Shown: piece after piece, positions 1-64,000 of the stretch
How positions within the stretch are numbered: position 1 is the stretch's first letter
Layout: each line of letters begins with the position of its first letter
The notes under the pieces: model-generated
Seen by the model: the letters and a program-made list of their open reading frames with translations, nothing else
What the model was told of the DNA's origin: nothing
Databases searched by the model: none
Program-made: the position numbers and the translations under genes
Assembly: GCF_900142365.1 (NCBI RefSeq)
Contig: NZ_FRAP01000014.1
Span: 62,001-126,000, forward strand
Reading direction: 5' to 3'
Length of the DNA: 64,000 nt
DNA from: Pseudonocardia thermophila
GTDB taxonomy: Bacteria > Actinomycetota > Actinomycetes > Mycobacteriales > Pseudonocardiaceae

Positions 1-84
1 GCGGCGGAGCAGAGCGCGCGGCTGCGGGCCGAGGGGATCCTGATGGTGGACGGGCGGCTGCCGAAGGAGCACCGCCGGCGCTGA
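1..84 (+). CDS. C-terminal end of an unidentified protein (partial)
   Basis: The window opens inside a reading frame (frame 1) that ends at a TGA at 82-84. The visible 27 residues end in MVDGRLPKEHRRR, a basic tail. This is too little to assign a family, and the start lies outside the window. The codons show the strong G/C third-position bias of neighbouring genes, so it is probably a genuine gene end rather than chance. It is not obviously linked to the broken genes that follow. Confidence 0.5.
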   Translation, partial: AAEQSARLRAEGILMVDGRLPKEHRRR

Positions 85-154
85 GCGCGTGCGTCGGGAA
101 CCGGCGAAGCGTCCACGGAACCCCCCGCATGCCCGGCCGGCCCGCGAAGGTCGG

Positions 155-170
155 CTGACCGACCGGTCAG
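155..170. promoter_or_regulatory. Inverted repeat resembling a TetR-type operator
   Basis: CTGACC at 155-160 and GGTCAG at 165-170 form a perfect 6-bp inverted repeat around GACC. ACCGACCGGT-like palindromes are a common TetR-family operator form in actinobacteria. It overlaps the stop codon of the TetR remnant on the minus strand, so it may be a leftover site or a chance palindrome in GC-rich DNA. Confidence 0.25.
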
Positions 171-397
171 ACGCCGTCGGGCCGGAGGCCCCGGTACAGG
201 TTCTCGAGCACCACGTCCAGGAGCTCGTCCGCCGGCCGGGCCACCCCCTTGGCCGCGAACAGGCCGTCCACGAGCAGGACGGCGAAGGCGCGCTGCGAGG
301 CGGCCGCCAGCTCGTCGCCGCGCCGTTCGGTGACGAGCGGATGGGACAGCAGCCGGAACCGGTTCGGGTGTTCGCGGGCGAACTCGACGTAGGCAGC
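167..397 (-). pseudogene. Remnant of a TetR/AcrR-family regulator (C-terminal domain only)
   Basis: Reading leftward to a TGA at 167-169, about 76 residues look like the C-terminal ligand-binding part of a TetR regulator: AAYVEFAREHPNRFRLL, then an amphipathic helix pattern ending VVLENLYRGLRPDGV. The N-terminal helix-turn-helix is missing. Upstream of about 397 the open frame continues only as Arg/Pro/Ala-rich sequence, which is the antisense shadow of the SDR remnant. The stump faces away from the SDR fragment, as in the common divergent TetR-SDR arrangement, so one deletion could have removed both 5' ends. Family assignment is by pattern recognition only. Confidence 0.55.
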
Positions 398-481
398 GCC
401 GGCGGCCCGGAGCCGACGCGGACGCGGTCGCCCCGGTGGTGGACGGTGCCGAGCGCACGGTGCCCGGGGGTCGGTCCGGGG

Positions 482-840
482 CGGGCCCTCGAGCGCACCG
501 GCGGCACGAAGCGGCTGATCGTCGTGTCGGCGCTCGGCGGCCGCGGCAGCAGCGCACAGCAGACGCGGCTCGCCCGCTGGGGCTACCGCCGCGCCGTCGG
601 CGGCGCGCGGTTCGCCGAGGTCGACCGGCAGGAGGAGCTGGTCACGGCGGCGGGCATCCCGGCGACCGTCGTGCGCCCGCCCCGGCTCGACGATCAGCCG
701 ACGAGCGGTCACCGCGTCATCACCGGAACCCACCGCTGAACCTGCGGATGCACCGGGCCGATCTCGCGCACTGCCTCGCCGACCTCGCGCTCGGCCCGGC
801 ACCGGCGGGAGTGCGCTACCTCACCGTCGCCTCCGCGTGA
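482..840 (+). pseudogene. Frameshifted remnant of an NmrA-like SDR / NAD(P)H-binding protein
   Basis: In frame 2 (in phase with 491) the translation contains TKRLIVVSALGG, RGSSAQQTRLARWGYRR and GIPATVVRPPRL. These match the central and C-terminal beta strands of atypical SDR (NmrA-like, NAD(P)H-binding) proteins. The frame stops at 737-739, but the homology continues in frame 1 (LNLRMHRADLAHCLADLAL...VRYLTVAS) to a TGA at 838-840, so there is a frameshift near 733-740. The N-terminal Rossmann GxxGxxG segment is absent. The gene is therefore both truncated and frameshifted. An undescribed short protein is unlikely because the homology crosses frames. Confidence 0.6.
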
Positions 841-856
841 GTGAGCGGACGCTCAC
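841..856. promoter_or_regulatory. 16-bp palindrome upstream of hutH
   Basis: GTGAGCG at 841-847 and CGCTCAC at 850-856 form a perfect 7-bp inverted repeat with a 2-bp centre. It lies directly after the SDR remnant and 67 bp before hutH. It may be an operator of the hut operon, or a site kept from the lost TetR/SDR pair. No regulator can be assigned from sequence alone. Confidence 0.35.
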
Positions 857-922
857 CGATGCGGAGGCCCCCGATCGGCGAGCAACATGGCGACGATGGT
901 CGGTCCGGGGTTGTCTGTACGG

Positions 923-2461
923 ATGCATGCTGTCGAGATCGGTCTCGGCCCGGTGACCCCGTCGGACGTCGTGGCCGTGGCGAGGGAAGGGGCCGCAGTG
1001 ACCCTGTCGGCTGAGGCACTGGCGGAGATCGCGGCGACGCGCAAGGTCGTCGAGGAGCTCGCCGACGACGTCGAACCGCACTACGGCGTGTCGACCGGGT
1101 TCGGCGCGCTGGCCACCCGGCACATCCCCGTCGAGCGGCGGGCGCAGCTGCAGCGCAGCCTCGTGCGCTCGCACGCCGCCGGGTCCGGGCCGGAGGTCGA
1201 GCGCGAGGTCGTGCGGGCGACGATGCTCCTGCGGTTGTCCACCCTGGCCACCGGCCGGACGGGGGTGCGCCCGGAGACCGCCCGCGCCTACGCGGCCATG
1301 CTCTCGGCCGGCATCACGCCGATCGTCCAGGAGTACGGCTCGTTGGGCTGCTCCGGCGATCTCGCACCGCTCGCGCACTGCGCGCTGGCGCTGATGGGCG
1401 AGGGCGAGGTCCGCGACGCCCGGGGCGAGCGCCGCCCGGCCGCCGATGCCCTGGCCGAAGCCGGGATCGCACCGGTCACGCTGGCCGAGAAGGAGGGCCT
1501 GGCGCTGATCAACGGCACCGACGGCATGCTCGGCATGCTGGTTCTGGCGTGCGCGGACCTGCGGCAGCTGCTGCGGGTGGCCGACATCGCGGCGGCGATG
1601 AGCGTCGAGGCCCTGCTCGGCACCGACGCGGTGTTCGCGCCCGACCTGCAGGCCCTCCGCCCGCACCCCGGCCAGGCCGCATCGGCGGCGAACCTGCGGG
1701 CGCTGCTGGCCGGTTCGGCGATCATGGCCAGCCACCGCACCCCGGACTGCACCCGCGTGCAGGACGCCTACTCACTGCGCTGCGCACCACAGGTGCACGG
1801 CGCGGTGCGCGACACGCTCACGCACGCCGAGACCGTCGCGGCCCGGGAGCTGGCCGCCGCGATCGACAACCCGGTGATCACGCCGGATGGGCGGGTGCAG
1901 TCGAACGGCAACTTCCACGGCGCCCCGATCGGCTACGTGCTGGACTTCCTCGCGATCGCGGTGGCCGACCTCGCGGCGATCTCGGAGCGGCGCACCGACC
2001 GGTTCCTCGACCAGTCGCGCAGCCACGGCCTGCCGGCGTTCCTCGCCGACGACCCGGGCGTCGACTCCGGTCACATGATCGCCCAGTACACGCAGGCGGG
2101 GATCGTCTCCGAGCTGAAGCGGCTGGCCACCCCGGCGTCGGTCGATTCGATCCCGTCCAGCGCGATGCAGGAGGACCACGTGTCCATGGGCTGGGCCGCG
2201 GCTCGCAAGCTCCGCCGCGCCGTCGACGGGCTGCGCCGCGTGCTCGCCATCGAGCTGCTCACCGCGGCCCGCGGCATCGACCTGCGCCACCCGCTCGCCC
2301 CCGCCCCCGCGACCGGCGCCGTGCGCGACGCGCTGCGCGCCACCGTTCCCGGGCCCGGCCCCGACCGGTACCTGGCCCCCGACATCGAGGCGGCCGTCGC
2401 CGCCGTCAGCTCCGGTGCGGTGCTGCGCGCCGCCGAGTCCGCCGCGGGAGGGTTGCAGTGA
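923..2461 (+). CDS. hutH: Histidine ammonia-lyase HutH
   Basis: Catalyses non-oxidative deamination of L-histidine to urocanate, the first step of histidine utilisation, in the cytoplasm. With the ATG at 923 the product is 512 aa, the usual length; an ATG at 887 would add 12 residues that look non-homologous. The family signature [14 protein letters not shown] is near residues 139-152. The MIO prosthetic group would form from Cys143-Ser144-Gly145; Ala-Ser-Gly is the more familiar triad, but Cys-Ser-Gly is, as I recall, seen in actinobacterial HALs. QEDHVSMG near the C-terminus is also typical. It is the first gene of a tightly packed operon; its TGA overlaps the next ATG by one base. Confidence 0.95.
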
Positions 2462-4116
2462 TGGAAGGTGCACGTCCGGTCCGCGCCCCGCGCGGCACGA
2501 CCCTCACGGCCGGGTCGTGGCAGACCGAGGCTCCGCTGCGGATGCTGCAGAACAACCTCGATCCCGAGGTCGCCGAGCGACCCGACGACCTCGTCGTCTA
2601 CGGCGGCACCGGACGGGCCGCCCGGGACTGGCGCTCGTTCGACGCGATGGTCCGCACCCTCACCACGCTGCGCGACGACGAGACGATGCTCGTGCAGTCG
2701 GGCCGCCCGGTCGGGGTGCTGCGCACCCACGAGTGGGCGCCGCGGGTGCTCATCGCGAACTCGAACCTGGTCGGCGACTGGGCGAGTTGGCCGGAGTTCC
2801 GCCGCTTGGAGAAGCTCGGCCTGACGATGTACGGCCAGATGACGGCCGGATCGTGGATCTACATCGGTACCCAGGGGATCCTGCAGGGCACCTACGAGAC
2901 GTTCGCCGCGGTCGCCGCGAAGCGGTTCGGCGGTACGCTCGCCGGCACCCTGACCGTGACCGGCGGCTGCGGCGGCATGGGCGGTGCGCAGCCGCTGGCC
3001 GTCACCCTCAACGAGGGCGTCTGCCTGGTGATCGACGTGGACCCGGCGCGGCTGCAGCGCCGCGTGGAGCACCGCTACCTCGACGAGCTCGCCACCGACC
3101 TGGACGACGCGATCACCCGGTGCACGGCCGCGAAGAGGCAGCGGGTGCCGCTGTCGGTGGGGCTGGTCGGCAACTGCGCCACCGTGCTGCCGGAGCTGCA
3201 CCGCCGCGGAGTCGAGGTCGACATCGTCACCGACCAGACCTCGGCCCACGACCCGCTCTCCTACCTGCCGGAGGGCGTCGACCTCGACGACTGGGCCGAC
3301 TACGCGGCCAAGAAGCCGGAGGAGTTCACCGACCGGGCCCGCGCATCGATGGCCAAGCACGTCGAGGCGATGGTGCAGTTCCTCGACGACGGTGCCGAGG
3401 TCTTCGACTACGGCAACTCCCTGCGCGACGAGGCCCGCAAGGGCGGCTTCGAGCGCGCGTTCGCGTTCCCCGGGTTCGTGCCCGCCTACATCCGGCCGCT
3501 GTTCTGCGAGGGCAAGGGCCCGTTCCGCTGGGTGGCGCTCTCCGGCGACCCGGCCGACATCGCGGCCACCGACCGGGCCGTGCTGGAGCTGTTCCCGGAC
3601 GACGATCGGCTGCGCCGGTGGATCACCGCCGCCGGGGAGAAGGCCGCCCACCAGGGGCTGCCGGCCCGGATCTGCTGGCTGGGCCAGGGCGAGCGGGACA
3701 AGGCCGGGCTGCGGTTCAACGAGATGGTCGCCGACGGGCGGCTGTCCGCGCCGATCGTGATCGGCCGCGACCACCTCGACACCGGGTCGGTGGCCTCCCC
3801 GTACCGCGAGACCGAGGCGATGGCCGACGGCTCCGACGCGATCGCCGACTGGCCGCTGCTCAACGCACTGGTCAACACCGCGTCCGGGGCGACGTGGGTG
3901 TCGATCCACCACGGCGGCGGCGTCGGCATCGGCCGATCGCAGCACGCCGGGCAGGTCACTGTCGCCGACGGCACCCCGCTGGCGGCGGAGAAGCTGGAGC
4001 GCGTGCTGACCAACGACCCCGCGACGGGCGTGCTCCGGCACGTCGACGCGGGCTACGAGCGGGCCGCTCAGACGGCGCGCGACCACGACATCCGCGTGCC
4101 GATGCAGGAGACCTGA
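2461..4116 (+). CDS. hutU: Urocanate hydratase HutU
   Basis: Converts urocanate to 4-imidazolone-5-propionate using tightly bound NAD+ as an electrophile. The product is 551 aa, matching the family. The sequence has the expected N-terminal [16 protein letters not shown] and the NAD-domain [17 protein letters not shown]. Other landmarks are [16 protein letters not shown] and a C-terminal [18 protein letters not shown]. The ATG at 2461 shares its A with the hutH stop codon, implying translational coupling. It is the second gene of the hut operon, with nothing unusual in motifs or length. Confidence 0.96.
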
Positions 4117-5282
4117 TGGCGTCGTTCACCTCGATGTGGGCGGACCTGGAACCGGTGGGCCGGGCGCCGTCCGGCGGCTACCGGCGGTTCGCGCTCACCC
4201 GCGAGGACCACACCCTGCGCGAGTGGTTCGCCGGGGAGGCCGCCGCCCGCGGGCTGGAGGTGGTGACCGACCGCGCTGGGAACCAGTGGGCCTGGTGGAA
4301 CCCCGGCCCCGAACCCGGGATCGCGATCGGCTCGCACCTGGACTCGGTGCCCGACGGCGGCGCGTTCGACGGCCCGCTCGGCGTGGTCTCGGCGTTCGCC
4401 GCGATCGACGCGCTGCGCGCCGCCGGGTTCACCCCGGCGCGGCCGGTCGCCGTCACCAACTTCCGGGACGAGGAGGGCGCCCGGTTCGGCGTCGCGTGCG
4501 CGGGATCGCGGGTGCTGACCGGGGCGCTCGATCCCGACCGCGCGCGGGCGCTGCGCGACGACGACGGCGTCACGCTGGGCGAGGCGCTCGGCGGGCAGGA
4601 CCTGGGCCCGGACCCGGAGATGCTGGCGCGGGTGGCCGCGTTCGTCGAGCTGCACGTCGAGCAGGGGCGCGGCCTGGTGGACCTCGGCCGGCCGGTGGCG
4701 GTCGGGTCGGGGATCTGGCCGCACGGGCGCTGGCGGGTCGACCTGCCCGGGGAAGCGAACCACGCGGGGACCACGCGGCTGGCCGACCGGCGCGACCCGA
4801 TGCTCGCCCACGCCGAGCTGGTGCTGGCCGCGCGGGCGGCGGCGACCACCCACGACGCCGTCGCCACCTGCGGCAAGGTGCGTGTCGAACCGAACGGGGT
4901 CAACGCGATCCCCTCGCTGGTCACCGGCTGGGTCGACGCCCGCGGGGCCGACGAGGAGCGGGTCCGGGCCGTCGTCGACGAGCTGCGCGAGCTCGCGCAG
5001 GCGCACGGTGGACGGATCACCGAGGAGTCGTGGACCGGCCCGACCGAGTTCGATCCGCCGCTCGTCCGCCGCATCGCCGCGCTGCTCGACGACGCCCCCG
5101 TCCTCGCCACCGGGGCGGGCCACGACGCGGGCATCCTCGCCGCGGCCGGCGTGCCGACGGCGATGCTGTTCGTGCGCAACCCGACGGGCGTCTCGCACTC
5201 CCCCGCCGAGTCCGCGGAGGAAGCGGACTGCCTGGCCGGGGTGGCCGCGCTGGCCGGGGTGGTGGCGGAGCTGGCTGCCTGA
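4116..5282 (+). CDS. M20-family amidohydrolase (allantoate amidohydrolase-like) in the hut operon
   Basis: A 388-aa zinc/manganese peptidase-fold amidohydrolase of the M20 allantoate/N-carbamoyl-amino-acid hydrolase group. Metal-ligand motifs are visible: GSHLDSVPDGGAFDGPLG, RDEEGARFG, ELHVEQG, GAGHDAG and SHSPAE. Its ATG overlaps the hutU stop by one base and hutF follows after a 21-bp gap. The position is between hutU and hutF, in an operon with no recognisable HutG. A role hydrolysing N-formyl-L-glutamate, the product of HutF, is therefore the attractive inference. Allantoate or carbamoyl-amino-acid hydrolysis is the alternative suggested by family alone. Confidence 0.88.
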   Translation: MASFTSMWADLEPVGRAPSGGYRRFALTREDHTLREWFAGEAAARGLEVVTDRAGNQWAWWNPGPEPGIAIGSHLDSVPDGGAFDGPLGVVSAFAAIDALRAAGFTPARPVAVTNFRDEEGARFGVACAGSRVLTGALDPDRARALRDDDGVTLGEALGGQDLGPDPEMLARVAAFVELHVEQGRGLVDLGRPVAVGSGIWPHGRWRVDLPGEANHAGTTRLADRRDPMLAHAELVLAARAAATTHDAVATCGKVRVEPNGVNAIPSLVTGWVDARGADEERVRAVVDELRELAQAHGGRITEESWTGPTEFDPPLVRRIAALLDDAPVLATGAGHDAGILAAAGVPTAMLFVRNPTGVSHSPAESAEEADCLAGVAALAGVVAELAA

Positions 5283-5303
5283 TGCCGGCCGGGAGGGCGC
5301 GCC

Positions 5304-6587
5304 GTGGTTGAGCGGTACTGGGCCGAGCACGCGCTGCTGCCCGGCGGCCTCGCGGCCGCGGTGGCGTTCGAGATCGCCGACGGGGTGTTCACGGCCGTCA
5401 CGCCGGGTGCGCCGCGGACCGGAGCCGTGCTGCCCGGCGTGGTGCTGCCCGGGTTGGCGAACGCGCACTCGCACGCCTTCCACCGCGCCCTGCGCGGGCG
5501 CACGCACGGGGCCGGCGGCACCTTCTGGACGTGGCGCGAGCGCATGTACGCGGTGGCGCAGCGGCTGGACCCGGACACCTACCTGGCGCTGGCCCGGGCC
5601 ACGTACGCGGAGATGGCGCTGGCCGGGATCACCGCGGTCGCCGAGTTCCACTACGTCCACCACGCGCCGGGCGGGCGGCCGTACGCCGATCCGTACGCGA
5701 TGGACCACGCGCTGCGGCAGGCCGCGGCGGACGCCGGGATCCGGCTCACCCTGCTGGACACGTGCTACCTCACCGGCGGCATCGACGCGCCGCTCTCTCA
5801 GCCGCAGTTGCGCTTCTCCGACGGCGACGTGGACACGTGGGCCGAGCGGGTCGCGCACGGGCCCGCGGACGGGGTGGCGGTGCACTCGGTGCGCGCAGTC
5901 CCCCGGGCCGCGCTGAGGGTCGTCGCCGAGGTGGCCGCGGGCCGGCCGCTGCACGTCCACCTCTCCGAGCAGCCCGCCGAGAACGACGCCTGCCGCGCGG
6001 CCTACGGGCTCACCCCGACAGCGCTGCTGGCCGCGGAGGGAGTGCTCGGCCCGGCCACGACCGCCGTGCACGCCACGCACCTGACCGGCGCCGACGTCAC
6101 CGCGCTCGGCTCGTCGGGCGCTGGGGTGTGCTTCTGCCCCACGACCGAGCGCGATCTCGCCGACGGGATCGGCCCGGCCCGCGCGCTGCACGACGCCGGG
6201 GTGGCGTTGTCGCTGGGCAGCGACCAGCACGCGGTGATCGACCTGTTCGAGGAGGCCCGCGCGCTGGAGCTGCACGAGCGGCTGCTGACCCACGAACGCG
6301 GCCGGTTCACCCCGGCCCAGCTGCACGTCGCCCTGCACGCGCACGCGGCACTGGGCCGCCCCGACGCCGGCCGCCTCGCCCCGGGCGCCCCGGCCGACCT
6401 GGTCGCGGTGCGCACGGACACACCCCGCACCGCCGGAGCCGATCCGGCCCAGATCGTGTTCGCGGCGACCGCGGCCGACGTCGAGACCGTGATCGTCGAC
6501 GGCGCCGTCGTCGTGCAGGAGGGACGGCACCGCCTCGGCGACGTCGGCCGGCTCGTGCAGGATGCGGTCGCCGCGGTGACCGGCTGA
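5304..6587 (+). CDS. hutF: Formimidoylglutamate deiminase HutF
   Basis: An amidohydrolase-superfamily enzyme that deiminates N-formimino-L-glutamate to N-formyl-L-glutamate plus ammonia, the branch used when HutG-type direct hydrolysis is absent. The product is 427 aa. Metal ligands are visible in NAHSHAFHRALRG, the mid-protein His in LHVHLSEQ, AVHATHL, and the late Asp in LGSDQHAVIDL. The GTG at 5304 is chosen because GGGAGG lies about 8-13 bp upstream. An ATG at 5282 that overlaps the previous stop is in another frame and closes after eight codons. It is co-transcribed with the flanking hut genes. Confidence 0.93.
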   Translation: MVERYWAEHALLPGGLAAAVAFEIADGVFTAVTPGAPRTGAVLPGVVLPGLANAHSHAFHRALRGRTHGAGGTFWTWRERMYAVAQRLDPDTYLALARATYAEMALAGITAVAEFHYVHHAPGGRPYADPYAMDHALRQAAADAGIRLTLLDTCYLTGGIDAPLSQPQLRFSDGDVDTWAERVAHGPADGVAVHSVRAVPRAALRVVAEVAAGRPLHVHLSEQPAENDACRAAYGLTPTALLAAEGVLGPATTAVHATHLTGADVTALGSSGAGVCFCPTTERDLADGIGPARALHDAGVALSLGSDQHAVIDLFEEARALELHERLLTHERGRFTPAQLHVALHAHAALGRPDAGRLAPGAPADLVAVRTDTPRTAGADPAQIVFAATAADVETVIVDGAVVVQEGRHRLGDVGRLVQDAVAAVTG

Positions 6588-6605
6588 GACGGGAGGGGAC
6601 CGCGC

Positions 6606-7748
6606 ATGACCGTGCTCTACACCGGCATCGCCGAGCTCGTCACCAACGACCCCGAGCTGGGGGTGCTCACCGACGCCGCGTTCGTCACGGCCGGGGACGT
6701 GGTCCTCTGGGTCGGTCAGGCCTCCGCGGCGCCGGCGGCCGACGAACGGGTCTTCCTCGGCGAACGCGCCGTGGTGCCCGGGTTCGTCGACTCCCATTCG
6801 CACCTGGTGTTCGCGGGCGACCGCGGCGCCGAGTTCGCCGCGCGCATGGCCGGGCAGCCGTACGACGGCGGCGGCATCGCCGCCACGATGGCCGCCACCC
6901 GCGCCGCCTCCGACGCCGAGCTGCGCGCGCTGGTCGCGGCCCGCGTGGCGGAGATGCGCGCCCAGGGCACTACCACCGTCGAGATCAAGAGCGGGTACGG
7001 CCTGTCCGTCGCCGAGGAAGCCCGTGCGCTGGCGATCGCCGCCGAGTTCACCTCCGAGACGACCTTCCTCGGCGCTCACGTCGTGCCGCCGGGCGTCGGT
7101 CGCGCCGAGTACGTCGACCTGGTCACCGGGCAGATGCTCACCGCCTGCGCGGAGCACGCCCGCTGGATCGACGTGTTCTGCGAGCCGGGCAGCGCGCACG
7201 CGTTCGACGCCGACGAGGCTCGCGCGGTGCTGTCCGCGGGCCGCGCCGCCGGCCTCGGCCTGCGGGTGCACGGCAACCAGCTCGGCCCCGGCCCCGGCGT
7301 CGCCCTCGCGGTCGAGCTGGGCGCCGCGAGCGTCGACCACTGCACCTACCTGACCGACGCCGACGTCGACGCGCTCGCGAACAGCGACACCGTGGCCACC
7401 CTGCTGCCGGGTGTCGAGTTCTCCACCCGCTCCCCCTACCCGGACGCCCGGCGGCTGCTCGACGCCGGCGTCACCGTGGCGCTGGCGACCGACTGCAACC
7501 CCGGCACCTGCTACTCGTCCTCGATGCCGTTCATGATCGCCCTGGCGGTGCGGGAGATGGGCATGACGGTCACCGAGGCGCTGTGGGCGGCCACCGCCGG
7601 CGGGGCGAAGGCGTTGCGGCGCACGGACATCGGGGTGCTCGCGCCGGGGAAGCGGGCCGACTTCACCGTGCTCGACGCCCCCAGCCACCTGCACCTGGCG
7701 TACCGGCCGGGGGTGCCGATCGTCGTCGGCGGGTCGGGACGTCCCTGA
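6606..7748 (+). CDS. hutI: Imidazolonepropionase HutI
   Basis: Hydrolyses 4-imidazolone-5-propionate to N-formimino-L-glutamate, the third step of histidine degradation. The 380-aa product has amidohydrolase metal motifs [31 protein letters not shown] and [10 protein letters not shown]. The ATG at 6606 follows a strong GGGAGGGGA ribosome binding site. It lies 18 bp after hutF and closes the operon. Only 4 bp separate its stop from the stop of the convergent XRE gene, leaving no room for a terminator. Confidence 0.95.
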
Positions 7749-7752
7749 CCCG

Positions 7753-8598
7753 TCAGACGGTCAGCTCCTGGGTGCCCAGCACGACCGCCAGCTCCAGCCG
7801 GTCCGCGTCCACCGTGGCGGGCTCGGCCGTGTAGACCATGATGCGCAGGTCGTCGTCCCGCACGAGCAGGATGTCGCAGTCGAGCGTCATCCGCCCGACC
7901 GACGGGTGCTCGATCGTCTTGCGCCGCGACGGCGCCGCCGGCGCCGTCGCGAGCGGTTGGTCCCACAGCTCGGCGAACCGCGGACTCGCCGCCGCCAGGT
8001 CGCGGATCAGCCGGCGCAGCGTCCGGTCCGCCGGGTACCGCGACGCGGTCAGGCGCAGGTCGGCGACGAGCCGGGCCTCGTGCTCGGCGTGCTCCTGCGG
8101 GGTGTGCACGACCCGCGACGGGTACCGGGTGATCGCCCGCCAGACGGCGTTGCGCTCCAGCCCCCGCCACGCCGACGTCACCCCCAGCACCGCGTCGTAG
8201 GCAGCGTTGGCCTGCACCAACGTCCAGGAGGCGTCGAAGACGGCCACCGGCGTGTGCGACAGCCGATCCAGCATCCGCTGGACGCTCGGGGTGATCCGCG
8301 ACGGCACGACGTCGGGCCCCGGCGTCACGTGGCCGGCCAGCCGGAACAGCAGATCCCGTTCGGGATCGGCGAGCCGCAGCGCCCGGGCCAGCGCCTCCAC
8401 GACCTGCACCGACGGCGTGGTCGCCCGGCCCTGCTCCAGGCGCGTCAGGTAGTCGGTCGAGATACCGGCGAGCGCCGCCAGCTCCTCGCGCCGCAGCCCG
8501 CTCGCGCGGCGGCGCCTGCCCACCGGAAGACCCACCGACTCCGGGGTCACCCGGTCACGCCACCGCCGGACCGCCCGGCCGAACTCCCATCCGTCCAC
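7753..8598 (-). CDS. XRE-family regulator with MmyB-like ligand-binding domain
   Basis: A 281-aa protein with an N-terminal Cro/C1 helix-turn-helix (about residues 25-85: GLRREELAALAGISTDYLTR followed by LEQGRATTPS). A longer C-terminal MmyB-like domain follows (FDASWTLVQANAAYDAVLG, HTPQEHAEHEARLVADLR). Family members are often encoded next to, and repress or activate, the genes they control, but their ligands are mostly unknown. It converges on hutI with a 4-bp gap, so regulation of hut is possible but not shown. The next gene on the same strand lies across a 75-bp gap (8599-8673). Confidence 0.88.
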   Translation of the reverse strand: MDGWEFGRAVRRWRDRVTPESVGLPVGRRRRASGLRREELAALAGISTDYLTRLEQGRATTPSVQVVEALARALRLADPERDLLFRLAGHVTPGPDVVPSRITPSVQRMLDRLSHTPVAVFDASWTLVQANAAYDAVLGVTSAWRGLERNAVWRAITRYPSRVVHTPQEHAEHEARLVADLRLTASRYPADRTLRRLIRDLAAASPRFAELWDQPLATAPAAPSRRKTIEHPSVGRMTLDCDILLVRDDDLRIMVYTAEPATVDADRLELAVVLGTQELTV

Positions 8599-8673
8599 CA
8601 GACCAGTCTGCGCACTTCGGCCGCGGTTGTCCTGGTACCGGTGCTCCTAGGGTGCAGCCCACGCGCAGCATCC

Positions 8674-9363
8674 CTACGCCGGCCGCACCCTCGGCTCCCC
8701 CGCCGCTCGGTGCCGGGCGACGACGAGATCGGCGACGGCGGAGTGCGTCCCGATCGGCGCGCCGACCACGTCCGCCCCGCAGGCATCCAGCCGCTGCTGG
8801 AACAGCCCGGGCGCCAGCAGCCACGACGCGATCGCGACCCGCCACGCACCCCCCGCGCGCAGCGCGGCCACGACCTCGGGCACCCGCGGCCCGCCTGCGG
8901 CGATCGTCGCGAGCGCGACCGGGCGGCCGAGCAGCAGGCCGAGCCGGCGCGCAGCCTGTGCCGAATCCGCGACGGCGGCCGGGTCGCTCGAGCCGGCGAC
9001 GGCGAGGACCACCGCGTCACCGGGCCGGTACCCGGCCGCGACCAGCCGCTCCGCCGCGACCTCGACGAGCGCCGGATCGGGGCCGAACGCCTGCCCGACC
9101 AGCACGTCCGAACGACCGCACGCCCGGATCTGCGCCGGCACGTCGACGCGCACGTGGTAGCCCGCGGCCAGGAACATCGGCACGGCGGCAGCCGGGCCGG
9201 GCAGCTCGCGCAGGGCCTCGGCGATGGTGGGGCCGCGCACGTCGGCGTAGGCGAGCGCCGCCTCACCGGCCGGGAGCCGCTCCCGCACCTGCGCAGCGAC
9301 GGCCTCCGTGACCCGGGCACCTGCCGGGTCCCGGGTGCCGTGGGCGATCATGAGCAGGTTCAC
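8674..9363 (-). CDS. Sirohydrochlorin chelatase (CbiX/SirB-like)
   Basis: Probably inserts Fe(II) into sirohydrochlorin to give siroheme, the cofactor required by NirB. The 229-aa product starts MNLLMIAHGTRDPAG; the first His is the expected catalytic ligand. A second chelatase-type motif is MFLAAGYHVRVDVPAQ. The length covers two half-domains. Its ATG overlaps the stop of nnaR by 4 bp (9360-9363), which ties it to the nitrite-reduction operon. Cobalt chelation (CbiX) is the family alternative, but context favours iron. Confidence 0.85.
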   Translation of the reverse strand: MNLLMIAHGTRDPAGARVTEAVAAQVRERLPAGEAALAYADVRGPTIAEALRELPGPAAAVPMFLAAGYHVRVDVPAQIRACGRSDVLVGQAFGPDPALVEVAAERLVAAGYRPGDAVVLAVAGSSDPAAVADSAQAARRLGLLLGRPVALATIAAGGPRVPEVVAALRAGGAWRVAIASWLLAPGLFQQRLDACGADVVGAPIGTHSAVADLVVARHRAAGEPRVRPA

Positions 9364-10520
9364 GCGCAGTGCCCTCCTGCCGGTTGGGCCGTCGGGTCGA
9401 GGGCCAGGCGGTAGCCGCGCTTGACCACGGTCTGGATGAGCTTGGGCTCGCGCAGGGCCGTGCGCAGGCGGGTCATCGCGGTCTCGACGGCGTGCTCGTC
9501 ACCGGAGTTGCCGGGCAGCGCCGCCAGCAGCTCGGCCCGGGGCACGACCCGGCCGGGGCGGCGGGCGAGCACCCGCAGCAGCGCCATGCCGGCGGGCGGC
9601 ACCGGACGCAGCTCCCCGTCGACGAGCACGGCGTGCCCGCGCAGCTCCAGCCGGTGTCCCGCGACCGGCAGCCGCCGGGCACGGGCCGGCATCTCCGCCT
9701 CGAGGTGGCGGACCATCGCCCCCAGCCGGGAACGCGCTGGCTGCAGCGTGGGCACGTCGAGGGCCTCCAGGGGTGCCGCCGTCACCGGGCCGACGCACAT
9801 CACCATCACGTGCCGGCGCATCGCGTCGAGCAGCTGCTCGCGCACCCCGCGCTCGGCGGCGCGGGCCAGCATGCTCACGACGGCCGGGGCGCTGGTGAAC
9901 GTCAGCACGTCGACGCCGCAGCACAGGACGGCGTCGGTGAGCCGGTCGAGCGGGCCGAGATCGGCGGGCGGCGCCCACCGGTACACCGGCACCTGGACGA
10001 CGTCGGCCCCGGCCATGGTGAGTGCATCGACCATGTCCGGGAGCGGTTCGCCGTGCAGCTGGACGGCGATGCGCACACCGTCGACGCCGCGGGCGAGCAG
10101 GTGGTCGAGCACCTCCGCCGAGGACTCCGACGCCGGCGACCACTCCTCCACCAGCCCGCAGGTGCGGATCTGCCCGCGCACCTTCGGCCCGCGGGCGAGC
10201 AGGACGCCCGAGCCGAGGGCAGCCAGCAGCTCGTCGCCGATGCCCCAGCCCTCCGCGGCCTCCACCCAGCCGCGGAACCCGATGCCGGTGGTGGCGACGG
10301 TGATGTCGGGCGGGTCCTCGACGAGCCGCCGGGTGGCGGCGTACAGCTCGGCGTCGTCGGCGAGCGGGATCAGCCGCAGCGCCGCCCCGTGCATGATCTG
10401 GGCACCGCGGCGCTCCAGCATCGCGGCCAGCTCCTCCGCCCGGCGCGCCGCGGTCACGCCCACGGTGAACCCCGCGAGCGGCGGCACCCCCACGGCGGTC
10501 TCGGTCATCGTCAGCGTCAC
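9360..10520 (-). CDS. nnaR: Uroporphyrinogen-III synthase-like / OmpR-type DNA-binding fusion (NnaR)
   Basis: A 386-aa two-domain protein. Residues about 1-265 resemble HemD (uroporphyrinogen-III synthase). Residues about 270-378 form an OmpR/PhoB-type winged helix (AVETAMTRLRTALREP and VVKRGYRLALDP are the recognition-helix and wing regions). This architecture is NnaR, described in Streptomyces and mycobacteria as a nitrate/nitrite assimilation activator that works with GlnR. Placement directly behind nirBD supports that role. It may sense a tetrapyrrole or nitrite-linked ligand rather than act as an enzyme. Its start overlaps the nirD stop by 4 bp. Confidence 0.88.
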   Translation of the reverse strand: MTLTMTETAVGVPPLAGFTVGVTAARRAEELAAMLERRGAQIMHGAALRLIPLADDAELYAATRRLVEDPPDITVATTGIGFRGWVEAAEGWGIGDELLAALGSGVLLARGPKVRGQIRTCGLVEEWSPASESSAEVLDHLLARGVDGVRIAVQLHGEPLPDMVDALTMAGADVVQVPVYRWAPPADLGPLDRLTDAVLCCGVDVLTFTSAPAVVSMLARAAERGVREQLLDAMRRHVMVMCVGPVTAAPLEALDVPTLQPARSRLGAMVRHLEAEMPARARRLPVAGHRLELRGHAVLVDGELRPVPPAGMALLRVLARRPGRVVPRAELLAALPGNSGDEHAVETAMTRLRTALREPKLIQTVVKRGYRLALDPTAQPAGGHCA

Positions 10521-10858
10521 GGCAGCCCGACCTCGACCATCCCGCCGACCACGCGGACCGGGTACGTCGGCACGCTCACTTCCGGGTCGTCGAGGCAGCG
10601 GCCGGTGCGCAGGTCGAACGCCTGCTTGTAGACCGGCGAGGCGATCGTGGGGACCCCGCCGCGGTCGCCGACGATGCCGCGGGAGAGCACCCCCGCTCCG
10701 GAGAACGGGTCGACGTTGCCGATCGCGTGCACCTGTCCGTCGTGGGTCCGCACGAGCGCCACCTGGGTGTCGCCGAACAGCGCCGCGACGCCGCGCTCCG
10801 GCTGCAGCCGCTCCAGCGGGCAGGCGACGAGCCAGCGCACCTGCAGCTGCACGGTCAT
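10517..10858 (-). CDS. nirD: Nitrite reductase [NAD(P)H] small subunit NirD
   Basis: A 113-aa Rieske-fold subunit of assimilatory NAD(P)H nitrite reductase, which reduces nitrite to ammonium with NirB. Typical features are VALVRTHDGQVHAIGNVDP, GIVGDRG and SPVYKQAFDLRTGRCLDDP. As usual for NirD, the Cys/His cluster ligands of true Rieske proteins are missing. The ATG is chosen because it overlaps the NirB stop codon by 4 bp (10855-10858), a classic coupled pair. Confidence 0.94.
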   Translation of the reverse strand: MTVQLQVRWLVACPLERLQPERGVAALFGDTQVALVRTHDGQVHAIGNVDPFSGAGVLSRGIVGDRGGVPTIASPVYKQAFDLRTGRCLDDPEVSVPTYPVRVVGGMVEVGLP

Positions 10859-13344
10859 CGGCGCACCTCCGGCATCCCCACCGGCACCGGTTGGCCGCGC
10901 TCGACGCGGGTCCTGATCAACGGGTCCGGGGTGTCGGGCGCGTTGACGAACGAGACGAAGCGGGCCAGCTTCTCCTCGTCCTCCAGCACGCCGCGCCACT
11001 CGTCGGAGTAGTTGGCCACGTGCGCTTCCATGGCGGCCTCCAGGTCGGCGCAGATGCCCAGCGCGTCGTCGACGACGACCGCGCGGAGGTGGTCGAGCCC
11101 GCCCTCCATGGACTCGATCCACGCCGCGGTCCGCTGCAGCCGGTCGGCGGTGCGGATGTAGAACATCAGGAACCGGTCGATGATCTTGACCAGCGTCTCG
11201 GTGTCGAGGTCGCTCGCGAGCAGCTCGGCGTGCCGCGGGGAGAACCCGCCGTTGCCGCCGACGTAGAGGTTCCACCCCTTCTCGGTGGCGATGATCCCGA
11301 AGTCCTTGGACCGCGCCTCCGCGCACTCCCGCGCGCAGCCCGAGACCCCTGCCTTCACCTTGTGCGGGGCGCGCAGCCCGCGGTAGCGCAGCTCCAGCAC
11401 CACGGCCAGCTCCACCGAGTCCTGCACGCCGTAGCGGCACCAGGTGGTGCCGACGCACGACTTCACGGTGCGCAGCGCCTTGCCGTACGCGTGGCCGGAC
11501 TCGAAGCCGGCGTCGACCAGCCGCCGCCAGATCGCGGGCAACTGCTCGACGCGGGCGCCGAACATGTCGATCCGCTGACCGCCGGTGATCTTCGTGTAGA
11601 GCCCGAAGTCCCGGGCGACCTCGCCGATCGCGATCAGCCCCTCGGGCGTGATCTCACCGCCCGGGATCCGGGGCACCACCGAGTACGTGCCGTTGCGCTG
11701 CAGGTTCGCCAGGAAGTGGTCGTTGGTGTCCTGCAGGGTTGCCTGCTCGCCGTCGAGGACGTGACCGGTGCCGAGCGAGGCGAGGATCGACGCCACCGCA
11801 GGCTTGCAGACGTCGCAGCCGCGTCCGCGCCCGTAGCGGGCGATGAGCTGCGAGAACCTGCGGATGCCGGTGGCCGAGACGATCTCGAACAGCTCCGCGC
11901 GGGACCGGTCGAAGTGTTCGCACAGCGCCTTGGAGACCTCGACGCCGGACTCGACGAGCAGCTTCTTCAGCGTCGGCACGCACGATCCGCAGCTCGTGCC
12001 CGCCCGGGTGCACGCCTTGATCGCGGGCACGTCGTGGGCGCCGCTCTCGACGGCGGTGCGGATCGCCCCCTTGGAGACGGCGTTGCACGAGCAGATCTGC
12101 GCCGAGTCGGGCAGCGCGTCGGTGCCCAGGTCCACCCCGCCCGGGGCGATGAGCGCGACCGGGTCGGCGGGCAGCGGCTGCCCGACCAGCGCGCGCAGTG
12201 CCCCGTAGCGGGAGGCGTCGCCGACGAGGATGCCGCCGAGCAGCGTCTTCGCGTCGTCGGAGACGACGAGCTTGGAGTACGTGCCGGCGACCGGATCGTT
12301 GACGACGACCTCCAACGCGCCCGGCGTGGTCGCGTGCGCGTCGCCGAAGCTCGCCACATCGACGCCGAGCATCTTCAGCTGCGTCGACGTGTCGATCTCG
12401 GCCGGGACCACGGTCGCGCTGCCGCCGACCAGCTGGTCGGCCACCACCTCGGCCATCGCGTAGCCCGGCGCCACGAGCCCGTACGTGCGGCCCTCCAGCG
12501 CGGCCACCTCGCCGACGGCCCAGATCGCCTCGTCGTGGGTGCGGCAGCGGGCGTCGACGAGCACCCCGCCGCGCTCCCCGATCGGGAGCCCGGCCCTGCG
12601 GGCCAGCTCGTCGGCCGGCCGGATGCCCGCGGAGAAGACGATGACGTCGGCGTCCAGCTCCACGCCGTCGGAGAGCGTCGCGATCAACCGGTCGCGGTCT
12701 CGGGTGATCTCGGTGACCGACACCCCGCAGCGCACCTGCAGGTCCTCGGACTCGACGAGCCGCCGCAGCAGCGCTCCACCGCCCTCGTCGACCTGGACGG
12801 GCAGGAGCCGCGGCGCGATCTCCACGACCTGCGGCGACAGGCCCAGCAGGCGCAGCGCGCGGGCGGCCTCCAGACCGAGCAGCCCGCCGCCGACGACGAC
12901 GGCCGAGCGCCGCCCCGGCCGGTCCGCGGCCATCGCCTCGGCGGCCGCGGTGGTGATCGCGTCGAGATCGTCGAGCGTGCGGTAGACGAAGCAGCCGGGC
13001 AGGTCGCGCCCGGGCACCGGCGGCACGAACGGCACCGAGCCGGTGGCAAGCACGAGCGCGTCGTAGCGGAACACCCGGCCGGACTCGGTGCGCACGGTGC
13101 GCGCGTCCCGGTCGATGCCGACGGCCGGGTCACCGAGGTGCAGCTCGACGTCCAGCTCCGGCAGCGTCAGCTCCTCCGCCGACACCCCGTCGACGTACGA
13201 CGAGAGCGCCACCCGGTCGTAGGCGGCCCGCGCCTCGGCCCCGACCACGGTGATGCGCCAGGCGCCTGCGGCATCGCGGTCGCGCACGGCCTGGACGAGC
13301 CGGTGCCCGACCATGCCGTTGCCGATGACCAGCAGATCCTTCAT
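10855..13344 (-). CDS. nirB: Nitrite reductase [NAD(P)H] large subunit NirB
   Basis: The 829-aa large subunit; it transfers electrons from NAD(P)H through FAD, [2Fe-2S], [4Fe-4S] and siroheme to nitrite in the cytoplasm. FAD- and NAD-binding motifs are GNGMVGHRLVQAV at the N-terminus and VVVGGGLLGLEAARAL near residue 150. BFD-like [2Fe-2S] cysteines are in ICSCNAVSKG and TRAGTSCGSCVP. Siroheme/[4Fe-4S] ligands are in CVGTTWCRYG (C-x5-C) and SGCARECAEA (C-x3-C). The ATG at 13344 is preceded by GGAGGGAACTCG. It follows the FAD reductase gene by 14 bp. Confidence 0.96.
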   Translation of the reverse strand: MKDLLVIGNGMVGHRLVQAVRDRDAAGAWRITVVGAEARAAYDRVALSSYVDGVSAEELTLPELDVELHLGDPAVGIDRDARTVRTESGRVFRYDALVLATGSVPFVPPVPGRDLPGCFVYRTLDDLDAITTAAAEAMAADRPGRRSAVVVGGGLLGLEAARALRLLGLSPQVVEIAPRLLPVQVDEGGGALLRRLVESEDLQVRCGVSVTEITRDRDRLIATLSDGVELDADVIVFSAGIRPADELARRAGLPIGERGGVLVDARCRTHDEAIWAVGEVAALEGRTYGLVAPGYAMAEVVADQLVGGSATVVPAEIDTSTQLKMLGVDVASFGDAHATTPGALEVVVNDPVAGTYSKLVVSDDAKTLLGGILVGDASRYGALRALVGQPLPADPVALIAPGGVDLGTDALPDSAQICSCNAVSKGAIRTAVESGAHDVPAIKACTRAGTSCGSCVPTLKKLLVESGVEVSKALCEHFDRSRAELFEIVSATGIRRFSQLIARYGRGRGCDVCKPAVASILASLGTGHVLDGEQATLQDTNDHFLANLQRNGTYSVVPRIPGGEITPEGLIAIGEVARDFGLYTKITGGQRIDMFGARVEQLPAIWRRLVDAGFESGHAYGKALRTVKSCVGTTWCRYGVQDSVELAVVLELRYRGLRAPHKVKAGVSGCARECAEARSKDFGIIATEKGWNLYVGGNGGFSPRHAELLASDLDTETLVKIIDRFLMFYIRTADRLQRTAAWIESMEGGLDHLRAVVVDDALGICADLEAAMEAHVANYSDEWRGVLEDEEKLARFVSFVNAPDTPDPLIRTRVERGQPVPVGMPEVRR

Positions 13345-13358
13345 CGAGTTCCCTCCGC

Positions 13359-14765
13359 TCACGCCGCGCCCTCGGCGATCGGATCGGGGTCGGCGGCCGC
13401 GAGCCAGTCGGCCAGACCGCAGACGGTGTCGGTGCAGCTGCCGCAGCCGGTGCCGGCACGGGTGGCGCGGCGCAGCGCAGCGACGCTCGTCGCCCCCGCG
13501 CGCCAGGCCGTGACCAGCGCGGACTTGGTGACGGTGGTGCAGCGGCACACGATCGCCGCACCGGGCAGCCGGCCGGGATCCACGGTGGTCGCGGGCAGGC
13601 GGCCGAGCAGCAGCCCGAGCCGGTCGCTGGGTGCCGGCGCGCCGGTGTCGAAGTACTGGACCATCGTCGCCGCGGTCTCCGGCATGCCGATCACAGCACC
13701 GCCGACGACGCGGTCACCCTCCATCGCGAGGGCGGCGTAGCGGCCACCGGCCGGGTCGACGAACCGCAGCACGTCCGCGCCCGCGAGTGCGGCGGGCGCA
13801 CCGACCGCAGCGAGATCGACCCCGCGCGCCTTCAACCGGGTGACCGGGCGGGTGCCGGTGTAGCGAGCGGCCGGGTCGGCGCCGGTGAGCAGGTCGGCCA
13901 GCACCGCGGCCTGCTCCCACCCGGGCTGGACGAACCCGGGCACGGCCCCGCGGTGCTGTGCGCAGTCACCGATCGCGTGCACCCGCGGGCGGGAGGTCGC
14001 GAGCCGGTCGTCGACGATGATCCCCTGATCGACGATGATCCCCGCGGCTTCAGCCAGCCCGGTCTCGGGACGTACCCCGGTCGCCACGACCAGCTCGTCG
14101 GCGGCCAGCACGCTGCCGTCGGCCAGGTGCAGCCCGCCGTCCCACTCCGCGGCGACGGTGTCCAGGCGCACGTCGACGCCGAGCCGCTCCAGAGCCGCTG
14201 CCAGCACCTCCCCGCCGAACGGGTCGAGCTGGCGCTCCATCAGGTGCGGCCTGTGGTGCACGAGCGTGACCTTGACGTCGCGCTCGGCCAGCCCGCGGGC
14301 GGCTTCGCAGCCCAGCAGACCGCCGCCGAGCACGGCGAACCGCACGCCCGGGCGGGCCCGCTCGACGATCCGCTCGCAGTCGTCGAGATCGCGGAACGGG
14401 ATGCCCTGCTCGATCCCGGGCACCGGGGGCAGCCGCGGGCGGCTGCCGGTGGCGAGCACCAGGTCGTCGAAGGGCACGTCGCCGTCGGTGGTGCGCAGGA
14501 CGCCGTCGCCGATCGCGGTGGCGGACACGCCCAGCCGCGCGTCCACGCCCCAGTCCTGCGCCCAGCGCTCGGGCAGCAGGTCGACGGCGGACGGCAGCCC
14601 GCCGGCCAGCACGGTCGACAACAGCACCCGGTTGTAGGCGGGCCGTGCCTCGGCTCCCACGACGGTCAGCGCCACCGCCTCGCCGCGCGGGTCCCGCCGC
14701 CGGATCTCCTCCACGAGGCGGGCACCGACCATCCCGTGCCCGACCACCACCACCTGCCTCGTCAC
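13359..14765 (-). CDS. FAD-dependent oxidoreductase with C-terminal [2Fe-2S] domain (NasB-like)
   Basis: The 468-aa protein resembles the N-terminal half of NirB. It has FAD-binding VVVVGHGMVGARLVEEI at the start, NAD-binding FAVLGGGLLGCEAARGL near residue 150, and a C-terminal BFD-like [2Fe-2S] domain with Cys in IVCRCTTVTK and RAGTGCGSCTDTVC. It has no siroheme domain. It is the first gene of the nirB-nirD-nnaR-chelatase operon and sits just downstream of nasA across a strong hairpin. The likely role is passing NAD(P)H electrons to the catalytic nitrate reductase NasA, as NasB does elsewhere. This is inferred from architecture and context. Confidence 0.85.
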   Translation of the reverse strand: MTRQVVVVGHGMVGARLVEEIRRRDPRGEAVALTVVGAEARPAYNRVLLSTVLAGGLPSAVDLLPERWAQDWGVDARLGVSATAIGDGVLRTTDGDVPFDDLVLATGSRPRLPPVPGIEQGIPFRDLDDCERIVERARPGVRFAVLGGGLLGCEAARGLAERDVKVTLVHHRPHLMERQLDPFGGEVLAAALERLGVDVRLDTVAAEWDGGLHLADGSVLAADELVVATGVRPETGLAEAAGIIVDQGIIVDDRLATSRPRVHAIGDCAQHRGAVPGFVQPGWEQAAVLADLLTGADPAARYTGTRPVTRLKARGVDLAAVGAPAALAGADVLRFVDPAGGRYAALAMEGDRVVGGAVIGMPETAATMVQYFDTGAPAPSDRLGLLLGRLPATTVDPGRLPGAAIVCRCTTVTKSALVTAWRAGATSVAALRRATRAGTGCGSCTDTVCGLADWLAAADPDPIAEGAA

Positions 14766-14809
14766 GGGCCTGACGGTAGGTAGCCGTCGTTACCCTCGTG
14801 CGACCTGCG

Positions 14810-14825
14810 GTGACAGGGGGGTAAC
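14810..14825. promoter_or_regulatory. Candidate GlnR box upstream of the nir operon
   Basis: GTGAC at 14810-14814 and GTAAC at 14821-14825 are separated by exactly 6 bp, an 11-bp period. This fits the actinobacterial GlnR consensus (gTnAC-n6-GnAAC). It lies 45-60 bp upstream of the ATG of the FAD reductase/nirBD operon, a position suited to activation. GlnR control of nirBD is established in Streptomyces and mycobacteria; here it is a sequence-based prediction. Confidence 0.6.
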
Positions 14826-14887
14826 ACAGCCCGCACATCGGTGAGGGGATTCCGTGAGGTCGACCGGGGTGTGCCGGGCACGACGAA

Positions 14888-14927
14888 GGCCCGAGCGCCG
14901 GGCCGAAGGGGGCCCGGCGCTCGGGCC
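14888..14927 (-). terminator. Intrinsic-terminator-like hairpin after nasA
   Basis: A perfect 17-bp stem pairs 14888-14904 with 14911-14927 around a 6-nt loop. It sits 19 bp past the nasA stop. Read on the minus strand, CTTCGTCG follows the stem, so the U-tract is poor, as is common in high-GC actinobacteria. It would separate the narK-nasA transcript from the downstream nir operon, which has its own candidate GlnR box. Confidence 0.7.
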
Positions 14928-14946
14928 GGTGAGGTCGGGGATCGGG

Positions 14947-16992
14947 CTAGCCCGCGGTTCGCTCCGGTTCGATGCGGACCGCGCTGACCTTGAACTCCGG
15001 CATCCGGCTCACGGGATCGAGCGCCGGGTTCGTGACGCGGTTCGCGGCCTGGTCGTCGCCGAAGTGGAACGGCAGGAACACGGTGTCGGTGCGCAGCGAC
15101 GGCACGCACCGCACGCGGGCGCGCACGCTCCCCCGCCGCGACGCGACGCGCGCCCAGTCGCCGTCGGCGAGCCCGGAGCGCGCCGCGGTGTCGGGATGGA
15201 CCTCGACGAACGCCTCGGGCACGACCGCGACCAGCTCCGCGATGCGCCGGGTCTGCGCGCCCGACTGGTAGTGGGTGAGCACCCGCCCGGTCGTCGCCCG
15301 CAGCGGGTAGTCGGGGCACGGCAGCTCCGCCGCGGCCACGTGGTCGACCGGCACGAACCGGGCCCGTCCGTCGGGATGGGCGAACCGGTCGAGGAACAGC
15401 CGCGGTGTGCCCGGGTGGTCCTCGGCGGGGCACGGCCAGTGCAGGGCCTCCCCCGCGTCGAGCCGCTCGTAGGTGATCCCGGAGTAGTCGGCGGGCCCGC
15501 CCGCGGACGCCGCTCGCAGCTCCTCGAAGACGGCGGCCGGGTGCGCGGGGAACCCGGGCACGCCCAGGTGTTCGGCGAGGCCTGCGACGATCTCCAGGTC
15601 GGTGCGCACGCCCGGTGGCGGGGGCAGCGCGCGGCGTCTGCGCAGCACGCGGCCCTCGAGGTTGGTCATCGTGCCCTCCTCCTCGGCCCACTGGGCGACC
15701 GGCAGCACGACGTCCGCGGCCCGCACGGTCTCGCCGGGCACGACGTCGGCCACGACCAGCAGGTCGAGCGCCGCGAGCCGCTCGGCGACCGCGCCCGCGT
15801 CCGGCGCGGAGACCAGCACGTTCGAGCCGAACACGAGCAGGGCGCGCGGCCCGTCCGGGCGGCCGAGCGCGTTCAGCAGCTCGGTGGCCGACCGGCCCGG
15901 CCCGGGCAGCGCGTCCGGGTCCACGCCCCACACCGACGCGACGTGGGTACGGGCGGCGGGATCGGTGATGTGCCGGTAGCCGGGCAGCTGATCGGCCTTC
16001 TGGCCGTGTTCGCGGCCGCCCTGCCCGTTGCCCTGTCCGGTGATCGTGCCGAAGCCGGAGCCGGGCCGGCCGGGCAGACCGAGCACGAGCGCCACGTTGA
16101 TCCACGCCGTGACCGTGTCGACGCCGTGGGCGTGCTGCTCGGCGCCGCGCCCGGTGAGGACGTACCGGTTGCGGGCCCGGGCGAGCAGAGCCACCGCGGC
16201 GCGCATGTCCGCGGCGGCCACCCCGCAGACCCGCTCGGCCCGCTCCGGCCACCACTGCGCAGCGATCCGCCACGCCTCCTCGAACCCGGTGGTCCGCTGC
16301 GCGACGTAGGCGGTGTCGACGTACCCCTCGACGACGGCGGCGTGCAGCATGCCCAGCGCCAGCACCAGGTCGGTGCCGGGCACCGGCTGCAGGTGCAGCC
16401 CGCCGGTGGCGATCGCGCGCTCCGCGGTCGCCGACACCCGCGGGTCCACGACGATCAGCGCGGCCTCACCGAGGTGCCCCATCAGCGGCGGCATCGTCTC
16501 GGCCGGGTTGGCCCCGGCGAGCAGCACCACGTCGGCGGCGGCCAGGTCGGTCACCGGGAACGGCAGGCCCCGGTCGATCCCGAACGCCCGGTTGCCCGCC
16601 GCCGCGGCCGAGGACATGCAGAACCGGCCGTTGTAGTCGATCTGCGAGGTGCCCAGCGCGACCCGGGCGAACTTGCCCAGCAGGTAGGCCTTCTCGTTGG
16701 TCAACCCGCCCGCGCCGAACACCGCCACCGCGTCCGGGCCGTGCTCGGTGCGGATGGCGCGCAGTCGGTCGGCGACGTAGCCGAGCGCGGCGTCCCAGCT
16801 CACGGGCTCACCGTGCACGAGCGGGGTGGTCAGCCGCTCGGGGTGGCGCAGCAGCCGGCCCGACGTCCAGCCCTTCTGGCACATGCCGCCGCGGCTGGTG
16901 GGGAACTCACGGGCGTCGACCGCGCCCGCCCGGTCGATCCACTGCCCGCACTGCAGTGCGCAGTACGGGCAGTGGGTGGGAGTGCGGGTCAC
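14947..16992 (-). CDS. nasA: Assimilatory nitrate reductase catalytic subunit NasA/NarB
   Basis: A 681-aa molybdopterin oxidoreductase reducing nitrate to nitrite in the cytoplasm. An N-terminal [4Fe-4S] site is formed by Cys8, Cys11, Cys15 (HCPYCALQC) and Cys38 (GGMCQKG). The bis-MGD domains follow (VAVFGAGGLTNEKAYLLGK, DVVLLAGANPAETMPP, LTGRGAEQHAHG), and a C-terminal dinucleotide-binding domain contains TTGRVLTHYQSGAQTR. There is no twin-Arg signal, as expected for the assimilatory type, and no C-terminal [2Fe-2S] extension, so a separate reductase is needed. It lies 7 bp downstream of narK and is probably co-transcribed. Confidence 0.93.
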   Translation of the reverse strand: MTRTPTHCPYCALQCGQWIDRAGAVDAREFPTSRGGMCQKGWTSGRLLRHPERLTTPLVHGEPVSWDAALGYVADRLRAIRTEHGPDAVAVFGAGGLTNEKAYLLGKFARVALGTSQIDYNGRFCMSSAAAAGNRAFGIDRGLPFPVTDLAAADVVLLAGANPAETMPPLMGHLGEAALIVVDPRVSATAERAIATGGLHLQPVPGTDLVLALGMLHAAVVEGYVDTAYVAQRTTGFEEAWRIAAQWWPERAERVCGVAAADMRAAVALLARARNRYVLTGRGAEQHAHGVDTVTAWINVALVLGLPGRPGSGFGTITGQGNGQGGREHGQKADQLPGYRHITDPAARTHVASVWGVDPDALPGPGRSATELLNALGRPDGPRALLVFGSNVLVSAPDAGAVAERLAALDLLVVADVVPGETVRAADVVLPVAQWAEEEGTMTNLEGRVLRRRRALPPPPGVRTDLEIVAGLAEHLGVPGFPAHPAAVFEELRAASAGGPADYSGITYERLDAGEALHWPCPAEDHPGTPRLFLDRFAHPDGRARFVPVDHVAAAELPCPDYPLRATTGRVLTHYQSGAQTRRIAELVAVVPEAFVEVHPDTAARSGLADGDWARVASRRGSVRARVRCVPSLRTDTVFLPFHFGDDQAANRVTNPALDPVSRMPEFKVSAVRIEPERTAG

Positions 16993-16999
16993 CGGCGGC

Positions 17000-18370
17000 T
17001 CACACCGTCACCAGTTCGGAAGCGCGGGACGTCCGCGTGTACACGGCGTAGGTGACCACCACGGATACGACGTAGAACACGAGGAACGCCCAGAACGCCG
17101 GGGTGCCGGACCCGGTCGAGCCGAACGACTCGCGGAACGCCAGGTTGATCAGCAGGCCGCCGAGCGCACCGACCGCGGAGATCAGGCCGATCGCCGCCCC
17201 GGAGATGCGCCGCGCGTCGGCCAGCGCCCGCGCCGCCGGCATGCCGTCGGCCATCGCCAGCTGCGCCTTCCGCTGGTAGATCGCCGGGATCATCTTGTAC
17301 GTCGAGCCGTTGCCGACCCCGGCGAAGAAGAACAGGCCCACGAAGCCCACGGTGAACAGCGCCAGCGAGTCCAGCCCGGACGCGACGATGCAGACCAGGG
17401 TGCAGACCGCCATCGCGACGAAGTTCCACAGCGTCACGACCGAGCCGCCGATGCGGTCGGACAGCCAACCGCCGACGGGTCGGACCAGCGATCCGATGAG
17501 CGGGCCGAGGAACGTGACGGCCGCGGCCTGCAGCGGCGTGCGGCCGAACTGGTTCTGCAGCACCAACCCGAACGCGAACGAGTAGCCGATGAACGAGCCG
17601 AACGTGCCGATGTAGAGGAACGACATGATGTAGGTGTCGCGGTCGCGCAGGGCGAGCTCGGCCGCACCGGTGTCGTTGCGGACGTCGGCGATGTTGTCCA
17701 TCGCCAGCGCCGAGTAGATCGACACGACGACGATCAACGGGATGTAGACCGCCAGCAGCAGCTTCGGGTACGCGGCCCCGGCCGTGGCGATGACGAGCAG
17801 GCCGATCAGCTGGACGACCGCGACGCCGATGTTGCCGCCGCCCGCGTTGAGGCCGAGCGCGAGTCCCTTCCTGCCCTCCGGGTAGAGGGTGTTGATGTTG
17901 GCCATGGAGGAGGCGAAGTTGCCGCCGCCGAGGCCCACGAGCACCGCGAGCAGCATGAACACCCAGTACGGCGTGCCCGGCTGCAGCACGAACGCTGCCA
18001 CGGTGGTGGGGATCAACAGCAGCGCACCGGACAGGACCGTCCAGTTGCGCCCGCCGAACCGCGCCACCGCGAACGTGTACGGGACCCGCAGCACCGAGCC
18101 GACCAGCGTCGCGGTGGAGGTGAGCAGGAACTTGCCGGCCGCGTCGACCCCGTACTCCGGGCCCATGAAGAGCACGAAGACGGAGAAGAGCGACCACACC
18201 GAGAAGCCGACGTGCTCCACGGCGATGGAGGCCCACAGGTTGCGCTGGGCGACGCGCCGGCCGGTACTGGCCCAGAAGTCGGGATCTTCGGGTCGCCAGT
18301 CCGTGAGCCAGCGGCCGCGCAGCACGGTCGCGGGCGGGGACGGGGACTGGTCCGGTGCGGTCAGGGTCAC
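17000..18370 (-). CDS. narK: Nitrate/nitrite MFS transporter NarK
   Basis: A 456-aa, roughly 12-helix major facilitator of the nitrate/nitrite porter family. The nitrate signature is clear in GGGNFASSMANINTLYPEG, with the second glycine-rich signature GVGNGSTYKMIPAIY. It is expected to import nitrate, or exchange it for nitrite, across the cytoplasmic membrane. It is first in the narK-nasA unit, and a 27-bp GlnR-like site sits about 60-85 bp upstream. ATG at 18370 was chosen; the reading frame does not extend usefully upstream. Confidence 0.94.
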   Translation of the reverse strand: MTLTAPDQSPSPPATVLRGRWLTDWRPEDPDFWASTGRRVAQRNLWASIAVEHVGFSVWSLFSVFVLFMGPEYGVDAAGKFLLTSTATLVGSVLRVPYTFAVARFGGRNWTVLSGALLLIPTTVAAFVLQPGTPYWVFMLLAVLVGLGGGNFASSMANINTLYPEGRKGLALGLNAGGGNIGVAVVQLIGLLVIATAGAAYPKLLLAVYIPLIVVVSIYSALAMDNIADVRNDTGAAELALRDRDTYIMSFLYIGTFGSFIGYSFAFGLVLQNQFGRTPLQAAAVTFLGPLIGSLVRPVGGWLSDRIGGSVVTLWNFVAMAVCTLVCIVASGLDSLALFTVGFVGLFFFAGVGNGSTYKMIPAIYQRKAQLAMADGMPAARALADARRISGAAIGLISAVGALGGLLINLAFRESFGSTGSGTPAFWAFLVFYVVSVVVTYAVYTRTSRASELVTV

Positions 18371-18428
18371 GGGTGCTCCCGGGTGTCGCCATCGGGGAAG
18401 GGGTCGACGGCGACGCTAGGCACGGGCG

Positions 18429-18455
18429 GTTACCGGGCCGTCCGCATCTCGTGAC
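18429..18455. promoter_or_regulatory. Candidate three-part GlnR box upstream of narK
   Basis: GTTAC at 18429-18433 and GTGAC at 18451-18455 (plus strand) are 22 bp apart, two 11-bp turns. A weaker GTCCG half-site sits exactly between them at 18440-18444. The a-n6-b-n6-a spacing matches GlnR sites upstream of actinobacterial nitrogen genes. It lies about 60-85 bp upstream of the narK ATG. Confidence 0.5.
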
Positions 18456-18532
18456 GCCCGCGCAAAGACCCGCTCACTCGCGAGCAGCGCGGCTGTGAGC
18501 CCGCTGCGAGCACCCGCCACCCCTCCGCGAAG

Positions 18533-18585
18533 GCGACGAACGGCACTTTCGTCCACTCTGAGTGGACGAAAGTGCCGTTCGTCGC
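18533..18585. repeat. 53-bp perfect palindrome, copy 1 of a dispersed element
   Basis: Positions 18533-18558 pair perfectly with 18560-18585 (26 bp, one central base). The core is ACGAACGGCACTTTCGTC. The same core occurs as a second hairpin at 62134-62181, with a different tip. Here it lies between narK and the downstream end of the next minus-strand gene, so it may also terminate transcription. Perfect arms with divergent tips suggest a mobile or actively maintained palindromic element rather than an ordinary terminator. Confidence 0.8.
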
Positions 18586-18625
18586 GTCCTGGCTCCGGGG
18601 TTCCGGCGCGCGCGGACTCCGGCTC

Positions 18626-19447
18626 TCAGACCAGCGCCGACACCAGTCCGGCCGCTCGTTCGAGCCCGGCGAGGGTGCGTGGGCCGCCGTCCGGGTGCTG
18701 GGCGTGCAGCACGATGCGGTGCAGCACCGCGCGCAGGAGCATCTGCGGCCACTCCGGCAGGTGGGCCCACCGGTGGATCAGTCCCTCGTCGGCGCCGCCC
18801 CAGGCCAGCGCGTCGACCACGATCACCGCAGCGGCCCACGCGGGCGGCCGCCAGCACGGCACCAGATCGACGATCGCCGGCGGGGCGTCGCCGTCGAACA
18901 GGACCGCGCCGAACAGCTCGGGGTGCACCACCTGCGGCTCGGCGTGCACGGGCCGGCGGTAGGCGGCGAGGTGATCGAACAGGGCGCCGCCGTGACTGCG
19001 GTCGACGGTGACCCGCAGCTCGCCGAACGCGGCGGCGGCCGACCGGGTCACCAGGTCGTCGCGGTTCTCCAGCAGCCGCGGGCGCGGCAGGTCGGCCATC
19101 ACGGCGTGCAGCTTCTCGGCCACCGCGACGACCTCGTCGTAGCGCGGCTCCAGCGTGCCGGGGACGAACCGGCTGGCCGCCCAGCCGGCGATGACCCAGC
19201 GGCCGTCGGAGGAGCGGACCGGCTTCGCGATCCGCACGCCGGGCACCTCCAGCGTGTCGAGCACGCCGGCCGACCAGGCAGCGACGGCGTTGTCCGCGAC
19301 CGCCCTGATGAGGATGTCCCCGCAGTGCCACGCGCGCCGGCCGGCCCACTCGACCGGCCGCGGCTCGATCTCGTTGACGCCGAACGCGGTCCGGACGTGC
19401 GGCGGCAGTCCGGACTGGGCAGTTGCTCGGACGGGCGCAGCAGTCAC
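18626..19447 (-). CDS. TIGR02569-like conserved actinobacterial protein
   Basis: A 273-aa protein resembling the actinobacterial TIGR02569 family, which has remote similarity to aminoglycoside phosphotransferase/kinase folds. Recognisable stretches are GVNEIEPRPVEWAGRRAWHCG, cut here to avoid length, then VHPELFGAVLFDGDAPPAI and VDLVPCWRPPAWAAAVI, the last in the place of a kinase metal-binding loop. GTG at 19447 is used; an ATG at 19492 would add a poorly conserved Cys/His stretch. The function is unknown. It is flanked by the palindrome at 18533 and a repeat-containing intergenic region. Confidence 0.75.
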   Translation of the reverse strand: MTAAPVRATAQSGLPPHVRTAFGVNEIEPRPVEWAGRRAWHCGDILIRAVADNAVAAWSAGVLDTLEVPGVRIAKPVRSSDGRWVIAGWAASRFVPGTLEPRYDEVVAVAEKLHAVMADLPRPRLLENRDDLVTRSAAAAFGELRVTVDRSHGGALFDHLAAYRRPVHAEPQVVHPELFGAVLFDGDAPPAIVDLVPCWRPPAWAAAVIVVDALAWGGADEGLIHRWAHLPEWPQMLLRAVLHRIVLHAQHPDGGPRTLAGLERAAGLVSALV

Positions 19448-19618
19448 GACGCGCACGCTACCTGCGGTTGCCGCCCGATCGTGGCAACACACGCGGAAGT
19501 GGTCGGGTCGGGTGCCGGATTCACATCACTCGAACAGAGGTGCGATGTGACCTTGGTCGCATACCTCTGCCGCAGCGGACTGCACTCGCAGGCAGCACTG
19601 CTCACGAAAGGAGCGCCG

Positions 19619-19819
19619 GTGCCCGCGATCGCCGCAAGAGCGGCCCGACCGCGTACACCCGGCCCGCCCCACCCGCACCTCACCGAGCACCTCCGCATGG
19701 TGACCACAGCGCTCGCGCGCGTCGACGACGGCGGGCGCGCAGCGCCCGAGGGACGAGGGCGCGAGCACCGGAGGAGCCGTCGTCGACGTGAGAGCGCGCG
19801 AACTCGCGCTCGGCGATGA
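19619..19819 (+). CDS. Candidate small basic protein, 3' half inside a dispersed repeat
   Basis: The GTG at 19619 is preceded by AAAGGAG at 19607-19613, one of the best ribosome binding sites in the window, with 5-nt spacing. The 66-aa product begins MPAIAARAARPRTPG, continues HLTEHLRMVTTALARVDDGG and ends in a very Arg-rich tail. The tail is encoded by the repeat copy, so an original gene may have been interrupted and re-terminated by repeat insertion. No family was recognised. It could equally be a non-coding artefact of GC-rich sequence. Confidence 0.3.
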   Translation: MPAIAARAARPRTPGPPHPHLTEHLRMVTTALARVDDGGRAAPEGRGREHRRSRRRRESARTRARR

Positions 19820-19820
19820 A
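19703..19820 (-). repeat. Dispersed repeat, copy C (inverted relative to 40607-40882)
   Basis: The segment containing GCTCGCGCGCGTCGACGACG, then CAGCGCCCGAGGGACGAGGG and GGAGGAGCCGTCGTCGAC, matches the reverse complement of the two tandem units at 40607-40882. There is a small internal deletion and about 85-90% identity by eye. It is intergenic, like the other copies. It has no transposase or terminal inverted repeats. Confidence 0.75.
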
Positions 19821-19894
19821 CGAGCCGGGCGCGGTCAACGCTGTGCCGTTCGTTGCGAATGGGCACGGACGGAGCCGCCGCCCCGCCCCGCAGC

Positions 19895-21067
19895 TCAGTA
19901 GGTCGGCAGGGACGGGTCGACCTGCTTCGCCCAGGCCAGCACCCCACCGCCGACGTGCACAGCGTCGCGGAACCCGGCCTTGTGCAGGGCGGCCAGCGCG
20001 TCGGCCGAGCGGGCACCGGACTTGCAGTGCAGCACGACCGGCTTGTCCTGCGGGATCTCCGCGAGCGCCTCGCCGGAGATGATGCGGTCCTTCGGGATCA
20101 GCACCGAGCCCGGGATGCGCACGATCTCGTACTCGTGCGGCTCGCGGACGTCGATGAGGACGAAGTCCTTGCCCGCGTCCATCATCTCCTTGAGCTGCAG
20201 CGGCGTGATCGTGTGGTTGGCCGCGGCGGCCTGCGCCTCGTCGGACACCACACCGCAGAACGCCTCGTAGTCGATGAGCTCGGTGACCGGCTTGCTGTCC
20301 GGGTCCTTGCGGATCTTGACGGTCCGGTAGCTCATCTCCAGCGCGTCGTAGATCATCAGCCGGCCGAGCAGCGGCTCGCCGATGCCGGTGATCAGCTTGA
20401 TGGCCTCGTTGACCATGATCGAGCCGATCGACGCGCACAGCACACCCAGCACGCCGCCCTCAGCGCAGGACGGCACCATCCCGGGCGGCGGGGGCTCCGG
20501 GTAGAGGTCGCGGTAGTTGAGGCCCTTGCCGTTCGGGGCGTCCTCCCAGAACACCGAGGCCTGGCCCTCGAAGCGGAAGATCGAGCCCCACACGTAGGGC
20601 TTGCCGAGCAGCACCGCGGCGTCGTTCACCAGGTAGCGGGTGGCGAAGTTGTCGGTGCCGTCGAGGATCAGGTCGTAGTCGCGGAAGATGTCCAGGACGT
20701 TCGACGAGTCGAGCCGCGTCTCGTGCAGCACGACCTTCACGAACGGGTTGACCTCGCGGATGGAGTCGCGCGCCGACTCGGCCTTCGACCGGCCCACGTC
20801 CGAGACACCGTGGATGATCTGGCGCTGCAGGTTGGACGAGTCGACGACGTCGAACTCGACGATGCCGAGCGTGCCCACCCCGGCGGCGGCCAGGTAGAGC
20901 AGCGCCGGGCTGCCCAGCCCGCCGGCGCCGACCACCAGCACCTTCGCGTTCTTGAGCCGCTTCTGCCCGGTCATCCCGACGTCGGGGATGATGAGGTGGC
21001 GGCTGTAGCGCTCGACCTCCTCCTTGGTGAGCTCGGCGGCCGGCTCCACGAGCGGCGGTAGCGCCAT
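19895..21067 (-). CDS. moeZ: Adenylyltransferase/sulfurtransferase MoeZ
   Basis: A 390-aa fusion of a ThiF/MoeB-type adenylyltransferase (residues about 15-260) and a rhodanese domain (about 285-385). It activates the C-terminal Gly-Gly of sulfur carrier proteins (MoaD-, CysO- or ThiS-like) and transfers sulfur to give thiocarboxylates. The ATP-binding motif is GAGGLGSPALLYLAAAG, with FDVVDSSNLQRQ following. The rhodanese active-site loop is HCKSGARS with the catalytic Cys. Its ATG is 5 bp from the stop of the hydrolase gene upstream. Corresponds in type and setting to Rv3206c of M. tuberculosis. Confidence 0.95.
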   Translation of the reverse strand: MALPPLVEPAAELTKEEVERYSRHLIIPDVGMTGQKRLKNAKVLVVGAGGLGSPALLYLAAAGVGTLGIVEFDVVDSSNLQRQIIHGVSDVGRSKAESARDSIREVNPFVKVVLHETRLDSSNVLDIFRDYDLILDGTDNFATRYLVNDAAVLLGKPYVWGSIFRFEGQASVFWEDAPNGKGLNYRDLYPEPPPPGMVPSCAEGGVLGVLCASIGSIMVNEAIKLITGIGEPLLGRLMIYDALEMSYRTVKIRKDPDSKPVTELIDYEAFCGVVSDEAQAAAANHTITPLQLKEMMDAGKDFVLIDVREPHEYEIVRIPGSVLIPKDRIISGEALAEIPQDKPVVLHCKSGARSADALAALHKAGFRDAVHVGGGVLAWAKQVDPSLPTY

Positions 21068-21072
21068 GGTCC

Positions 21073-22062
21073 TCAGGGCTCCTTCTGTCCGGCGTTCTTC
21101 GCCAACGTCAACGTGCCGTCACCGCCGGATTCTTCCCACCGGCCCGCGGCAACGTCCTGCCACATCCTCGTCACCGCCGCGGCGACGGCGTGCGGGGCCT
21201 CGATGTGCCCCACGTGCCCGACCCCCGGCAGCATCACCAACCGGCCGCGCGTGAGCGCGGCGGTGCGCCGGGCCAGGCTCGGCGACACCAGTCGGTCCTG
21301 CTCGCCCCACACCACCAGCGTTGGCACCCTGATCCGCGCCGCCAGCGGCCACGGCGACGGGCCGCGCAGCCAGCTGATCAGCAGCTGCCGGCCGGTCTCC
21401 TGGTGCGCTGTGTACGCCCACGGCAGCCGCGCCCGCTCCTCCAGCTCAGCGGCCAGCTCGCGCAGCCGGTGCTCCGGCACGACCGACGGATCGCCGAAGC
21501 AGATCCCGACCAGCTGCGCCGCCCGCTCGAGGGCGGTCAGGCCGCCCAGCTCGGCGCGGGCCCGCTTGCCGATCGGCCCCGGCAGCGCGGCCAGCAGCAT
21601 CCGCGGATCAGCGAGCCGCCGAGGGCTGGGCCGCCGGTCCGGCACGGCCGGCGACACCAGCGTCAGCGTCGCGACCAGCTCGGGACGCCGGGCCGCCACC
21701 GACAGCGCGACGAGCCCGCCGAGCGAGTTGCCCAGCAGGTGCACCCGCCGGCCGAGCCCGGCCAGGAAGCACAGCACGGCGTCGGCGTGCCCGGACGGTG
21801 TCCAGTCCGGCACGGCGAGCGGGCGGGAGCGGCCGAACCCGGGCAGGTCGATCGCCATGCCCGCGGCGTGCGGGGCGAGCAGGCCGGCCAGGTCGGTCCA
21901 GTTGGTGGCCGATCCGGCCAGCCCGTGCACGTAGACCGCCGGGGTCCCGTCCGGGCCCGGGGTCTCGCGCACGTGCAGGGTGACGCCACCCGCGGTGATC
22001 TCCCGGCCCGGCCACGGGCCCGCGTACGGGGCCGGGTCCAGGCGCGTGGCGACGTCGGTCAC
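21073..22062 (-). CDS. Alpha/beta-hydrolase
   Basis: A 329-aa alpha/beta-hydrolase-fold enzyme. The oxyanion region is YVHGLAGSATNW, the nucleophile elbow is LLGNSLGGLV (catalytic Ser), the acid strand is VVWGEQDRLV and the catalytic His is in GVGHVGHIE. The substrate cannot be inferred. GTG at 22062 (protein starting TDVATRLDPAPY after Met) is preferred over a GTG at 22119, which adds a low-complexity tail. It is upstream of, and 5 bp from, moeZ on the same strand, so they are probably co-transcribed. Confidence 0.85.
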   Translation of the reverse strand: MTDVATRLDPAPYAGPWPGREITAGGVTLHVRETPGPDGTPAVYVHGLAGSATNWTDLAGLLAPHAAGMAIDLPGFGRSRPLAVPDWTPSGHADAVLCFLAGLGRRVHLLGNSLGGLVALSVAARRPELVATLTLVSPAVPDRRPSPRRLADPRMLLAALPGPIGKRARAELGGLTALERAAQLVGICFGDPSVVPEHRLRELAAELEERARLPWAYTAHQETGRQLLISWLRGPSPWPLAARIRVPTLVVWGEQDRLVSPSLARRTAALTRGRLVMLPGVGHVGHIEAPHAVAAAVTRMWQDVAAGRWEESGGDGTLTLAKNAGQKEP

Positions 22063-22225
22063 GACGACGAGGATCGCCCAACCGCCCGGTGCACCGCCAG
22101 TACCCGGGACCGGACTCACGTCACCCGGTCCGTCCCACCCGGTTCACCCGACCGTGCACGAGTGGCGGGATCCCCCCTCCGGCGCGGTTTCCGGCGCCCT
22201 GGCCGGACGTTGGTAGCGGTGGGGG

Positions 22226-22261
22226 GCTGTGCACACCCCGCGCACACCGAGTGTGCACAGC
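22226..22261. promoter_or_regulatory. 11-bp inverted repeat in the divergent promoter region
   Basis: GCTGTGCACAC at 22226-22236 and GTGTGCACAGC at 22251-22261 form a perfect inverted repeat with a 14-bp spacer. The region lies between the divergent hydrolase gene and the secreted-protein/pseudo-ATPase pair, about 50-85 bp before the latter's ATG. It is a good operator candidate. The nearest regulator is the TetR at 24882, but no link is demonstrated. Confidence 0.5.
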
Positions 22262-22309
22262 GAGCGTGCGTGTCGAGTTCCTGCACGGTGCGTGAGGGAG
22301 GAGCTGGCG

Positions 22310-23140
22310 ATGACGACGGCGAGCCGGCTGGCCGCGTACGGTGCGGTGCTCACGCTGACCTTCGGCGGCGCGTGGGCGCTCGGCGCCCAGGTCGGCCCGG
22401 CGCTGCCGGCCGCCTGGGCCGCCGCCGAGCACGTCCGTCCCGCCGACGATCCGGGATCCCCGGCCGACGCCTCCGGGTACCGGATGGTGCTCGACCCGTC
22501 CGCCCCGGCCGGCGAGTTCGCGTTCACCGTCACCGGGCCCGACGGCCGCCCGGTGTCCGGTTCCTCCGGTCCACCCGCGAGCGTGGTCCTCGTCCGCACC
22601 GACGGAGGCGCCCACCAGCTGCTCGCGCCGGAGCTCGGCGCCGACCACGTGTGGCGGTCTCCGCTGGCCCCGCTCTCCCCCGGCCTCTACCGCGCGCTGG
22701 CCGATCTCACCCCCGGGGGCGGGCCGCGGCTGCAGCTGTCGACCGAGCTGTTCGTGCCGGGCACGCCGCGGCCCGCGCCCACCGGGCTGTCGCGGGTCTG
22801 GCAGGGCGACGGCTACCAGGTCCGCCTCGACGGCGATCTCGTGCCCGGCAGCGCCTCACAGGTCTTCGCCACCGTCACCAAGGACGGCGCTGCGGTCACC
22901 GATCTGCAGCCGCACCTCGGCGGGTTCGGCGGGCTCGCCGTGCTGCGCCTACCGGATCTGGCCCCGCTCGCCGTGCGCGCGGACGGGCCCGCACCGACGG
23001 CTGTGGCCACGACGGGTCCGTCGGTCGCCTTCGTCGTCGACGTCCCGGAGGCGGGCACCTACCGGGTGTACTTCGACTTCCTGCACGACGGAGCCACGCA
23101 CGGCGCGGCGTTCACCGTGGCCACGCGGGAGGCGCCGTGA
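22310..23140 (+). CDS. Secreted or membrane-anchored protein coupled to a degenerate P-type ATPase
   Basis: A 276-aa protein with an N-terminal hydrophobic segment (residues about 8-26, LAAYGAVLTLTFGGAWALG) that could be a signal peptide or anchor. An extracytoplasmic beta-rich region follows. Its C-terminal part (HLGGFGGLAVLRLPDL, then AGTYRVYFDFLHDG and FTVAT) resembles secreted proteins in actinobacterial copper/heavy-metal loci. Those I recall carry a His-rich segment after the LRxGDL strand; here it reads APLAVRADG, without His. The ATG at 22310 has GGGAGGAG upstream. Its stop overlaps the GTG of the next gene by 4 bp. Confidence 0.8.
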   Translation: MTTASRLAAYGAVLTLTFGGAWALGAQVGPALPAAWAAAEHVRPADDPGSPADASGYRMVLDPSAPAGEFAFTVTGPDGRPVSGSSGPPASVVLVRTDGGAHQLLAPELGADHVWRSPLAPLSPGLYRALADLTPGGGPRLQLSTELFVPGTPRPAPTGLSRVWQGDGYQVRLDGDLVPGSASQVFATVTKDGAAVTDLQPHLGGFGGLAVLRLPDLAPLAVRADGPAPTAVATTGPSVAFVVDVPEAGTYRVYFDFLHDGATHGAAFTVATREAP

Positions 23141-24840
23141 CCGCCACGATCGATCCGGCCGTCGTGCAGATCGAGCTCGGGCTGGTCGATCCACCCCCGC
23201 CGGAGCCACCGCGGGACGTGCCGCCCCCGGACCCGGCCGAGCTGCGCAGGCTGCTGGTCGCCACCGGTCTGGCGCTGCCGGTGGTCGCGCTGGCGACCGT
23301 GCCCGCGTGGCAGTTCCCGCAGTGGTCGTGGATCGCGCTCAACCTCGTCGCACCCGTCGCGGTGTGGGGCGCGTGGCCGTTCCACGCCGACGCCGTGCGG
23401 AGCCTGCGCCGGGGCCGGCCGTCCCCGGACCTGCTGGTCTCCCTCGCCGCGCTGACCGCGCTCGGCTGGTCGCTGCACGCGCTGCTGACCGGGGCGGGCA
23501 CGCCGTACCTAGAGGTGGCGGCGGGGGTCCCGGCGCTGGCGCTCGCGGCCCGCTGCGCCGCCGACCGGGCCGCCCGCGTGGCCGGCGCGGGCACCGTGGT
23601 GCCGGAGATCGGGCGGATCGCCGGGGTGCTGGTGCCGGTTGTGGTCACGCTCGCCGTCGGGGCGCTCGGCTTCTGGCTGGGCGCAGGCGCGGGGACCGCG
23701 GTCGCGGTCCCGGCCGCGCTGGCGGTGCTGGTGGCCGGCTGCCCCGCCGTGCTGGTGCTGGCCGCCCCGGTCGCGCTGCTCACCGGTGCGGAGCGCGCGG
23801 CCCGGTCGGGCGCCCGGTTCACCTCGCCGGACGCGCTGGCGGCGGCTCGCCGCGTCGACGCGGTCGTGCTCCCGACGGCCGGGACGCTCACCAGCGGCCG
23901 CATGATCGTGCACCGGGTGCGCCCGCTGCCCGGCGGCGTTGCCGGCGAGGCGCTGCGGCTGGCCGGGGCGGTGCACCAGGACTGCACGGACCCGATCGGG
24001 TCGGCGCTGGTCGCCGCCGCGATCGCGGAGCACGGCGCGCTGCCCTGCGTCTCCGAGTTCGACCTGCTGCCGGGGCTGGGCGTGCGCGGCCTGGTGTCCG
24101 AGCTGGACGGCGACGTCGTGAAGGCCCATGCGGTGCTGGCCGGGCGCCCGGAGCTGCTCACCGCGCACGGCGTCGAGCTGCCCGACGCGCTGGGCGATGC
24201 GCTGGCCGCGACCGACGCGGACGGTGCCGTCGGCATCGTGGTCGCCTGGGACGGGCGGGCGCGCGCCGTGATCGCGCTGGTCGCCGATCTGTGCCCGGGC
24301 AGCGCGGCCGCGGTGGCCCGGCTGCGGGCCATGGGCGTGCGGCCGGTGCTGGTCACCCGCGACGGCCCGGCGGAGGCGGCCAGGGTGGCCGCGGACGTCG
24401 GCATCGCCCGCGAGGACGTGGTCGCGGAGGTGCCGGCCGGGCTGCGCGCCGAGCGCGTGCGCGCGCTGCAGGCCGCGGGCCGGGTCGTCGCGGCGGTCGG
24501 CGACGGCCGCGGCGACGCCGCTGCGCTCGCCACCGCCGATCTCGGCATCGCGACCGGATCGGGCGGGGCCCCGCTCGTCCTCTCCTCCGGCGAGTTGCCC
24601 CTCGTGGTGGCAGCGCTGCGGCTCGCTCGCCGCGTGGTCGGGACCGTCCGGGTGAACCTCGGCTGGGCGATGGCGGTGCACGCCGCGGCGCTGCCCGCGG
24701 CCGCGGTCGGGCTGCTCGACCCGGTGCTCGCCGGGCTGGCGGTCGCGCTGGCCGCGGGTGTCGCCGTGGTGACCGGGCTGGTGTGCCTCGGCGCGCATCG
24801 TGACGATCACTCTTCCCCGATCAGGGCTACTGACCGGTAG
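23137..24840 (+). CDS. Catalytically degenerate heavy-metal P1B-type ATPase homologue
   Basis: A 567-aa membrane protein recognisable as a CopA/CtpA-type ATPase by the CPx helix (GCPAVLVLAAPVALLTG, Cys202-Pro203), the LTSG segment after the phosphorylation site and VGDGRGDAAALATADLGIA. Key catalytic parts are changed. The invariant DKTGT is PTAGT (Pro246 replaces Asp), the HP motif reads CTDP, TGD reads TRD and GDGxND reads GDGRGD. The actuator domain with TGE between the helix pairs is missing: only about ten residues join them. Late transmembrane metal-site residues are also absent. The frame is intact with normal codon use, so it is probably a maintained pseudo-enzyme. Confidence 0.85.
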   Translation: MTATIDPAVVQIELGLVDPPPPEPPRDVPPPDPAELRRLLVATGLALPVVALATVPAWQFPQWSWIALNLVAPVAVWGAWPFHADAVRSLRRGRPSPDLLVSLAALTALGWSLHALLTGAGTPYLEVAAGVPALALAARCAADRAARVAGAGTVVPEIGRIAGVLVPVVVTLAVGALGFWLGAGAGTAVAVPAALAVLVAGCPAVLVLAAPVALLTGAERAARSGARFTSPDALAAARRVDAVVLPTAGTLTSGRMIVHRVRPLPGGVAGEALRLAGAVHQDCTDPIGSALVAAAIAEHGALPCVSEFDLLPGLGVRGLVSELDGDVVKAHAVLAGRPELLTAHGVELPDALGDALAATDADGAVGIVVAWDGRARAVIALVADLCPGSAAAVARLRAMGVRPVLVTRDGPAEAARVAADVGIAREDVVAEVPAGLRAERVRALQAAGRVVAAVGDGRGDAAALATADLGIATGSGGAPLVLSSGELPLVVAALRLARRVVGTVRVNLGWAMAVHAAALPAAAVGLLDPVLAGLAVALAAGVAVVTGLVCLGAHRDDHSSPIRATDR

Positions 24841-24881
24841 TGTTGTCGATCGGAGGACTCCGGTCGACGCGGGAGGTGGCT

Positions 24882-25550
24882 GTGAGCGAGGCACCGGCGG
24901 CGCAGCGGGGGGCTCGCCTGACCCGCGGCGCACGGCGGGCGCAGCTGCTCCTCGCCGCGCGGGACGTGTTCGCGGCCCAGGGCTACCACGCCGCCGCGAT
25001 GGACGACATCGCCGAGCGGGCCGGCGTCAGCAAGCCCGTGCTCTACCAGCACTTCCCCGGCAAGCTGGAGCTCTACCGGGCGCTGCTCACCACCTACGCC
25101 GACGAGCTGGTCGCCAGTGTGGAGCGGGCGATCGCCACGACCACCGACAACCAGAAGCGGGTCGAGGCCGCGGTCGGGGCGTACTTCGACTTCGTCGCCA
25201 GTGAGGGCCAGGCCTACCGGCTGGTGTTCGAGTCCGACCTGCGCTCCCAGCCGGAGGCGGCCGCCGTCGTCGACAACGCGCTCAGCCGCTGCATCGACGC
25301 GATCGCCGATGCCGTCACCGCCGACGCCGGCCTGGACAAACCGCGCGCGAAGCTGCTCGCCGTCGGGTTGGTCGGGCTCAGCCAGGTCGCCGCGCGCTAC
25401 TGGCTCGACTCCGACGAGGGGGTCCCGCGCGACGAGGCGGTCGCGCTCATGTCGAACCTCGCCTGGCGCGGGCTGTCGTCGCTCCCGCTGGTCGGCGAGG
25501 AGCGGAGAGCAGCCGCGCCGGACGCTGCGCAGAACGGTCAGGCCGGCTGA
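24882..25550 (+). CDS. TetR/AcrR-family regulator
   Basis: A 222-aa one-component repressor. The helix-turn-helix is residues about 20-66 (LLLAARDVFAAQGYHAAAMD, then IAERAGVSKPVLYQHFPGK), followed by a typical helical ligand domain. GTG at 24882 follows GGGAGG at 24871-24876; the open frame extends upstream to 24840 without a better site. It starts 41 bp after the pseudo-ATPase and could be co-transcribed with it. Its last 13 bp overlap the 3' end of the convergent hydrolase gene. In position it recalls Rv3208 of the mycobacterial block. Confidence 0.88.
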   Translation: MSEAPAAQRGARLTRGARRAQLLLAARDVFAAQGYHAAAMDDIAERAGVSKPVLYQHFPGKLELYRALLTTYADELVASVERAIATTTDNQKRVEAAVGAYFDFVASEGQAYRLVFESDLRSQPEAAAVVDNALSRCIDAIADAVTADAGLDKPRAKLLAVGLVGLSQVAARYWLDSDEGVPRDEAVALMSNLAWRGLSSLPLVGEERRAAAPDAAQNGQAG

Positions 25551-26446
25551 TCAGACCGGGCAGGTGCCTGGTCCACCGCCCCGCGGGCGAGCCGCGCGAT
25601 CGGCGCCGCCACCTCGGCCACCCGCTCGACGGGCAGCATGTGCCCGGCCCCGGGCAGCACGGTCAGCTGCGCCGACGGCAGGGCCGCGTGGATGCGCCGC
25701 GCCGCCGCCACCGGGGTGAGCCGGTCGCGGGTGCCGACGAGCACCGCGGTCGGGATGTCGGCGAACGTGGCCAGCGCGGCGTCGCGCTCGTGCGCGTCGA
25801 GCGTCGGGCGGAACCCGGCCACGGTCGCTGGCCGGCAGCTCGCGATCACCTCCGCGGTGAGGCGCCGCGCCTGCGCGCTCGGCCGCTCGCCGAGCAGCAG
25901 CCACGACAGCGCCGGAGCCAGGGCCCGCGGGCTGGCCAGCCGCGGCTTGGCCAGCCACCGGGACGAGCCGTAGAGGGCCCGCTCGCCGCGCCTGGCCAGC
26001 GCCGCGGCGCGCTGCGGCAGGCCGAGCGTGGCCTGGGCCAGCCCGCCGGACGCGGTGGCGACCAGTCCGACGCCGCGCACCCGCTCGAACAGCTGCGGGT
26101 GCCGCTCCGCGAGCGCCATCAGCGTCATGCCGCCCATCGAGTGGCCGGCGAGCACCAGCGGACCGTCGGGCGCGAGTGCCGCGATCACCGCGGCGAGGTC
26201 GTCGGCGAGCTGCTCCAGCGTCATCGTCGCGGGATCGACAGCGGCCGAGCGACCGTGCCCGCGGTGGTCGGGCCGCAGCACCCGCACGGGCGCCCTGCCG
26301 GCGACGAGGGCGCGGGTCACCGGGCCCCAGGTGCGACCGTCGAGCGTCCAGCCGTGGCTGAGCACCACCGTGACCGGGGCCGGGTCCCGGCCGTCGATCT
26401 CGACGTGCAGGGGTGCGCCGTCGGCCCCCGCCACCGTGCGTCCCAC
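25538..26446 (-). CDS. Alpha/beta-hydrolase next to an AurF-like oxygenase
   Basis: A 302-aa alpha/beta-hydrolase. SHGWTLDGRTW forms the oxyanion region, LAGHSMGGMTLMALAERHP the nucleophile elbow, VGTRDRLTP the acid turn and LPGAGHMLP the catalytic His. It lies 12 bp downstream of the diiron oxygenase gene on the same strand, so the two are very likely one transcript and one pathway. The substrate is unknown; an ester or lactone produced by or fed to the oxygenase is a guess. Its 3' end overlaps the convergent TetR gene by 13 bp. Confidence 0.85.
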   Translation of the reverse strand: MGRTVAGADGAPLHVEIDGRDPAPVTVVLSHGWTLDGRTWGPVTRALVAGRAPVRVLRPDHRGHGRSAAVDPATMTLEQLADDLAAVIAALAPDGPLVLAGHSMGGMTLMALAERHPQLFERVRGVGLVATASGGLAQATLGLPQRAAALARRGERALYGSSRWLAKPRLASPRALAPALSWLLLGERPSAQARRLTAEVIASCRPATVAGFRPTLDAHERDAALATFADIPTAVLVGTRDRLTPVAAARRIHAALPSAQLTVLPGAGHMLPVERVAEVAAPIARLARGAVDQAPARSDQPA

Positions 26447-26458
26447 GGTTCCTCCTGA

Positions 26459-27364
26459 TCAGATGAGGTGTGCGCGCCGCCAGAGGATCTCGGTCGGGCC
26501 GCCGATGAGCCCCTGCTCGCGCAGGAACGGCACCAGCTTGCGAGCCGACCAGCGCAGTGTCTCGTGGTAGTGCGGGTTCGCCAGCGCCGTCCTCCGGCCG
26601 ACGGCGGGTTCGATGCCCACGGACGCGTAGACGTTCGGGTGGACGAGGTCGTGCGCCACGACGTGGGCGATGCGCGCGGTGAGGTAGCGGGCCAGCGCCC
26701 GCTGGGCGGCGTTGACCCCCGGCATGATCCGCATCAGCTCCTCGCGGGCGTAGCGGACGTGCCGCGCCTCCTCGGTGACGTGCACCTTGTTGACCATGCG
26801 GGTGAGCGGCTGCACGGTCTCGTCCCGCATGGCCTCGCGCTGCAGCTGGTCGAGGATCTCCTCGACGAACAGCGTGCCGGCGAACATCGCCGGGCCGTAG
26901 CCGATGGTCTTGAACAGCCTGCCCAGCTCGTGGGTGATCCGGCGCGGGCGGTAGTCGGGCACGCCGAGGCGCTCGTTGAGCCTGCCGAACATCACCGAGT
27001 GCCGGCACTCGTCGGCGATCTCGGTGAGCGCGTACTGGATGTGCTTGCTGCGCGGATCGCGGTCGTAGGCGTAGCGCAGCAGCATCTGCATGAGGATGAT
27101 CTCGAACCACAGCCCGATGCGGGCGACGCTGCACAGCTCGTGCAGCGAGAGGGTGCGGCGCTGCTCCTCGGTCAGGCCGGCCCACAGCTCGGTGCCGTAG
27201 AGCGAGATCCGGTGCTGCGGGATGCCCCAGAGGCCCTCGACGAGCGGGGCGTCCCAGTCGATGTCGATCGACGGCTCGTAGGAGCGCTCGAGGGAGGAGC
27301 GGAGCAGCCGTTCCGCGGTGGTCTCCCGGTCCTGCACCTTCGCCGATCCTGCGGCTGCGCTCAT
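26459..27364 (-). CDS. AurF-like diiron oxygenase
   Basis: A 301-aa helical protein of the AurF (p-aminobenzoate N-oxygenase) diiron family. Carboxylate/His ligand motifs are ALTEIADECRHSVMFGRL, LFVEEILDQLQRE and VTEEARHVRYAREEL. Family enzymes use dioxygen at a mu-oxo diiron centre for N-oxygenation or hydroxylation of small molecules. The ATG at 27364 has a strong AAGGAGGA ribosome binding site at 27371-27378. It is transcribed divergently from a TetR gene, with two matching 21-bp operator-like sites in the gap. The substrate is unknown. Confidence 0.85.
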   Translation of the reverse strand: MSAAAGSAKVQDRETTAERLLRSSLERSYEPSIDIDWDAPLVEGLWGIPQHRISLYGTELWAGLTEEQRRTLSLHELCSVARIGLWFEIILMQMLLRYAYDRDPRSKHIQYALTEIADECRHSVMFGRLNERLGVPDYRPRRITHELGRLFKTIGYGPAMFAGTLFVEEILDQLQREAMRDETVQPLTRMVNKVHVTEEARHVRYAREELMRIMPGVNAAQRALARYLTARIAHVVAHDLVHPNVYASVGIEPAVGRRTALANPHYHETLRWSARKLVPFLREQGLIGGPTEILWRRAHLI

Positions 27365-27408
27365 CGGCGTTCCTCCTTCCGAGGCCGGCACCACCGGCGG
27401 ACATCGCT

Positions 27409-27429
27409 GTAACCGCCGGTAACTGTTAC
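27409..27429. promoter_or_regulatory. Operator-like site 1 (AurF side of the divergon)
   Basis: This 21-bp site starts GTAACCGCCGG and ends in the 11-bp palindrome GTAACTGTTAC. It is identical to site 2 at 27511 except for one base. It lies 45 bp upstream of the AurF ATG. The duplicated palindromic design between divergent genes is typical of TetR autoregulation plus control of the neighbouring operon. Confidence 0.75.
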
Positions 27430-27510
27430 CGATGGTACGGTGCCGCGGACCGGGCCGCGCTGTCAAGGACCGCCGGCCATCTCGATACCCGCGACCAGCG
27501 TAGACTTGCT

Positions 27511-27531
27511 GTAACCGGCGGTAACTGTTAC
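27511..27531. promoter_or_regulatory. Operator-like site 2 (TetR side of the divergon)
   Basis: This second 21-bp site starts GTAACCGGCGG and also ends in GTAACTGTTAC. It sits only 9 bp upstream of the GTG of the TetR gene, overlapping the expected ribosome binding region. No Shine-Dalgarno is seen for that gene, so it may be leaderless or poorly translated, and repressor binding here would block it. Centre-to-centre distance to site 1 is 102 bp. Confidence 0.75.
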
Positions 27532-27540
27532 GACTGGCGG

Positions 27541-28224
27541 GTGCCTCCCACGAACACACCGACGGCCCGAGCCGCCCGCCGCGCGGAACGCCGAGCAGAG
27601 ATGGTCCAGGCCGCGGTGCAGGCCATCCGTCGCCACGGTCCGGGGGTGTCCGTCGCCGAGATCGCGGCGGAGGCGGGCATCACCAAGCCCGTCCTCTACC
27701 GGCACTTCACCGATCGCGCCGATCTGCAGCTCGCCGTCGGGCAGGAGGCCGCGGCGATGCTGCTGGCGCGGCTCGAACCAGCGCTGTCCGAGCAGGGGCT
27801 GGAGGCCGCCGCCGCCGATCCGCGGCAGTTCATCGCCGACGTCGTCGACGCGTTCCTCGCCAGCATCGAGGAGGAGCCGCACCTGTGGCGGTTCGTCGTG
27901 CACCCGACGCTGGAGCGCGCCACCGACAGCGTCGTCGAGGACGCGCGCGAGCAGATCGCGCGCATGCTCGCCACCCTCATCGGCGGCCGGCTGCGCCAGC
28001 TGGGCCTGGACTCCGGCGGCGCCGAGGCGTGGGCGCACGGCCTGGTCGGGATGGTGCAGAGCGCGGGCGACTGGTGGCTGGAGCGGCGCACGATGAGCCG
28101 CTCCGCGCTGACCGACTACCTCACGACCCTCATCTGGGGCGGCGTGTCGGGCGTGCTGGGGACCGCCGAACCGGCGTCGATCGCACCCCTGCGCGCCGTG
28201 GGACAGGAGGACGCACGTGGCTGA
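27541..28224 (+). CDS. TetR-family regulator of the AurF divergon
   Basis: A 227-aa TetR protein. The N-terminal helix-turn-helix spans residues about 20-63 (MVQAAVQAIRRHGPGVSVAE, then IAAEAGITKPVLYRHFTDRA) and the helical effector domain follows. GTG at 27541 is the only sensible start, with site 2 immediately upstream. It is divergent from the AurF-hydrolase operon and overlaps the following small gene by 8 bp, so that gene is in its transcript. Autorepression and control of the oxygenase are inferred from the twin operators. Confidence 0.88.
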   Translation: MPPTNTPTARAARRAERRAEMVQAAVQAIRRHGPGVSVAEIAAEAGITKPVLYRHFTDRADLQLAVGQEAAAMLLARLEPALSEQGLEAAAADPRQFIADVVDAFLASIEEEPHLWRFVVHPTLERATDSVVEDAREQIARMLATLIGGRLRQLGLDSGGAEAWAHGLVGMVQSAGDWWLERRTMSRSALTDYLTTLIWGGVSGVLGTAEPASIAPLRAVGQEDARG

Positions 28225-28510
28225 TGCGCACACCGACGGCTGGTCGGGACCGGCCGTCCTCGTCGTGGACGGCGCGGAGATCGCCGTGCACGCCCTGCTG
28301 GACGCGCGCCACGAGCCCGTCGACGGGCGGCTGCACTGGTTCGGCAGGCTGCGCCTCGCCGACGCCCAGGAACGGCCGGACCCGGCCACTGCCGGCGACG
28401 TGGAGCTGCGCACCGGGGACGGCAGCGCACGCGGGCGGCTGGGCGAGGTCGATCTCTGGGGCCGCTACCGGATCACCGGGATCGGGCGGCCGCCGTACCG
28501 GCTGGACTGA
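28217..28510 (+). CDS. DUF4873-like small protein
   Basis: A 97-aa protein matching my memory of DUF4873 proteins: GPAVLVVDGAEIAVHALLDA, then PVDGRLHWFGRL, then LWGRYRITGIGRPPY. In actinobacteria this domain is found alone or fused to flavin monooxygenases. GTG at 28217 has GGACAGGAGG upstream and overlaps the end of the TetR gene by 8 bp. No catalytic residues are apparent. A role linked to the oxygenase operon is only suggested by location. Confidence 0.75.
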   Translation: MADAHTDGWSGPAVLVVDGAEIAVHALLDARHEPVDGRLHWFGRLRLADAQERPDPATAGDVELRTGDGSARGRLGEVDLWGRYRITGIGRPPYRLD

Positions 28511-28565
28511 TGGCGGCTGGACTGCAGCGGCTGAACTGATGGCGACGGACGGTCCCGCGCCGGGC

Positions 28566-28796
28566 TCACTGGACGACGAAGCCGACCTTGCGGATCTCCT
28601 CCGGGGCGATCTCGACGTAGGCGATCTTGTCCGCCCGCACCACGTACCGGCGGCCCTTCTCGTCGGTCAGGCGCAGGACACCCTCGGAGCCGCCCGCGAG
28701 CGCCTCGTCCACCAGCTTCGCGACCTCCTCCGCGGTCTGGTCGCTGGACACCACGAGCTCGCGCGCGCTCTCCGCGATGCCGATCTTGACCTCCAC
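28566..28796 (-). CDS. DUF3107 small conserved protein
   Basis: A 76-aa acidic protein beginning MEVKIGIAESARELVV and ending IAPEEIRKVGFVVQ, matching the DUF3107 family (Rv3208A/TB9.4 in M. tuberculosis). The ATG is preceded by GGAGGTTCCCGGTGGAG-like sequence with a GG-rich Shine-Dalgarno. The function is unknown. The neighbours on both sides (TetR, MiaE-like, helicase) repeat the order of the mycobacterial locus, which supports the assignment. Confidence 0.88.
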   Translation of the reverse strand: MEVKIGIAESARELVVSSDQTAEEVAKLVDEALAGGSEGVLRLTDEKGRRYVVRADKIAYVEIAPEEIRKVGFVVQ

Positions 28797-28918
28797 CGGG
28801 AACCTCCAGGTCGTGAACGTGCGGGACGATCCGTCGTACGCGGGCCAGGCTAGTCGACCCCCGCGGGTGCGGGTGTCCGCCCTCGGTGAACCCGCCGGCG
28901 CGCTGCACCCGCCGTGGT

Positions 28919-29563
28919 TCAGCCGATGCCGAGCTTGGCCATCCGCTTGCCGTGGTTGGACTGCAGCCGCTTGATGAGCGCGGCGAAGTCACCTGAACCG
29001 GAGACGAGCAGCTCCGCCAGCTGGTCCCGCTCGGCCACGATGTGCTGGGCCTGCGTGACGGCCTCACCGAGCAGCCGCCTGCCCCACAGCGCGAGCCGGT
29101 CGCGCACGCGCCGGTCCGCCTCGCAGGCCGCGCGCACCTCCCGCTCCGCGAACGCGCCGTGGCCGGTGTCGGCGAGCACCTGCTGCACCAGCTCACCCGT
29201 CGGCCCGGGCAGCCACGCGGCCAGCTCGGAGTAGAAGTCGGCCGCCAACCCGTCACCGAGGTAGACCTTGACCAGCGACTCCAGCCAGCTGCGCGGCGCG
29301 GTGGAGGCGTGGTAGGCGTCGACCGCGTCCACGAACGGGCGCATCGCGTCCACGACGTCCACGCCCTGCTCGGCCAGCCGGTCCTTGATGAGCCCGAAGT
29401 GCCCCATCTCGGCGGCGGCCATCGTCGCCAGCGCGATGCGGCCCTCCAGCGTCGGAGCGGTCCGGGCGTCCTCGGCGAGGCGGTCGAAGGCCGACAGCTC
29501 GCCGTAGGCGAGCACGCCGAGGAGGTCGACGGATGCCTCGTCGAGGCCGGCTTCGGTGACCAT
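28919..29563 (-). CDS. Ferritin-like MiaE-type protein
   Basis: A 214-aa four-helix ferritin-like protein. Diiron-type ligands appear in the first half, around GELSAFDRLAED and MAAAEMGHFGLIKDRL (ExxH). A third Glu is in AFAEREVRAACEAD. It resembles MiaE-like tRNA-(ms2io6A)-hydroxylase-type proteins (pfam13794) and Rv3210c. Whether actinobacterial members hydroxylate tRNA is not established. It is divergent from the helicase gene and precedes DUF3107 on the same strand. Confidence 0.82.
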   Translation of the reverse strand: MVTEAGLDEASVDLLGVLAYGELSAFDRLAEDARTAPTLEGRIALATMAAAEMGHFGLIKDRLAEQGVDVVDAMRPFVDAVDAYHASTAPRSWLESLVKVYLGDGLAADFYSELAAWLPGPTGELVQQVLADTGHGAFAEREVRAACEADRRVRDRLALWGRRLLGEAVTQAQHIVAERDQLAELLVSGSGDFAALIKRLQSNHGKRMAKLGIG

Positions 29564-29927
29564 GTCCCGGAGCCTAACCCCGGCGCGTCAGCGGGCCGGC
29601 GGATCGGCGGCCACCCCTCCGTGACCAGGAGCGGGCCCTGAACAGGACGGGAATCACGCCGACGCCCTGGCGTGTGCGGTGTCGCCGGACGGCGGTGGGC
29701 GGTACCATGCGATCAGCGCAGCGCCTCACCGGGCGCGCGCCTTACCCGCGGTCACCCGGAGCTCGGTTCCGCTCCAGCCGCAACGACATGGTGCGTGCAG
29801 CGCCTCGTTGGTTCTCCCGCTGCGTAGCGAACGGCGGTCCTGAAGAGCCGGCACCGGCATCTGTGCGCGGAGAGAGGCGATCATCCTGTCCGACGACCTG
29901 AAGAACTCCACAACAGAGCACGAGGCG
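29564..29927 (+). promoter_or_regulatory. Long leader region of the DEAD-box helicase gene
   Basis: A 364-bp gene-free stretch. TACCAT at 29703-29708 fits an actinobacterial -10 element, with a weak TGTCGC-like -35 at 29680-29685. This would leave a leader of about 215 nt. Long leaders are common for cold-inducible DEAD-box helicase genes. GAGAGAGG at 29870-29877 is followed 8 nt later by an in-frame CTG (29886) that could be an upstream start. No protein-coding or tRNA signal is seen otherwise. Confidence 0.35.
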
Positions 29928-31625
29928 GTGGCGCTCGACACCACCGATGAGGGCGCCGAGGAGGCGCGCCCGCTCACGGGCGGCGCCCCGGTCCGCCCCG
30001 ACTCCCCGACCTTCGCCGAGCTTGGTGTCCGCCCCGAGATCGTGCGGGCGCTCGCCGAAGCCGGCATCGAGCGCACCTTCGCGATCCAGGAGCTGACCCT
30101 GCCGCTGGCGCTGGCCGGTGAGGACGTCATCGGCCAGGCCCGCACGGGCATGGGCAAGACGCTCGGGTTCGGCGTGCCGCTGCTGCAGCGGATCGTGCCG
30201 CCTGCCGAGCAGCCCGCGGCCACCCCCGAGGGCGAGGTGGCCGACCGCAGCAAGGACGTGCCGCAGGCGCTGGTCGTGGTGCCCACCCGCGAGCTGTGCG
30301 TGCAGGTGGCCCATGACCTCGCCGACGCCGGCAAGCACCTGGGCATCCGCGTCGTGGCCATCTACGGCGGCCGCGCCTACGAGCCGCAGCTGGCCGCGCT
30401 GCGCAAGGGCGTCGACGTCGTCGTGGGCACCCCGGGCCGGCTGCTCGACCTCGCCGAGCAGCGCCACCTGGTGCTCGGCCGGGTCCGCGAGCTGGTGCTC
30501 GACGAGGCCGACGAGATGCTCGACCTGGGCTTCCTGCCCGATGTCGAGCGCATCATGCGGATGCTGCCGGACGACCGGCACACCATGCTGTTCTCGGCCA
30601 CGATGCCCGGGCCGATCATCCAGCTGTCCCGCACGTTCTTGAACAAGCCCACGCACATCCGGGCCGAGGAGGCTGGGCAGGGCTCCACCCACGAGCACAC
30701 CCGCCAGCTCGTCTACCGCGCGCACGCACTGGACAAGGTCGAGCTGATCTCGCGGGTGCTGCAGGCCGAGGGCCGCGGCCTCACCATGATCTTCACGCGC
30801 ACGAAGCGCACCGCGCAGCGTGTGGCCGACGACCTGGCCGAGCGCGGGTTCGCCGCTGCCGCCGTGCACGGCGACCTGGGCCAGGGCGCCCGCGAGCAGG
30901 CGCTGCGGGCGTTCCGCTCCGGCAAGATCGACGTGCTGGTGGCCACCGACGTCGCCGCCCGCGGCATCGACGTCAACGACGTCACCCATGTGATCAACTA
31001 CCAGTGCCCCGAGGACGCCAAGACCTACGTCCACCGCATCGGCCGCACCGGCCGCGCGGGCAAGGCCGGCGTCGCGATCACGCTCGTCGACTGGGACGAG
31101 CTGCACAAGTGGGCGCTGATCGACGAAGAGCTCGGCCTGGGCATCACCGAGCCGCGCGAGACCTACTCCACCTCGCCGCACCTCTACACCGACCTGGGCA
31201 TCCCCGAGGACGCGGGCGGCCGGCTGCCGCTGGCCAAGCGCACCCGCGCCGGGCTGGACGCCGAGTACGTCGACAGCGAGGGCGACCACCACAGCCGGTC
31301 GAAGCCGCGCAACCGCCGCCGCCGCGAGGAGGAGGTCACGGCGACGCGGCGCCGTCGGGTCCGCACCCGCACCCGCGGCGGGGCCGTGGTCCGCGCCGCT
31401 GACACCGACGGTGCGCCGAGCACGGAGGGCTCTTCCGAGGACCACGAGGCCCGCGAGGCCCGCGTCGTGACCGCCGTGAGCGGTGAGGGCGAGGGATCCG
31501 CCGACGGCGCCCCCCGCCGGCGCCGTCGGCGCGGCGGCCGACGTCGCCGCGGCGAGGGTGCTGCCGAGCAGCGCGTCGGCGGCGAGTCCGGGGCCGACCT
31601 CGGCAGCGACGCCGCCGCCAGCTGA
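29928..31625 (+). CDS. rhlE: DEAD-box RNA helicase (RhlE/DeaD-type)
   Basis: A 565-aa ATP-dependent RNA helicase. In order: Q-motif FAIQELTLPLAL (residues 51-62), motif I ARTGMGKT (71-78), PTRELCVQV, LDEADEMLD, SATMPGP, the Ia/IV region, ATDVAARGIDV and HRIGRTGRAGK. The C-terminal 130 residues are Arg-rich (RNRRRREEE and RRRRRGGRRRRGEG-like), a nucleic-acid-binding tail. GTG at 29928 is used. In-frame sequence extends upstream to CTG 29886 (SDDLKNSTTEHEAV), which looks like native N-terminus, so the true start may be that unusual codon. Equivalent in setting to Rv3211. Confidence 0.93.
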   Translation: MALDTTDEGAEEARPLTGGAPVRPDSPTFAELGVRPEIVRALAEAGIERTFAIQELTLPLALAGEDVIGQARTGMGKTLGFGVPLLQRIVPPAEQPAATPEGEVADRSKDVPQALVVVPTRELCVQVAHDLADAGKHLGIRVVAIYGGRAYEPQLAALRKGVDVVVGTPGRLLDLAEQRHLVLGRVRELVLDEADEMLDLGFLPDVERIMRMLPDDRHTMLFSATMPGPIIQLSRTFLNKPTHIRAEEAGQGSTHEHTRQLVYRAHALDKVELISRVLQAEGRGLTMIFTRTKRTAQRVADDLAERGFAAAAVHGDLGQGAREQALRAFRSGKIDVLVATDVAARGIDVNDVTHVINYQCPEDAKTYVHRIGRTGRAGKAGVAITLVDWDELHKWALIDEELGLGITEPRETYSTSPHLYTDLGIPEDAGGRLPLAKRTRAGLDAEYVDSEGDHHSRSKPRNRRRREEEVTATRRRRVRTRTRGGAVVRAADTDGAPSTEGSSEDHEAREARVVTAVSGEGEGSADGAPRRRRRRGGRRRRGEGAAEQRVGGESGADLGSDAAAS

Positions 31626-31642
31626 GCCACCGGCCGGTTCCG

Positions 31643-32953
31643 GTGCCGACGACGCAGGCCGCGCCTCCGGTGCACCCGCCGGGGAACGGTCCGCGGCGCC
31701 CGGCACCGGAACGGCGCACCCGCGGCGACGTGGTGGCCGCCGTGCTGATCGGCGTGCTCCTGCTCGCTGCCGTCACCCTGTTCGGTGCGTCGAGCGACGC
31801 CGCCCGCACCACGTCGGAGCCCGCCGCCACGCCGATCCCGCCGCCGCCGGCGCAGGCCACGGCCGTCCCCGCGGCGTTCGCCGAGGCCTGGCGGGCCCCG
31901 AGCGACGCGACGGACACCCCGGTCGTGGCCGGCAACGCGGTCGTCACCGGCGACGGGAGCACGGTCAGCGGGCACGTCGCGGCGACCGGGGAGGTCGCCT
32001 GGACCTACGCCCGCGATGTGCCGCTGTGCACCGTCGGGTCCGGGTTCGACGCGCTCGCCGACGCGGCGCGGGTGCTCGCGCTCTACCGCAACGGCGAGTG
32101 GTGCAGCGAGCTGACCGCGCTGCGGCCGGACACCGGCACCCGCGCCGCGGCCCGCAACCCGGACCTGCGCTCCGACACCGCCCTGATCGGCAACGGCACG
32201 CTCGTGGCCGGCACCGGCGTCCGCACGATCGAGGTGATGCGCTACGACCTCGTGCGGACGCTGGAGTACGGGTACCTCGAGGCGCCGGTGAACGAGGGCG
32301 CTCAGCCGCGCCCCACCTGCCTGCACACCAGCGCGCTGCTCGGCCCGGACCAGCTGGCCGTGGTCGAGCGCTGCCCAGGTGAGCCGGCTGACCGGCTCAC
32401 CCTGCTCGATCCCGACGACACCAAGGACGGCAGGCCCGTCGAGCGCTGGTCCGTACCGCTGGCGGCGGCCGGGGCCGGGCTGGTCGCCGTCACCGGGGAC
32501 CGGGTCGCGGTCGTGCTGCCCGGTCCGGCCCGCATCGTCGTGTTCGACGAGGCCGGCACCCAGGTCGCCGCCGTCCCGGTCGACGTGTCCGACGCCGCGC
32601 TCGCCGCGGCTGCGGAACCACCCGCCGGGGTGCCCGCCACCAGCTCGGACGTGCGCCAGCTGACGTGGTGGACCGGCGCCGACACGATCCTGCTCGATCC
32701 CGAGTCACTCATCCCGCTGGCCACGGTCGAGGACACGCTGGGCCCCGGCGTCACCTACGGCGACGCCACGCTCGTGCCCGTCCCGGAGGGGCTCGCGGTG
32801 GTCGGCCGCAGCGGTGCCGGCAGCGATCCGGTGGTGCGCACGATCCCGGTGGCCCGCGCCGACCGCACCGCCCCGGTGCGGCTGGCCACGCAGGGCGCGG
32901 TGCTGGTCGAACAGCGCGGCGACCAGATCGTCGCGCTCGTCCCCGCCCGGTGA
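31643..32953 (+). CDS. Membrane-anchored beta-propeller-like protein (Rv3212-like)
   Basis: A 436-aa protein with a Pro-rich cytosolic N-terminus, one transmembrane helix (residues about 29-49, DVVAAVLIGVLLLAAVTLFG) and a large extracytoplasmic region. The latter has repeated beta-strand units such as VVTGDGSTVSGHVAATGEVA and VAVVLPGPARIVVFDEAGTQ, reminiscent of PQQ-like propellers. Two Cys pairs (LCTVGSG/WCSEL, TCLHT/RCPGE) could form disulfides outside the cell. GTG at 31643 lies 17 bp after the helicase stop, probably co-transcribed. Resembles Rv3212 in order and type; function unknown. Confidence 0.78.
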   Translation: MPTTQAAPPVHPPGNGPRRPAPERRTRGDVVAAVLIGVLLLAAVTLFGASSDAARTTSEPAATPIPPPPAQATAVPAAFAEAWRAPSDATDTPVVAGNAVVTGDGSTVSGHVAATGEVAWTYARDVPLCTVGSGFDALADAARVLALYRNGEWCSELTALRPDTGTRAAARNPDLRSDTALIGNGTLVAGTGVRTIEVMRYDLVRTLEYGYLEAPVNEGAQPRPTCLHTSALLGPDQLAVVERCPGEPADRLTLLDPDDTKDGRPVERWSVPLAAAGAGLVAVTGDRVAVVLPGPARIVVFDEAGTQVAAVPVDVSDAALAAAAEPPAGVPATSSDVRQLTWWTGADTILLDPESLIPLATVEDTLGPGVTYGDATLVPVPEGLAVVGRSGAGSDPVVRTIPVARADRTAPVRLATQGAVLVEQRGDQIVALVPAR

Positions 32954-32984
32954 CGACGCGCGCGCGGTGGGGCACCCTGGCGGC

Positions 32985-33764
32985 GTGACCACCACGACCG
33001 GCTACTTCGCGCCCGGCAGCCCCACGCGGACGGTGATCGGCGATCCGGCCGCTCTCGTCGGCGGGATCAGCGCGCTCTACCTGCAGGCGCTGCACCCGCG
33101 GGCGATGGCGGGAGTGCTGGAGCACTCCAGCTTCCCCGACGAGTTCTGGCCGCGGCTGAACCGCACCATCCAGTACGTCACCGCGCTCGCGTTCGCCGAC
33201 ACCGCCACGGCCGACGAGGCGATCGCCCGGGTGCGCCGCATCCACCGGGCGGTCCGCGGCACCGACCCGGTCACCGGTCGGCCGTACGCAGCGGACGATC
33301 CCGACCTGCTGACCTGGGTGCACGTGTGCGAGGTCAGTTCGTTCAGCACCGCGGTGCGCCGCGTCGGGGCGATCGACGACGCGCAGGTCGATGCGTTCCT
33401 CGCCGAGCAGGTGCGGGCGGCCGAGCTGCTCGGCGCCACCGGCGTGCCGACGAGCCGCGCGGAGGTCGAGGCGTACTTCGGTCGGGTGCGGCCGGAGCTG
33501 GTCGCGAGCCCGATCGCCAAGCAGGCGGCACGTCGGCTGCTCGTGCCGCCGATGCCGTGGCGGGTCGCGCTGTTCACGCCCGCGCGGCCGGCGTGGGCGG
33601 CGCTGGCGAGCATCGCGATCGGGCTGCTACCGGACTGGGCGCGGCGGATGTACGGGATCCCGGTGCTGCCGGGATCGGACCTGGTGACCGATGCGTCCCT
33701 GCGCGCGGTGCGGGCAGCGGCGCTGGCCGCCCGCCGGATCTCCGGCCGCCGCCCGCCGGAGTGA
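32985..33764 (+). CDS. DUF2236 / MpaB-like oxygenase family protein
   Basis: A 259-aa protein of the DUF2236 (rubber oxygenase LcpA / mycophenolic-acid MpaB-like) family. Characteristic pieces are ALYLQALHPRAMAGVLEHS, RIHRAVRGTDPVTGRPYAADD and LLTWVHVCEVSSF. The conserved His residues in LHPRAM, RIHRAV and VHVCE are candidate haem or metal ligands. GTG at 32985 was selected because it begins the conserved region (TTTTGYFAPGSP) 31 bp after the upstream gene. The substrate is unknown. Confidence 0.82.
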   Translation: MTTTTGYFAPGSPTRTVIGDPAALVGGISALYLQALHPRAMAGVLEHSSFPDEFWPRLNRTIQYVTALAFADTATADEAIARVRRIHRAVRGTDPVTGRPYAADDPDLLTWVHVCEVSSFSTAVRRVGAIDDAQVDAFLAEQVRAAELLGATGVPTSRAEVEAYFGRVRPELVASPIAKQAARRLLVPPMPWRVALFTPARPAWAALASIAIGLLPDWARRMYGIPVLPGSDLVTDASLRAVRAAALAARRISGRRPPE

Positions 33765-33777
33765 GGCCACCTCGGGC

Positions 33778-34044
33778 CTAGACGATCCAGGCGAGTGCGA
33801 GCAGCAGGACGGTCGTCAGCAGGACGACGGCCGATCCGAGCAGGCCGCGCACCCCCGGGTGCCGGTCGGCGTACCGCTGCGCGGCCACCGCCACGACCGC
33901 GGCGACCAGGTGCCCGCCGATGCGGCCGAGGCCCGGCCCGGGTGCGTCGTGGCCGGCCGCGATCAGCCAGGCCAGGCTGAGCGCCAGCAGCATCGCGACG
34001 AGGCCGCCGGCCAGCAGCCCCGTGCACCCGCGCACGATCCTCAC
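33778..34044 (-). CDS. Small three-helix membrane protein
   Basis: An 88-aa hydrophobic protein with three predicted helices at residues about 8-30, 44-56 and 69-87. GTG at 34044 overlaps the stop of the RecB-like gene by 4 bp, implying coupling. A typical small actinobacterial integral membrane protein; no motif or family was recognised. The longer open frame upstream is the antisense of the nuclease and PHP genes and is not used. Confidence 0.7.
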   Translation of the reverse strand: MRIVRGCTGLLAGGLVAMLLALSLAWLIAAGHDAPGPGLGRIGGHLVAAVVAVAAQRYADRHPGVRGLLGSAVVLLTTVLLLALAWIV

Positions 34045-34865
34045 GCCGGCAACCCCGCCCACGCCGGCTGTTCCGGGGCCGCGGCCCGCCCCTCCGGGCA
34101 GTTGCGCCGCATGTCGCACGCACCGCAGCGGGGCCCGGTGCGCGGCGGGAACAGCCGCTCGGGATCGCCGCCCGCCGCCAGCTCGGCGGTGGCGTCGGCG
34201 AGCGCCGCGGCCGTCTCCTCCGCGGCGGCCAGGTGCGCGGCGATCGTGTCCGCGTCGTGCTCCCAGGCCGCGACCGTGCCTGTGGGCAGGTGGTGCAGCT
34301 CGACCTGGCGGCACGGGCGGCGCAGCGTGCGCTCGGTGGCCAGTGCGTAGAGGGCGAGCGCCGCGGAGTCGCGGGCGTCCTCCGGGGTGGGGCGGCGCCC
34401 GGTCTTGTAGTCGACGATCACGTGCTCGCCGCCGCGGCGGTCGATGCGGTCGACGCGGCCCTCGGCGACGATCCGGCCGGTGCTCACGCTGACCCACGTC
34501 TCCAGGCCGGCGATCTCGACATCGGCGGGCAGCTCGGCGGCGTAGTCGGCGACCCAGCCGCGCGCCCGGTCGCGGTACTCGGCGGCCTGCTCGGCGTCGC
34601 GGAAGCCCTCGCTGGACCAGTGGGCGTCGACGAGCGCGGCGGCCCGGTCCGGGGTGCGCGCCTCGGCGGGCAGGCCGAGCAGGGCGCGCAGGGCGAGGTG
34701 GACGACGGCACCGAGCGTGGCGGCCGCCTGCGCGCCGCCGCGGGGCGGGGCCGGGCGGTCGAGGTAGGTCATGCGGTAGCGGCGGCGGCAGTCCGCCCAC
34801 ACCGCGAGCCGCGCCGGGGTGACCCGCACCAGCCGGGGGGTGTCGAAGTCGAGCCCGAGCTGCAC
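34041..34865 (-). CDS. RecB-family PD-(D/E)XK exonuclease with Fe-S cysteines
   Basis: A 274-aa stand-alone nuclease of the RecB/Cas4-like PD-(D/E)XK family. Active-site residues are His56 (LGAVVHLAL), Asp139 (EGRVDRID) and Asp152/Lys154 (VIVDYKTG). Four cysteines, Cys26 (WADCRRRY) and Cys247/Cys250/Cys256 (PRCGACDMRRNC), match the [4Fe-4S] staple of AddB/Cas4 nucleases. Stand-alone actinobacterial members are conserved but poorly characterised and are probably involved in DNA end processing. There is no CRISPR context here. Confidence 0.88.
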   Translation of the reverse strand: MQLGLDFDTPRLVRVTPARLAVWADCRRRYRMTYLDRPAPPRGGAQAAATLGAVVHLALRALLGLPAEARTPDRAAALVDAHWSSEGFRDAEQAAEYRDRARGWVADYAAELPADVEIAGLETWVSVSTGRIVAEGRVDRIDRRGGEHVIVDYKTGRRPTPEDARDSAALALYALATERTLRRPCRQVELHHLPTGTVAAWEHDADTIAAHLAAAEETAAALADATAELAAGGDPERLFPPRTGPRCGACDMRRNCPEGRAAAPEQPAWAGLPA

Positions 34866-34907
34866 ACCGCAACGGTAGCCCGCCGCGGGCGCCGTCCCGG
34901 TGCGGGA

Positions 34908-35780
34908 TCAGCCGTGCAGGACCGGGATCCCGGTGGCCTGCGCGACCAGCTTCTCCAGCGCCTCGGGATCGGTGGTCTCCGCCGCGATCGGGGTCGTCTT
35001 GTTGGTGCCGTGGTAGTCGCTCGATCCCGTCACGACCAGCCCGAGCTCCTCGGCCATCCGGCGCAGCAGCTCGCGGTCCTCCGGGGAGTGGTCGGGATGG
35101 TCGACCTCCACACCGGTGAGCCCGATCGCGGCGAGCTCCTCCAGCCGTGACGGCTCGACGACCCGGCCTCGCCGCCGCGCCAGCGGGTGCGCGAACACCG
35201 TGACCCCGCCGGCCGCGGTGATCATCTCGATCGCCGTCTCGACGGGGGTGTCCACCTTCGGCACGTAGTAGGGGCTGCCGGTGTAGAGCAGCTCCGCGAA
35301 CGCCTCGTTCACCGACCCCACCACGCCGGCGGCGACGAGCGCGCGGGCCAGGTGCGGGCGGCCGGCCGAGGCGCCCTCCGGCACGAGCGCCATCACCGTC
35401 TCGACGTCGACCGGATAGCCGTCGGCGGCCATGTTCTCGGTGATGCGCCGCAGCCGGGCGTCGCGCTCGCGGCGCAGCCGAGCCTGCTCGGCGACGATCG
35501 CCTCGTGCTGCGGATCGAACAGGTAGCCGAGCAGGTGGACCGACACCGGGCGGTCGCCGCGCCCGGTCGGGCTCACGCACGAGAACTCCGAGCCGCGCAC
35601 CAGCGCCATGCCCGGCCGCAGCGCCGCCGCGGCCTCGTCCCAGCCGCGGGTGGTGTCGTGATCGGTGATCGCGAGCACGTCGACGCCCGCGGCGTGCGCC
35701 ACCTCCACCAGCCCGGCAGGGGTGTCGGTGCCGTCGGAGGCGGTGGAGTGGGTGTGCAGGTCGATGCGCGGAACGGCCAC
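34908..35780 (-). CDS. PHP-domain phosphoesterase
   Basis: A 290-aa PHP-superfamily protein, usually a trinuclear-metal phosphoesterase. Metal-binding motifs are DLHTHSTASDGTDTP at the N-terminus, ITDHDTT near residue 40, the internal SEFSC, VFAHPLARRRG, VEVDHPDHS and GSSDYHG near the C-terminus. Members include 3',5'-nucleoside bisphosphate phosphatases and YciV/RnaseAM-like 5'-3' exonucleases acting on RNA or nucleotides. Substrate specificity cannot be set from the sequence. Confidence 0.88.
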   Translation of the reverse strand: MAVPRIDLHTHSTASDGTDTPAGLVEVAHAAGVDVLAITDHDTTRGWDEAAAALRPGMALVRGSEFSCVSPTGRGDRPVSVHLLGYLFDPQHEAIVAEQARLRRERDARLRRITENMAADGYPVDVETVMALVPEGASAGRPHLARALVAAGVVGSVNEAFAELLYTGSPYYVPKVDTPVETAIEMITAAGGVTVFAHPLARRRGRVVEPSRLEELAAIGLTGVEVDHPDHSPEDRELLRRMAEELGLVVTGSSDYHGTNKTTPIAAETTDPEALEKLVAQATGIPVLHG

Positions 35781-35832
35781 GGCCCAGGCTAGCCCGTCCG
35801 CGGCGCGCGGCTCTGCCGGGTCGTGCGCCGGG

Positions 35833-36384
35833 TCACCTCCGCCAGCGCGGCCGGGCCAGCATGCCCGTCGCCCGGGTCTTGCCCTTCTCCCCGAACACCA
35901 GCTCGGAGAGCGCCTCGTAGACCTCCTCCGGGCGCGGCATGTAGTCGATGCGGTTGAGCGCCTGGATCTGCCCGGCGGACTCGACGATGAGCGTGCCGTA
36001 GCCGAGCATGCGCCCGCCGAGGCTGCGCTCGAACGTCAGGTCGGTGACCTTGCCGAGCGGCATCATCCCGACCTTGTGCACGATGAAGCCCTGCGCGAGC
36101 ATCACGCGCTTGTCGGTGATCACGATGCGCTCGATCCACCACAGGATCGCCAGCCCCGTGAACCGCAGCACGGCCATCAGGGCCAGGTAGAACGTGAGGT
36201 TGTCGATCAGGAAGTGGGCAGCCTCGTTACCGGTGGGCGTCAACCGCTCGATGAGCACCATGGCCAGCACGAACAGCGCGGTCTGCACCAGTGGCTTGAC
36301 CATGTACGCCCAGTGCTGACGCACCCGGATGACTCGCCGCTCCGTGGGGAGCAGGTACTCGTCGATCTCCCGTGGCGCGAGCAC
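35833..36384 (-). CDS. bPH2 (PH-like) domain membrane protein
   Basis: A 183-aa protein with two transmembrane helices (about residues 27-46 and 58-82) followed by a bacterial PH-like (DUF304/YdbS) domain: ERIVITDKRVMLAQGFIVHK, then VGMMPLGKVTDLTFERSLGG and YGTLIVESAGQIQALNRIDY. It begins LAPREIDEYLLPTERRVIRV. The function is unknown; these domains are thought to bind lipids or proteins at the membrane. Only 2 bp separate its start from the small membrane gene upstream. Confidence 0.85.
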   Translation of the reverse strand: MLAPREIDEYLLPTERRVIRVRQHWAYMVKPLVQTALFVLAMVLIERLTPTGNEAAHFLIDNLTFYLALMAVLRFTGLAILWWIERIVITDKRVMLAQGFIVHKVGMMPLGKVTDLTFERSLGGRMLGYGTLIVESAGQIQALNRIDYMPRPEEVYEALSELVFGEKGKTRATGMLARPRWRR

Positions 36385-36386
36385 CG

Positions 36387-36545
36387 CTACACGACGGACG
36401 TGATGAAGGTGACGATCTGCTCCGCGCCGTCCCGCAGCAGGCCCAGACCGTCGGTCACGAGATTGCCGGCGGTCTGCGGGCGGGTGAACACGAAGAACAG
36501 AGCCAGTGCCACCACGATGAGAGTGAGCAGCTTCTTCAAGTCCAC
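36387..36545 (-). CDS. Single-helix 52-aa membrane protein
   Basis: Starting at GTG 36545 the protein is 52 aa: a short basic N-terminus (MDLKKLL), one helix (TLIVVALALFFVFT, residues 8-21) and an amphipathic C-terminus ending TFITSVV. The open frame continues upstream another 31 codons, but that part reads like non-coding sequence. It is 2 bp upstream of the bPH2 gene and probably co-transcribed. Function unknown. Confidence 0.6.
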   Translation of the reverse strand: MDLKKLLTLIVVALALFFVFTRPQTAGNLVTDGLGLLRDGAEQIVTFITSVV

Positions 36546-36697
36546 CTGACCGCCGATCCCCCGAGGAGTAGCGCCGATTCCCTCGTGCTTTTGTACCGCA
36601 TCTACGGGGTCGATGGTATCCGGCGCGCGGCCCCGCATCGGGGAGTCCTTGCGCGCCCCGGCGACACGGAACGCAACGCCCTCTACTCCGCCGGTGT

Positions 36698-36737
36698 GAC
36701 CCCGTCCGGAGCGCTGCGACCCGACCCGGACGGGGTC
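36698..36737 (-). terminator. Hairpin downstream of the MaoC gene
   Basis: GACCCCGTCCGG at 36698-36709 pairs with CCGGACGGGGTC at 36726-36737 (12-bp perfect stem, 16-nt loop). It sits 8 bp past the MaoC stop codon on the minus strand. No U-tract is present, as is usual for actinobacterial hairpin terminators. Confidence 0.6.
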
Positions 36738-36745
36738 CGCCGAGA

Positions 36746-37249
36746 TCAGCTCACCGGGGTCGGGCGGCCCGGCTGCTCGCCGCCGCGCGCCTCGCCGTAC
36801 GACCGCTTCGGGACCATCACCTTGCGCCGGAACGTGCAGACGACCGTGCCGTCCTGCTTGTAGCCGCGGGTCTCGACGTACACGATGCCGCGGTCGTCCT
36901 TCGACTTCGACGGGATCTTGTCCAGTACCTCGGTCTCGCCGTAGATCGTGTCGCCGTGGAAGGTCGGCTTGATGTGCTTGAGCGACTCCACCTCGAGGTT
37001 GGCGATCGCCTTGCCCGAGATGTCCGGAACGGACATTCCCAGAAGAAGCGAGTAGATGTAGTTGCCGACCACGACGTTCCGCTTGAACTCGGTGGTCTCC
37101 TCCGCGTAGTGCGCGTCCATGTGGAGCGGGTGGTGGTTCATCGTGAGGAGGCAGAACAGGTGGTCGTCGTACTCGGTGACCGTCTTGCCGGGCCAGTGCT
37201 TGTAGACCGCCCCGACCTCGAACTCCTCGTAGTACCTGCCGAACTGCAA
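36746..37249 (-). CDS. MaoC-family hydratase (mesaconyl/methylmalyl-CoA-type)
   Basis: A 167-aa hot-dog fold protein. The hydratase motif region reads NHHPLHMDAHYAEETTEFKR, with the later VVGNYIYSLLLGMSVPDISG and THGD-like FHGDTIYGETEVLDK. It closely resembles the MaoC protein of Streptomyces ethylmalonyl-CoA clusters. TTG at 37249 is chosen: the protein then begins with the conserved QFGRYYEEFEVG, and GGAGG at 37259-37263 is a correctly spaced ribosome binding site. That site overlaps an upstream in-frame ATG at 37264, which is therefore probably not the start. Its pathway partners lie 5-8 kb away. Confidence 0.85.
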   Translation of the reverse strand: MQFGRYYEEFEVGAVYKHWPGKTVTEYDDHLFCLLTMNHHPLHMDAHYAEETTEFKRNVVVGNYIYSLLLGMSVPDISGKAIANLEVESLKHIKPTFHGDTIYGETEVLDKIPSKSKDDRGIVYVETRGYKQDGTVVCTFRRKVMVPKRSYGEARGGEQPGRPTPVS

Positions 37250-37498
37250 CGCTGTCGCCTCCATCGCCGAGATCGCACTCGTAGCGGTAATCTATCTGTT
37301 GGCCCTACGCAGGACGAGGAGGTGAGCGCGGTGCCACAGGCACCCGGATGCAGTAGTCGCCGCGTTCCCGGTCCGGCGGTTCATCGAGGCCACGAGCCGA
37401 GCCACTGAGCTCCCAGCCGGTCGGGGACGCACGAACCGTCGATCCCGCGCGCCGCACGCACGTTCGACGCGCGCCCCCGAACGTCTGGAGGTGCTCAC

Positions 37499-38590
37499 GT
37501 GCCGCACCTGTCTGCACTCCGCCCGGCCGCGCTGCGCGGCCGCAACACCAACAACGCGCCGCGCATGCTGCGCAAGCCGGCCACCCCGCTGGACGAGCAC
37601 ATCGTCGACTGCGCGGTGTACGTCGACGGTCGCCGTCTGCCCGGCCGGTGGACGCACGAAGGCGCCATCAGCGAGGTCCGCCGCCGCGGCGAGGGCTTCG
37701 TCTGGATCGGGCTGCACGAGCCCGAGGAGGAGCAGCTCGCCGGCATCGCGGACGTGTTCCAGCTGCACGAGCTGGCCGTCGAGGACGCCGTGCACGCCCA
37801 CCAGCGCCCCAAGCTGGAACGGTACGAGGACACCCTGTTCATGGTCCTCAAGACCGTCTGCTACCTCGGCAACTCGGCGCCGCAGACCGAGCACGAGATC
37901 GTCGAGACCGGCGAGGTCATGGTGTTCCTCGGCCACGACTTCGTGATCACGGTGCGGCACGGCGACCACACCGGGCTGCGGGACGTGCGGCGCAAGCTGG
38001 AGAACGATCCTGAGCAGCTCGCGCTCGGTCCGGCCGCGGTGCTGCACGCGATCGCCGACCACGTCGTGGACACCTACCTCGCCGTCACCGAGACCATCGA
38101 GGACGACATCGAGGAGATGGAGCGGCAGGTGTTCTCGCCGCGGTCCTCGATGGACGCCGAGCAGATCTACCTGCTCAAGCGCGAGGTGCTGGAGCTGCGG
38201 CGGGCCGTCGTGCCGCTGGGGGTGCCGGTGCGCAAGCTCACCGAGGGGTACAGCTCGCTGGTGCCGCACGAGGTGCGCCAGTACTTCCGCGACGTCGACG
38301 ACCACCTCAGCACCGCCACCGAGCGCATCGCCGGCTTCAACGAGCTGCTCACCACGCTCGTCGACGCCGTGCTGGCCAAGATCACCATGCGGCAGAACAA
38401 CGACATGCGGAAGATCACCGCATGGGTGGCCATCATCACGGTCCCGACGATGATCGCGGGCCTGTACGGCATGAACTTCGACAACATGCCCCTGCTGCAC
38501 GATCCGGCCGGGTACTGGCTGGTCGTGGGCTTCACGGCGATGATCTGCCTGGGCCTGATCCGGTTGTTCCGCCGCAACGAATGGCTGTGA
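37499..38590 (+). CDS. corA: CorA-family Mg2+/Co2+ transporter
   Basis: A 363-aa pentameric magnesium channel. A long cytosolic domain is followed by two C-terminal transmembrane helices. The signature GMN loop occurs in LYGMNFDNMP between them, and the stalk helix carries VLAKITMRQNNDMRKITAW. GTG at 37499 is preceded by GGAGG at 37487-37491. A 234-bp gap upstream holds no recognisable magnesium riboswitch. The next gene overlaps its end by 10 bp. Confidence 0.93.
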   Translation: MPHLSALRPAALRGRNTNNAPRMLRKPATPLDEHIVDCAVYVDGRRLPGRWTHEGAISEVRRRGEGFVWIGLHEPEEEQLAGIADVFQLHELAVEDAVHAHQRPKLERYEDTLFMVLKTVCYLGNSAPQTEHEIVETGEVMVFLGHDFVITVRHGDHTGLRDVRRKLENDPEQLALGPAAVLHAIADHVVDTYLAVTETIEDDIEEMERQVFSPRSSMDAEQIYLLKREVLELRRAVVPLGVPVRKLTEGYSSLVPHEVRQYFRDVDDHLSTATERIAGFNELLTTLVDAVLAKITMRQNNDMRKITAWVAIITVPTMIAGLYGMNFDNMPLLHDPAGYWLVVGFTAMICLGLIRLFRRNEWL

Positions 38591-39543
38591 CCGGATTCCG
38601 GTTCCTGCGCAGGCCCCGCTGGGCCGAGCAGGAACCGACGTGGCGCGACGCGGCGCCCACCGCGATCGAGCAGGCCCTGCGGGCCGCGCTGGCCCGCCCG
38701 TCCGGGGGCTGGTACGTCCTCTGCGCCGCGTCCGACGTCCGTCCGGGCAAGGTGTTCGCCCGCACGGTCGCCGGGCGCGAGGTGGTGGCGTGGCGCGGCC
38801 CGGGCGGCGCGGTGCACGCCGGGCCCGGCTCCTGCCCGCACCTGGGCGCCCCGCTGTGCGACGCGGCGGTGCACCGCGGCTCGCTGGTGTGCCGCTGGCA
38901 CGGGCTCGCGCTGGGCCCGCAGGGCCGGCCGGGGTGGCGGGTACTGCCGGTGCACGACGACGGCCTACTGGTGTGGGTGCGGCTCGACGACGTCAGCGGG
39001 GAGCCGCCGACCGAGCGGCCCTGCACCGGGCCGCGGCCACCCGCCGACCGCAGCGTGGGCGCCGTCGCGACGATGATCGGCCGCTGCGCCCCGGAGGACG
39101 TGCTGGCCAACCGCCTGGATCCCTGGCACGGCGTGTGGCTGCACCCGTACTCGTTCGCGCAGCTCGCCGTGCTCGACCACGATCCGGAGCGGTTCCGGCT
39201 CTCGGTCACCTACGCGCTCGGCCGGCGGGTCGGCGTCCCGGTGATCGCCGAGTTCAGCTGCCCCGATCCGCGCACGATCACGATGGAGATCGTCGGCGGG
39301 GAGGGGACCGGCAGCGTGGTGGAGACCCACGCCACCCCGCTCGGCGACGGGCCGGACGGGCTGCCGCGCACCGCGGTCATCGAGGCCGTCGTCGCGCACT
39401 CGGACCGGAAGGGGTTCGCGCACGCGGTGCGAGCGGCCGCCGCGCTGCGCCCGGCGATGCGGTTCGCGGCGCGACGGCTGTGGCGCGACGACCTCGCCTA
39501 CGCCGAGCGGCGCTACGCGGTGCGCACGGGCGCGGTGCGGTAG
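38581..39543 (+). CDS. Rieske [2Fe-2S] protein with DUF5914-like domain
   Basis: A 320-aa soluble protein (318 if GTG 38587 is used). The Rieske cluster ligands are Cys85/His87 in SCPHLGAP and Cys104/His107 in VCRWHGLAL. The C-terminal half resembles DUF5914 (NRLDPWHGVWLHPYSFAQLA, and EIVGGEGTGSVVETHATP), a combination I recall from actinobacterial carotenoid clusters. No carotenoid gene is adjacent here. The start overlaps corA by 10 bp. Its 3' end overlaps the convergent DMT transporter gene by 31 bp. It may be an oxygenase component; substrate unknown. Confidence 0.8.
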   Translation: MAVTGFRFLRRPRWAEQEPTWRDAAPTAIEQALRAALARPSGGWYVLCAASDVRPGKVFARTVAGREVVAWRGPGGAVHAGPGSCPHLGAPLCDAAVHRGSLVCRWHGLALGPQGRPGWRVLPVHDDGLLVWVRLDDVSGEPPTERPCTGPRPPADRSVGAVATMIGRCAPEDVLANRLDPWHGVWLHPYSFAQLAVLDHDPERFRLSVTYALGRRVGVPVIAEFSCPDPRTITMEIVGGEGTGSVVETHATPLGDGPDGLPRTAVIEAVVAHSDRKGFAHAVRAAAALRPAMRFAARRLWRDDLAYAERRYAVRTGAVR

Positions 39544-40436
39544 CTCGTCCGGTCCGTCGCAGTGACCAGCACGGCGCCGCAGAGCACGGCCGCGCCGATC
39601 CAGCCGGTGATCCCGATCCGGTCGCCCAGCAGCAGGGCGGCCAAGACAGCGGCGGTCACCGGTTCCAGCAGCGCCAGCACCGCCCCGACCCCGGCCGGAG
39701 CGGTGCGCAGACCAGCGAAGTAGGCGGTGTACGCCAGCGCCGTCGGCGCCACCGCGAACGCGGCGAGCAGGATCAGCGCCCCGGGCGTCGGGGCGAACGC
39801 GAGCCCGCCGGGCAGCAGAGCGGCCACGGGCAGGACGAGCGCACCGCCGACGACGAACGCCGGCCCCACGGTCGCCGAAGCGTCCAGGTCGGCGACCGGG
39901 CGCGCTTGCAGCACCGTCATCAGCGCGAACGCGCACCCGGCCGCCGCCGCGGCGAGCAGCCCCGGTCCGAGTTCGCCGCTCGGGCCGACGAGCAGGACGA
40001 GCCCGGCCACGGCGGCACCGACGCCGAGCACGGCCCGCGGGCCGATCGGCCGCAGCCGCGCCACCCGCTCCACGACCAGCACGGCGATCGGTGAGCTCCC
40101 GATCGTCACCAGCGTCGCGAGGCTGACCGACGTCGTGGCGACGGCGGCGAAGTAGCCGCACTGGAACAGCGCGGCGAGCACCCCGATCACGGCGACCCGC
40201 CACCACGCGGCGCGGGACCGCGGGAGGGCACGGCGGACGAGGAGGCCGAGCGCGCACAGCAGCAGGCCGCCGCCGGCGAGCCGGTAGCCGGCGACGGCCA
40301 CCGCGGACAGCCCGGTGGCGCCGGCCAGCGCCTGACCGAGCAGGCCGCCGGTGCCCCACAGGACGCCGGCGAGGGCGAGCAGGGGAACACCGGAGCGGGC
40401 GCGCCCAGGGGTGGACGTGGAAGAGGAGACATGCAT
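39513..40436 (-). CDS. EamA/DMT-superfamily transporter
   Basis: A 307-aa integral membrane protein with ten predicted helices in two EamA repeats: LLALAGVLWGTGGLLGQALA starts repeat 1 and GCAFALMTVLQARPVA starts repeat 2. LEPVTAAVLAALLLGDRIG is the classic final motif. Likely an exporter of amino acids or other small metabolites. It is convergent with, and overlaps, the Rieske gene. Its upstream region contains a GC-rich leader and the tandem repeats at 40607. Confidence 0.87.
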   Translation of the reverse strand: MHVSSSTSTPGRARSGVPLLALAGVLWGTGGLLGQALAGATGLSAVAVAGYRLAGGGLLLCALGLLVRRALPRSRAAWWRVAVIGVLAALFQCGYFAAVATTSVSLATLVTIGSSPIAVLVVERVARLRPIGPRAVLGVGAAVAGLVLLVGPSGELGPGLLAAAAAGCAFALMTVLQARPVADLDASATVGPAFVVGGALVLPVAALLPGGLAFAPTPGALILLAAFAVAPTALAYTAYFAGLRTAPAGVGAVLALLEPVTAAVLAALLLGDRIGITGWIGAAVLCGAVLVTATDRTSYRTAPVRTA

Positions 40437-41024
40437 CGAGAAGGCACTCCGAAGATCACGGGAACGGACGGGCGCGGACGCAGCGCGGTCCCGTGCGGTC
40501 GCGGACGCGCGCGGCTAAGCGCGCGGAGGCGGAGTGCTGAGGAACGTCAGATGCACGGAGGAGACGTTAGCCGGGCGCGGGGACGGCAGCAAAGCCACAG
40601 CGCTTCATTGCGCCCAGCTCCTCCGTCGCCGGATCGCCGCTCACGCACCCTGATGTCGACGACGGCTCCTCCAGTGCTCACGCCCTCGTCCCTCGGGCGC
40701 TGCGCGCCTCCCCCACCGACGTCGACGCGCGCGAGCAGTGTTCGATTGCGCCCAGCTCCTCCGTCGCCGGATCGCGGCTCGCGCACCCTGATGTCGACGA
40801 CGGCTCCTCCAGTGCTCACGCCCTCGTCCCTCGGGCGCTGCGCGCCTCCCCCACCGACGTCGACGCGCGCGAGCGCGGTGCTCAACTTCCGGGTGGGGAG
40901 CGGTCATGCGCGGTGAGGCCGTCCCGCGGTACGAGGCCGGGCGCCGTGGAGGTGGATCACGTCCACCGGAACTGCGCACCGCCCGGACATGGCCGCGCGG
41001 AACCGGCCGACCCGGGACCGCGGG
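40437..41024. other. Gene-free region with tandem repeats
   Basis: This 588-bp interval lies between the start of the DMT transporter gene and the stop of a methyltransferase gene, both on the minus strand. It holds two tandem copies of a 138-bp repeat (40607-40882). The first 170 bp would be the transporter leader. Short open frames across the repeats are Gly/Arg-rich and look non-coding. No terminator hairpin stronger than the repeat itself is evident. Confidence 0.6.
40607..40882 (+). repeat. Two tandem 138-bp repeat units (copies A and B)
   Basis: The units start at 40607 and 40745 with ATTGCGCCCAGCTCCTCCGT and are nearly identical over 138 bp. Each contains GTCGACGACGGCTCCTCCAG, CCCTCGTCCCTCGGGCGCTG and ACCGACGTCGACGCGCGCGA. 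A third copy in the opposite orientation is at 19703-19820. The units contain several short palindromes (GTCGAC, GCGCGC). No coding capacity, transposase or flanking target duplication is seen. Confidence 0.85.
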
Positions 41025-41993
41025 CTACTTCTCCGGGTCGGGCTTGCCCTGCACCGGGATCCCCGACGGCGGTGTGGGCGACTCGTTGCCGAACCCGCTC
41101 ACCTGCGGCTCGGCGGCCCCGACCTCCGGCGCCGGGGTCTCGGCGGTCTTCTCAGGGGCCACCTCAGCGGCCTTCCCAGCGGCCTTCTGAGCAGTCTCGG
41201 GCCCCGCGGGCTCGAGCACCTCGGTCGGTTGCTCCGCCACCCCCTCCGGCACCGCCTCCTCGGGGTTCGGCGGGCGCCGGCCGAGGAAGGTGTGCAGGAT
41301 GTGCTGCTGCCAGCCGGGCATGGTCTGGTGCAGCACGTCGACGAACCCGCAGGCCTTCATGCGGGTGGTGAGCGCCTCCACCCCGTCGAACTCCATGACG
41401 CTGCGCCACAGGTACCGGTAGAGGCCCGCGTCGCCGGTGCGGATCTTGCCGAGCGGGATGATGATCCCCCAGCTGACCAGGCTCCACACGAACTCGGCGC
41501 GGAACGAGTCGCGCACGGAGTACTCGTGCAGCGCCAGCGGGGCGCCGGGCTTCAGCAGCCCGAAGAGGGTGCGCAGGGCCGCGTTCGGGTCCTCGACGTT
41601 GCGGATCAGGTAGGCGGCGAGGATCCCGTCGAACGGGCCGGTCACGCCGGCCCGTTCGAGGTCCTCGACGTCGCCCTGCACGAAGGTGACGTTGCCGGTC
41701 CAGGTCTTGCGCCGGGCCTCGGCGAGCATCTCGCCGGACGCGTCGACCGCGACGACCTCGGCTTCCGGGGCGGCGTCGAGCAGTGCGGCCGTCGACGCTC
41801 CGGTGCCGCAGCCCACGTCGAGCAGCCGCATGCCCGCGCCGCCCTTGAGCCCCATGCGCTTGGTGGTGATGCGCAGGTGCTCGTGGTAGTTCCGGTCGGC
41901 GCCGACCATCCGGTCGTAGGTGCGCGCGTGCGCGTCGAACGACTTGATCAGACTGGTCGCGTCGACGCGCTTTCCGGCACCCTGAGGGGTCAC
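41025..41993 (-). CDS. Class I SAM methyltransferase with low-complexity C-terminal tail
   Basis: A 322-aa protein. Residues about 12-235 are a Rossmann-type methyltransferase with motif I LLDVGCGTGAST (57-68), VVAVDASGEMLAEAR and VTFVQGDVEDLE. It resembles UbiE/MenG-like and carotenoid-cluster (CrtT-like) methyltransferases. The last about 85 residues are an Ala/Glu/Pro-rich, probably disordered tail. GTG at 41993 overlaps the preceding gene's stop by 4 bp and is preceded by AGGGA. Substrate unknown. Confidence 0.82.
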   Translation of the reverse strand: MTPQGAGKRVDATSLIKSFDAHARTYDRMVGADRNYHEHLRITTKRMGLKGGAGMRLLDVGCGTGASTAALLDAAPEAEVVAVDASGEMLAEARRKTWTGNVTFVQGDVEDLERAGVTGPFDGILAAYLIRNVEDPNAALRTLFGLLKPGAPLALHEYSVRDSFRAEFVWSLVSWGIIIPLGKIRTGDAGLYRYLWRSVMEFDGVEALTTRMKACGFVDVLHQTMPGWQQHILHTFLGRRPPNPEEAVPEGVAEQPTEVLEPAGPETAQKAAGKAAEVAPEKTAETPAPEVGAAEPQVSGFGNESPTPPSGIPVQGKPDPEK

Positions 41994-42523
41994 GCCGGCG
42001 AGGTCCCTGAGCCGCTCGTCCCCATGGCCAGCTTGGCCAGGAGCTCGCGGGCCTTCTCCGCGTTGCGCGGCTGGCAGAGCACGTCGTACCGGCCGGCCAC
42101 GATCTGGCTCGCGGAGGTGAAGTCGCGCCGCCCGCGCGACGCTCCGTAGCCGACGGCCGCGAAGACGAGACCGAACACGACACCGGAGACCACGCCGACC
42201 AGGATCGGCCCGAACGCGGACCCGGCCGGGTTGAAGAACGCCAGCAGCAGGCCCACGAAGAGACCGAACCACGCGCCGGACAGCGCACCCGACAGCAGGA
42301 CCCGGCCCCACGTGAGTCGGCCGATGACCCGCTCGACGAGCATCAGGTCCACCCCGACGATCGTGACGTCCCGGACCGGGAAGTCGGAATCGGCGAGGTG
42401 GTCGACGGCGCGCTGCGCCTCCTCGTACGTGGCGTACGAGCCGACGGGCCAGCCGCTGGGCGGGGTGGGCAGGCTGGGCAGTCCGGGTGCGGGCCGCCCA
42501 GCCCCGCCGAACGGTGCGGTCAC
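41990..42523 (-). CDS. General stress protein-like membrane protein (YflT/DUF1269-type)
   Basis: A 177-aa protein. The N-terminal domain has SYATYEEAQRAVDHLADSDF and VTIVGVDLMLVERVIGRLTW, matching the general-stress-protein 17M-like domain (pfam11181). Two glycine-rich helices follow (about residues 75-97 and 105-126). A short C-terminal domain (FTSASQIVAGRYDVLC) ends the protein. GTG at 42523 has GAGGAGG just upstream; the open frame further upstream looks non-coding. Often mis-named a magnesium transporter; function unknown. Confidence 0.8.
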   Translation of the reverse strand: MTAPFGGAGRPAPGLPSLPTPPSGWPVGSYATYEEAQRAVDHLADSDFPVRDVTIVGVDLMLVERVIGRLTWGRVLLSGALSGAWFGLFVGLLLAFFNPAGSAFGPILVGVVSGVVFGLVFAAVGYGASRGRRDFTSASQIVAGRYDVLCQPRNAEKARELLAKLAMGTSGSGTSPA

Positions 42524-42642
42524 TGGTGCCTCCTCGACGATGGTGCAGACCGCATGGTGTTCACGGTCCTCCATGATGTCAACGTCCCACACTCCGTCGA
42601 GGTGCCCGAAAGCTCCCGTTCAGGGCAGCGGTGACGCCCCGC

Positions 42643-43836
42643 TCAGCGGATCTTGTACTCCCGCAGCAGGCCCCGGCTGATGATCGTCTTCTGGATCTCC
42701 GAGGTGCCCTCGCCGATGAGCAGGAACGGCGCCTCGCGCATCAGCCGCTCGATCTCGTACTCCTTGGAGTAGCCGTAGCCGCCGTGGATGCGGAAGGCCT
42801 CCTGAGTGACCTCGGCGCAGTACTCGCTGGCGAGCAGCTTGGCCATGCCGGCCTCGACGTCGTTGCGCTGGCCGCTGTCCTTGAGCCGGGCGGCGTTGAC
42901 CATCATCAGGTGGGCGGCCTCGACCTTCGTGGCCATCTCGGCCAGCTTGAACGCGATGGCCTGGTGCTCGGCGATCGGCTTGCCGAACGTGGTGCGCTGC
43001 TGGGCGTACTCGACAGCCAGCTCGAACGCGCGGATCGCGATGCCGCAGGCGCGCGCGGCCACGTTCACGCGGCCGACCTCCACGCCGTCCATCATCTGGA
43101 CGAAGCCGCCGCCGCGCTTGCCGCCGAGGATCTGTTCGCCCGAGATCCGGAAGCCCTTGAACACCATCTCGGTGGTGTCCACGCCCTTGTAGCCCATCTT
43201 GGCGATCTTGCCGGGCACCGTGAGACCGGGAGCGACCTCGCCGTAACCGGTGGGCTTCTCGACCAGGAAGCAGGTCAGGTTCTGGTGCGGCTTGGGCTTG
43301 CCCTCGTCGGTGCGCACCAGCACCGCGGTCAGGTTCGAGGTGCCGCCGTTGGTCAGCCACATCTTGGCGCCGTCGATGACGAAGTCGTCACCGTCCTGCA
43401 CCGCGCGCGTCTTGATCGCGGCCACGTCGGAGCCGAGGTCGGGCTCGGACATGGAGAACGAGCCGCGCACCTCACCGGTGGCCATCTTCGGCAGGTACTT
43501 CTGCTTCTGCTCGTCGGTGCCGTGCTGCATGAGCATGTACGCGACGATGAAGTGGGTGTTGATGACCCCCGAGACGCTCATCCAGCCGCGCGCGATCTGC
43601 TCCACGACCAGCGCGTAGGTCAGGAGCGACTCGCCGAGCCCGCCGTACTCCTCCGGGATGGTGAGCCCGAACAGGCCCATCTCCTTCATCCCGTCGACGA
43701 TGTCCTGCGGGTAGGTGTCCTCGTGCTCGAGCGCCGAGGCGTGCGGAATGATCTCCTTGTCCACGAACGTCCTGACCGTGGCCAGGATCTCCTGCTGGAC
43801 CTCGGTCAGACCGGCGGTCTGGGCGAGCTTTGCCAT
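42643..43836 (-). CDS. Acyl-CoA dehydrogenase (ethylmalonyl-CoA-pathway type)
   Basis: A 397-aa FAD-dependent acyl-CoA dehydrogenase. Typical regions are FGLTIPEEYGGLGESLLTYA, GSFSMSEPDLGSD and KMWLTNGGTSNL. Near the C-terminus are RIHGGYGYSKEYEIERL and LIGEGTSEIQ, the region carrying the catalytic Glu. ATG at 43836 follows GGGAGGAACG. The sequence strongly recalls the dehydrogenase in Streptomyces ccr clusters, where it probably acts on methylsuccinyl-CoA. The malyl-CoA lyase gene 180 bp upstream supports that setting. An isovaleryl- or short-chain role is the alternative. Confidence 0.9.
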   Translation of the reverse strand: MAKLAQTAGLTEVQQEILATVRTFVDKEIIPHASALEHEDTYPQDIVDGMKEMGLFGLTIPEEYGGLGESLLTYALVVEQIARGWMSVSGVINTHFIVAYMLMQHGTDEQKQKYLPKMATGEVRGSFSMSEPDLGSDVAAIKTRAVQDGDDFVIDGAKMWLTNGGTSNLTAVLVRTDEGKPKPHQNLTCFLVEKPTGYGEVAPGLTVPGKIAKMGYKGVDTTEMVFKGFRISGEQILGGKRGGGFVQMMDGVEVGRVNVAARACGIAIRAFELAVEYAQQRTTFGKPIAEHQAIAFKLAEMATKVEAAHLMMVNAARLKDSGQRNDVEAGMAKLLASEYCAEVTQEAFRIHGGYGYSKEYEIERLMREAPFLLIGEGTSEIQKTIISRGLLREYKIR

Positions 43837-43968
43837 CGTTCCTCCCGGCGCTGGGCGCCACAACTGGGTCTGTCGGTGCTTGGCATATCGAGCACGGCGA
43901 GGTGAATCGTCTCACGGAACGCCGAGCCCGGTCGGTGATCACGGGCGAGGACGCCGTCGACGCACGCC

Positions 43969-44003
43969 GCGGGCGGTGACGAGGTCATCGTCACCGCCCG
44001 CGA
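43969..44003 (-). terminator. Hairpin downstream of the malyl-CoA lyase gene
   Basis: A perfect 15-bp stem pairs 43969-43983 with 43989-44003 around a 5-nt loop. It is 13 bp beyond the lyase stop on the minus strand. It probably separates the lyase transcript from the acyl-CoA dehydrogenase gene, which has its own ribosome binding site. Confidence 0.7.
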
Positions 44004-44016
44004 TCGCCGATGCGGA

Positions 44017-44976
44017 TCAGTCCTCCGGCGGGGTCCAGATCTGCTTGCGCTGCAGGCCGGCAGCGCGCCCCTTCGCGCTGATCACCAGCGCCATCTTGCG
44101 GCTGGCCTCGTCGATCATCTCGTCGCCGAGCATCGCTGCGCCGCGCTTGCCGCCCTTCTCCGAGGTGAACCAGGCGTAGGCGTCGAGGATGTTCTCGGCG
44201 TGGTCGTAGTCCTCCTGCGTCGGGCTGAACACCTCGTTCGCGGCGTCGATCTGGCCCGGGTGCAGCACCCACTTGCCGTCGAAGCCGAGCGCGGCCGAGC
44301 GGGCGGCCACCCGGCGGAACCCGTCGACGTCGCGGATCTGCAGGTAGGGCCCGTCGATGGCCTGCTTGCCGTGGGCCCGGGCGGCCATGAGGATCGACAT
44401 CAGGATGTGGTGGTAGGCGTCGCCGACGTCGTAGCCGGGCGGCTGCTCCCCCACCACCAGCGACTTCATGTTGATCGAGGCCATGAAGTCGGCCGGGCCG
44501 AAGATGATCGTCTCGACGCGGGGCGACGCGGTGGCGATCGCCTCCACGTTGAGCAGGCCCTTGGCGTTCTCGATCTGCGCCTCGATGGCGATGCGACCGA
44601 CCTCGTAGCCCATCGTCTTCTCGATCTGCGTGAGCAGCAGGTCGAGTGCGACGATCTGGTCGGCCGTCTGCACCTTCGGCAGCATGATGGCGTCGAGGTT
44701 GGCGCCCGCGCCCTCGACCACCTCGGTGACGTCGCGGTAGGTCCACTCGGTGGTCCAGTCGTTGACGCGGACGACGCGGATCTTGTCTCCCCAGCCGCCT
44801 TCGTTCAGCGCCTGCACGATCGTCTTGCGGGCACCGGGCTTGGCCAGCGGGGCGCAGGCGTCCTCCAGGTCGAGGAAGACCTGGTCGGCGTTGAGGGTGC
44901 GCGCCTTGTCGATGAACTTCTGACTCGATCCCGGCACGGCCAGGCAGGAGCGGCGGGGGCGGAGCTGGGAGGTCAC
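44017..44976 (-). CDS. HpcH/HpaI (CitE-like) malyl-CoA / beta-methylmalyl-CoA lyase
   Basis: A 319-aa CoA-ester lyase. Its TIM-barrel motifs are RRSCLAVPGSSQKFIDKA, ADQVFLDLEDACAPLAKPGA (metal and CoA binding), RIAIEAQIENAKGLLN and IIFGPADFMASINMKSL. Near the end is WVLHPGQIDAANEVFSP. It matches the lyase of Streptomyces ethylmalonyl-CoA clusters, cleaving beta-methylmalyl-CoA or malyl-CoA to glyoxylate and acyl-CoA. GTG at 44976 has GAGGAG at 44984-44989 and begins the conserved region. Citrate lyase activity is unlikely because no CitF/CitD are nearby. Confidence 0.88.
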   Translation of the reverse strand: MTSQLRPRRSCLAVPGSSQKFIDKARTLNADQVFLDLEDACAPLAKPGARKTIVQALNEGGWGDKIRVVRVNDWTTEWTYRDVTEVVEGAGANLDAIMLPKVQTADQIVALDLLLTQIEKTMGYEVGRIAIEAQIENAKGLLNVEAIATASPRVETIIFGPADFMASINMKSLVVGEQPPGYDVGDAYHHILMSILMAARAHGKQAIDGPYLQIRDVDGFRRVAARSAALGFDGKWVLHPGQIDAANEVFSPTQEDYDHAENILDAYAWFTSEKGGKRGAAMLGDEMIDEASRKMALVISAKGRAAGLQRKQIWTPPED

Positions 44977-45145
44977 AGGCGACTCCTCGTCGAGACGGTT
45001 GGGCTCGCGTGTGATGCTGGCACGCGGTGCCGTTCCACGGGGACATGAGGTGATTGGTTTCTCACCCACACAAGGTCACAGGGGTCGTCCGACCGTGCGG
45101 TGTGCGCCCCGGGTGGATCACGGTCCTGCCCAATAGGCTCTGGTC

Positions 45146-46447
45146 ATGGGCGGCGAACGACTCTTCGTGGCGCCGATGGTGGGCTTGCCGATCGTCGGCC
45201 CCGACGGGGAGCGCATCGGGAAGGTGCGCGATCTCGTCGCGTCGCTGCGCGTCGACACCCAGCCGCCCCGGGTGCTGGGCCTGGTGTGCGAGCTGGCCAC
45301 CCGGCGGCGGATCTTCATCCCGATGCTGCGCGTGGCCGCCATCGACCCGAGCGCGGTCACCCTCACCACCGGCTCGGTGAGCCTGCGCGGGTTCGTCCAG
45401 CGCCCGAACGAGACGCTGGTCGTCGGCCAGCTCATCGACGCCCGCGTGCAGCTGGCGGAGTCGGGCGAGCAGGTCGTGGTCGTCGACGCGGCCATCGAGC
45501 AGACCCGCACCCGCGACTGGATCGTGGGGCGGCTCGCGGTGCGCGCGCGGCGCCACGGGCTCGCCCGGCGCGGCCAGGTGCAGGTCGTGCACTGGAGCGC
45601 GGTCAGCGGCCTGACGCTCACCGACCGGCAGGGCACCGCCGGGCTGCTCGCGGTGTTCGAGACGATGCGCCCGGCCGACGTCGCGGCCGCGCTGTCGGAG
45701 CTACCGCAGAAGCGCCAGTTCGAGATCATCGACGCGCTCGACGACGAACGCCTCGCCGACGTGTTCGAGGAGCTGTCCGAGACCGACCAGCGCCAGCTGA
45801 TCGCCCACCTGGATCCGCAGCGGGCCGCCGACGTCCTGGAAGCCATGTCCCCCGACGACGCCGCGGACCTCCTGGGCGAGCTGCCCGACGCCGAGCGCGA
45901 GCACCTGCTCGGGCGCATGGCCCCCACCGAGTCGGCGCCGCTGCGGCGGCTGCTGTCGTACTCGTCGGACACCGCGGGCGGGCTCATGACCCCGGAACCG
46001 ATCATCCTGCGCCCCGACGCCACCGTCGCCGAGGCGCTCGCGCACGTGCGCAACCCGGACATCCCGCCGGCGCTGGCCAGCATGGTGTTCGTCTGCCGTC
46101 CGCCGACCGAGACCCCGACCGGCCGCTACCTGGGCTGCGTGCACACCCAGCGGCTGCTGCGCGAGGCGCCGTTCGACCTGGTCGCGGGCATCGTCGACAC
46201 CGATCTGGCGCGGTTGTCGCCGGACGCGACGCTCGCCGAGATCACCCGGTACTTCGCCACCTACAACCTGGTGGCCGGGCCCGTGGTCGACGCGGAGGAG
46301 CACCTGCTGGGTGCGGTGACCGTCGACGACGTGCTCGACCACCTGCTGCCCGACGACTGGCGCGACCAGCTGCCCGAGGACGACGACGCGACCGGGGAGC
46401 TGGACATCCGCGAGATCACCGCCGCACTGGAGGACCCGACGAGATGA
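45146..46447 (+). CDS. Soluble MgtE-like protein (PRC-barrel, MgtE_N, CBS pair)
   Basis: A 433-aa protein. It has a PRC-barrel-like N-terminus (LPIVGPDGERIGKVRDLV, residues 14-31) and an MgtE N domain (about 165-290, with LPQKRQFEIIDALDDERLAD and LEAMSPDDAADLLGELPD). A CBS pair follows (about 295-420, SDTAGGLMTPEPIILRPDAT). Unlike true MgtE channels it has no C-terminal transmembrane helices, so it is unlikely to transport Mg2+ itself and may be a Mg2+-sensing regulator. It resembles Rv1232c. The following DUF1003 gene starts 6 bp after its stop and repeats the mycobacterial gene pair. Confidence 0.87.
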   Translation: MGGERLFVAPMVGLPIVGPDGERIGKVRDLVASLRVDTQPPRVLGLVCELATRRRIFIPMLRVAAIDPSAVTLTTGSVSLRGFVQRPNETLVVGQLIDARVQLAESGEQVVVVDAAIEQTRTRDWIVGRLAVRARRHGLARRGQVQVVHWSAVSGLTLTDRQGTAGLLAVFETMRPADVAAALSELPQKRQFEIIDALDDERLADVFEELSETDQRQLIAHLDPQRAADVLEAMSPDDAADLLGELPDAEREHLLGRMAPTESAPLRRLLSYSSDTAGGLMTPEPIILRPDATVAEALAHVRNPDIPPALASMVFVCRPPTETPTGRYLGCVHTQRLLREAPFDLVAGIVDTDLARLSPDATLAEITRYFATYNLVAGPVVDAEEHLLGAVTVDDVLDHLLPDDWRDQLPEDDDATGELDIREITAALEDPTR

Positions 46448-46453
46448 GCAGGG

Positions 46454-46963
46454 ATGCCTGAGGCGGGCCGGCGGCGCCTCGACCAGCCGCGCGCGACCCG
46501 TACCCGGCTCGAGTTCGATCCCGAGCGCTTCGCGCGCTTCTCCGAACGGGTCGCCCGGTTCTTGGGCACCGGCCGGTTCCTGGCGATCCAGACCGTGATC
46601 GTCGTGTCGTGGATCGCGCTGAACGTGGTGCTGGCGGCGCAGGACCAGTGGGACCCCTACCCGTTCATCCTGCTCAACCTGGCCTTCTCCACCCAGGCCG
46701 CGTACGCCGCCCCGCTGATCCTGCTCGCGCAGAACCGGCAGGACGACCGCGACCGCATCGCTCTGGAGGAGGACCGCAGGCGCGCCGAACGCACCAAGGC
46801 CGACACCGAGTACCTGGCCCGCGAGCTCGCCGCGCTGCGGCTGGCCGTCGGCGAGATGGCCACCCGCGACTTCCTGCGCGGCGAACTCGACAAGCTGGCG
46901 GAGCGACTGGGCGCGGCGGAGCGCCCGCGCAGCGGGAAGGTCAGCCGGCCAGGCGGCGGCTGA
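46454..46963 (+). CDS. DUF1003 membrane protein
   Basis: A 169-aa protein with two transmembrane helices (residues about 43-62, FLAIQTVIVVSWIALNVVLA, and 71-93) typical of DUF1003. The C-terminal part (RIALEEDRRRAERTKADTEY) is a predicted cytosolic coiled coil. It follows the MgtE-like gene by 6 bp, an arrangement conserved with Rv1231c/Rv1232c. Function unknown; the pairing suggests a joint role in magnesium sensing. Its last 23 bp overlap the 3' end of the convergent MarR gene. Confidence 0.86.
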   Translation: MPEAGRRRLDQPRATRTRLEFDPERFARFSERVARFLGTGRFLAIQTVIVVSWIALNVVLAAQDQWDPYPFILLNLAFSTQAAYAAPLILLAQNRQDDRDRIALEEDRRRAERTKADTEYLARELAALRLAVGEMATRDFLRGELDKLAERLGAAERPRSGKVSRPGGG

Positions 46964-47408
46964 TCGCCTCCAGCGACATCAGGCTGGATGGGTCGAGTCT
47001 GGCCACGAAGTGGCGGTGCACCCCGGTCAGGTGCACCCGGGACGCAGCGCGCAGCCGGGCCAGCCCGGCGTCGGTGAGCCGAGCGGCCACACCGCGCCCG
47101 TCGGTGGCGACGGGGCAGCGCGACACCAGCCCCGCCCGCTCCAGCCGGTCCACCAGCCGGGTCACCCCGGAGCGGGACAGCAGCACGGCCTCGGCCAGCT
47201 CGGTCATCCGCAGCCGCCGGTCGGGCGCTTCCGCGAGCTGCACCAGCACGTCGTACGCGGCCAGGGACAGGTTCTCCTCCGCCTCCAGCTCGGTCTCCAG
47301 CGCCCGCGTGATCGTGGCGTGCGCCCGCAGGAACCAGCGCCAGGAGGCCATCTCGTCGGGCGTCGGCGTACGGCGCTCCACGACCACCCGGTCGGCCACG
47401 TCGGTCAT
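46941..47408 (-). CDS. MarR-family regulator
   Basis: A 155-aa winged-helix regulator: RAHATITRALETELEAEENL, DVLVQLAEAPDRRLRMTELA and AVLLSRSGVTRLVDRLERAG cover the helix-turn-helix, with the wing VSRCPVATDGRGVAARLTDA following. ATG at 47408 is chosen because it begins the conserved region; upstream in-frame sequence coincides with a candidate operator. It is divergent from mrp, with an inverted repeat between them. Confidence 0.87.
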   Translation of the reverse strand: MTDVADRVVVERRTPTPDEMASWRWFLRAHATITRALETELEAEENLSLAAYDVLVQLAEAPDRRLRMTELAEAVLLSRSGVTRLVDRLERAGLVSRCPVATDGRGVAARLTDAGLARLRAASRVHLTGVHRHFVARLDPSSLMSLEAISRRLAG

Positions 47409-47438
47409 CTCGAGTCCCCCCACTCTCTGTTCGAGGTC

Positions 47439-47454
47439 GAGTCCCCCCGGACTC
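47439..47454. promoter_or_regulatory. Inverted repeat between marR and mrp
   Basis: GAGTCC at 47439-47444 and GGACTC at 47449-47454 form a palindrome with a CCCC centre. Part of it, CGAGTCCCCCC at 47438-47448, is repeated directly at 47411-47421. The paired elements lie just upstream of the MarR ATG and about 80-125 bp before mrp. They are a plausible MarR autoregulatory operator. Confidence 0.45.
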
Positions 47455-47535
47455 ACTGCGCCCCTGATGCTACGGACGCCGGACCGTCCCGACTACGGAC
47501 GTAACATGGCAATGACCCGCAACCGGAAGGCACGG

Positions 47536-48681
47536 ATGTCCCCCACCGACAAGACCGGCAACCTCGAGCAGGCCGTGCGCGCCGCGCTCGCCACCGTCGA
47601 GGACCCGGAGATCCACAAGCCGATCACCGAACTCGGCATGGTCAAGTCCGTCTCCGTGACCGACGGGGTCGCGCACGTCGGCGTCTACCTGACCGTCGCC
47701 GGGTGTCCCATGCGCGACGCCATCACGAAGCGGGTCACCGAGGCCGTTTCCCGGATCGCCGGCATCACCGACGTCCGCGTCGAGCTCGACGTCATGAGCG
47801 ACGAGCAGCGCGCCGAGCTGCGCCGCAGTCTGCGCGGCGACAGCGCCGACCCGGTGATCCCGTTCGCCCAGCCGGGCTCGCTGACCAGGGTGTTCTGCGT
47901 CGCGTCCGGCAAGGGCGGGGTCGGCAAGTCGTCGGTCACGGTGAACCTCGCCGCGGCCATGGCCGCGCGCGGCCTGTCCGTGGGTGTGGTCGACGCCGAC
48001 ATCTACGGGCACTCGATCCCGCGGATGCTCGGCTGCACCGACCGGCCCACCAAGGTCGACAACATGATCATGCCGCCGCAGGCGCACGGCGTGAAGCTGA
48101 TCTCGATCGGCATGTTCACCGCCGGCAACGACGCGGTGGTCTGGCGCGGCCCGATGCTGCACCGGGCGCTGCAGCAGTTCCTGTCCGACGTCTACTGGGG
48201 CGATCTGGACGTGCTGCTGCTCGACCTGCCGCCCGGCACCGGCGACATCGCGATCTCCACGGCGCAGCTCATCCCGAACGCCGAGCTGCTCGTCGTCACC
48301 ACTCCGCAGACCGCGGCGGCCGAGGTGGCCGAGCGGGCGGGCTCGATCGCACTGCAGACCCGCCAGCGGCTGGCCGGCGTGATCGAGAACATGTCGTGGA
48401 TGGAGCTGCCCGACGGCACCCGCATGGAGGTGTTCGGCGCAGGCGGCGGCCAGATGGTGGCCGACTCCCTCACCCGCGCCCTCGGCGCACCGGTCCCGCT
48501 GCTGGGCCAGGTGCCGCTGGAGCCGAAGCTGCGCGAGTGCGGCGACGTGGGCAACCCGGTGGTGCTCGCGGCGCCGGAGAGCGCGAGCGCCGCGGCGCTG
48601 AAGAAGATCGCCGACGGACTGGCCACCAAGTCGCGCGGGCTGGCCGGGATGAGCCTGTCCCTCACCCCGGTCCGGAAGTAG
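47536..48681 (+). CDS. mrp: Mrp/NBP35-family iron-sulfur carrier ATPase
   Basis: A 381-aa cytoplasmic ATPase thought to carry and deliver Fe-S clusters. A DUF59/MIP18 domain (residues about 8-85, EDPEIHKPITELGMVKSV) precedes the ParA-like P-loop domain with deviant Walker A ASGKGGVGKSS (123-133). The latter also has DADIYGHSIPRMLG and LDLPPGTGDIAIS. The C-terminal CxxC of many bacterial Mrps is not visible, as in other actinobacterial members. ATG at 47536 is preferred over 47506/47512 because GGAAGG precedes it by 6 nt. Equivalent to Rv1229c. Confidence 0.92.
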   Translation: MSPTDKTGNLEQAVRAALATVEDPEIHKPITELGMVKSVSVTDGVAHVGVYLTVAGCPMRDAITKRVTEAVSRIAGITDVRVELDVMSDEQRAELRRSLRGDSADPVIPFAQPGSLTRVFCVASGKGGVGKSSVTVNLAAAMAARGLSVGVVDADIYGHSIPRMLGCTDRPTKVDNMIMPPQAHGVKLISIGMFTAGNDAVVWRGPMLHRALQQFLSDVYWGDLDVLLLDLPPGTGDIAISTAQLIPNAELLVVTTPQTAAAEVAERAGSIALQTRQRLAGVIENMSWMELPDGTRMEVFGAGGGQMVADSLTRALGAPVPLLGQVPLEPKLRECGDVGNPVVLAAPESASAAALKKIADGLATKSRGLAGMSLSLTPVRK

Positions 48682-48685
48682 CCGC

Positions 48686-49894
48686 TCAGCCCGCCTTCCT
48701 CCCCAGCACGTAGAGGCGGTCCGTCTGCACCTCGTGCGGCAGCGGGGAGCGCAGGTACCACTCGACGTCCACCAGCCCAGCGCCCCGGACGGCGTCGATC
48801 ACCTCGTCCGGGTCGTGCAGCACGAAGTCGAGATCCACCGGGGTACCGGCGAGCTCGTCGGCGTGGTGCACAGCCGCGCCGGCGTGGAGCGCGAAGGCGA
48901 GCAGCCCGCCGGGAACGAGCAGGCGGGCGAGCCCGGCGATCACCGTGGGCAGCTCGGACGCCGCCATGTGCACGAACGCGTACCAGGCGGTGATGGCCGA
49001 CCATCCGGCGGCGGCACGCGGCCGCAACATCGTGGTGAGGTCGCCGACCTGGAACTCGACGTCCGGGAAGAGCCGCTTGGCCTCGTCGATCATCGCTGGG
49101 GCCAGGTCGATGCCGAGCACCTCCGCCCGCTGGGTGGCCAGCCGGCCCGCGACGTGCCCCGGCCCGGTGCCGACGTCGGCGACCGGGCCGCGGGGCGCCT
49201 CGGCGGCGACCCGGTCCAGGAACCAGCAGTCGAACGGCTTGCTGTCGAGCTCGTCGGCGAACTCGAGCGCGTAGCCGGCGGCGGCGGCGTCGTACGCGGC
49301 GCGGACCCGGGCGTTGCGGGCCTCCACACCGTCGGCGATGACCACCTCGCGATCGATCTTCGGCGCCTGGGCGGCCACCGTCTCCGGCAGCGGGCCCAGG
49401 AGGTGCGCCCACCGCTCCTCCCGCTGCCCCGGCCGTCGCTCCAGCTGGACGACCAGCGGCTCCGGCCGCTCGGCCAGGCCGCGCAGCGTGGCCTCGACCT
49501 CGGCGCGGTCGGCGAAGGCGTGCATCCGCGCGGTGCGGGTGCGCAGCTCGCCGACGGCCTGCGGGCCGCGCAGCAGCAGCACGGTCAGCACGGCCACCTC
49601 GGCGTCGGACAGGCCGAGCTGCTCCTCCAGCCGCTGGTGGTACTTGAGCACCCGCGAGCCCGCCCCGCTCCACACCGGGCGGATCAGCTCGCGATCGCGC
49701 AGCTCCTTGAGCGTGGTCTGCAGGAGCGTGTCGTCGTAGTCCGTGACGGGATCGCGGTTGCTCGTCTGGTTGCACGCCGTGCGCAGCGCGTTGAGCGTGA
49801 GGGGATAGCTCGCCGGCACCGTGCGCTGCTTCTCCATCAGCGCCCCGAGCACGCGCTGCTCCACTGCGGACAGCTGCGGTCGCGCTTCGGCCAC
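48686..49894 (-). CDS. Fusion of DUF480 (YceH) and a SAM methyltransferase
   Basis: A 402-aa two-domain protein. Residues about 6-165 are DUF480, a tandem winged-helix fold (SAVEQRVLGALMEKQRTVPA, YPLTLNALRTACNQTSNRDP). Residues about 190-400 are a class I methyltransferase with motif I VADVGTGPGHVAGRL and ITAWYAFVHM. The frame is continuous and both halves look intact, so it is a genuine fusion. YceH alone has no firm function; the fusion could be a DNA-binding methyltransferase or two co-acting activities. It is convergent with mrp, 4 bp apart. Confidence 0.85.
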   Translation of the reverse strand: MAEARPQLSAVEQRVLGALMEKQRTVPASYPLTLNALRTACNQTSNRDPVTDYDDTLLQTTLKELRDRELIRPVWSGAGSRVLKYHQRLEEQLGLSDAEVAVLTVLLLRGPQAVGELRTRTARMHAFADRAEVEATLRGLAERPEPLVVQLERRPGQREERWAHLLGPLPETVAAQAPKIDREVVIADGVEARNARVRAAYDAAAAGYALEFADELDSKPFDCWFLDRVAAEAPRGPVADVGTGPGHVAGRLATQRAEVLGIDLAPAMIDEAKRLFPDVEFQVGDLTTMLRPRAAAGWSAITAWYAFVHMAASELPTVIAGLARLLVPGGLLAFALHAGAAVHHADELAGTPVDLDFVLHDPDEVIDAVRGAGLVDVEWYLRSPLPHEVQTDRLYVLGRKAG

Positions 49895-49943
49895 GCGGGG
49901 AGCCTAGTGGCGGTGCGCTGCCGGCGGGAGTGGCCGGACCCGA

Positions 49944-51188
49944 TCAGATCGCGACGGCGCCCCGCCAGAGCTGCACGGCCTCGTCGACCTGATCGGCGGT
50001 CACGATCAGCGGGGGGATCATCCGCACGACGTTGCCGTGCGCGCCGCAGGTGAGCAGGAGCAGGCCCAGCTCGGCCGCGCGGGCGTGCGCAGCCTGGGCG
50101 GCGGCCGGGTCCGGGGCACCGTCAGGTGTGCAGAACTCGTTGCCGACCATGAGGCCGAGGCCGCGCACGTCCGCGATGCCGGGATGGTCGGCGGCGATCT
50201 TGCGCAGCCCCTCCAGCAGCCGTACGCCCTGCTCGGCGGCGTTGGCGACCAGCCCCTCCTCCTCGATGACGTCGAGGGTGGCCAGGGCCGCGGCGCAGGC
50301 CACGGCGTTGCCGCCGTACGTGCCGCCCTGCGAGCCGGGGCGGGCCTTCGCCATCAGCGCCGCGGGGGCAGCGATGCCGGAGAGCGGGAAGCCGCTGGCC
50401 AGCCCCTTCGCCGTGATCAGGACGTCCGGGGTGATCCCGGCGTGCTCGTGGCCCCAGAACCGGCCCGTGCGCCCGAACCCGGTCTGCACCTCGTCGGCGA
50501 CGAGCAGGATGCCGTGCGCGTCGGCGCGCTCGCGCAGGCCCTGCAGGAACGCGGGCGGAGTGGGCACGTACCCGCCCTCACCGAGCACCGGCTCGATCAC
50601 GAAGGCGGCGACGTCCGGCGCGGGCGCGGTCGTGATGAGCAGCCGGTCCAGCTCGCGCAGCGCGAACGCGACGGCCTCCTCCTCGCTCCAGCCGTAGCGG
50701 AACGCGTAGGGGAACGGCGCGAACGCGACCCCGCCCATCAGCGGTCCGATGCCCGAGCGGATCTTCGCCCCGGACGATGTGAGCGCAGCGGCCCCCATCG
50801 TGCGGCCGTGGAAGCCGCCGTCGAAGGCGATCACGAGCGGGCGCCCTGTGGCGTGCCGGGCCAGCCGGACCGCCGCCTCGACGGCCTCGCTGCCGGAGTT
50901 CAGGAAGAAGACGTTGTCCAGCTGGGGTGGCAGGACGTCGCCGAGGCGTTCGGCGAGCTGGAGCAGCGGCTGGTGCATGACGGTCGTGTACTGGCCGTGG
51001 ATGAGGGTGGCGACCTGTTCCTGCGCGGCCGCGACGACCCTCGGGTGGCAGTGCCCGGTGCTGGTGACGCCGATGCCGGCGGTGAAGTCGAGGTACCGCC
51101 GTCCCTCGGTGTCGTAGAGGTGAACGCCCTCGCCGTGGGCGACCTGGACGGGGGTCGCCTGCTGCAGGACCGGGGACAGCGAGGCCAT
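49944..51188 (-). CDS. Class III PLP-dependent aminotransferase
   Basis: A 414-aa fold-type I aminotransferase of the acetylornithine/4-aminobutyrate group. Key sequences are NSGSEAVEAAVRLARHATG, FDGGFHGRTMGAAALT, VADEVQTGFGRTGRFW and the PLP lysine in LITAKGLASGFPLSG. Its ATG is 22 bp downstream of the palindrome GGATTGTCGACAATCC, so the adjacent GntR regulator probably controls it. It likely transaminates an omega- or beta-amino acid produced by the linked amidase/racemase genes; the exact substrate is unknown. Confidence 0.9.
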   Translation of the reverse strand: MASLSPVLQQATPVQVAHGEGVHLYDTEGRRYLDFTAGIGVTSTGHCHPRVVAAAQEQVATLIHGQYTTVMHQPLLQLAERLGDVLPPQLDNVFFLNSGSEAVEAAVRLARHATGRPLVIAFDGGFHGRTMGAAALTSSGAKIRSGIGPLMGGVAFAPFPYAFRYGWSEEEAVAFALRELDRLLITTAPAPDVAAFVIEPVLGEGGYVPTPPAFLQGLRERADAHGILLVADEVQTGFGRTGRFWGHEHAGITPDVLITAKGLASGFPLSGIAAPAALMAKARPGSQGGTYGGNAVACAAALATLDVIEEEGLVANAAEQGVRLLEGLRKIAADHPGIADVRGLGLMVGNEFCTPDGAPDPAAAQAAHARAAELGLLLLTCGAHGNVVRMIPPLIVTADQVDEAVQLWRGAVAI

Positions 51189-51209
51189 GGCACAGCTCCT
51201 CAGTTTGTC

Positions 51210-51225
51210 GGATTGTCGACAATCC
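51210..51225. promoter_or_regulatory. GntR/FCD-type operator 1
   Basis: GGATTGTCGACAATCC is a perfect 16-bp palindrome. It matches the TTGT-n2-ACAA style of FadR-subfamily GntR operators. It lies 22 bp upstream of the aminotransferase ATG. A near-identical site (14 of 16 bases) occurs at 54058-54073 in the other control region of the same cluster. Confidence 0.8.
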
Positions 51226-51260
51226 TACTGAAGCATGTACCCCGTGTTCTGAGCAAGCCT

Positions 51261-51338
51261 GAACCCCGCGTCGAGAACGAGGTTGTGGTGATCAACAGGG
51301 CGATTCGATCACCACAGATTCGTTCTCGACGCGGGTTC
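51261..51338. repeat. Long imperfect hairpin downstream of the GntR gene
   Basis: Positions 51261-51293 pair with 51307-51338, about 29 of 33 positions, with one bulged C and a 13-nt loop. The arm contains GCGTCGAGAACGA and TGTGGTGATC. It begins 4 bp beyond the GntR stop codon on the minus strand, so it can act as that operon's terminator. The long, nearly perfect arms with AT-richer content than the surroundings suggest a palindromic repeat element rather than a plain terminator. Confidence 0.7.
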
Positions 51339-51341
51339 GCG

Positions 51342-52028
51342 TCAGGCGGACATGCTCGGCGGGGGCGGGGGCACGGCCGTGGGCGCGAGGATGCGCTCCA
51401 CCGCGTCGGCCATGTGTGCCTCGAGCAGGGTCGCGAACCGGTTCGGGTCCCCGGCGCGCAGCGCGTCGAGCAGTTCGCGGTGCTCGGCGATCAGCTCGGC
51501 CGCGGGCGGCGCGGTCTGCTGCAGCGCCGCCAGGCACATGCGGGTCTCCACGAGCAGCCCGTCGGCCATCCGCCGCAGCCGCGGGCTCCCGGACGCCGCG
51601 ACGAGCTCGGCGTGGAAGGCGTGATCGGCGTCGGCGAGCGCGACGGGATCGTCCGCGGCCGCCTCCATGCGCGCCAGCGCCCCGGCGAGCCGCATCGCGG
51701 CCGCGGCCCGGTCCCCGCCGATGATCAGCATCCCGGCCGCACCCTCGACGGCGGCCCGGGCGATGTACACGTCGCGGACGTCGGCGGCGTCGAGATCGCG
51801 GACGAAGATCCCCCGGTTCCGCTCACTGCGCAGCAGACCCTCGGCGACGAGCCGCTGCATCGCCTCGCGCAGCGGGCCCCGGCTCACCCCGAGCCGGCCG
51901 GCGAGCTCCACTTCGCCCAGCTGCGTGCCCGGCGGCAGGGATCCGCGCATGATCGCGGCGCGGATGCGCTCGGCCACGAGCTCCGCCGTGCTGCGCTGCG
52001 CAACGGGTTCGATGTCCGACAGATCCAC
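51342..52028 (-). CDS. GntR-family regulator (FCD/FadR subfamily)
   Basis: A 228-aa regulator. The N-terminal winged helix is residues about 10-72 (GTQLGEVELAGRLGVSRGPL and REAMQRLVAEGLL), and the FCD ligand domain has metal-type residues in DADHAFHAELVAASG, AEHRELLDALRAGD and EAHMADAVERI. GTG at 52028 is 1 bp after the stop of the upstream racemase-like gene. It is the last gene of that operon, and the two palindromes at 51210 and 54058 are its likely operators. An organic-acid effector is typical of the subfamily. Confidence 0.9.
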   Translation of the reverse strand: MDLSDIEPVAQRSTAELVAERIRAAIMRGSLPPGTQLGEVELAGRLGVSRGPLREAMQRLVAEGLLRSERNRGIFVRDLDAADVRDVYIARAAVEGAAGMLIIGGDRAAAAMRLAGALARMEAAADDPVALADADHAFHAELVAASGSPRLRRMADGLLVETRMCLAALQQTAPPAAELIAEHRELLDALRAGDPNRFATLLEAHMADAVERILAPTAVPPPPPSMSA

Positions 52029-52029
52029 G

Positions 52030-52743
52030 TCACACCGTCCTGAACAGAGCTCCGAATCCGTCCCGGCGCATGGTCCCACCGGCCAGCCGCAGCCCCTGCC
52101 ACACGCTCACCTGGTTCGCGGTGAGCACCGGCTTGCCGACGCGGTCCTCCAGCTCGTCGAGCAGGCCGATGGTGTGCAGCGCGGTGTCGGGCAGCAGCAC
52201 GGCCTGCGCGTGCGGGTGGTCGACGGCGGCGGCGAAGTCGAGCACCGCGTCCCGGCCGAGCGTGCCGACCTCGGCGGCCGTGACGATCCCCTTCGCCGAC
52301 AGGCTCAGCACCTCGATCCCGGCCTTCGCCAGGAACGCCACGAAGCGCTCCGCCACGTCGTCGGGATAGGTGGCGCCGACGGCGACCCGGCCGATCCCGA
52401 GGTGCGCGCACGCGTCGGTGAACGCGAACGACGTGCTCGACACCGGCACGCCCGCGACCGCGCCCAGCTCGGCAACCTGCTGCGCGGCGCCGTCCCAGCC
52501 GAGGACGAAGCTGCCGGACGTGCACGCCCACACGACCGCGTCGAGCGGGCGCGGCAGCGCGCGCACCCCCGCAGCCAGGACGTCGCCGTCGCCGATGTCG
52601 AGCAGCGCGTCGACGCGGTGGGCGTCGACCCGCATCTCGGTGTGCACCAGCGGCAGCCGCGGCCCGCCGAGGAGGCGCTCCGCGAGCGGGTAGTCGTCCT
52701 CCGCGGAGAAGCCGGGGTAGAGGATTCCGACGGTCGGGGTCAT
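52030..52743 (-). CDS. Asp/Glu racemase / maleate isomerase-like protein lacking the second Cys
   Basis: A 237-aa protein of the Asp/Glu racemase-maleate cis-trans isomerase-arylmalonate decarboxylase superfamily. The N-terminal catalytic Cys74 is present in WACTSGSFV. The C-terminal partner, expected at the end of the strand after DHPHAQAV, is Asp186 (LLPDTALH). In its paralogue the same place is Cys197. It retains TANQVSVWQGLRLAGG. The changed active site suggests a decarboxylase, lyase or regulatory role rather than two-base racemisation. Its ATG overlaps the paralogue's stop by 4 bp. Confidence 0.85.
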   Translation of the reverse strand: MTPTVGILYPGFSAEDDYPLAERLLGGPRLPLVHTEMRVDAHRVDALLDIGDGDVLAAGVRALPRPLDAVVWACTSGSFVLGWDGAAQQVAELGAVAGVPVSSTSFAFTDACAHLGIGRVAVGATYPDDVAERFVAFLAKAGIEVLSLSAKGIVTAAEVGTLGRDAVLDFAAAVDHPHAQAVLLPDTALHTIGLLDELEDRVGKPVLTANQVSVWQGLRLAGGTMRRDGFGALFRTV

Positions 52744-53513
52744 GCTGCTCCTGGGTTGGTGTCGGGGGTGGCGGGCACACGGCGCAGCAGCGTGCCGCCA
52801 CCGACGGCGGTGCGCCCGAGCGCGCGCAGCGCCGCCCACATCGTGACCTGGTTGGCGGTGAGCACCGGTTTGCCCAGCACCGCCTCCAGCCCTTCGATCA
52901 GGTCGTAGGTGGGCAGGTTCGTGCAGCTGATGAACAGCGCCTCGGCATCGGGATGGTCCACGGCGTTCACGATCCGGACGATCTCATCGTGCGGGACCCG
53001 CCAGATGTGCCCGAGCAGGCCCAGTCCCTCACAGGCGACGGTCCGCACGCCGTACTCGGCCAGGAACCCGACGAGCCGGTCGGTCACGGGCTGGATGTAC
53101 GGGGTGGCCACCGCGACCCGACGCACGCCGAGCAGGGCGAGCGCGTCGATGAGCGCCCCGGACGTCGTGCACGCGGCCGGCGCGCCCACGTCGACCATGG
53201 TCCGACGCAGCACGGCCTCCCCCGCCGCTCCGTCGACGAAGCTCCCGGAGGTGCACGCGTAGGCGACCACCCCGGGTTCCGGGGTGAGCACGTCGCGGGT
53301 CGCCCGGCGGACGGCCTTGCGGTCACCGCAGGCCACCGCCATCTCGACGGTCATGGGGGTGGTGAAGAACGGCAGCCGGGTGAGGTAGAGCGAGACGTCC
53401 TCCGGCACCCAGCGCCACAGCTCGCGGTCGAGCGCGAAGTCGAACGGTGCGACCACGCCGATGCCCTCGTGGACGGGCTCCTGCGCCTGGCCGACCGACA
53501 GCTCGGTGGGCAC
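52740..53513 (-). CDS. Asp/Glu racemase / maleate isomerase-like protein with both Cys
   Basis: A 257-aa superfamily member with both catalytic cysteines: Cys87 in YACTSGSFVDG and Cys197 in LFISCTNLPTYDLIEG. TANQVTMWAALRALG is the conserved C-terminal region. Maleate isomerases, Asp/Glu racemases and hydantoin racemases share this fold. GTG at 53513 lies 8 bp after the DUF3830 stop. It is about 35-40% similar by eye to the next gene, indicating a tandem duplication with divergence. The substrate is unknown. Confidence 0.85.
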   Translation of the reverse strand: MPTELSVGQAQEPVHEGIGVVAPFDFALDRELWRWVPEDVSLYLTRLPFFTTPMTVEMAVACGDRKAVRRATRDVLTPEPGVVAYACTSGSFVDGAAGEAVLRRTMVDVGAPAACTTSGALIDALALLGVRRVAVATPYIQPVTDRLVGFLAEYGVRTVACEGLGLLGHIWRVPHDEIVRIVNAVDHPDAEALFISCTNLPTYDLIEGLEAVLGKPVLTANQVTMWAALRALGRTAVGGGTLLRRVPATPDTNPGAA

Positions 53514-53521
53514 GGCGGCCC

Positions 53522-54013
53522 CTACTCGGCGTCGATGCGCGAGTACACGAGCCGCTCGCCGACGCTGCCCGAGCGCCACACGTCGTGGCAGGCCTCGGCC
53601 ATCGCGGGCAGGCCCTCGACGATCGTCGCGAAGACGTTGCCGGGCACCCAGCCCACGTCCCCGTTGATCAGCAGGTTGTTGCGCCCGTAGAAGATCGCCA
53701 GGTCGATGCCGCCCGCCTCCGGGTCGATCCCCTGGTCGGCCTTGAAGTCGGCGTCGAGCATCCCGCCGTGGAAGTCGAACGCGCACACGTCGCCCGGGAT
53801 CGGCGTGACGGTCGGGTTCTCCTGGCCGAGGGAGGCGAAGCGCGGGACGATCGTGTAGACCTCGTTGCGCGCGTACTTGGCGTGCTGGGCGTCCCCGCCG
53901 AGCGGCAGCGCGGCCCACACCGCAGCGCAGGTGCGCGGGGCCTGTTTCTCCAGCAGCTCGGCCACGCAGGAGACACCGCGGCGCTCGAGGGCGATGCGGA
54001 TGTGCTTCGACAT
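53522..54013 (-). CDS. DUF3830 family protein
   Basis: A 163-aa protein resembling DUF3830 (cyclophilin-like fold): VSCVAELLEKQAPRTCAAVW, then LGGDAQHAKYARNEVYTIVP and GGIDLAIFYGRNNLL. These proteins recur in proteobacterial and actinobacterial gene clusters with amidases and racemases, but no activity is established. ATG at 54013 has GGAGGTGA upstream and is preferred over an ATG at 54070 that would run through the operator. First gene of the minus-strand operon DUF3830-racemase-racemase-gntR. Confidence 0.82.
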   Translation of the reverse strand: MSKHIRIALERRGVSCVAELLEKQAPRTCAAVWAALPLGGDAQHAKYARNEVYTIVPRFASLGQENPTVTPIPGDVCAFDFHGGMLDADFKADQGIDPEAGGIDLAIFYGRNNLLINGDVGWVPGNVFATIVEGLPAMAEACHDVWRSGSVGERLVYSRIDAE

Positions 54014-54057
54014 GAGGGGGTCACCTCCGACGTCGATCGGGTACACCGCAGCGCCGC

Positions 54058-54073
54058 GGATTGTTGACAATCA
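54058..54073. promoter_or_regulatory. GntR/FCD-type operator 2 (divergent promoter)
   Basis: GGATTGTTGACAATCA matches operator 1 at 51210 in 14 of 16 positions. It sits midway between the divergent DUF3830 (start 54013) and hydroxyacid dehydrogenase (start 54132) genes. A single bound dimer here could control both transcripts. Confidence 0.78.
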
Positions 54074-54131
54074 TACGAGCGCTTCATAGCGTGTCAAACA
54101 CCGGCCCGCGCCGTTGGAGAGGATCGTCCGC

Positions 54132-55088
54132 TTGCCCGTTTCCGCAGTTCAGCGGCATGATCCGCAGATCACCGTCCTCTACCGCGACCACCGCCCTGAA
54201 GGCCTCGACCTGGGCGATGCGCGCTTCGTGGATTCCCCGCAGACCCTGGCCGCCGCTCTCCCCGGCACCGAGGTGCTGCTGGTGTGGGACTTCCTGTCCG
54301 ACGCCGTCCGCGACGCCTGGCCGCACGCGGACACGAGTGCGCTGCGCTGGGTGCACACGGCCAGCGCCGGCGTGGACCGGCTGATCTTCCCCGGGCTCGT
54401 CGAGTCGGCCGTGGTCGTCACGAACTCGCGCGGGGTGTTCGACGGGCCGATCGCCGAGTACGTCCTCGGGCTGGTGATCGCGCAGGCGAAGGACTTCGCC
54501 ACCACGCTCGCGCTGCAGGCCCGCCGGGAGTGGCGGCACCGCGAGACCGAGCGGCTCGCCGGCCGCCGCGCCGTGGTCGTGGGCGGCGGACCCATCGGTG
54601 CCGCGATCGCCGGGCACCTGCGCGCGATCGGCCTGCGGGTCGACGTCGTGGGCCGCCGCGAGTTCCCGGACCTGCCCGGACTCCTGCCGGACGCGGACTG
54701 GCTGATCCTCGCCGTCCCGCTCACCGACGCCACCCGCGGCATGCTCGACGCGCGCCTGCTCGCCCGGCTCCCCGCCCGCGCCCGGGTGATCAACGTCGGC
54801 CGCGGCGCGCTCGTCGTCGAGGAGGATCTGGTGGCGGCGCTGCGCGAGGGCCGGATCGCCGGTGCGGCGCTGGACGTGTTCACCACCGAGCCGCTGCCGC
54901 AGAGCTCCCCCTTCTGGGAGCTGCCGAACGTGATCGTCTCGCCGCACATGTCCGGCGACGTCGCGGGCTGGCGCGCCGAGCTGGCGCAGCTGTTCGCCGC
55001 CAACCTCGAGCGCTACCGGAGAGGCGAACCCCTCGTCAACATCGTCGACATGCACCTGGGCTACGTGCGGTCGGGAGGCAACCGATGA
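54132..55088 (+). CDS. D-isomer-specific 2-hydroxyacid dehydrogenase
   Basis: A 318-aa NAD(P)-dependent dehydrogenase. Its Rossmann motif is VVVGGGPIGAAIAGHL, with catalytic Arg/Glu/His in NVGRGALVVEEDL, VFTTEPLPQSSPFW and VIVSPHMSGD. TTG at 54132 is chosen: GGAGAGGA at 54116-54123 gives a correct ribosome binding site, and the conserved region starts a few residues later. It likely interconverts a 2-oxo acid and a D-2-hydroxy acid in this catabolic cluster. The amidase ATG overlaps its stop by 4 bp. Confidence 0.88.
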   Translation: MPVSAVQRHDPQITVLYRDHRPEGLDLGDARFVDSPQTLAAALPGTEVLLVWDFLSDAVRDAWPHADTSALRWVHTASAGVDRLIFPGLVESAVVVTNSRGVFDGPIAEYVLGLVIAQAKDFATTLALQARREWRHRETERLAGRRAVVVGGGPIGAAIAGHLRAIGLRVDVVGRREFPDLPGLLPDADWLILAVPLTDATRGMLDARLLARLPARARVINVGRGALVVEEDLVAALREGRIAGAALDVFTTEPLPQSSPFWELPNVIVSPHMSGDVAGWRAELAQLFAANLERYRRGEPLVNIVDMHLGYVRSGGNR

Positions 55089-56482
55089 ACCCTGCGGATC
55101 TGACCGCGGTCGAGCTGCTCACCGGCTACCGCTCGGGGGAGCTCTCCCCCGTCGAGGCCACTCGGGCCGCGCTCGGGCGCATCGACGCGCACGACGGCAC
55201 CGTCAACGCGTTCTGCCTGCGCGACGACGACGCGGCGCTGGCCGCGGCCGAGGAGTCGGCAGGGCGCTGGCGGGCCGGCACCCCTGCGGGCCCGCTCGAC
55301 GGGGTGCCGATCTCGATCAAGGACCTCCTGCTGACCGTCGACCGACCCACCCTGCGCGGCTCCCGCACGATCGATCCCGCGGGTCCGTGGCCGGACGACG
55401 CGCCGTCGGTCGCGCGCGTGCGGGAGGCCGGCGCGGTGATCATCGGCAAGACCACCACCCCGGAGTACGGGTGGAAGGGCGTCACCGACTCCCCGTTGAC
55501 CGGCGCGACCGGCAACCCGTGGGACCCGGCGCGCACCGCGGGCGGCTCGTCCGGGGGCAGCGCCGTCGCGGTCGGGCTCGGCATGGGACCGCTGTCGATC
55601 GGCACCGACGGCGGCGGCTCGGTGCGCATCCCCGCCGGGTTCACCGGCACCACCACGATCAAGCCCACCTACGGCCGGGTGCCGGCGTGGCCGGCGAGCC
55701 CCTACGGAACGCTCGCGCACATCGGCCCGATGGCCCGCACCGCCGCCGACGCCGCGCTGCTGCTGGACGTGATCAGCGGGTTCGACAGCCGCGATCCGTG
55801 GGCGCTCGCCCCCGTGCGCGACGCGGAGGCGGCCATCGGGCAGGCGATCACCGGGAAGCGGATCGCCGTCAGCCGCGACCTCGGCTACGTCGACGTCGAC
55901 CCGGAGGTCGCGGCGGCGGTCACCGCGGCCGCCGAGGTGTTCGCGGGGCTCGGGGCGCACGTCGAGGAGACCGATCCGGGGTTCACCGACCCGATCGAGG
56001 CGTTCGAGACGCTGTGGTTCTCCGGGGCGGCGAAGTCGCTGGAGCACCTCGGCCCCGAACAGCGCGCCCGCATGGACCCCGGGCTGGTGGAGATCGCCGA
56101 GCAGGGCGCCCGCTGCACGGCCGTCGAGTACCTGCGCGCGATGGCGGTGCGCAATGAAATGGGCATCCGCATGGGCGAGTTCCACGCGCGCCACGACCTA
56201 CTGCTCACCCCCACCCTGCCGATCACGGCGTTCGAGATCGGGGTCGAGGTGCCGTCCGGGTGGCCGCACCGGCGGTGGACGACCTGGACGCCGTTCACCT
56301 ACCCGTTCAACATGACCCAGCAGCCGGCCGCGAGCGTGCCGTGCGGGTTCTCCCGCGCGGGCCTGCCGATCGGGCTGCAGATCGTCGGGCCGCGGCACGC
56401 GGACGCGGCCGTGCTCGCCGCCGCCCACGCCTACCAGACCGTGACCGACTGGCACACGCGGCGGCCGCCGCTGCTCGGCTGA
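55085..56482 (+). CDS. Amidase (amidase signature family)
   Basis: A 465-aa amidase-signature hydrolase with an intact Ser-cisSer-Lys triad: Lys79 (VPISIKDLL), Ser155 (AGGSSGGSA) and Ser179 (GGGSVRIPAG); the 24-residue Ser-Ser spacing is canonical. C-terminal PFNMTQQPAASVPCGF is typical. It is not GatA, since no GatB/C are nearby. Coupled to the hydroxyacid dehydrogenase by a 4-bp overlap, it probably opens the pathway by hydrolysing an amide. Substrate unknown. It ends 12 bp from the convergent TMEM175 gene. Confidence 0.9.
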   Translation: MNPADLTAVELLTGYRSGELSPVEATRAALGRIDAHDGTVNAFCLRDDDAALAAAEESAGRWRAGTPAGPLDGVPISIKDLLLTVDRPTLRGSRTIDPAGPWPDDAPSVARVREAGAVIIGKTTTPEYGWKGVTDSPLTGATGNPWDPARTAGGSSGGSAVAVGLGMGPLSIGTDGGGSVRIPAGFTGTTTIKPTYGRVPAWPASPYGTLAHIGPMARTAADAALLLDVISGFDSRDPWALAPVRDAEAAIGQAITGKRIAVSRDLGYVDVDPEVAAAVTAAAEVFAGLGAHVEETDPGFTDPIEAFETLWFSGAAKSLEHLGPEQRARMDPGLVEIAEQGARCTAVEYLRAMAVRNEMGIRMGEFHARHDLLLTPTLPITAFEIGVEVPSGWPHRRWTTWTPFTYPFNMTQQPAASVPCGFSRAGLPIGLQIVGPRHADAAVLAAAHAYQTVTDWHTRRPPLLG

Positions 56483-56494
56483 ACCCGGCGCCGA

Positions 56495-57139
56495 TCAGGT
56501 CGCCGCGGCGCTCCTGCGCGGGCGGGTCAGCCAGTTGAGCAGGTTCGGCACCAGCCACCAGACCGCGAACGCCCACGAGCCCACCAGCAGGTAGACCGGC
56601 ACCGACACGAGGAACCCGATCGCGAACCAGATCGAGGTCCGGTGGCCGCGGGTCGGCAGCCACGGCGGAGCGTCGGCGGTGAACCAGCCCTTGCGGGCGA
56701 TCGTGCGGATCAGCCAGGCCATCAGCAGCGTCTGCACGGCCTGCGGCACCGCGTAGCAGGCGAAGCTGAGCACCCCCTCGCCCTCGGTGGCGACCTTGGT
56801 CAGGAACGGGGTCAGGATGATGACCAGCAGCCACGCCATGTTCTGCCCCACCACGGGGCCGTCGGCCCGGGCGACGTAGCGGAACACCCGGTGGTGGATC
56901 GTCCAGTGGTTGCCGATCACGTAGAAGCTGATCAGGAACGCCGCGTACTCGTAGGCGTTCTGCCTCAGCGACTCCATGAGGGCCTCGACCGACTCGAACT
57001 CCGGGACGGGGAGATCGATGGCGAGCAGCGTGATCGCGATGGCGATCACCGCGTCGGAGAAGAAGATCAGCCGCTCGGCGGCCTTTCCGGCCGTCGCCTG
57101 CTCGGCCGCCTCCCGGGCTGCGGCATCCGCGTCGTCCAC
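56495..57139 (-). CDS. TMEM175/DUF1211-family membrane channel
   Basis: A 214-aa protein with six predicted helices. The hallmark RxxxFSD motif is in AERLIFFSDAVIAIAITLLA (residues about 22-41). Prokaryotic TMEM175 proteins form tetrameric K+-permeable channels. The C-terminus is basic (LTRPRRSAAAT). It lies between the amidase and tatB, 39 bp from the latter, and is probably unrelated in function to either. Confidence 0.88.
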   Translation of the reverse strand: MDDADAAAREAAEQATAGKAAERLIFFSDAVIAIAITLLAIDLPVPEFESVEALMESLRQNAYEYAAFLISFYVIGNHWTIHHRVFRYVARADGPVVGQNMAWLLVIILTPFLTKVATEGEGVLSFACYAVPQAVQTLLMAWLIRTIARKGWFTADAPPWLPTRGHRTSIWFAIGFLVSVPVYLLVGSWAFAVWWLVPNLLNWLTRPRRSAAAT

Positions 57140-57178
57140 GGGCGGAGATTAGCGCCGACCCGGGCCGTCCGGACCGGC

Positions 57179-57580
57179 TCAGGTGGCGTCGGGATCGATC
57201 GGGGGACGCTCGTTCGGGGCCAGCCGCTCGGGCGGCGGTGGGGTGGGCGGGGTCGACTTCGACAGGTTCGGCCCGGACGAGTGGCCGTTCGACCGCAGCC
57301 CGAACGGGTCGGGATCGTCGTCGAACAGGGTGCGCTGCACCGCGCGCTTCGGGTTGAAGTCCCGCAGCCCGCGCAGCTCCTCCAACGGCTTGCGCAGCTC
57401 GTCGAACTCGGGGCCGAACTCGCGGCGCAGCTGCTCGCGCGCACCGGTGGCGTACTCGCGGACCTGGCGGATCGTCCGGCCCAGCCACGCCGCCGCGGAG
57501 GGCAGCCGCTCCGGGCCGAGGATGAACAGGCCGGCAACGATCAGGACGAGGATCTCGCCCCAACCGATGCTGTCGAACAT
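57179..57580 (-). CDS. tatB: Sec-independent translocase subunit TatB
   Basis: A 133-aa TatB: one N-terminal helix ([20 protein letters not shown], the hallmark Phe-Gly-x-x-Glu region) and [20 protein letters not shown], then an amphipathic helix and a Pro-rich tail. It works with TatA/TatC in folded-protein export. Its start is 15 bp from the stop of htrA on the same strand; the order sigE-rseA-htrA-tatB is the same as in mycobacteria. Confidence 0.93.
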
Positions 57581-57595
57581 GGTGTCAGCCTAGCT

Positions 57596-59245
57596 TCAGT
57601 CGCTGCCCAGGACGACTGTGACGGTGAGCGGGCGGCCGTCGCGGACGAGCTGGACCGGCACGCTCTCGCCGGGTTCGTGCTCCCGCACGGCCACCACCAG
57701 CTCGTCGGCGCCGGCGATCGAGCGCTCGCCGACCTTGACGATGACATCGCCCTCGACGATGCCGGCCGCGGCGGCCGCCCCGCCCTGGGTGACGTTCTGC
57801 ACCTGCGCGCCGTCGGTGGTGCCGTCGCTGACCGACCGGGCGGCCACCCCCAGCTCGGCGTGCTTCACGGTGCCGCCGCGGATCAGCTCCTCGGCGATCT
57901 CGCGGGCGTCGTCGATCGGGATGGCGAAGCCGAGACCGATCGAGCCACCGCTGTCGCCGCTGCCGCGGATCGCGGTGTTGATGCCGACCACCGCGCCCGT
58001 CGAGTCGACCAGCGGGCCACCGGAGTTGCCGGGGTTGATCGCCGCATCCGTCTGGACGGCGTCGATCACGGCGTTGGTGTCGGTGCCCTCTCCGGCCAGC
58101 CGCACCGGCCGGTGCAGCGCGCTGACGATTCCGGTGGTCACGGTGCTGGCGAGACCGAGCGGCGAGCCGATCGCGATCACGGTGTCGCCGACGGCGAGCG
58201 ACTCCGCCGAGCCGATGGTGGCGACGACGGGGTTGGCGACGTCGACCTTCACGACAGCGAGATCGGTCTTCGGGTCGCGCCCGACGATCCGCACCGGCAC
58301 CCGGGTACCGTCGGCGAACACGCCCTCGATCTCCGCGCCCTGCGCGGTCGCAGCCGCGGAGACGACGTGGTTGTTGGTGAGCACGTAGCCGGCGGGGTCG
58401 ATGACGACACCGGACCCGGTGCCGCCGGTGGTGCCGACCCGGGTCTCGATCGAGATCACCGCGGGCACGACGCGCCGGGCGATGTCGGCCACCGAGCCCG
58501 GCGGCCGCTCCTTGCCGGCGTCGACCTGGGTGATCGACGGGTTCCCAGTGGTCAGGCGGCTCGCCCCGTCGGCGGTGAGGCGGCCGACGAGCCCGCCGAC
58601 TGCTCCGATGGCGAGTGCGATGACCGCCAGCATCGCCAGCGCCTTGGGCTGCACCCGGTCGCCGAACAGCACTTCGCGCAGGCTCAGCCGGGCGCCGGGC
58701 GGCCGGGGTGCCTCGGTGGGCTCGGCCGTGGTGCCGGCGGGCGGCGGGCCCAGGGTGACGCCGGCGTCCGGGTCGCGCCACGGATCGGACTCGGCGGCGG
58801 CGTCCCAGAACGGTTCCTCGCCCCGCCCGGCGTCGCCGTGCTGGGCGGGGGGCCGCTGCAGAGACTCCTCGTGGCCGCCGGGGCGGCCGAACGCCGCGGC
58901 GAGCGCCGCAGGCGGGACGGGGGCGCGGGCCACCACCGACTCCTGCGTGGTCCGGTCCTCCGCGAACCCACCGGTGACCCCGGCGGGGCGGCCGAACACG
59001 GCGGCCGCGGCCGGGTCGGCGGGTGGGCGGTCGAGCGGGCGCGGCCCCAGCCGGGGCGGGCCGCCCCCGTTCGTCGAGCCGGTCGCGTCCGGGTGGCCGT
59101 CGGTGATCAGCGCGGGAGTCGGCGCGGGAGTCGGCGCAGTGGCCGGTGCAGTGGCCGGTGCAGCGGAGGTTGCCGTCCGATGCGGGACGGTGACGGCCGC
59201 GGAGTCCTCGTCGGACGGGGCCACCACGGGGTCACGATCGGTCAT
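57596..59245 (-). CDS. htrA: Membrane-anchored HtrA/DegP-type serine protease with PDZ domain
   Basis: A 549-aa envelope protease. It has an about 200-residue cytosolic Pro/Ala-rich N-terminus, one transmembrane helix (residues about 202-222) and a trypsin-like domain. The catalytic triad is His293 (LTNNHVVS), Asp328 (PKTDLAVVKVD) and Ser408 (INPGNSGGPLVD), followed by a C-terminal PDZ domain (about 450-545). It degrades or chaperones misfolded extracytoplasmic proteins. The gene lies downstream of sigE and its anti-sigma factor and is expected to be in the SigE regulon, as in M. tuberculosis. Confidence 0.94.
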   Translation of the reverse strand: MTDRDPVVAPSDEDSAAVTVPHRTATSAAPATAPATAPTPAPTPALITDGHPDATGSTNGGGPPRLGPRPLDRPPADPAAAAVFGRPAGVTGGFAEDRTTQESVVARAPVPPAALAAAFGRPGGHEESLQRPPAQHGDAGRGEEPFWDAAAESDPWRDPDAGVTLGPPPAGTTAEPTEAPRPPGARLSLREVLFGDRVQPKALAMLAVIALAIGAVGGLVGRLTADGASRLTTGNPSITQVDAGKERPPGSVADIARRVVPAVISIETRVGTTGGTGSGVVIDPAGYVLTNNHVVSAAATAQGAEIEGVFADGTRVPVRIVGRDPKTDLAVVKVDVANPVVATIGSAESLAVGDTVIAIGSPLGLASTVTTGIVSALHRPVRLAGEGTDTNAVIDAVQTDAAINPGNSGGPLVDSTGAVVGINTAIRGSGDSGGSIGLGFAIPIDDAREIAEELIRGGTVKHAELGVAARSVSDGTTDGAQVQNVTQGGAAAAAGIVEGDVIVKVGERSIAGADELVVAVREHEPGESVPVQLVRDGRPLTVTVVLGSD

Positions 59246-59333
59246 CGCGGCGGAACGCTCCTGAGGTCACGAACGGGCTCTGCGTCCCAGGGTGCCGCAC
59301 CGGTGGTGAAGTCCGCGTGTCGCGGGGCGGCGT

Positions 59334-60026
59334 TCAGTGGCCCAGCAGCCAGGAGCGGACGCCGTGGTCGTCGAGCACGACCGGGTCGAGGACCAGGTCG
59401 CTTGCCGGAGCACCGACGGGGTTGCCGGCCGAGTTGTTCGCGGGGTTGTTCGGGGCGGACAGCCGCAGCCCGGCCTCCGTGGGCGCGTTCGCGCCGCCCA
59501 GCACGGGGCCGTTGAACACGCCGCGCTCAGGCGCGGCGGGATCCGGCCCGGGCGCGGCTGCGGAGACGCCGAAGGCGAGCGCACCGAGCGCGAGCCCGGA
59601 CACGGCGGCGGCGCCGAGCAGCACCCGGCGGTGCGCTCCGCCCTCCCGGTGGTCCCGGGACAGCGGGTGCTGGTTGCGGCCCGGCACGCACTCGGGGCGC
59701 AGGACGTCGACCAACTGGCCGTCCGGGGCGACCGCGAGCCCGGCGGGCGGAGGCGGCAGCTCGGCCCGCTCGGGGATCGAGCGGAGCGCGGACAGCAGCG
59801 AGGACGGCAGGCAGGGGGTCTCGGCGGTGCGCAGCGCGATGCGGGCGCGGCCGTGCTCGGATACCTGCGCGGCGCACTCCTGGCAGGTGGCGAGGTGCTG
59901 GTCGGCCCGGCTGCGCGGGCCGGGGGCGAGCTCGTCGTCGACGTAGGCCGCGACCGCCTCGGTGGACAGGTGGTCGGACCCCCAGTCCGGCAAGGCCACG
60001 GAGAACCGGCGACGCGGACTCGTCAC
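59334..60026 (-). CDS. rseA: Zinc-binding anti-sigma factor (RseA-like)
   Basis: A 230-aa ZAS-type anti-sigma factor. The zinc motif is His19 (SDHLSTE) with His44-x3-Cys48-x2-Cys51 (QHLATCQECA), within the first 60 residues that bind sigma. A single transmembrane helix lies at about residues 133-155 (RVLLGAAAVSGLALGALAFG). A short extracytoplasmic Asn/Pro-rich region follows. Located 73 bp downstream of sigE. By analogy with mycobacterial RseA it holds SigE inactive until stress-triggered release or degradation. The extracytoplasmic end could be sensed by a site-1 protease. Confidence 0.88.
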   Translation of the reverse strand: MTSPRRRFSVALPDWGSDHLSTEAVAAYVDDELAPGPRSRADQHLATCQECAAQVSEHGRARIALRTAETPCLPSSLLSALRSIPERAELPPPPAGLAVAPDGQLVDVLRPECVPGRNQHPLSRDHREGGAHRRVLLGAAAVSGLALGALAFGVSAAAPGPDPAAPERGVFNGPVLGGANAPTEAGLRLSAPNNPANNSAGNPVGAPASDLVLDPVVLDDHGVRSWLLGH

Positions 60027-60099
60027 GACGTCTCCTCACGGACGCTCGTGCCCGTACCGCGGGCTCGTGCTGTGTCCGACTGTGACCTCGCGCGGTCGG

Positions 60100-60687
60100 T
60101 CACGCCTGAACCTCCTCCAGCACCTGCTTCTCGGCCACCTCGCCGCGCAGCGCGCGCTGGCGCTCCAGCGCGTTGCGCAGTGCAGCCCGGCCACGGTGGA
60201 TCCTGCTCCTCACCGTACCCAGCTTCACCCCGAGTGTGGCACCGATCTCCTCGTACGACAGGCCCTCCACGTCGCAGAGCACGACCGCCGCACGGAACTC
60301 GGGCGGGAGCTCGTCGAGCGCAGCCTGGAGATCGGGATCGAGATGGGTGTCGGAGAAGACCTGCTCCGGCTCGGGGCCGGCGCCCGCGATGCGGTCGGAG
60401 TCCTCGGGCAGCGCCTCCATGCGGATGCGCGCCCGGCGCCGGACCATGTCCAGGAACAGGTTCGTCGTGATGCGGTGCAGCCAGCCCTCGAAGGTCCCCG
60501 GCTTGTAGGAGGCGAGCGACCGGAACACGCGCACGAAGGTCTCCTGAGTCAGGTCCTCCGCGTCGTGCGGGTTCCCCGTCAGGCGGTACGCCAGCCGGTA
60601 GACCCGGTCGGCGTGATCGCGCACGATGTCGTCCCAGCTCGGCGGGGTCCAGTCCGCGCCTTCACCGGGGAGCACCGTGGTGGTCAT
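60100..60687 (-). CDS. sigE: ECF RNA polymerase sigma factor SigE
   Basis: A 195-aa ECF sigma factor. Region 2 is [20 protein letters not shown] and [20 protein letters not shown]; region 4 is [20 protein letters not shown] and [23 protein letters not shown] at 60687 is used (AGGAGG 12 nt upstream, slightly far). The open frame continues to 60915, and mycobacterial sigE has several alternative starts, so a longer form is possible. Followed by its anti-sigma factor, htrA and tatB; together they form an envelope-stress module. Confidence 0.93.
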
Positions 60688-60829
60688 CCTCGAATCAGTC
60701 CTCCTGCGCGGCGGGTCGTGCCACTGGCTAACGACGGCGGGATCCCCCGTGTTCCCGCCCGTCCGACGGCCGACGACCCCGACCGACACCCCAGAGGGTG
60801 CCCTATCGGGGTGAACCGCGGGTGAGAGT

Positions 60830-60840
60830 GTTCTGAGAAC
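60830..60840. promoter_or_regulatory. 11-bp palindrome in the sigE/O-methyltransferase promoter region
   Basis: GTTCTGAGAAC is a perfect palindrome in the 258-bp divergent gap between sigE (start 60687) and the methyltransferase (start 60946). It is an AT-richer patch in otherwise GC-rich DNA. It could be a regulator site for sigE; which regulator is unknown, and short palindromes can arise by chance. Confidence 0.3.
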
Positions 60841-60945
60841 AACCTGTGAAACCGCACTCAGATCGGTTGCCCGGCGGGACCCGTCTGCACCGGTCCTGAT
60901 CAGCTTCCTGATCACCTTCGACGATCACCGCAGTAACCTTCGCGC

Positions 60946-61569
60946 ATGACAGACCGCTGGGTGGACCTCCGCGCCGACGTGGACCGGTTCGTCCCCGAGG
61001 ACGACGTGCTCGCGGACGCCCGCGAGCAGGCCGCCCGCTGCGGGTGCCGGCCCGTCGCCCCGGCCGTGGGCGCCGCGCTGCGGTTCCTGGCCGCGGCGAT
61101 CTCCGCGCGGGCGGTCGTCGAGATCGGCACGGGCACCGGGGTCAGCGGGTTGTGGCTGCTGCGCGGCATGGTCGCCGACGGCACCCTGACCTCGATCGAC
61201 ATCGATCCCGAGCGCCAGCGCGCCGCCCGGGCCGCGTTCGTCGCCGCCGGCAACGGCCCGTCGCGGCTGCGGCTCATCAACGGGATGGGCCTGGAGGTCC
61301 TGCCCCGGCTCACCGACGGCGGGTACGACCTCGTGTTCGTCGACGCCGCCCCGGCCGACCATCCCCGCTACCTCGACGAGTCGCTGCGGCTGCTGCGCGG
61401 CGGCGGCATCGTCGCGATCAACGGGGTGACCCCCGACGGGGGCAACGCAGCAGGTCAGAGCATCGAGGCGGCACAGGAGGTGGCGCGGCGGATGCTCGAG
61501 GACGACCGCCTCACGCCCGTTCTCCTTCCGCTGGGTGACGGTTTGCTCACCGCGGTGAAGAGGGTCTGA
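60946..61569 (+). CDS. O-methyltransferase (Rv1220c-like, family 3)
   Basis: A 207-aa SAM-dependent O-methyltransferase of the catechol/caffeoyl-CoA group. Motif I is VVEIGTGTGVSGLWLLRG, motif II TSIDIDPERQRAAR, and the metal Asp is in YDLVFVDAAPADH. Divergent from sigE, as Rv1220c is in M. tuberculosis. The physiological substrate is unknown. Confidence 0.9.
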   Translation: MTDRWVDLRADVDRFVPEDDVLADAREQAARCGCRPVAPAVGAALRFLAAAISARAVVEIGTGTGVSGLWLLRGMVADGTLTSIDIDPERQRAARAAFVAAGNGPSRLRLINGMGLEVLPRLTDGGYDLVFVDAAPADHPRYLDESLRLLRGGGIVAINGVTPDGGNAAGQSIEAAQEVARRMLEDDRLTPVLLPLGDGLLTAVKRV

Positions 61570-61644
61570 CACGCTTGTAATACGGTCTCGCCCGCACGCC
61601 GGTGTCCCCGAAGCCGGCGGCCTTGAGGAAGGACGAGGACCACA

Positions 61645-62091
61645 GTGACGCAGACCCTGAACGACATCCTGCTGAACCCGGCCAAGCGTGCAGATGTGGT
61701 TGCCGACCTGAACGAACTGGTCGGCCAGGAGGTCTCCGAGAAGAGCGGCGTCTCCGGGGCGGCCGTGAAGCTCGGCTACAGCACCGTCACCAAGCTCAAG
61801 CCCGGCATCGTCCCCGCCGCTGTGGACAAGATGCTCCCCGACTTCGCCGACGCCCTGGAGCCGTTCTACAAGGAGTTCCAGGCCCAGGGTGGCGACTTCG
61901 GCGCGTTCCTCGCCTCGCGGGGTGAGGCCGCGGCCGAGGCGCTGCTGTCGGTGACCGACGCGCGGGCGGCGAAGACCAGCTCGGACGCGATCAAGAAGGC
62001 GTACGAGAAGCTGCGCCCGAACGCGCGCAAGAACGTCGAGGAGGCTCTGCCCCGCCTCGGCGCGGTGATCCAGAAGTACGCCCAGGGCTGA
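61645..62091 (+). CDS. Conserved helical protein (DUF6918-like)
   Basis: A 148-aa, mostly alpha-helical protein starting TQTLNDILLNPAKRADVVAD, rich in Ala/Lys/Glu with few cysteines or metal ligands. It matches my recollection of an uncharacterised actinobacterial family (DUF6918). GTG at 61645 has GAGGAAGGACGAGGA upstream. Function unknown. It ends at a strong hairpin shared with the convergent glgC. Confidence 0.8.
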   Translation: MTQTLNDILLNPAKRADVVADLNELVGQEVSEKSGVSGAAVKLGYSTVTKLKPGIVPAAVDKMLPDFADALEPFYKEFQAQGGDFGAFLASRGEAAAEALLSVTDARAAKTSSDAIKKAYEKLRPNARKNVEEALPRLGAVIQKYAQG

Positions 62092-62133
62092 GCGTCACAC
62101 CGGGTCGGGCCTGATCCCCCGGCCGGAATCGCG

Positions 62134-62181
62134 ACGAACGGCACTTTCGTCAGCAACGGTGCTGACGAAAGTGCCGTTCGT
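62134..62181. repeat. Palindromic element copy 2 / bidirectional terminator
   Basis: Positions 62134-62155 pair perfectly with 62160-62181 (22-bp stem, 4-nt loop). The arm shares GCGACGAACGGCACTTTCGT and its complement with the palindrome at 18533-18585, but the hairpin tip differs (CAGCA instead of CCACTC). It lies between the convergent DUF6918-like and glgC genes, so it is well placed to terminate both. Confidence 0.8.
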
Positions 62182-62199
62182 AGCTTTCGGGTGCAGGGT

Positions 62200-63450
62200 T
62201 CACAGGGCCGTGGTGCCCTTCCCGAGCACCACCACCCCACCCTGGCTGACGGTGTAGCGGGCCCGGTCGGTAGCGAGGTCGACCCCGACCAGCGCGCCGT
62301 CGGGCACCACCACGTTCTTGTCGAGGATCGCGCCGCGCACGACCGCGCCGCGCCCGATCCGGGTGCCCGGCATCACGACCGAGTCGGAGACCTCGGCCCC
62401 GGCCTCGATGCGGACGTTCGGGCTGATCACCGAGCGGCGCACGATCGCGCCCGAGATGATCGTGCCGGCCCCGACGATCGAGTCCTGCGCGATCCCGCCC
62501 TCCACGAACTTCGCGGGCGGGAACGGCGGCACCGCCGTGGAGATCGGCCAGCGGTCGTTGTAGAGGTTGAAGATCGGGTGCACCGACACCAGGTCGGTGT
62601 GCGCCTCGTAGTAGGCGTCGAGCGTCCCGACGTCGCGCCAGTAGCCCGCGTCGCGGTCGGTGGCGCCGGGCACGACGTTGTCGGCGAAGTCGTAGACCGC
62701 CGCCTCCCCCTGGGTCACGAGCCGGGGGATGATGTCGCCGCCCATGTCGTGGTCGGAGTCGCCGTCCTCGGCGTCCGCACGCAGCGCCTCGATGAGCACG
62801 TCGGTGGAGAACACGTAGTTGCCCATCGACGCGAAGGTGACGTCCGGGTCGTCCGGCACCGACGGTGGATCGGACGGTTTCTCCAGGAACTCGGTGATCT
62901 TGCCGGAGGAGTCGGCCGCGATGCAGCCGAACGCCTTCGCCTCCGCCCGCGGCACCCGGATGCCGGCGACCGTGACCCCGGCGCCGCTCTCGATGTGCTG
63001 GGCGATCATCTGCGACGGGTCCATGCGGTAGACGTGGTCGGCGCCGAACACCGCGATGTAGTCGGGCCGCTCGTCGTAGACCAGGTTCAGGCTCTGGTAG
63101 ATCGCGTCCGCGCTGCCGGTGTACCAGCGGCGGCCGAGCCGTTGCTGCGCCGGCACGCTGGTGATGTACTGGTTGAGGATGCTCGACAGCCGCCACGTCG
63201 TGGAGATGTGCCGGTCGAGCGAGTGCGACTTGTACTGGGTCAGCACGCAGATGCGGTGCAGACCGCCGTTGACCAGGTTGGACAGGACGAAGTCGATCAG
63301 TCGGTAGTTGCCGCCGAACGGGACGGCGGGCTTGGCGCGGTCGGTGGTGAGCGGCCACAGGCGCTTGCCCTCGCCGCCGGCGAGGACGATGCCGAGCACG
63401 TTCGGGGAGTACCCGCGCAGGAGCCCACCGGGCACACGAACACCTGTCAT
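62200..63450 (-). CDS. glgC: Glucose-1-phosphate adenylyltransferase GlgC
   Basis: A 416-aa ADP-glucose pyrophosphorylase. The nucleotide-binding motif is [20 protein letters not shown], with [17 protein letters not shown] following and [15 protein letters not shown] in the substrate region. A C-terminal left-handed beta-helix starts near [20 protein letters not shown]. It makes ADP-glucose for glycogen and, in actinobacteria, for maltose-1-phosphate via GlgM. ATG at 63450 is used; another at 63459 is possible. It is divergent from the glgM/glgA gene. Confidence 0.95.
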
Positions 63451-63642
63451 CGTGACCACCCCGCGAAGGCGGCAGCTGCGTCTCCGGGCCCCGTCGTCGT
63501 CACGAAGGGGACCCTAGTGCGAGCAGTGGCCGGGTGGCCACCGACTGCGACGGCGAAAACAGCGAGCGGCAGGCCGCACCCGGTCGCAGCGTCCGCTGCG
63601 CCCCCGTCCGCGTCGCCCGCCCGGGGGACTAGCGTGCTCGCC

Positions 63643-64000
63643 GTGCGCATCGGTCTGCTCACCCGCGAGTTCCCCCCGGACGTCTACGGCGGAGCCGGGG
63701 TCCACGTCGAGCACCTCGCGCCCGCGCTGCGCGAGTTCGTCGACGTCGCCGTCCACTGCTTCGGAGAGCCCCGCGAGGGCGCCACCGCCCACGCCGTGCC
63801 CGAGGCGCTCGCTTCCGCCAACCCCGCCCTGCAGACCCTCGGCGTCGACCTGTCGATGGTGGCCGCGCTCGGCGACGTCGACCTCGCCCATTCGCACACC
63901 TGGTACGCCAACCTGGCCGGGCACCTCGCCAAGATCCTGCACGGCATCCCGCACGTGGTCACCGCGCACTCGCTGGAGCCGCGGCGGCCGTGGAAGGCCG
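63643..64000 (+). CDS. glgM: Glycogen synthase / GlgM-type glycosyltransferase (5' part)
   Basis: The GTG at 63643 begins MRIGLLTREFPPDVYGGAG, then VHVEHLAPALREFVDVAVHC; the frame stays open to the window end (119 codons). This is the N-terminus of actinobacterial GT4 GlgA/GlgM proteins (TIGR02149), which use ADP-glucose to make alpha-1,4-glucan or maltose-1-phosphate. The conserved acceptor region AHSHTWYANLAGHLAK and VTAHSLEPRRPWK are present. Divergent from glgC with a 192-bp gap, the arrangement seen at Rv1212c/Rv1213. A GTG at 63634 is an alternative start. Confidence 0.92.
   Translation, partial: MRIGLLTREFPPDVYGGAGVHVEHLAPALREFVDVAVHCFGEPREGATAHAVPEALASANPALQTLGVDLSMVAALGDVDLAHSHTWYANLAGHLAKILHGIPHVVTAHSLEPRRPWKA

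Follow-up and report, generated by a model that had tools for sequence, protein, structure and literature searches.

A copper-type pump encoded at one chromosomal site of Pseudonocardia, a soil bacterium, seems to have acquired a new job after it was broken, because the pump was dismantled repeatedly among relatives and one piece was preserved each time. We consider it fairly probable that the P. thermophila copy, which lies in the 64,000-nucleotide stretch of DNA analysed here (the window), is a maintained pseudo-pump whose N-domain is held at the membrane as a scaffold or regulator and which is produced along with P2, an exported protein with a faint likeness to YtkA; this biochemical function is one that we infer. 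The features of the two genes are as follows, in window positions (P2 by translation and profile search, the pseudo-ATPase gene by translation, the replaced motifs and the N-domain by alignment, PTAGT also by translation).

22310 to 23140, forward strand: P2, an exported protein of 276 residues with a hydrophobic N-terminal anchor
23137 to 24840, forward strand: pseudo-P1B-ATPase of 567 residues, GTG start at 23137, TAG stop at 24840
23575 to 23616, forward strand: actuator-domain deletion junction, about residues 147-160 (alignments; partial match to Pfam PF00122)
23740 to 23748, forward strand: CPA (residues 202-204) where the intact orthologues have CPC, the TM6 metal site; second Cys lost
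23872 to 23886, forward strand: PTAGT (residues 246-250) in place of DKTGT
23908 to 24285, forward strand: N-domain, retained (approximately residues 258-383); contains GLGVRG, AHAV and AWDGRAR
23983 to 23994, forward strand: CTDP (residues 283-286) in place of SEHP, i.e. DP for HP
24355 to 24363, forward strand: TRD (residues 407-409) in place of TGD
24499 to 24516, forward strand: GDGRGD (residues 455-460) in place of GDGxND

A phosphorylated Asp is taken as the defining residue of P-type ATPases. The sequence-only reading had described an open 567-codon gene without this residue, the other catalytic motifs and the actuator, overlapping the exported-protein gene by 4 bp, and translation and alignment agreed with it on each count (GTG 23137, TGA ending 23140). 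The normal codon use that it had also claimed fits GC by codon position (0.85/0.575/0.951), which looks coding. The protein covers only positions 115-180 of 181 of the Pfam E1-E2_ATPase profile (PF00122) and 10-191 of 191 of the HAD hydrolase profile. In the alignment with syntenic intact orthologues, the actuator domain was reduced by an in-frame deletion to 0.15 of its columns, no copy of TGE was aligned, the N-terminal HMA domain was gone, and VH and VALAA stood at the late-transmembrane YN and MAFSS of intact pumps (YN and MxxSS are what we take to be the late transmembrane metal-site residues of an active P1B-type ATPase). The match to TIGR01525 (E 4.8e-58, 197 bits, below the cut-off of 346) and the syntenic intact orthologues indicate that the pseudo-ATPase shares ancestry with P1B-ATPases; judged by its sequence it lacks each feature checked for an active one (Asp, TGE, CPC, HP/TGD/GDGxND, late metal site) and is a homologue of an enzyme with its catalytic residues lost. 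This is a warning for annotation: profile scoring points to a heavy-metal ATPase, whereas the sequence predicts that the gene product is unable to work as one. AHAV and AWDG were rejected as marks of new function because HAV and/or WDG occur in most other intact Pseudonocardia P1B pumps inspected.

At the same chromosomal site of 62 Pseudonocardia genomes, we found an intact pump in 23, a degenerate one in 26 and no pair in 8, while 5 were not assessable or not examined; the gene order MoeZ-ABH1-pair-TetR was common to intact and degenerate genomes. The sequence-only reading had suggested looking for orthologues with the Asp-to-Pro change and a missing actuator; in none of the 26 degenerate genes was DKTGT or GDGxND present (0/26), and sequencing error was ruled out because so many genomes have the degenerate state in common. 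The degenerate lineages each lack the same parts: the metal-binding (HMA) domain, the actuator domain, the catalytic Asp and the late metal-site residues. The lineage-1 form has 365 residues, and cultured species with a degenerate copy include P. nigra DSM 104088 and P. hydrocarbonoxydans NBRC 14498. Outside Pseudonocardia, the ATPase adjoining P2 was intact in 52 of 55 loci, which came from the 80 top-ranking matches out of 419, and 3 were not assessable. Hairpins TM5-6 and TM7-8 were kept though eroded in the degenerate proteins (0.70-0.99 and 0.72-1.00 of columns, respectively, in the 17 rows tabulated). Their retention speaks for a residual membrane part that conducts substrate passively or draws on a different energy source, for example a channel that carries metal or small molecules for P2; however, CPC survives in few degenerate rows, none keeps the TM7-8 metal-site residues, and the part outside the N-domain is less constrained in lineages 1 and 4, and we regard such a channel as very unlikely.

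No frame disruption was detected in 24 of the 26 degenerate genes, the breaks being in G030 and G061. Eleven of 12 degenerate pairs had an omega of 0.086-0.221, with LRT values of 84-200 for the test against 1; omega was 0.021-0.080 in 8 intact pairs and 0.94-5.8 in six wrong-frame controls; saturated pairs (G000-G016, G000-G049, G001-G057, G015-G058 and G030-G033) were left unused. The degenerate genes are under purifying selection in the three lineages of six that offer close pairs (1, 4 and 6), the P. thermophila lineage being a single long branch. The proposed maintenance with an open frame was supported among the relatives, and for the P. thermophila gene itself the open frame is suggestive, not decisive, because 9 of 200 neutral-drift simulations at the relevant divergence were also stop-free. 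The sequence-only reading had held that intact orthologues in sister strains, or disrupted frames among close relatives, would indicate a decaying pseudogene. Taken literally, the former exist, as 23 genomes with DKTGT at the same site, but they do not imply decay here because 26 others are degenerate and purifying selection acts where it is measurable.

Under slow decay, the pair would merely duplicate an intact copper operon located elsewhere, be dispensable and under relaxed selection, and lose catalysis first and P2 next before disappearing altogether. The P. thermophila genome does have an intact HMA-protein/P2/ATPase operon elsewhere, omega of the degenerate genes is above that of intact pumps, and the two frame breaks, the failure to find P2 in 5 of the 26 degenerate genomes and the absence of the pair from 8 of 62 genomes fit a dispensable gene, the genomes grading from intact to degenerate to P2 not found to pair absent. 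Against this stand the omega of 0.09-0.22 with its LRT values, the 24 genes without detected disruption, an N-domain whose constraint is close to that of intact pumps beside a three to fivefold relaxation of the remainder (lineages 1 and 4), and four genomes (G002, G007, G037 and G046) that are degenerate yet in which no second P2 copy was seen. A decaying pseudogene as the sole account is made less probable by the open frames, by omega and by the shift of constraint to the N-domain, and we hold slow decay to be unlikely.

The N-domain shift was observed by comparing omega of the N-domain and of the rest in pooled pairs, which within a lineage have branches in common: 0.086/0.052 in intact pumps (LRT 30.8), 0.056/0.166 in lineage 1 (LRT 37.5), 0.116/0.237 in lineage 4 (LRT 29.2) and 0.153/0.200 in lineage 6 (LRT 7.1, a weak shift). 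In the pooled data the N-domain is the faster-evolving part of intact pumps and the slower-evolving part of degenerate ones; purifying selection has come to focus on the N-domain in three lineages, one of which shows this weakly, and two pairs, G004-G011 and G014-G037, had no shift. A point against an N-domain-centred reading is that in the P. thermophila protein the N-domain is not the most intact-like region, its identity to intact pumps being 0.56 vs 0.59 for TM1-4 and TM5-6. Another possible source of N-domain conservation, gene conversion by the intact C24 copy, was not favoured because that copy is without the VSELDGDVV-like stretch that the P. thermophila pseudo-ATPase and its syntenic relatives have.

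The degenerate state appears to have arisen at least four times, probably six. The tree of neighbour genes needs 6 changes between canonical and non-canonical pumps, at least 4 of them forced by starred branches, and the P2 tree needs 5 (bootstrap 4-6), of which starred branches alone force only 2. If the degenerate ATPase had instead arisen once and then spread or been sorted among lineages, the losses would not be parallel; the ATPase's own tree, in which a branch (support 60/96) has all 25 degenerate rows used on the same side, and the loss of HMA and actuator domains in all lineages argue for such a history. However, a single clade of degenerate-paired P2 is rejected (p-AU 1.3e-32), the neighbour genes disagree, and the ATPase data themselves do not reject degenerate rows held with their intact sisters (p-AU 0.14-0.35). 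Moreover, a related 3.4-3.6 kb insertion lies upstream of P2 in intact G049 and in degenerate lineage 1 (two lineage-1 genomes compared), N-domain insertion lengths broadly track species groups, and long-branch joining is to be expected. A single origin was tested and not favoured, and we rate it as highly improbable. The tree tool flagged long branches in the ATPase tree.

We predict that the ancestral Pseudonocardia state was an intact pair of exported protein and copper-type ATPase between alpha/beta-hydrolase and TetR genes, and that in the four or more, probably six, lineages the HMA domain, actuator, catalytic Asp and transmembrane metal sites were lost in place, with the N-domain retained between the TM5-6 and TM7-8 hairpins. 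Such a pseudo-pump should neither form a phosphoenzyme nor bind metal by the usual path, and would still be made as protein. It may serve as a membrane-anchored scaffold or regulator produced in step with P2, and may act by contacts that its N-domain fold makes with other proteins instead of by ATP hydrolysis or transport. The likeliest ligand of the N-domain would be the metal-binding domain of CopZ or of the intact paralogous pump, by analogy with intact copper pumps, on whose A/N region metal-binding domains or tails dock according to the available part of one paper (PMC11970713). A more specific version, about which we are doubtful, is that a copper pump was turned repeatedly and in parallel into a membrane-tethered N-domain, deprived of its own metal-binding and actuator domains and translationally coupled to P2, that acts in trans: it would catch a metal-binding domain or tail, either that of CopZ or that of the intact paralogous pump, and so set the activity of that pump; if true, it would define a class of regulatory P-type pseudo-pumps absent from the literature searched.

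Compared with the P1B heavy-metal ATPases (CopA, CtpA/B/V type; TIGR01525, TIGR01511), the pseudo-ATPase is homologous from TM1 to TM8 with recognisable N- and P-domains, but is without the phosphorylated Asp, actuator, CPC, HP, TGD, GDGxND, HMA and late metal-site residues; its best solved relatives are copper ATPases, e.g. 3j08. The intact syntenic pumps (e.g. P. acidicola L144, P. xinjiangensis L148 and P. dioxanivorans CB1190 L159) have neighbours and exported partner in common with it, 49-53% identity to it (22 intact rows aligned), 757-814 residues where the gene is complete, and DKTGT, TGE and CPC kept. Human TMEM94 likewise has a P-type-like architecture without the TGES motif and no ATPase activity in the accessible text of a structural paper (PMC12134183), but it is eukaryotic, has ten helices and is not P1B, and an excerpt of another paper calls it a Mg2+ ATPase (PMC13322241). 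CcoI, in the portion available of PMC8475189, is a P1B-ATPase that works with an extracytoplasmic partner, the periplasmic chaperone SenC, but unlike the pseudo-ATPase it actively transports copper. The literature searched, which covered few subscription journals, yielded no paper about a P1B pseudo-ATPase of bacteria or about the P2/pseudo-ATPase locus, and the accessible part of one review (PMC10654040) treats no bacterial P1B pseudo-ATPase. One genus has both intact and dead versions of one pump at a single site, and in each of several losses, apparently independent, identical parts went missing while one and the same part was left. Nature has thereby run an experiment on what remains for a P-type ATPase to do once it no longer pumps, and non-catalytic roles of the N-domain become directly testable.

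As judged by eye, P2 consists of two beta-rich domains in tandem, of which the second bears a weak resemblance to YtkA. The P. thermophila protein scores 13.9 bits against Pfam YtkA (PF13115), below the cut-off of 25.9, and among 20 relatives 7 gave a match with E no higher than 1, the lowest being 0.0037; in a profile search against solved structures, designed proteins were the sole matches. The similarity recalls the YtkA/CtaK copper-handling domain of Bacillus subtilis, CtaK being a membrane-anchored lipoprotein implicated in CuA assembly in the partial text of PMC13344008, but P. thermophila P2 is without the His motifs of its relatives (QHLHP, GH..HVHP) and has HQLLAP, FGG and PLAVRA, the latter two at the sites of FGH and YLHVHP in several relatives. 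The sequence-only reading had ascribed a His-rich segment to relatives of the exported protein, correctly for several (e.g. G049, G016, G034). It had further suggested that both proteins moved away from metal pumping, the pair being a candidate sensor, chaperone or assembly factor: the dead pump homologue and the maintained appearance of its degenerate relatives stood, but a joint departure did not, as the His motifs of P2 are lost beside a retained pump in G025, G050, G055 and G057 and retained beside a dead pump in G015, G009 and G056, so that the two losses are uncoupled among relatives. G054 P2 also retains His motifs, its pump gene being truncated by the contig end. Beside dead pumps, omega of P2 was 0.028-0.089 in all 9 pairs having P2.

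One further feature, identified by comparing TetR loci, ends at the last base of the pseudo-ATPase gene.

24827 to 24840, no strand assigned: CTACTGACCGGTAG, an inverted-repeat element upstream of the TetR gene, spanning the pseudo-ATPase stop codon

Such an element, a putative operator, was present in 52 of 61 TetR loci, and in 21 it enclosed the stop codon of the ATPase gene. The frame might be kept only for translational coupling or for this TetR control element at its end, with the protein idle, as the 4-bp overlap with P2 and the 21 enclosed stop codons would allow; however, constraint acts on amino acids through the whole gene and several pairless genomes keep the element, and we find this scarcely credible. 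The element's presence in the genomes without the pair was noted by eye.

The exported protein (P2) and the P1B-ATPase homologue of the window are encoded by genes that overlap by 4 bp and lie between an alpha/beta-hydrolase gene and a TetR regulator gene:

21073-22119, strand opposite to the pair: alpha/beta-hydrolase gene, 5' of the pair (Pfam)
22310-23140, + strand: P2, exported protein with N-terminal hydrophobic stretch
23137-24840, + strand: P1B-ATPase homologue, 567 codons
24840-25550: TetR regulator gene, 3' of the pair (Pfam)

A gene that we take to be MoeZ-like also lies upstream on the opposite strand, and another neighbour is presumably AurF, both names being assigned by sequence. 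The sequence-only reading had described an ATPase stripped of its catalytic motifs (PTAGT for DKTGT), and re-reading the translation confirmed each of its motif readings to the residue. Of the E1-E2 domain, Pfam matched just the C-terminal third, and in the alignment the window protein lacked the metal-binding (HMA) and actuator (TGE) domains. A TACC..GGTA-like inverted repeat 5' of the TetR gene (window 24827-24840) was present in 52 of 61 TetR loci, including some that have no gene pair, and contained the ATPase stop codon in 21; that some pump genes have conserved final residues may be no more than a side effect of this repeat.

The TetR orthologue was present in 62/62 Pseudonocardia genomes, and the stretch before it was assessed genome by genome, with G060 left out of the count and start codons of the relatives' genes assigned mechanically. 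An ATPase with DKTGT was found in 23/62 genomes (in G029 divided between two contigs), P2 with a degenerate ATPase in 21/62, a degenerate ATPase with no P2 detected by tblastn in five (G022, G030, G033, G048, G061), and neither gene in eight (G003, G010, G012, G019, G021, G028, G039, G045); contig ends interrupted the site in G006, G024 and G054, and different genes flanked TetR in G020. Degenerate ATPases thus made up 26 of the 49 assessable. P2 relatives with species names and the same gene neighbourhood were all from Pseudonocardia (P. lacus, P. humida, P. hydrocarbonoxydans, P. nigra, P. acidicola, P. xinjiangensis, P. dioxanivorans and others). Outside the genus, where the ATPase beside P2 was examined in the best 80 of 419 P2 matches, DKTGT, TGE and CPC were found at 52 of 55 P2 loci, the remaining three not being assessable (two cut, one with the ATPase 5' of P2); the intact pump is therefore most likely the ancestral state. 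Separately, at L097:3336-4271 (G022) and L104:5707-6732 (G048) a P2 homologue was seen with no ATPase match along the fetched stretch, and the frame after the former resembles, by eye, a different kind of transporter.

DKTGT and GDGxND occurred in none of the 26 degenerate genes, and in the two with frame breaks (G030, G061) DKTGT was in no forward frame; CPC was kept in three genes and HP in four (G030 unreadable at both sites). Compared region by region in 17 degenerate rows and five intact pumps, the actuator domain retained 0-24% of columns in 16 of the 17 degenerate rows; G061 is out of frame there, and its flanking pieces lie only 72-87 bases apart vs about 150 codons in an intact pump, so the domain is missing in G061 too. 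The nucleotide-binding (N-) domain kept 84-100% of columns in 17/17 degenerate rows, where its identity to the consensus of intact pumps was 44-61% vs 70-75% in the five intact pumps; the other parts, HMA aside, fell from 76-98% in intact to 7-59% in degenerate rows. By this identity measure, TM1-4 and TM5-6 (59%) of the window protein match its N-domain (56%), so only against its intact-pump baseline is the N-domain the least eroded part. The degenerate genes of G030 (L111) and G061 (L139) carry canonical-like pieces in a second frame; since completeness is lower in these genomes (83% and 78%), decay and sequence error are alike possible.

A tree built from four neighbour proteins of 59 genomes (short search; without G020, G024 and G060), in which genomes lacking the gene, like the interrupted G006 and G054, counted as not canonical, required six canonical/not-canonical changes, four of them forced by starred branches. 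The degenerate lineages were:

Lineage 1: G005, G007, G009, G047, G056, G059; sister, intact G049
Lineage 2: G000, the window's genome
Lineage 3: G015, with cut G054
Lineage 4: G018, G061, G004, G011, G048, G030, G022, G033; sisters, intact G008, G016, G034
Lineage 5: G001; sisters, intact G057, G035, G036
Lineage 6: the G042 group, nine genomes

Separation was best for lineages 1, 4, 5 and 6 and poorer for 2 and 3. The tree of P2, made from 43 rows that excluded the truncated sequences of G004 and G011, and with G006 and G054 scored degenerate, needed five changes (bootstrap 4-6), two forced by starred branches by themselves, and rejected a single clade of degenerate-paired P2 (p-AU 1.3e-32). 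Support was weak (60/96) for the grouping of the 25 degenerate rows in the ATPase tree, which excluded G061, used a G030 sequence partly out of frame and drew a long-branch warning; four tests on the same data did not reject placing degenerate rows with their intact sisters (p-AU 0.14-0.35). Lineage 1 is tied to its intact sister independently of any tree, because the hydrolase gene and P2 are about 3.4-3.6 kb apart in G049 (extra DNA at L151:1612-5000, on the intact-pump contig) and in two lineage-1 genomes (L143, L146), and this extra DNA is related (stretches of 75-82% identity); the spacing is just 0.2-0.6 kb in L142, L144 (P. acidicola), L148 (P. xinjiangensis) and L158. N-domain insertion length, unreadable in at least seven rows, broadly tracked species groups, with G018 and G061 fitting poorly. 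These comparisons suggest that the pump was lost in parallel at least four times, probably six.

Pairwise codon likelihoods for 12 degenerate pairs of lineages 1, 4 and 6 gave omega (dN/dS) of 0.086-0.221 in 11, each far from 1 (LRT 84-200), the twelfth (G030-G033) being saturated, with the frame break in G030. Omega was 0.021-0.080 in eight intact pairs, 0.028-0.089 for P2 next to dead pumps (9/9 pairs having P2) and 0.94-5.8 in six wrong-frame controls. The N-domain evolved faster than the rest in intact pumps (0.086 vs 0.052, LRT 30.8, six pairs pooled) and slower in degenerate lineages 1 (0.056 vs 0.166, LRT 37.5), 4 (0.116 vs 0.237, LRT 29.2) and 6 (0.153 vs 0.200, LRT 7.1); because the pooled pairs have branches in common, these LRTs overstate independence. 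Among single pairs, the shift was weak in G047-G059, G002-G027 and G046-G027 and not seen in G004-G011 and G014-G037.

The window gene forms a long branch of its own, with no close relative. Its omega relative to intact G058 was 0.133, over a span that includes time preceding the loss. Neutral simulation from G058 (200 runs, 65% relative identity) left 9/200 runs stop-free, with a mean of 3.2 stops, and lowered third-position GC to 0.89 vs 0.951 observed; in pairwise alignment the window protein shows nine gap runs, with the frame open all along. Simulation, third-position GC and open frame favour maintenance of the gene without proving it.

These comparisons show that the pseudo-pump has no catalytic machinery and that, in its relatives, constraint acts at the protein level and has moved to the N-domain. 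The protein may act as a membrane scaffold or regulator. According to the introduction of one paper, N-terminal metal-binding sites may control transport by way of the N- and A-domains (PMC8475189); we propose that a free N-domain, its own HMA domain gone, could bind such metal-binding parts in trans.

P2 itself appears by eye as two tandem beta-rich domains; its YtkA match was below the Pfam cut-off, and comparison with solved structures matched designed proteins only. QHLHP and GH..HVHP motifs occur in several P2 relatives and are lost in the window P2, and among the relatives this loss was not coupled to loss of the pump. On contig C24 of the window's genome lies a paralogous operon (L044:3967-7422) in which an HMA-domain (CopZ-like) gene is followed by a second P2 and by an intact ATPase whose domains are HMA, E1-E2 and hydrolase. 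Redundancy with this operon can explain why the site tolerates lost pumping, but leaves the continuing purifying selection unaccounted for. The same genome has a second, more degenerate P1B-ATPase homologue of 525 residues (L038:6044-7618; G000:C25:74043-75617, + strand), which adjoins DsbA-like, MauE and cation-efflux genes, has matches in 2/61 other genomes at E 1e-30 (37-38% identity, longer frames), and finds its best match in the window's pseudo-pump.
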